Assembly: GCA_900766745.1 (NCBI GenBank)
Contig: CAAFWR010000096.1
Coordinates: 1-10,053 of the forward strand
Direction of reading: 5' to 3'
From: Methanobacteriaceae archaeon
GTDB taxonomy: Archaea > Methanobacteriota > Methanobacteria > Methanobacteriales > Methanobacteriaceae
DNA length: 10,053 nucleotides
Part shown: piece by piece, positions 1-10,053 of the stretch
Position numbering within the stretch: position 1 is the first letter of the stretch
Layout: every line of letters starts with the position of its first letter
Program-made: the position numbers and the translations under genes
Notes under the pieces: model-generated
The model's database searches: none
What the model saw: the letters and a program-made list of their open reading frames with translations, nothing else
What the model was told of the DNA's origin: nothing

Positions 1-101
1 TTATTAATGAAAATACAATCATCTAAAGTACCAGAATCACCATTCCAAAGCACAGCACCCCCAGTTTGGAAACTGAAGTTTACGAAAATAAAAAAAAAAA
101 A
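1..101 (-). pseudogene. Remnant of an adhesin-like beta-helix surface protein, 5' end missing, runs off the left edge
   Basis: Read leftwards, one frame gives NFSFQTGGAVLWNGDSG followed by TLDDCIFINN and stays open to the window edge. The pattern 'GGAV.WNG..GT...C.FINN' is the signature repeat of Methanobrevibacter adhesin-like proteins, large secreted beta-helix proteins. Going upstream, the frame passes through a 12-A run (90-101; poly-T on this strand) and hits a TGA at 104-102. There is no ATG, GTG or TTG before the repeat begins and no signal peptide, so this is not an intact 5' end. Either a rearrangement left the interior of a larger gene here, or the homopolymer has changed length. 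Shifting frame at the run opens another 14 or so codons, but these do not look like adhesin sequence. The downstream extent is not visible. Confidence 0.6.
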
Positions 102-231
102 TCAATTAAACTAATATTGTCCGTCTTTTTAAAGTATTTAAAGAACAAAATTTATGCTAGAAAATATTTTACTAATAATCTTAGAAAAATAGATTATCCT
201 TTGATTAAAGATCCAATGACTAAATGTCTTT

Positions 232-282
232 AAAAAAAGGATAATTTATTTGAAGTTAATATCAAAGAGAGATATTAACTTC
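232..282 (-). terminator. Hairpin plus U-tract terminator of the dehydrogenase gene
   Basis: A perfect 12-bp inverted repeat, GAAGTTAATATC (252-263) and GATATTAACTTC (271-282), encloses a 7-base loop. Going leftwards it is followed by an A7 run on the plus strand (232-238), which would be U7 in the transcript. The stem includes the stop codon of the dehydrogenase (277-275). Hairpin with distal U-tract fits termination on the minus strand. Archaeal termination depends mainly on the U-tract, so the stem may serve more for 3'-end stability. Confidence 0.6.
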
Positions 283-1018
283 TACAAGCTCCGTCTACAG
301 ACAGAATTTCACCAGATACGTAGCTAGCCATGTCACTAGCTAAAAATAAAAATGCATTTGCAATATCTTCTGGTTGTCCTACTCTTTTTAATGGAATTTG
401 TGATATGATTCCTTCGCGTAAGTGTTCAGGCAGGTTTTTAACCATGTCTGTATTGGTTACACCTGGTGCAACAGCATTTACTCTTATATTATCTGGCCCT
501 AGTTCACGTGCTAATGATATTGTTAAACCATTTACAGCGAATTTAGAGGTAGGATAAGCTACGCCAGAAGGTTGACCAGTGATGGAAACCATGGAACTGG
601 TATTTAATATTACTCCGTAGCCTTGTTCTTTCATAATATGTACTGCTGCTTTTGAACATCTAAATACTGCATTTACATTTAAATCCATAATTTTAGCAAA
701 GTTTTCTGGTTCATAATCATATATAGATGTTGAATCAGATACTCCTGCATTATTTACCAAAATATCAATCTTTCCAAAGTCATCTACAATTTTATCAAAT
801 GTTTCTTTAATCTCTTCGTAGTTACTTAAATCTGGCCAGAATGCAGCTACAGGATAGTTAGGGTTTTCTTCCAATAATTGTTTTAATGCCTTATCTGCAC
901 TTTCTTGTCTGGAACCAAAAAGAATGACTTTGCAGTTATTTTCTAAAAACAGTTTAACTGTCGCAAATCCTATTCCTCTTGTTCCTCCAGTTACTACAGC
1001 TACTTTGTCGGTTAACAT
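275..1018 (-). CDS. Short-chain dehydrogenase/reductase (FabG-type SDR)
   Basis: Predicted NAD(P)-dependent cytosolic oxidoreductase of the classical SDR family, 247 aa from the ATG at 1018 (E. coli FabG is 244). Numbered from the upstream GTG at 1030 (251 aa), the cofactor motif TGGTRGIG is at residues 14-21, NNAG at 93-96, the structural Asn at 118, and the catalytic Ser146, Tyr159 and Lys163 (YPTSK) are all present. The C-terminal 'VSGEILSVDGA' is family-typical. Arg18 and Arg41 suggest NADPH, which is inference. The ATG is preferred because GGTGA sits 5 nt before it and the upstream GTG lies inside that site. Archaea make isoprenoid lipids, so an acyl-ACP substrate is unlikely; the real substrate cannot be told. 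The sequence reminds me of SDRs of gut Firmicutes, so acquisition from bacteria is possible but untested. It appears monocistronic. Confidence 0.93.
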   Translation of the reverse strand: MLTDKVAVVTGGTRGIGFATVKLFLENNCKVILFGSRQESADKALKQLLEENPNYPVAAFWPDLSNYEEIKETFDKIVDDFGKIDILVNNAGVSDSTSIYDYEPENFAKIMDLNVNAVFRCSKAAVHIMKEQGYGVILNTSSMVSITGQPSGVAYPTSKFAVNGLTISLARELGPDNIRVNAVAPGVTNTDMVKNLPEHLREGIISQIPLKRVGQPEDIANAFLFLASDMASYVSGEILSVDGACRS

Positions 1019-1023
1019 TTTAT

Positions 1024-1028
1024 TCACC
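1024..1028 (-). promoter_or_regulatory. Ribosome binding site deciding the SDR start
   Basis: GGTGA on the minus strand, 5 nt before ATG at 1018, matches the archaeal anti-SD. The alternative in-frame GTG codons at 1030 and 1027 overlap this site, so they are unlikely starts. Confidence 0.6.
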
Positions 1029-1036
1029 ACTTCAAT

Positions 1037-1044
1037 ATTATATA
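1037..1044 (-). promoter_or_regulatory. Possible box A (TATA) of the SDR gene
   Basis: TATATAAT on the minus strand is preceded by purine-rich AAGAAGAA, which would suit a BRE. Its centre lies only about 22 nt before the ATG at 1018, so transcription would begin almost at the start codon and leave the Shine-Dalgarno out of the message. The real promoter may therefore lie farther upstream. Weak call. Confidence 0.3.
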
Positions 1045-1102
1045 TTCTTCTTTAAGTTTTTTTCTAAGTAGCTTCAGTCATTTAATTTTGAGGCTGTTAT
1101 TT

Positions 1103-1128
1103 AAAAAAATAAAAATAGGAATAAAAGT
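1103..1128 (-). terminator. U-tract terminator after the ExbB/DUF2149 operon
   Basis: Directly after the DUF2149 stop codon (1131-1129), the minus strand carries clustered T runs: T4, then T5 (complement of 1111-1115), then T7 (complement of 1103-1109). There is no strong stem. Consecutive U-tracts of this kind are the typical archaeal terminator and separate the operon from the SDR gene. Confidence 0.5.
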
Positions 1129-1437
1129 TTAGTCCGAAACCATAACCAATTCGCCGGTGTATGGATCCTTGTAAACTTTTCCTACTTCACTATAACCGCT
1201 ATCTTCCATACCTCCAGAATTGCTCATATTTTGAGATAAGACTTCACCTGTTGAAACATCTTCAGAAGATTGTGAGCTATCCTGAATCAATTCTGGATTT
1301 GCAGACAACGCCATTATCGCAAATATTAAAAATCCTAATGCTAAAACAAGCATAGCATCAGAAAGGTTTGCCATGCCTGACATTGGATCCTCTTCAGAAT
1401 CATTATTTATTCTTCTTTTTTTTCTAAGCATGTTCAT
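1129..1437 (-). CDS. DUF2149-type, ExbD/TolR-like small membrane protein
   Basis: 102 aa from ATG at 1437 (a TTG at 1440 and another ATG at 1431 are also in frame). Layout in the 103-residue numbering from the TTG: basic cytosolic N-terminus rich in Lys/Arg (5-10), one membrane helix (about 29-47), a Ser/Glu-rich linker, and a C-terminal GKVYKDPYTGELVMV that matches my recollection of the DUF2149 family. The segment NLSDAMLVLALGFLIF aligns with the ExbD helix (FIDVMLVLLIIFMV in E. coli), placing Asp28 on the essential ion-carrying Asp25 of ExbD. The protein lacks the folded periplasmic domain of ExbD. It probably forms the stator or ion-path partner of the ExbB-like protein encoded 5 nt upstream. 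Family naming is from memory; the Asp alignment is by eye. Confidence 0.85.
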   Translation of the reverse strand: MNMLRKKRRINNDSEEDPMSGMANLSDAMLVLALGFLIFAIMALSANPELIQDSSQSSEDVSTGEVLSQNMSNSGGMEDSGYSEVGKVYKDPYTGELVMVSD

Positions 1438-1442
1438 CAACT

Positions 1443-2081
1443 TTATTTATTTAATGATTCGAGTTCTGCCTCAACTAAGGTTTCCACATCTATTAAGTCA
1501 CTTTCATACCATTGTTTTCTGAATTTAGAAACAAGAAAGGCTACAGCACCACATGCCAAACCGGTAACGGTTGTATCAAATGCAATTGTTAAAGACTCTG
1601 CAAGAACCATAATATCTCCAGAACCTAATGCAGCAAGTCCAGGACCTAATGGAATCAAAGTTCCTAAAAGACCTAAAATAGGACCTAATCTTGTTATTAT
1701 ATCTGTCTTATTAGTGCTTTTAATCATTTTTGTTTCAGCTTCTGAGATTAATTCGGTAGCCAGTGCTTTTCTAGCTTCCGGACCAATATCTGAATTTTGT
1801 GCAATTCTTATAAGAATATCCTTTTGATAATTGAATAATTTGCTTTCATTTACATAATCTTCAATCTGTTTGGGGTTGCTAGCTAATGAAATTTTACGCA
1901 TAAGTTCTTCTAATTCCTTGCTGGAAACTGGTTTTCTTGAAATTTTTTCATTAATCAATCCACCTAAACAGAGAATAACTACAATAACAAATATTACAAG
2001 CAATATAATTACTGGAGTTAAAAGACTTTCAGAAATCACATGTATTAAAGAAGACAATGTTTCTGTTCCTTGAATAATCAT
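1443..2081 (-). CDS. MotA/TolQ/ExbB-type proton channel protein
   Basis: 212-aa inner-membrane channel subunit, similar in size to ExbB (244 aa) and TolQ (230). Helix 1 is at about 20-43, followed by a cytoplasmic stretch of roughly 85 residues with helical, charged sequence. Helix 2 (131-153) carries the family core GPILGLLGTLIPLG, and helix 3 (162-184) carries TTVTGLACGAVAF. Thr141 and Thr171 align by eye with pore-lining Thr148 and Thr181 of E. coli ExbB. In the family, a pentamer of this subunit surrounds a dimer of the ExbD/MotB partner and converts proton or sodium flow into motion. The partner here is the DUF2149 protein just downstream. The start ATG is well supported by AGAGGT 5 nt upstream, inside the stop codon region of the preceding gene. 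Work performed and ion used are unknown. Confidence 0.92.
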   Translation of the reverse strand: MIIQGTETLSSLIHVISESLLTPVIILLVIFVIVVILCLGGLINEKISRKPVSSKELEELMRKISLASNPKQIEDYVNESKLFNYQKDILIRIAQNSDIGPEARKALATELISEAETKMIKSTNKTDIITRLGPILGLLGTLIPLGPGLAALGSGDIMVLAESLTIAFDTTVTGLACGAVAFLVSKFRKQWYESDLIDVETLVEAELESLNK

Positions 2082-2084
2082 AAA

Positions 2085-2738
2085 CTACCTCTTTTTTAAC
2101 TTTCTATCATTATAATAAAGTCCTATAATTAAAATCACAATAATGGCAATAATAATATAAATCAGCTGATATGTAGGTGTTAAAATTAAAAATGAACTAA
2201 ACATCTCATAATCTAGATTTAATAATGACCAAAATGTTATACCTAAAATAAAAATCAAAACTACTTCAAGTGAAATAAACTCGCCAACAATAACATCAAA
2301 TTCTCTTTTAGCATAATGCAATAAATCAGAAACTGGCCTTAAAACTATCATTATTATAAAAAACAATGCACATAAAAGACTAGATATGTATAAGTCTGCA
2401 CCTTCCTGCGAAGAAAGTAAAAAAATAGTTATTAAGAAAATAGCTATTGTTAAAACGTATATTCGATTGAAATAATTTTCAGTTTTTGAATTGATGTAAT
2501 TTAAAATAAATAGGATTATGGCTATTATAATGAATAACCAACCTAAATTATCACTTAATGGAAAATTTAGATTGAAACTATCTGAAAAGAATGTTATTAT
2601 CAATATTACCACTGCAAGACCAATTGAAAGTAGAGCATATCTGTCTTTTGATAAATTTAAATCAGAAGAATAAAGCCCAATGTTTCCTGCAAATAATAAT
2701 ACAATAATTAATAAATATGCTCCAAATAAATCAAACAT
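2085..2738 (-). CDS. Seven-helix membrane protein of unknown function, first gene of the ExbB-like operon
   Basis: 217 aa, dominated by Ile, Leu, Phe and Val, with about seven membrane helices near residues 6-24, 34-53, 65-83, 92-109, 116-134, 149-172 and 189-209, and a basic C-terminal tail (DRKLKKR). The longest charged stretch between helices, about 138-148 (LLHYAKREFDV), lies before helix 6. Helix 6 holds a Glu (about 158) that would be costly in lipid and might be functional. I do not recognise a family. It ends 3 nt before the ExbB-like ATG and shares its ribosome binding site, so it very likely belongs to the same complex, for example as a permease or scaffold. It is not an ExbB or ExbD paralogue. 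Start: ATG at 2738, with only a weak GAG upstream and a good box A farther up. Confidence 0.85.
   Translation of the reverse strand: MFDLFGAYLLIIVLLFAGNIGLYSSDLNLSKDRYALLSIGLAVVILIITFFSDSFNLNFPLSDNLGWLFIIIAIILFILNYINSKTENYFNRIYVLTIAIFLITIFLLSSQEGADLYISSLLCALFFIIMIVLRPVSDLLHYAKREFDVIVGEFISLEVVLIFILGITFWSLLNLDYEMFSSFLILTPTYQLIYIIIAIIVILIIGLYYNDRKLKKR
2087..2092 (-). promoter_or_regulatory. Ribosome binding site of the exbB-like gene, overlapping the upstream stop codon
   Basis: AGAGGT (2092-2087) precedes the ATG at 2081 with 5 nt between them. Its T is the first base of the TAG stop (2087-2085) of the seven-helix protein gene. This overlap favours translational coupling and fixed stoichiometry of the two membrane proteins. 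Confidence 0.65.
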
Positions 2739-2771
2739 TTAAACAGCTCATTAATTCTTTATCATTATAGA

Positions 2772-2803
2772 TATATAACAAACTGAATATATAAACATAT
2801 CGA
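2772..2803 (-). promoter_or_regulatory. Promoter of the seven-helix/ExbB/DUF2149 operon
   Basis: On the minus strand a perfect box A, TTTATATA (2795-2788), is immediately preceded by TCGATAT (2803-2797) and followed by TTATATATC (2780-2772). Transcription would start about 25 nt downstream, near 2765, leaving a leader of about 27 nt. The second TATA-like block could be an alternative box A or a regulator site. The arrangement resembles that of the surface-protein promoter at 4733-4772. Confidence 0.6.
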
Positions 2804-2807
2804 GCAA

Positions 2808-2848
2808 TTTTTTTATAAAAAAAGAAAAAAGAAGTTAAATTCTTTTTT
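2808..2848 (-). terminator. T-rich terminator after the anchored surface protein gene
   Basis: AAAAAAGAA (2825-2833) and TTCTTTTTT (2840-2848) form a 9-bp A/T stem around the stop codon. On the minus strand the following bases are CTTCTTTTTTCTTTTTTT, a strong U-tract, then a T7-AT-A7 palindrome (2808-2823). It should end the surface-protein transcript before the ExbB operon promoter, so the two units are probably transcribed separately. Confidence 0.5.
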
Positions 2849-4676
2849 TAGAATCTAACATGTCTTTAATGTCTTCACGATAATAAGCACCAATTACAAT
2901 AAGGATAAATAAAATAATAGCACTTATACCTGCAATTTTAACAAAGTCTTCATCAACCGTAATTGATTTGGATACAGATTGAGATTCAGCTGAACTCTGA
3001 GAAGTCTCACCACCAGAACCAGATTCTTGCTGATTTGTACTTATGTCACTAGATGTAGAAGCAATACTGCTTAATAAATCATCAAGATTTCCTATATTAT
3101 TGGTATTTCCTCCATCGTTTCCATTTTCAGTGCTGTTAGTATTGGAATTAGAAGGATTCTCTGCTGTATTAGGATTTGTTGGATTGGTTGGTTTTTCCGG
3201 TTCATATGGAACATAATCTTTTAAAGTAATACTGACAGGAGGCCCTGAAGTTCTTATAACAACATTTCCATCAGCATTGGAAACATGAACTATAGCATTT
3301 CCATTTTTAATTTGAACAGCCTGAAATGTTTTACCGCCATCAAATGAAACGCTTACAGTTGTAGATGGTAATCTGGAAGCTTGATTGCCCCCATTTCCTA
3401 TAACCAATTCCAAAGTTCCAGAACCTGTTTGTTTTATAGAAAGTCCATATTCTGGCATTTGAATCTTTGCACAAACACTTGAAAATGCTCTATCATCAGA
3501 ACCTGCCCAGTTACTTCCGAATTTATGATAATCATATGAACTTTCACTAGCTAGCATGTTCATATGCCCATTACCAACAACTACATTATCTTCAATTGTT
3601 GCATCTTCGCCATAATTGGTTTTTTTGTAGTCACTTCCGATATTAATACCATTTTCTTTATTATTTTCAACATTATTATATCTGATAACTAATCCATCTG
3701 CTTTACAATTAAGGAAAATACCATTCTGATTGTTATTGATAGCATTGCCTTCAATTGTACTATATTCGCCGGATTTTTGAAGATTTATACCCCATTCACT
3801 ACTTCCTGTAATGGTATTGTTGATAATTTTTATATTATTATTTCCTGCATCAAAATAGATACCGTTTTTATTGGTGTCTAAAGTATTGTTGAATATATAT
3901 AAATTTGATGCACCTTTAATGTGAATACCATTGTTGGCAGCTTTTGAAATTGTATTTCCTTCAATCTGACAATCCCATACATTATCCAAGACAATACCAT
4001 CTTTACAATTTAAAATGGTGTTTTCTGATATTGTTACCTTGTTTGCGATATTGCTGACTTTAATTCCAGCTGATCCTCCAACTAATTTCAGACCTGAAAC
4101 TTTACTGCCACTTGCACCATTTCCAGATATTAAAATAACCGGATTATTGTTAATGCCGTTTAATGTAGTGCCACACCAGCTAAGCAACTTTAACTGATTA
4201 CTTACTGTTAAATGGATTCCATCATAAGATTTTCCAATGAATTCCAATGTTGAGCCTTTAGCTGCTGTATCGACGATATTTTGTATTTCATCATTAGTCG
4301 CTCCTTCAGGAATGAATATTGTGTTAGAATCTCTCACAACTAACTTATTTGTATTTTTTAAATCCTCGAAAGTAGTTAAAATAGTATAATTTCCTGGATT
4401 TAAATTAATTTGAAGTTTTGCTATACCATTGCTATCAGTTGTTCTTGTATAGTTAACTGAATTAATGGTAAATACAACTTTCTCATTAGCCATTGGAGTA
4501 TTATTTTGAGTTAAAGAAGCTTCAAAATAATGGCCTTTGTTATTAACATAGAAATCAGATGTATCTAAAGCTACGTCATCAGTATTTTGGATTGCAGTAA
4601 CATTATCATCTGCAAAAGCTGAATTTAAGCTAAGAAAAATAATAATTATCGATAGGCAGAGTAATTTTTTATTGAT
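2835..4676 (-). CDS. Membrane-anchored Ig/beta-helix surface protein with apparent ATC start codon
   Basis: The first canonical ATG (4493) would give 552 aa without an export signal. The frame is open 61 codons farther up to ATC at 4676, giving 613 aa. This extension supplies NKKLL, a run of Ile/Leu/Phe, and a clean cleavage site NSAFA|DD near residue 22, plus the first strands of the Ig-like domain (HYFEASLTQNN). Domain order in 613-aa numbering: signal peptide 1-22; Ig-like repeat about 50-105 (TRTTDSNGIAKLQINLNPG); right-handed beta-helix of PbH1/NosD type about 115-365 with repeats such as 'NTI..C.DGI.L'; a beta-rich domain about 400-487; a Pro/Asn/Ser/Thr-rich stalk about 490-575; a C-terminal helix 580-599 and a basic tail ending KKRI. 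It should be anchored in the membrane and project through the wall. Same strand as, and just upstream of, the ExbB operon. Start inferred; coding nature certain. Confidence 0.88.
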   Translation of the reverse strand: MNKKLLCLSIIIIFLSLNSAFADDNVTAIQNTDDVALDTSDFYVNNKGHYFEASLTQNNTPMANEKVVFTINSVNYTRTTDSNGIAKLQINLNPGNYTILTTFEDLKNTNKLVVRDSNTIFIPEGATNDEIQNIVDTAAKGSTLEFIGKSYDGIHLTVSNQLKLLSWCGTTLNGINNNPVILISGNGASGSKVSGLKLVGGSAGIKVSNIANKVTISENTILNCKDGIVLDNVWDCQIEGNTISKAANNGIHIKGASNLYIFNNTLDTNKNGIYFDAGNNNIKIINNTITGSSEWGINLQKSGEYSTIEGNAINNNQNGIFLNCKADGLVIRYNNVENNKENGINIGSDYKKTNYGEDATIEDNVVVGNGHMNMLASESSYDYHKFGSNWAGSDDRAFSSVCAKIQMPEYGLSIKQTGSGTLELVIGNGGNQASRLPSTTVSVSFDGGKTFQAVQIKNGNAIVHVSNADGNVVIRTSGPPVSITLKDYVPYEPEKPTNPTNPNTAENPSNSNTNSTENGNDGGNTNNIGNLDDLLSSIASTSSDISTNQQESGSGGETSQSSAESQSVSKSITVDEDFVKIAGISAIILFILIVIGAYYREDIKDMLDSKKRI

Positions 4677-4690
4677 TTTTTCACCTCCTT
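4674..4690 (-). promoter_or_regulatory. Strong ribosome binding site followed by ATC instead of ATG
   Basis: Minus strand AAGGAGGTGA (4690-4681), then AAAA, then ATC (4676-4674), AAT, AAA, AAA. GGAGG to ATC is 7 nt, ideal spacing. No ATG, GTG or TTG occurs in this frame between here and ATG at 4493, and that ATG has no Shine-Dalgarno. This is the best ribosome binding site in the window. Confidence 0.8.
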
Positions 4691-4732
4691 CGAAGTTTAA
4701 TAAATTAATTTTTAAAATTAATTCTTGAGTAT

Positions 4733-4772
4733 TGATATATCGAGTAGAATATATAAATAATTCGATATATCA
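4733..4772 (-). promoter_or_regulatory. Box A centred in a perfect inverted repeat: promoter/operator of the anchored surface protein
   Basis: TGATATATCGA (4733-4743) and TCGATATATCA (4762-4772) are perfect 11-bp inverted arms separated by 18 bp. The minus-strand box A TTTATATA (4757-4750) sits at the exact centre. The arms' GATATATC cores are themselves palindromes 30 bp apart centre to centre, about three helical turns, so both face the same side. A dimeric regulator bound to both arms would overlap the TBP/TFB site. Predicted transcription start near 4727, leader about 50 nt. Confidence 0.6.
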
Positions 4773-4843
4773 CTCCATTATATATCATTATGAAATATTT
4801 CTTTAGAACAAATAAAATTAAAAATAACCATTATTTAATCGAA

Positions 4844-4865
4844 ATGAAAATACTTATATATCAAT
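4844..4865 (+). promoter_or_regulatory. Promoter (BRE plus box A) of the 688-aa surface protein
   Basis: GAAAATAC followed by TTATATATCAAT gives a purine-rich BRE and a box A at 4854-4861. Transcription should start near 4882, giving a leader of about 55 nt. The leader holds a weak 7-bp stem, AACTAAT (4885-4891) with ATTAGTT (4906-4912), and GTGAT (4929-4933) as a weak ribosome binding site 5 nt before the ATG. The rest of 4773-4938 is AT-rich with another TTATATATC at 4778-4786, which may be a second box A; nothing else recognisable. Confidence 0.6.
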
Positions 4866-4938
4866 AATTATTAATAATATTATAAACTAATTGGATTTTA
4901 TTTTGATTAGTTAAATTAATATTAATATGTGATAAATA

Positions 4939-7005
4939 ATGAAATTTAATAACAAAACATTACTTGCAATATTAGCATTATTTATTGTAGCATTATCAAT
5001 ATCTTCTGTTTCAGCATCAGATGTAACAGACGATATAAATATTGCTGCAAATAGTGTTAATGCAGTAAGAACAACTCACAACATTGCAGATGGTGCATCC
5101 TTAAGCGATATCCAAACTCAAGTTGATAATGCAAATGCAGGAGACACTATCTCATTTGCAAACAAGGGACAATATGACTTTGGAAATAATAATAAAGCAA
5201 TAAACGTCAATAAAACTTTAACCTTTATTGGTAATGGTGCAACTATCAAAGCTTTAAACGGTTTTTATGTAAGTGCAGCAACTACCACAACTATTGATGG
5301 AACTTCTTTTGATGGATTCAAATTTATAAACCCATCAACCACATGGAACGGTCGTGCAATTGACATACGTGGAGGTTCAGACATCAGCGTTACAAACTGT
5401 AATTTCACAGGCAGCGGCCATTCTGGAGTTTATATTCAAAGAGCTACTGGAAATATACTTGTAGAAAACTGCTACTTCAGTGGTACTGCTGACGCTAATA
5501 GTATTAATCCTAATGGTGTCAAAGAAACAGGAACTAAAGCTGTAAATATTATGGGAGGAAATGGAGTAAGAATAATCAACAATACTGTTAACGGTCCAGT
5601 ATTAGATGCATTTTCCATTGCATCCAACTCCAAAAACATTTTAGTGAAAGACAACAAAGTTAATGGCGCTTATTACGCTATTTTCTACGGTGGAGGATTA
5701 GTAAACATTACCACCAAAAACAACACATTCGAAAACATCAGAGCTATAGCTATCAGTCTCATGAAAAGTGCACAAAGTTCTGTAATTGAAAATAACACCT
5801 TCATAATGGGAACTCTCCCAGAAAATGGAGCATATAAAAACAACATTGCAATTTACTTAGAACAAGGAAACACTGCTCATGGTGCTGCAACTCAAATCGG
5901 AGATATCTATATCAAAAACAACAAGTTCTCCAGTGCTAAAGACGTACCTGATACCCAAACCAGTTATGCTGTAGAGGTAAAAAGTCAAGGCGGTCCGTTA
6001 AAACTCAACGGTGACTTTGAAGTTACCAATAATAAGTATGATAACAATATCGTCAAATTTTTATTCTTAGATGGTAACTGGAATGTAAATGGTGACGATA
6101 TCATCATTGACCAAGCTACTATGGACTCTCAAATTAAAGCATCAAGCAACAATATTACTGCAAAATATGGAACTAACCAAACCATTCAATTAACTGGTGC
6201 AGATGGTACCATATTAACTAATCAAAAAGTAGATCTTACTTTCACAAAAGATGGTAAAACCGTAGCTACCAAATCAGTAACCACCAACAGTTTCGGTACT
6301 GCTAATTTTGTTAATGACTTAGATGCAGGATACTATACTGTAAGTGCAAGTTATGCTGGTGCAACTATCAACGGAGTAATCTATTCACAAGCAACTGCAC
6401 AATTTGGTATGATGAGTACAGCTCCAGCTATAACATCAAAACCAGTTATTGTTGGAAACAATATGACTCTCGTTACCAAAACTGGTAATAAATTTACTGT
6501 TCTTTTAAAAGATGAAAATGGTAAAATTTTAGCTAAACAAAAAGTCAACTTTACAATCTGTCTTAAAGGTAGTAGCGCTGCAAAAACCTACACTTTAACT
6601 ACTGATGAAAACGGTTTTGCAGGATTGAACATAAACCTTATGATGGGTGAATGGAGTATGGTTATCTCTATTAACGATCCAACATATGGAAAAGTTACTG
6701 CAAACTATGTTTTAACAGCTGTAAGAAATGAAGCAAAAATTGTTGCTCCTTCTGTAACTATCACCAAAAAAGGACAATTGTTCAAAGTAAGATTAGTTGA
6801 TCAAGTAGGTAGTGCTCTTGGTAACCAAAAAGTAACTATCCATCTTGGTACTGCAAAATATGTAAGAACAACTGATGCAAATGGATATGCAAGTTTACCT
6901 ATTAACTTAGCAAACAACAAACTTTACAACATTTTCTTATCCTTTGCTGGAACTAACTTATACACCCCATGTACTGGTGGAAGTCAAATTACAACCAAAT
7001 ACTAA
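4939..7005 (+). CDS. Secreted adhesin-like protein: beta-helix plus three Ig-like repeats
   Basis: 688 aa. Signal peptide 1-26 (MKFNNKTLLAIL... with cleavage at SVSA|SD). Residues about 48-75 (SLSDIQTQVDNANAGDTISF) are the usual cap before a pectate-lyase-like right-handed beta-helix, which runs to about 395 with PbH1 turns such as ISVTNCNFTGSGHSGVYI and ILVENCYF. Three Ig-like (Big_1/invasin-like) repeats follow at about 405-489, 500-597 and 603-688, each with a 'TT...G.A...INL' core. Family proteins bind surfaces or polysaccharides; no catalytic residues of a true lyase can be recognised, so adhesion is the likelier role. There is no C-terminal helix, sortase-like signal or obvious pseudomurein-binding repeat, so it may be released or held non-covalently. 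Single gene with its own promoter and a hairpin terminator. Function by family resemblance only. Confidence 0.92.
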   Translation: MKFNNKTLLAILALFIVALSISSVSASDVTDDINIAANSVNAVRTTHNIADGASLSDIQTQVDNANAGDTISFANKGQYDFGNNNKAINVNKTLTFIGNGATIKALNGFYVSAATTTTIDGTSFDGFKFINPSTTWNGRAIDIRGGSDISVTNCNFTGSGHSGVYIQRATGNILVENCYFSGTADANSINPNGVKETGTKAVNIMGGNGVRIINNTVNGPVLDAFSIASNSKNILVKDNKVNGAYYAIFYGGGLVNITTKNNTFENIRAIAISLMKSAQSSVIENNTFIMGTLPENGAYKNNIAIYLEQGNTAHGAATQIGDIYIKNNKFSSAKDVPDTQTSYAVEVKSQGGPLKLNGDFEVTNNKYDNNIVKFLFLDGNWNVNGDDIIIDQATMDSQIKASSNNITAKYGTNQTIQLTGADGTILTNQKVDLTFTKDGKTVATKSVTTNSFGTANFVNDLDAGYYTVSASYAGATINGVIYSQATAQFGMMSTAPAITSKPVIVGNNMTLVTKTGNKFTVLLKDENGKILAKQKVNFTICLKGSSAAKTYTLTTDENGFAGLNINLMMGEWSMVISINDPTYGKVTANYVLTAVRNEAKIVAPSVTITKKGQLFKVRLVDQVGSALGNQKVTIHLGTAKYVRTTDANGYASLPINLANNKLYNIFLSFAGTNLYTPCTGGSQITTKY

Positions 7006-7039
7006 ATAATACTCTCCTAGAGTATTATTTTTTATTTTT
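7004..7039 (+). terminator. Hairpin plus T-tract terminator of the 688-aa surface protein gene
   Basis: AAATAATACTCT (7004-7015) and AGAGTATTATTT (7019-7030) form a perfect 12-bp stem with a 3-base loop, running into T6 and T5 tracts (7028-7039). The left arm begins inside the TAA stop codon (7003-7005). Confidence 0.75.
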
Positions 7040-7058
7040 AAAAAAAGCTATTTTTTAT

Positions 7059-7087
7059 AAAAAAATATAGAAGTTTAAGAAAACTTC
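7059..7087 (-). terminator. Hairpin plus U-tract terminator of the methyltransferase gene
   Basis: GAAGTTT (7070-7076) and AAACTTC (7081-7087) form a 7-bp stem with a 4-base loop. On the minus strand it is followed within a few bases by T7 (complement of 7059-7065). It begins 2 nt after the stop codon. It faces the terminator of the convergent gene. Confidence 0.6.
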
Positions 7088-7089
7088 AA

Positions 7090-7704
7090 TTAATTATTTT
7101 CAAATACTATCAAATAATGAGATTTTCCTTCAGGAATATCTTCTCCTATTTCTTCATTCAAATAAGTCATTACAAGACCCTGTTTTTCGAATTCTTCTTT
7201 TAATTCCTCAGGAGAACTTCTAATTGAGTATGGAGGTCCATGTTTTACATCTTGTTTTTTATAGTCCATAATAGCTATTCTTCCACCATCATCTTTAATA
7301 ACTCTGCTTAATTCAGCAATAGCTTCCGGCATTTTTCTAGTTGCTTTGAATCCGTGGAAAACATTAACCATTAAAACTACATCCAAAACATCATCATCCA
7401 AATCGATTTTATCTGCAATATCAGATACAATTGGAATTAGATTTTCTACGTCATTCTCCTCTTTGTACTTTTCCATGTCTTCAACTGAGGGTTCATATAT
7501 GTCTAATGCATAAACATTACCTTTATCAATGTATTCAAGTGCTTTAATGGCCAGGTGCCCATCACCACAACCAGCGTCCATGAAATTTTCTTCACCTGTA
7601 AGATTGAGTTCGTTTAGTATTTCTGCTACATCAAGAAAATCCTCACTTGATCTGCCCTGAATTCTATGACCGTTTGCAGGTAACATTCCGGTTTTATTTT
7701 TCAT
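7090..7704 (-). CDS. Class I SAM-dependent methyltransferase
   Basis: 204 aa from ATG at 7704; a TTG at 7719 would add five residues (209 aa) but lies in the ribosome binding site GGAG. In the 209-residue numbering, motif I is FMDAGCGDG at 46-54, Asp73 in YALDIY ends strand 2 and should bind the ribose of S-adenosylmethionine, Asp100 in VSDIAD is the adenine-side acid, and motif IV is LDVVLMVNVFHGF (112-124). This is the Methyltransf_11/25-type Rossmann fold and is full length. The C-terminal part, GPPYSIRSSPEELKEEFEKQGL, is like UbiE-type enzymes, but no quinone, arsenite or other substrate can be assigned. Cytosolic, no signal peptide. It lies alone between two surface-protein genes, with its own promoter and terminator, so its neighbours give no clue to its substrate. 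Confidence 0.9.
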   Translation of the reverse strand: MKNKTGMLPANGHRIQGRSSEDFLDVAEILNELNLTGEENFMDAGCGDGHLAIKALEYIDKGNVYALDIYEPSVEDMEKYKEENDVENLIPIVSDIADKIDLDDDVLDVVLMVNVFHGFKATRKMPEAIAELSRVIKDDGGRIAIMDYKKQDVKHGPPYSIRSSPEELKEEFEKQGLVMTYLNEEIGEDIPEGKSHYLIVFENN

Positions 7705-7713
7705 AAATATATG

Positions 7714-7717
7714 CTCC
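7714..7717 (-). promoter_or_regulatory. Ribosome binding site deciding the methyltransferase start
   Basis: GGAG (7717-7714) lies 9 nt before ATG at 7704 and overlaps the alternative TTG start at 7719-7717, favouring the ATG. Confidence 0.55.
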
Positions 7718-7747
7718 AAATTATTCTTTATTATTAATCTTTAATGG

Positions 7748-7769
7748 ATTGATATATAACTATTTTCAT
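7748..7769 (-). promoter_or_regulatory. Promoter (BRE plus box A) of the methyltransferase gene
   Basis: On the minus strand ATGAAAATAG is followed by TTATATATCAAT, with the box A TTATATAT at 7759-7752. It differs at one of 22 positions from the promoter at 4844-4865. Predicted transcription start is near 7730, with a short leader carrying the GGAG site. Confidence 0.6.
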
Positions 7770-7806
7770 AACTCTCTTAAATATCCATTAATATTCGTTT
7801 AGTAAA

Positions 7807-7818
7807 TTAAATATAATA
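7807..7818 (+). promoter_or_regulatory. Possible box A of the large right-edge surface protein gene
   Basis: TTAAATATAATA lies about 55-65 nt before the ATG at 7872, so a start near 7838 and a leader of about 34 nt are plausible. It fits the box A consensus less well than the other promoters here. The remaining intergenic bases show nothing else. Confidence 0.35.
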
Positions 7819-7871
7819 TGAAATGTAAAAAGTTATACATCGACTTTTGATTATATTAAGAGGAAATAAAA

Positions 7872-10053
7872 ATGATAAATAAAAAGTTTATTTTAATAAT
7901 GGCTTGTGCTTTTATCATGATTATGTTTTCAAGCTGTGTTATAGCTAGTGAAGACATAAATACTGATTATAATTCTGATATTTCATTAAATAATCAATAT
8001 AATTCAGTTAAAAGTATGAGTCAAACCTACATTGTAGATGGGTCAGCAACTAACCAAATGAGTGATCCTACAATTCAAGATGCTATTGATAAAGCGAAAA
8101 ATGGAGACACAATTGAAATTACCGGAACAAATTATGTACATTGCCATTTTGTAGTTAATAAGAATTTAACTATAATCAGCAAGGTAGGAACAACTATGAG
8201 TACTTGCCCTTCAAATACTGATGGTTCAGATGGTATTGGAATATTTTACATATCCTCTGGAGGCTCTGGAACAGTTCTCTCCGGTTTTACATTTGTTAAT
8301 GACAAATCCCAGTCAGGTTCTATTGATACATATGCAATATACATAAATGGTGCAACTGACGTAACAATAACTAACTGTACTGTTGAAAAAGTAAGCGAAG
8401 GTCCGGGAATTTATCTAAATAACGCTAAAAATACGGAAATTAGAAACACAATAATTAAAGAGTCACAAAAAGGAATTTATCTAGAAAACTGTAACAACAT
8501 CAACATTAAAAACAACTCAATTAATTCCAATAATATTGCAGGAGTTTATGTTGGAGCTAACTGTAAGAACATCAACATTGCATTTAACAGCATTTATTCA
8601 AATAATTTTTATGGAATTTATCTTGGAAGTGCAGACAATACCCTAATTTATTCCAACAGGATTTACTACAACAGAGATGATCCTGTAGCCCAAAGAGCAG
8701 AGAAAGGAACAGGGATATATGTTGATACTACTGCAAATAATTTACAGATAAAAGGAAACCTAATTCAAGAAAACGGCAGATATGGAATCTACGACAGCCC
8801 TAAATTTACAAATATGGTTGATCAAAACGTGCAGATTGTAGATGGAAACTTCTTTATCCAACATGATGAAAGAGGAATATATCATGCAAATCCAGACGGG
8901 CAAACTACTATTGTTTATGTAGGGAGCAATTACTATTCCAATGAGCTGTTCTGTGGTGGAACTTCATACGAACCTGGCGTATTAATTGGAGACCACTCCA
9001 GAGATCTTATAATGAGCAAAATCACTGAAATTGAAAACGGCGTTTACTCTATTTCATTTATTAGAAAAGATACTGGTGAAGTTGCAACTTCCTTAAATTC
9101 CATAGAAATTACATTTTTCCTGAATAAAAAAGATACAAACCCTTTACCTAACAGTGGAGATGTTTACAGAATTTGTCCTGTAAAAAACGGTACAGCAATT
9201 GCTGATTTTAGAGATGCGAAATTTTTAGAAACCGGAAATACAATCACTGCTGTTGGACCTGGAATCGGAATCATTACAAACTCTAACTCTGGATCCAGAC
9301 CTAGCCAGGAAATGTCCATTAATGACAATAACATTCCTAAAGGAATTGCCAATACTACCATATCTGGAAACAGCTTAAACAAACATTATGGAAGCACTGC
9401 TCAATATGAAGTTACTTTGATGGCTAACGGAAAACCATTAGCTAATAAAAACATCAATGTGAAAATCAATGGAAAAACTTACAAAGTCGCAACTAACTCT
9501 CAAGGAATAGCTAAATTAGATATTAATCTAGCAAGTAATACATATGCAGTTGAAATAACATTTGATGGTGATGAAAATTACAAACCAAGTAAAAATACTG
9601 ATTCAATTACAATCAAACCTACTGTTATTGGAAATGATGTTGTAAAATACTATCGCAATGGAACTCACTATACTGTACAGCTTTTAGACAGTAATGGAAA
9701 TATTGCCAAAAATACAGCTGTAACCTTTGCTATCCCTGGAGCAACATATATTATTAAAACTGATTCTAACGGAATGGCAACACTACCAATAAACCTAAAC
9801 CCAGGAGAATACACAATAACTGCTTATAATACTTTAACAGAAGAAAGTTGTAAAAACAAAATTAGAGTTCTTCCAGCAAGTCTAAAGTTATCTGCTTCTC
9901 CAATTACAATGAGTTATAAGGACGGAACACAATATACAGTAGAATTAATTGACCAAAACAAAAAACCAGTAATCGGACAAACAGTAAGCCTATACCTCAA
10001 CGGAAAAAGCTTCAAAAACCTAAAATATGACAGAACCACAAACAACAAAGGAA
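7872..10053 (+). CDS. Large secreted adhesin-like beta-helix/Ig protein, 3' end beyond the window
   Basis: Open for 727 codons to the right edge with no stop, so C-terminally incomplete here. Start ATG is supported by GAGG (7860-7863), 8 nt upstream. Signal peptide 1-25, MINKKFILIMACAFIM and onward, cleaved after SSCVIA before SED. Residues about 64-85 (TIQDAIDKAKNGDTIEI) form the beta-helix cap; PbH1 turns then run to about 400, for example VTITNCTVEKVSEGPGIYL and INIKNNSINSNNIAGVYV. A spacer region (about 400-490) follows, then Ig-like repeats at about 493-582, 584-669 and from 670 onwards, with cores such as KTDSNGMATLPINLNPGEY. More repeats and any anchor would lie outside the window. This is the standard architecture of Methanobrevibacter adhesin-like proteins; the ligand is unknown. 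Confidence 0.92.
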   Translation, partial: MINKKFILIMACAFIMIMFSSCVIASEDINTDYNSDISLNNQYNSVKSMSQTYIVDGSATNQMSDPTIQDAIDKAKNGDTIEITGTNYVHCHFVVNKNLTIISKVGTTMSTCPSNTDGSDGIGIFYISSGGSGTVLSGFTFVNDKSQSGSIDTYAIYINGATDVTITNCTVEKVSEGPGIYLNNAKNTEIRNTIIKESQKGIYLENCNNINIKNNSINSNNIAGVYVGANCKNINIAFNSIYSNNFYGIYLGSADNTLIYSNRIYYNRDDPVAQRAEKGTGIYVDTTANNLQIKGNLIQENGRYGIYDSPKFTNMVDQNVQIVDGNFFIQHDERGIYHANPDGQTTIVYVGSNYYSNELFCGGTSYEPGVLIGDHSRDLIMSKITEIENGVYSISFIRKDTGEVATSLNSIEITFFLNKKDTNPLPNSGDVYRICPVKNGTAIADFRDAKFLETGNTITAVGPGIGIITNSNSGSRPSQEMSINDNNIPKGIANTTISGNSLNKHYGSTAQYEVTLMANGKPLANKNINVKINGKTYKVATNSQGIAKLDINLASNTYAVEITFDGDENYKPSKNTDSITIKPTVIGNDVVKYYRNGTHYTVQLLDSNGNIAKNTAVTFAIPGATYIIKTDSNGMATLPINLNPGEYTITAYNTLTEESCKNKIRVLPASLKLSASPITMSYKDGTQYTVELIDQNKKPVIGQTVSLYLNGKSFKNLKYDRTTNNKG

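Follow-up and report, generated by a model that had tools for sequence, protein, structure and literature searches.

The translation start of a surface-protein gene on the minus strand of the window, a stretch of 10,053 nucleotides from a Methanobacteriaceae archaeon, is most likely an AUC codon at positions 4676-4674, judging from the site itself and from its relatives. The best reading of the comparisons reported here is that near-cognate start codons anchored by strong Shine-Dalgarno (SD) sites form a conserved class in these methanogens. Taken whole, the explanation that we favour, an AUC start set by its SD, belonging to this conserved near-cognate class and predicted to damp surface-protein output, is given a probability of about 0.85.

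By direct reading of the window, positions 4690-4671 of the minus strand are AAGGAGGTGA AAAAATCAAT, that is, AAGGAGGTGA followed by AAAA ATC AAT AAA AAA. The SD GGAGGTGA (4681..4688, minus strand) is perfect and scores -15.9 kcal/mol against what we take to be the anti-SD sequence. Of the five window starts that were measured, no other is as strong, the four ATG genes ranging from -2.8 to -7.2 kcal/mol. Four A (4680-4677) separate it from the ATC (4674..4676, minus strand), whose third base, at 4674, is C. From there, an uninterrupted frame of 613 codons runs to a TAA at 2837-2835. Upstream of the ATC, 31 open codons lead back to a TGA with no ATG, GTG or TTG among them, and the GTG within the SD is out of frame. 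The first in-frame canonical codon is an ATG at 4491..4493 (minus strand), residue 62, which is the start given by a standard listing of open reading frames. An earlier, sequence-only reading had described a perfect SD, four A and an ATC opening a continuous surface-protein frame, with no in-frame ATG, GTG or TTG until 4493; both statements were confirmed. The arrangement goes beyond chance, since its spacer equals the modal SD-to-ATG spacer of the relative G038 (4 nt, 99 of 222 ATG) and since near-cognate codons occupy the same place in all nine readable close relatives (see below).

Two structural features were noted around this site. By prediction, the SD (4681-4693) forms a weak hairpin with the first part of the coding sequence (4649-4664, minus strand), and this hairpin is no better than shuffled sequences (z = -1.09; 30 of 200 shuffles fold equally well). 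In the divergent promoter region upstream lies a perfect 10-base inverted repeat, GATATATCGA / TCGATATATC, at 4734-4743 and 4762-4771, 18 nt apart; no exact copy of it was found among the 273 fetched loci.

A family-alignment search of 138 genomes of the family returned 10 matches at E <= 1e-85. Nine were readable at the 5′ end, and the tenth (G158) was left out because its contig begins within the gene. The codon placed 4 nt past the SD was ATA in three relatives (L077, L078, L079), ATT in one (L041, the same gene as L209) and CTG in five (L080, L081, L082, L083 and L261, the last being the 5′ piece of a gene divided between two contigs of G134); it was never ATG. The SDs of L078 and L079 have one mismatch. 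In seven of the nine, no canonical codon occurs from the upstream in-frame stop to the near-cognate codon, the exceptions being L079 (GTG nine codons upstream) and L082 (ATGs 5 and 6 codons upstream). As in genes of the infC and sigR type, a non-canonical codon at the SD-specified start is conserved across species, and neither the window (ATC) nor any of these nine relatives has AUG, GUG or UUG there. Comparison of orthologous start regions was the check suggested together with the sequence-only reading, and its first proposal, ATC as a rare initiation codon, is supported by the outcome.

In the public proteins P0003 (98%) and P0004 (79%), which the gene caller read through, Ile stands at the start position. 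The public model P0007 shares 99.7% identity with L077, one of the ATA loci, and its first codon is a GTG that falls within the signal peptide; in this one checked case, automatic annotation missed the signal peptide as had been anticipated. Among the entries available as protein models only, the first residue of P0005 and of P0006 already lies within the first domain, P0009 and P0010 open with MKK where the start aligns, and P0012 opens with MKILNKK, which would fit a GTG inside the SD. Some relatives (P0009, P0010, P0012) may therefore use canonical starts. Among more distant genes adjoining an ExbB gene, ATC was found in two (L054, L070), and in four others (L058, L059, L068, L069) an ATG follows a weak SD (-1.8 to -4.0 kcal/mol).

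The single chromosome of G038 (1,853,160 bases) was scanned by scoring SD strength at the 5′ edges of open frames. Energy scoring was adopted because exact SD words miss the family gene of G038, whose SD reads GGGGGTGA. Where the SD was at least 3 kcal/mol better than that of any canonical start, 17 near-cognate and 15 other sense codons were found, for a ratio of 0.13 to 1 expected from codon usage (binomial p about 1e-8); the control of 15 omitted codons adjacent to a near-cognate, and raising it to 30 gives a binomial p of 1e-5. In a stricter scan, near-cognates were expected at 11.6% of non-canonical sites and found at 6 of 12 (p 0.0012); the count was 7 of 15 for spacers of 3-5, and 16 of 54 when two mismatches were allowed (p 0.0003). 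Of the six near-cognates of the stricter scan, at least three (an AAG, an ATT and an ATA) may be due to chance. Among the 17 candidates are six genes for long proteins whose N-termini resemble signal peptides, and the gene of the transcription factor TFB; of the other ten, we believe few to be credible. At four minus-strand positions of G038 (1081987, 1087764, 748988, 842453), further genes for long secreted proteins were noted in which the best SD precedes an ATT. Nothing odd was seen in the initiator tRNA of this genome, in which 15 kb of sequence is masked: two CAU tRNAs are labelled Met.

Two unrelated families show the same arrangement. A 1607-residue gene of G038, at 1098825, encodes an exported CobN/Mg-chelatase-like protein (PF02514, 605 bits). 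Its first 400 residues were searched against 26 genomes, of which 23 matched, and 20 loci were fetched (L241-L260). In all 20 of these proteins of about 1600 residues, the codon past the SD is not ATG: ACG was found in 8, ATT in 6, ATC in 5 and ACA in 1 (L253). Seven of the loci come from genomes that we assign, by size and kinship, to the Methanothermobacter type. A five-base spacer and an in-frame GTG within the SD are present in L250, L251 and L260, an ATG two codons later in L249 and L253, and a canonical codon further upstream of the SD in L243, L244, L246, L248 and L251.

For TFB, 41 genomes were searched, 39 matched and 30 loci were fetched. The G038 protein has both the zinc ribbon and the TFIIB repeats (PF08271 + PF00382). 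Of the 20 Methanobrevibacter-type loci (L211-L230), 19 have ACG past the SD and one has ATT. Eight of these 20 genes have no ATG, GTG or TTG from the upstream stop to the zinc ribbon; for five of the eight the genome has a second TFB-like match, and for three the match is the only one. The surface genes have more perfect SDs than TFB, whose site in G038 scores -12.2 kcal/mol. The zinc ribbon is missing from two public calls, P0293 and P0324, whose sequence opens with MGPEWRAFD (protein models only). In the ten TFB loci of the Methanothermobacter type, ATGs lie upstream and the near-cognate pattern is absent. It is because the unrelated CobN-like family and TFB share the SD and near-cognate arrangement with the surface gene that we speak of a conserved class; the genomes being related, these locus counts are not independent.

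The codons at these sites, AUA, AUC, AUU, CUG and ACG, are one base off AUG. AAG and AGG, the weakest of the near-cognates, were absent at the start sites of the window, CobN-like and TFB families. What is conserved is the identity of the codon, and not the amino acid. Leu is written CTG in 5 of 5 window-family sites, and Thr is written ACG in 19 of 19 TFB loci and 8 of 9 CobN-like loci; in G038, CTG makes up 6.7% of Leu codons and ACG 1.3% of Thr codons. On these grounds we regard the codons as start codons.

Among the alternatives, the one that survives best accepts that the near-cognates are used, and holds that they regulate nothing, a very strong SD tolerating the neutral decay of ATG to AUH, CUG or ACG. 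SD strength speaks for it: in both surface families, the near-cognate genes have as their SD either GGAGGTGA itself or a version of it with one mismatch, and in G038 three near-cognate genes score -15.0 to -15.9 kcal/mol, a strength of -14 kcal/mol being attained by just 1 of 1542 canonical candidates. So does a paralogous group of surface proteins of ~700 residues (L085-L105, 19 loci counted, two further loci in this range being other proteins), in which ATG stands 3 nt past the SD in 16 of 19, one has no clear SD, and two have ACG 4 nt past the SD, sporadically among ATG genes with the same SD. Drift, however, should often revert to ATG, and non-ATG codons were found in 20 of 20 CobN-like and 20 of 20 Methanobrevibacter-type TFB loci; furthermore, TFB SDs are not maximal. 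We regard neutral decay as rather doubtful.

Initiation might instead take place at a canonical codon that is out of frame or upstream, such as the GTG in the SD, and reach the frame by frameshift or coupling. A related clade, marked by a long acidic insert and present in 9 of 60 genomes, bears on this. In favour of it, in four of the nine loci of this clade (L201-L204), ATT lies at a 5-nt spacer with an in-frame GTG inside the SD, which makes them ambiguous, and a two-codon AUG open reading frame (ATG TAT stop) overlaps the ATT. The other five (L200, L205-L208) have ATT or ATC at 4 nt and count for the near-cognate reading that we favour, three of these clear loci (L206-L208) also having an ATG or TTG 13-16 codons upstream. 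Against this explanation, the GTG in the window SD is out of frame, and in L077, L078 and L080 the interval from the upstream stop to the near-cognate codon holds just 4-5 codons, with no canonical one among them. We consider it very improbable.

Translation from the ATG at 4493, the first canonical in-frame codon, would yield a protein without signal peptide, and its merit can be judged on the product (P0002) of the surface-protein gene (2835..4676, minus strand, 613 codons plus stop). The N-terminus, INKKLLCLSIIIIFLSLNSAFA|DD, is signal-peptide-like by eye, with a predicted cleavage after NSAFA (residue 22; 4611..4676, minus strand). An AlphaFold model of P0002 (mean pLDDT 78.5) shows, in order, a helix (residues 3-19), a compact beta domain (35-114), a beta-helix (~119-375) and another helix (576-598). 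The compact domain (4335..4574, minus strand) is presumed to be Ig-like; the label comes from many matches to proteins with Ig repeats, which span about 7-20% of the query, and the Pfam search gave no Ig match in it. The right-handed beta-helix (3552..4322, minus strand) was recognised by Pfam (PF05048, 95.5 bits; PF13229, 89.4 bits) as well as by the model and a fold search. The last helix, in a conserved tail, would be the C-terminal membrane anchor (2883..2951, minus strand). Initiation at 4493 would delete residues 1-61, that is, the signal peptide and predicted strands 35-38, 42-44 and 50-57, and keep the C-terminal helix; the sequence-only reading had foreseen exactly this loss of export signal and part of a domain with retention of the anchor. 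The truncated start falls between two strands of the compact domain, no SD-like run precedes the ATG, and the signal peptide kept by the nine readable relatives would be lost. The structure model and the relatives together rule out this start, to which we leave only a very slight probability.

The weakest alternative, a mutated or misread ATG with the gene switched off in this strain, had been the second proposal of the sequence-only reading, and is ruled out, as nearly as can be said, by the other near-cognates at the same site in nine of nine readable close relatives, by the Ile of P0003 and P0004 and by a frame intact across 613 codons.

Identification of P0002 as the NosD copper maturation protein (TIGR04247) was tried and rejected, with 52.7 bits for a cut-off of 300; only the beta-helix domain PF05048 passes (95.5 against 23.6). 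The fold search returned beta-helix enzymes and tailspikes with TM-scores <=0.56, which gives no function. Methanobrevibacter genomes encode many adhesin-like proteins, which are large, lie at the surface and carry domains for anchoring to the cell, and surface proteins are a class considered for vaccines against rumen methanogens, according to the passages seen of PMC2812497, which do not take up start codons. P0002 resembles them in being, by prediction, a large anchored surface protein, its beta-helix and ExbB neighbourhood coming from the present analysis.

Near-cognate start codons are already known. In bacteria, the ATT or ATC start of infC, encoding IF3, is kept in several species and often misannotated, and in Streptomyces, the GTC start of sigR, first gene of the sigR-rsrA operon, is repressed by IF3 and misannotated in streptomycete genomes, as described in the part of PMC5472188 available to us. 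The window gene shares with infC a non-canonical AUH start; it differs in being an archaeal surface-protein gene, and in that the archaeal factor aIF1 is encoded with an ATG in related genomes. Like sigR, it is not a translation factor gene, and TFB is likewise a transcription initiation factor; here, however, the codons are AUH, CUG and ACG, several unrelated gene families are concerned, the organisms are archaeal and the case is known from sequence. For archaea, the passages of PMC7531240 and PMC6237735 at hand name AUG, GUG and UUG as start codons and do not mention conserved AUH, CUG or ACG starts; they report that aIF1 destabilises complexes on non-AUG mRNA. SD-led initiation is common to both situations, and the AUH, CUG and ACG codons would be the methanogen feature. 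Near-cognate starts in Methanobacteriales appeared in none of the titles and abstract openings among the matches listed in the open-access literature. What seems new is an archaeal, multi-gene, conserved set.

If true, this means that AUH, CUG and ACG starts are conserved in archaea, including on the gene of the general transcription factor TFB, and that public methanogen gene models wrongly leave surface proteins without their signal peptides and, in some cases, TFB without its zinc ribbon. Proof-reading of the start codon in archaea would also become testable on natural genes.

The following course of events can be proposed for the window gene. The SD would hold the small subunit so as to place AUC in the P site, where initiator Met-tRNA (anticodon CAU) would pair with two of the three bases, and the product would begin with Met, be exported through its signal peptide and be held by the C-terminal helix. 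With an imperfect start, initiation should be slower, with a greater need for the SD and for the proof-reading factors aIF1/aIF2. From the bacterial infC and sigR cases and from aIF1 biochemistry, damped, stringency-sensitive initiation is predicted at these codons, and a limit on expression set by the window codon, comparable to that of AUU on infC, is plausible. The use that we prefer for it is that the surface protein would be made in limited amount relative to the downstream ExbB-type genes. A near-cognate start on the aIF1 gene itself, which would allow self-control, was looked for in the 10 readable loci of 12 fetched, and all 10 have ATG; an autocontrol loop was thus not found. To our knowledge, the archaeal initiation machinery has no IF3. 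We suggest, tentatively and as something less probable than its contrary, that surface-protein genes and TFB form a translational regulon of Methanobacteriaceae in which strong SDs and near-cognates would let initiation stringency (aIF1/aIF2, Met-tRNAi supply) set their synthesis jointly, as an archaeal counterpart of IF3-type start-codon control.

Downstream of the surface gene, on the same strand, follow a multi-pass membrane protein (2085..2738), which is a conserved neighbour, a MotA/TolQ/ExbB-type proton-channel protein (1443..2081; PF01618, 38.4 bits, cut-off 22.9) and a DUF2149 protein (1129..1440; PF09919, 45.8 bits, cut-off 27.1), so that the neighbourhood is of the MotA/TolQ/ExbB kind. 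A T-rich run at 2817-2834, directly past the stop of the surface gene, is possibly an archaeal terminator ahead of these three genes, which may or may not share a transcript with the surface gene. In one of the loci fetched (L022, G002:C21:16601-17212), the ExbB-type gene carries an in-frame TGA.
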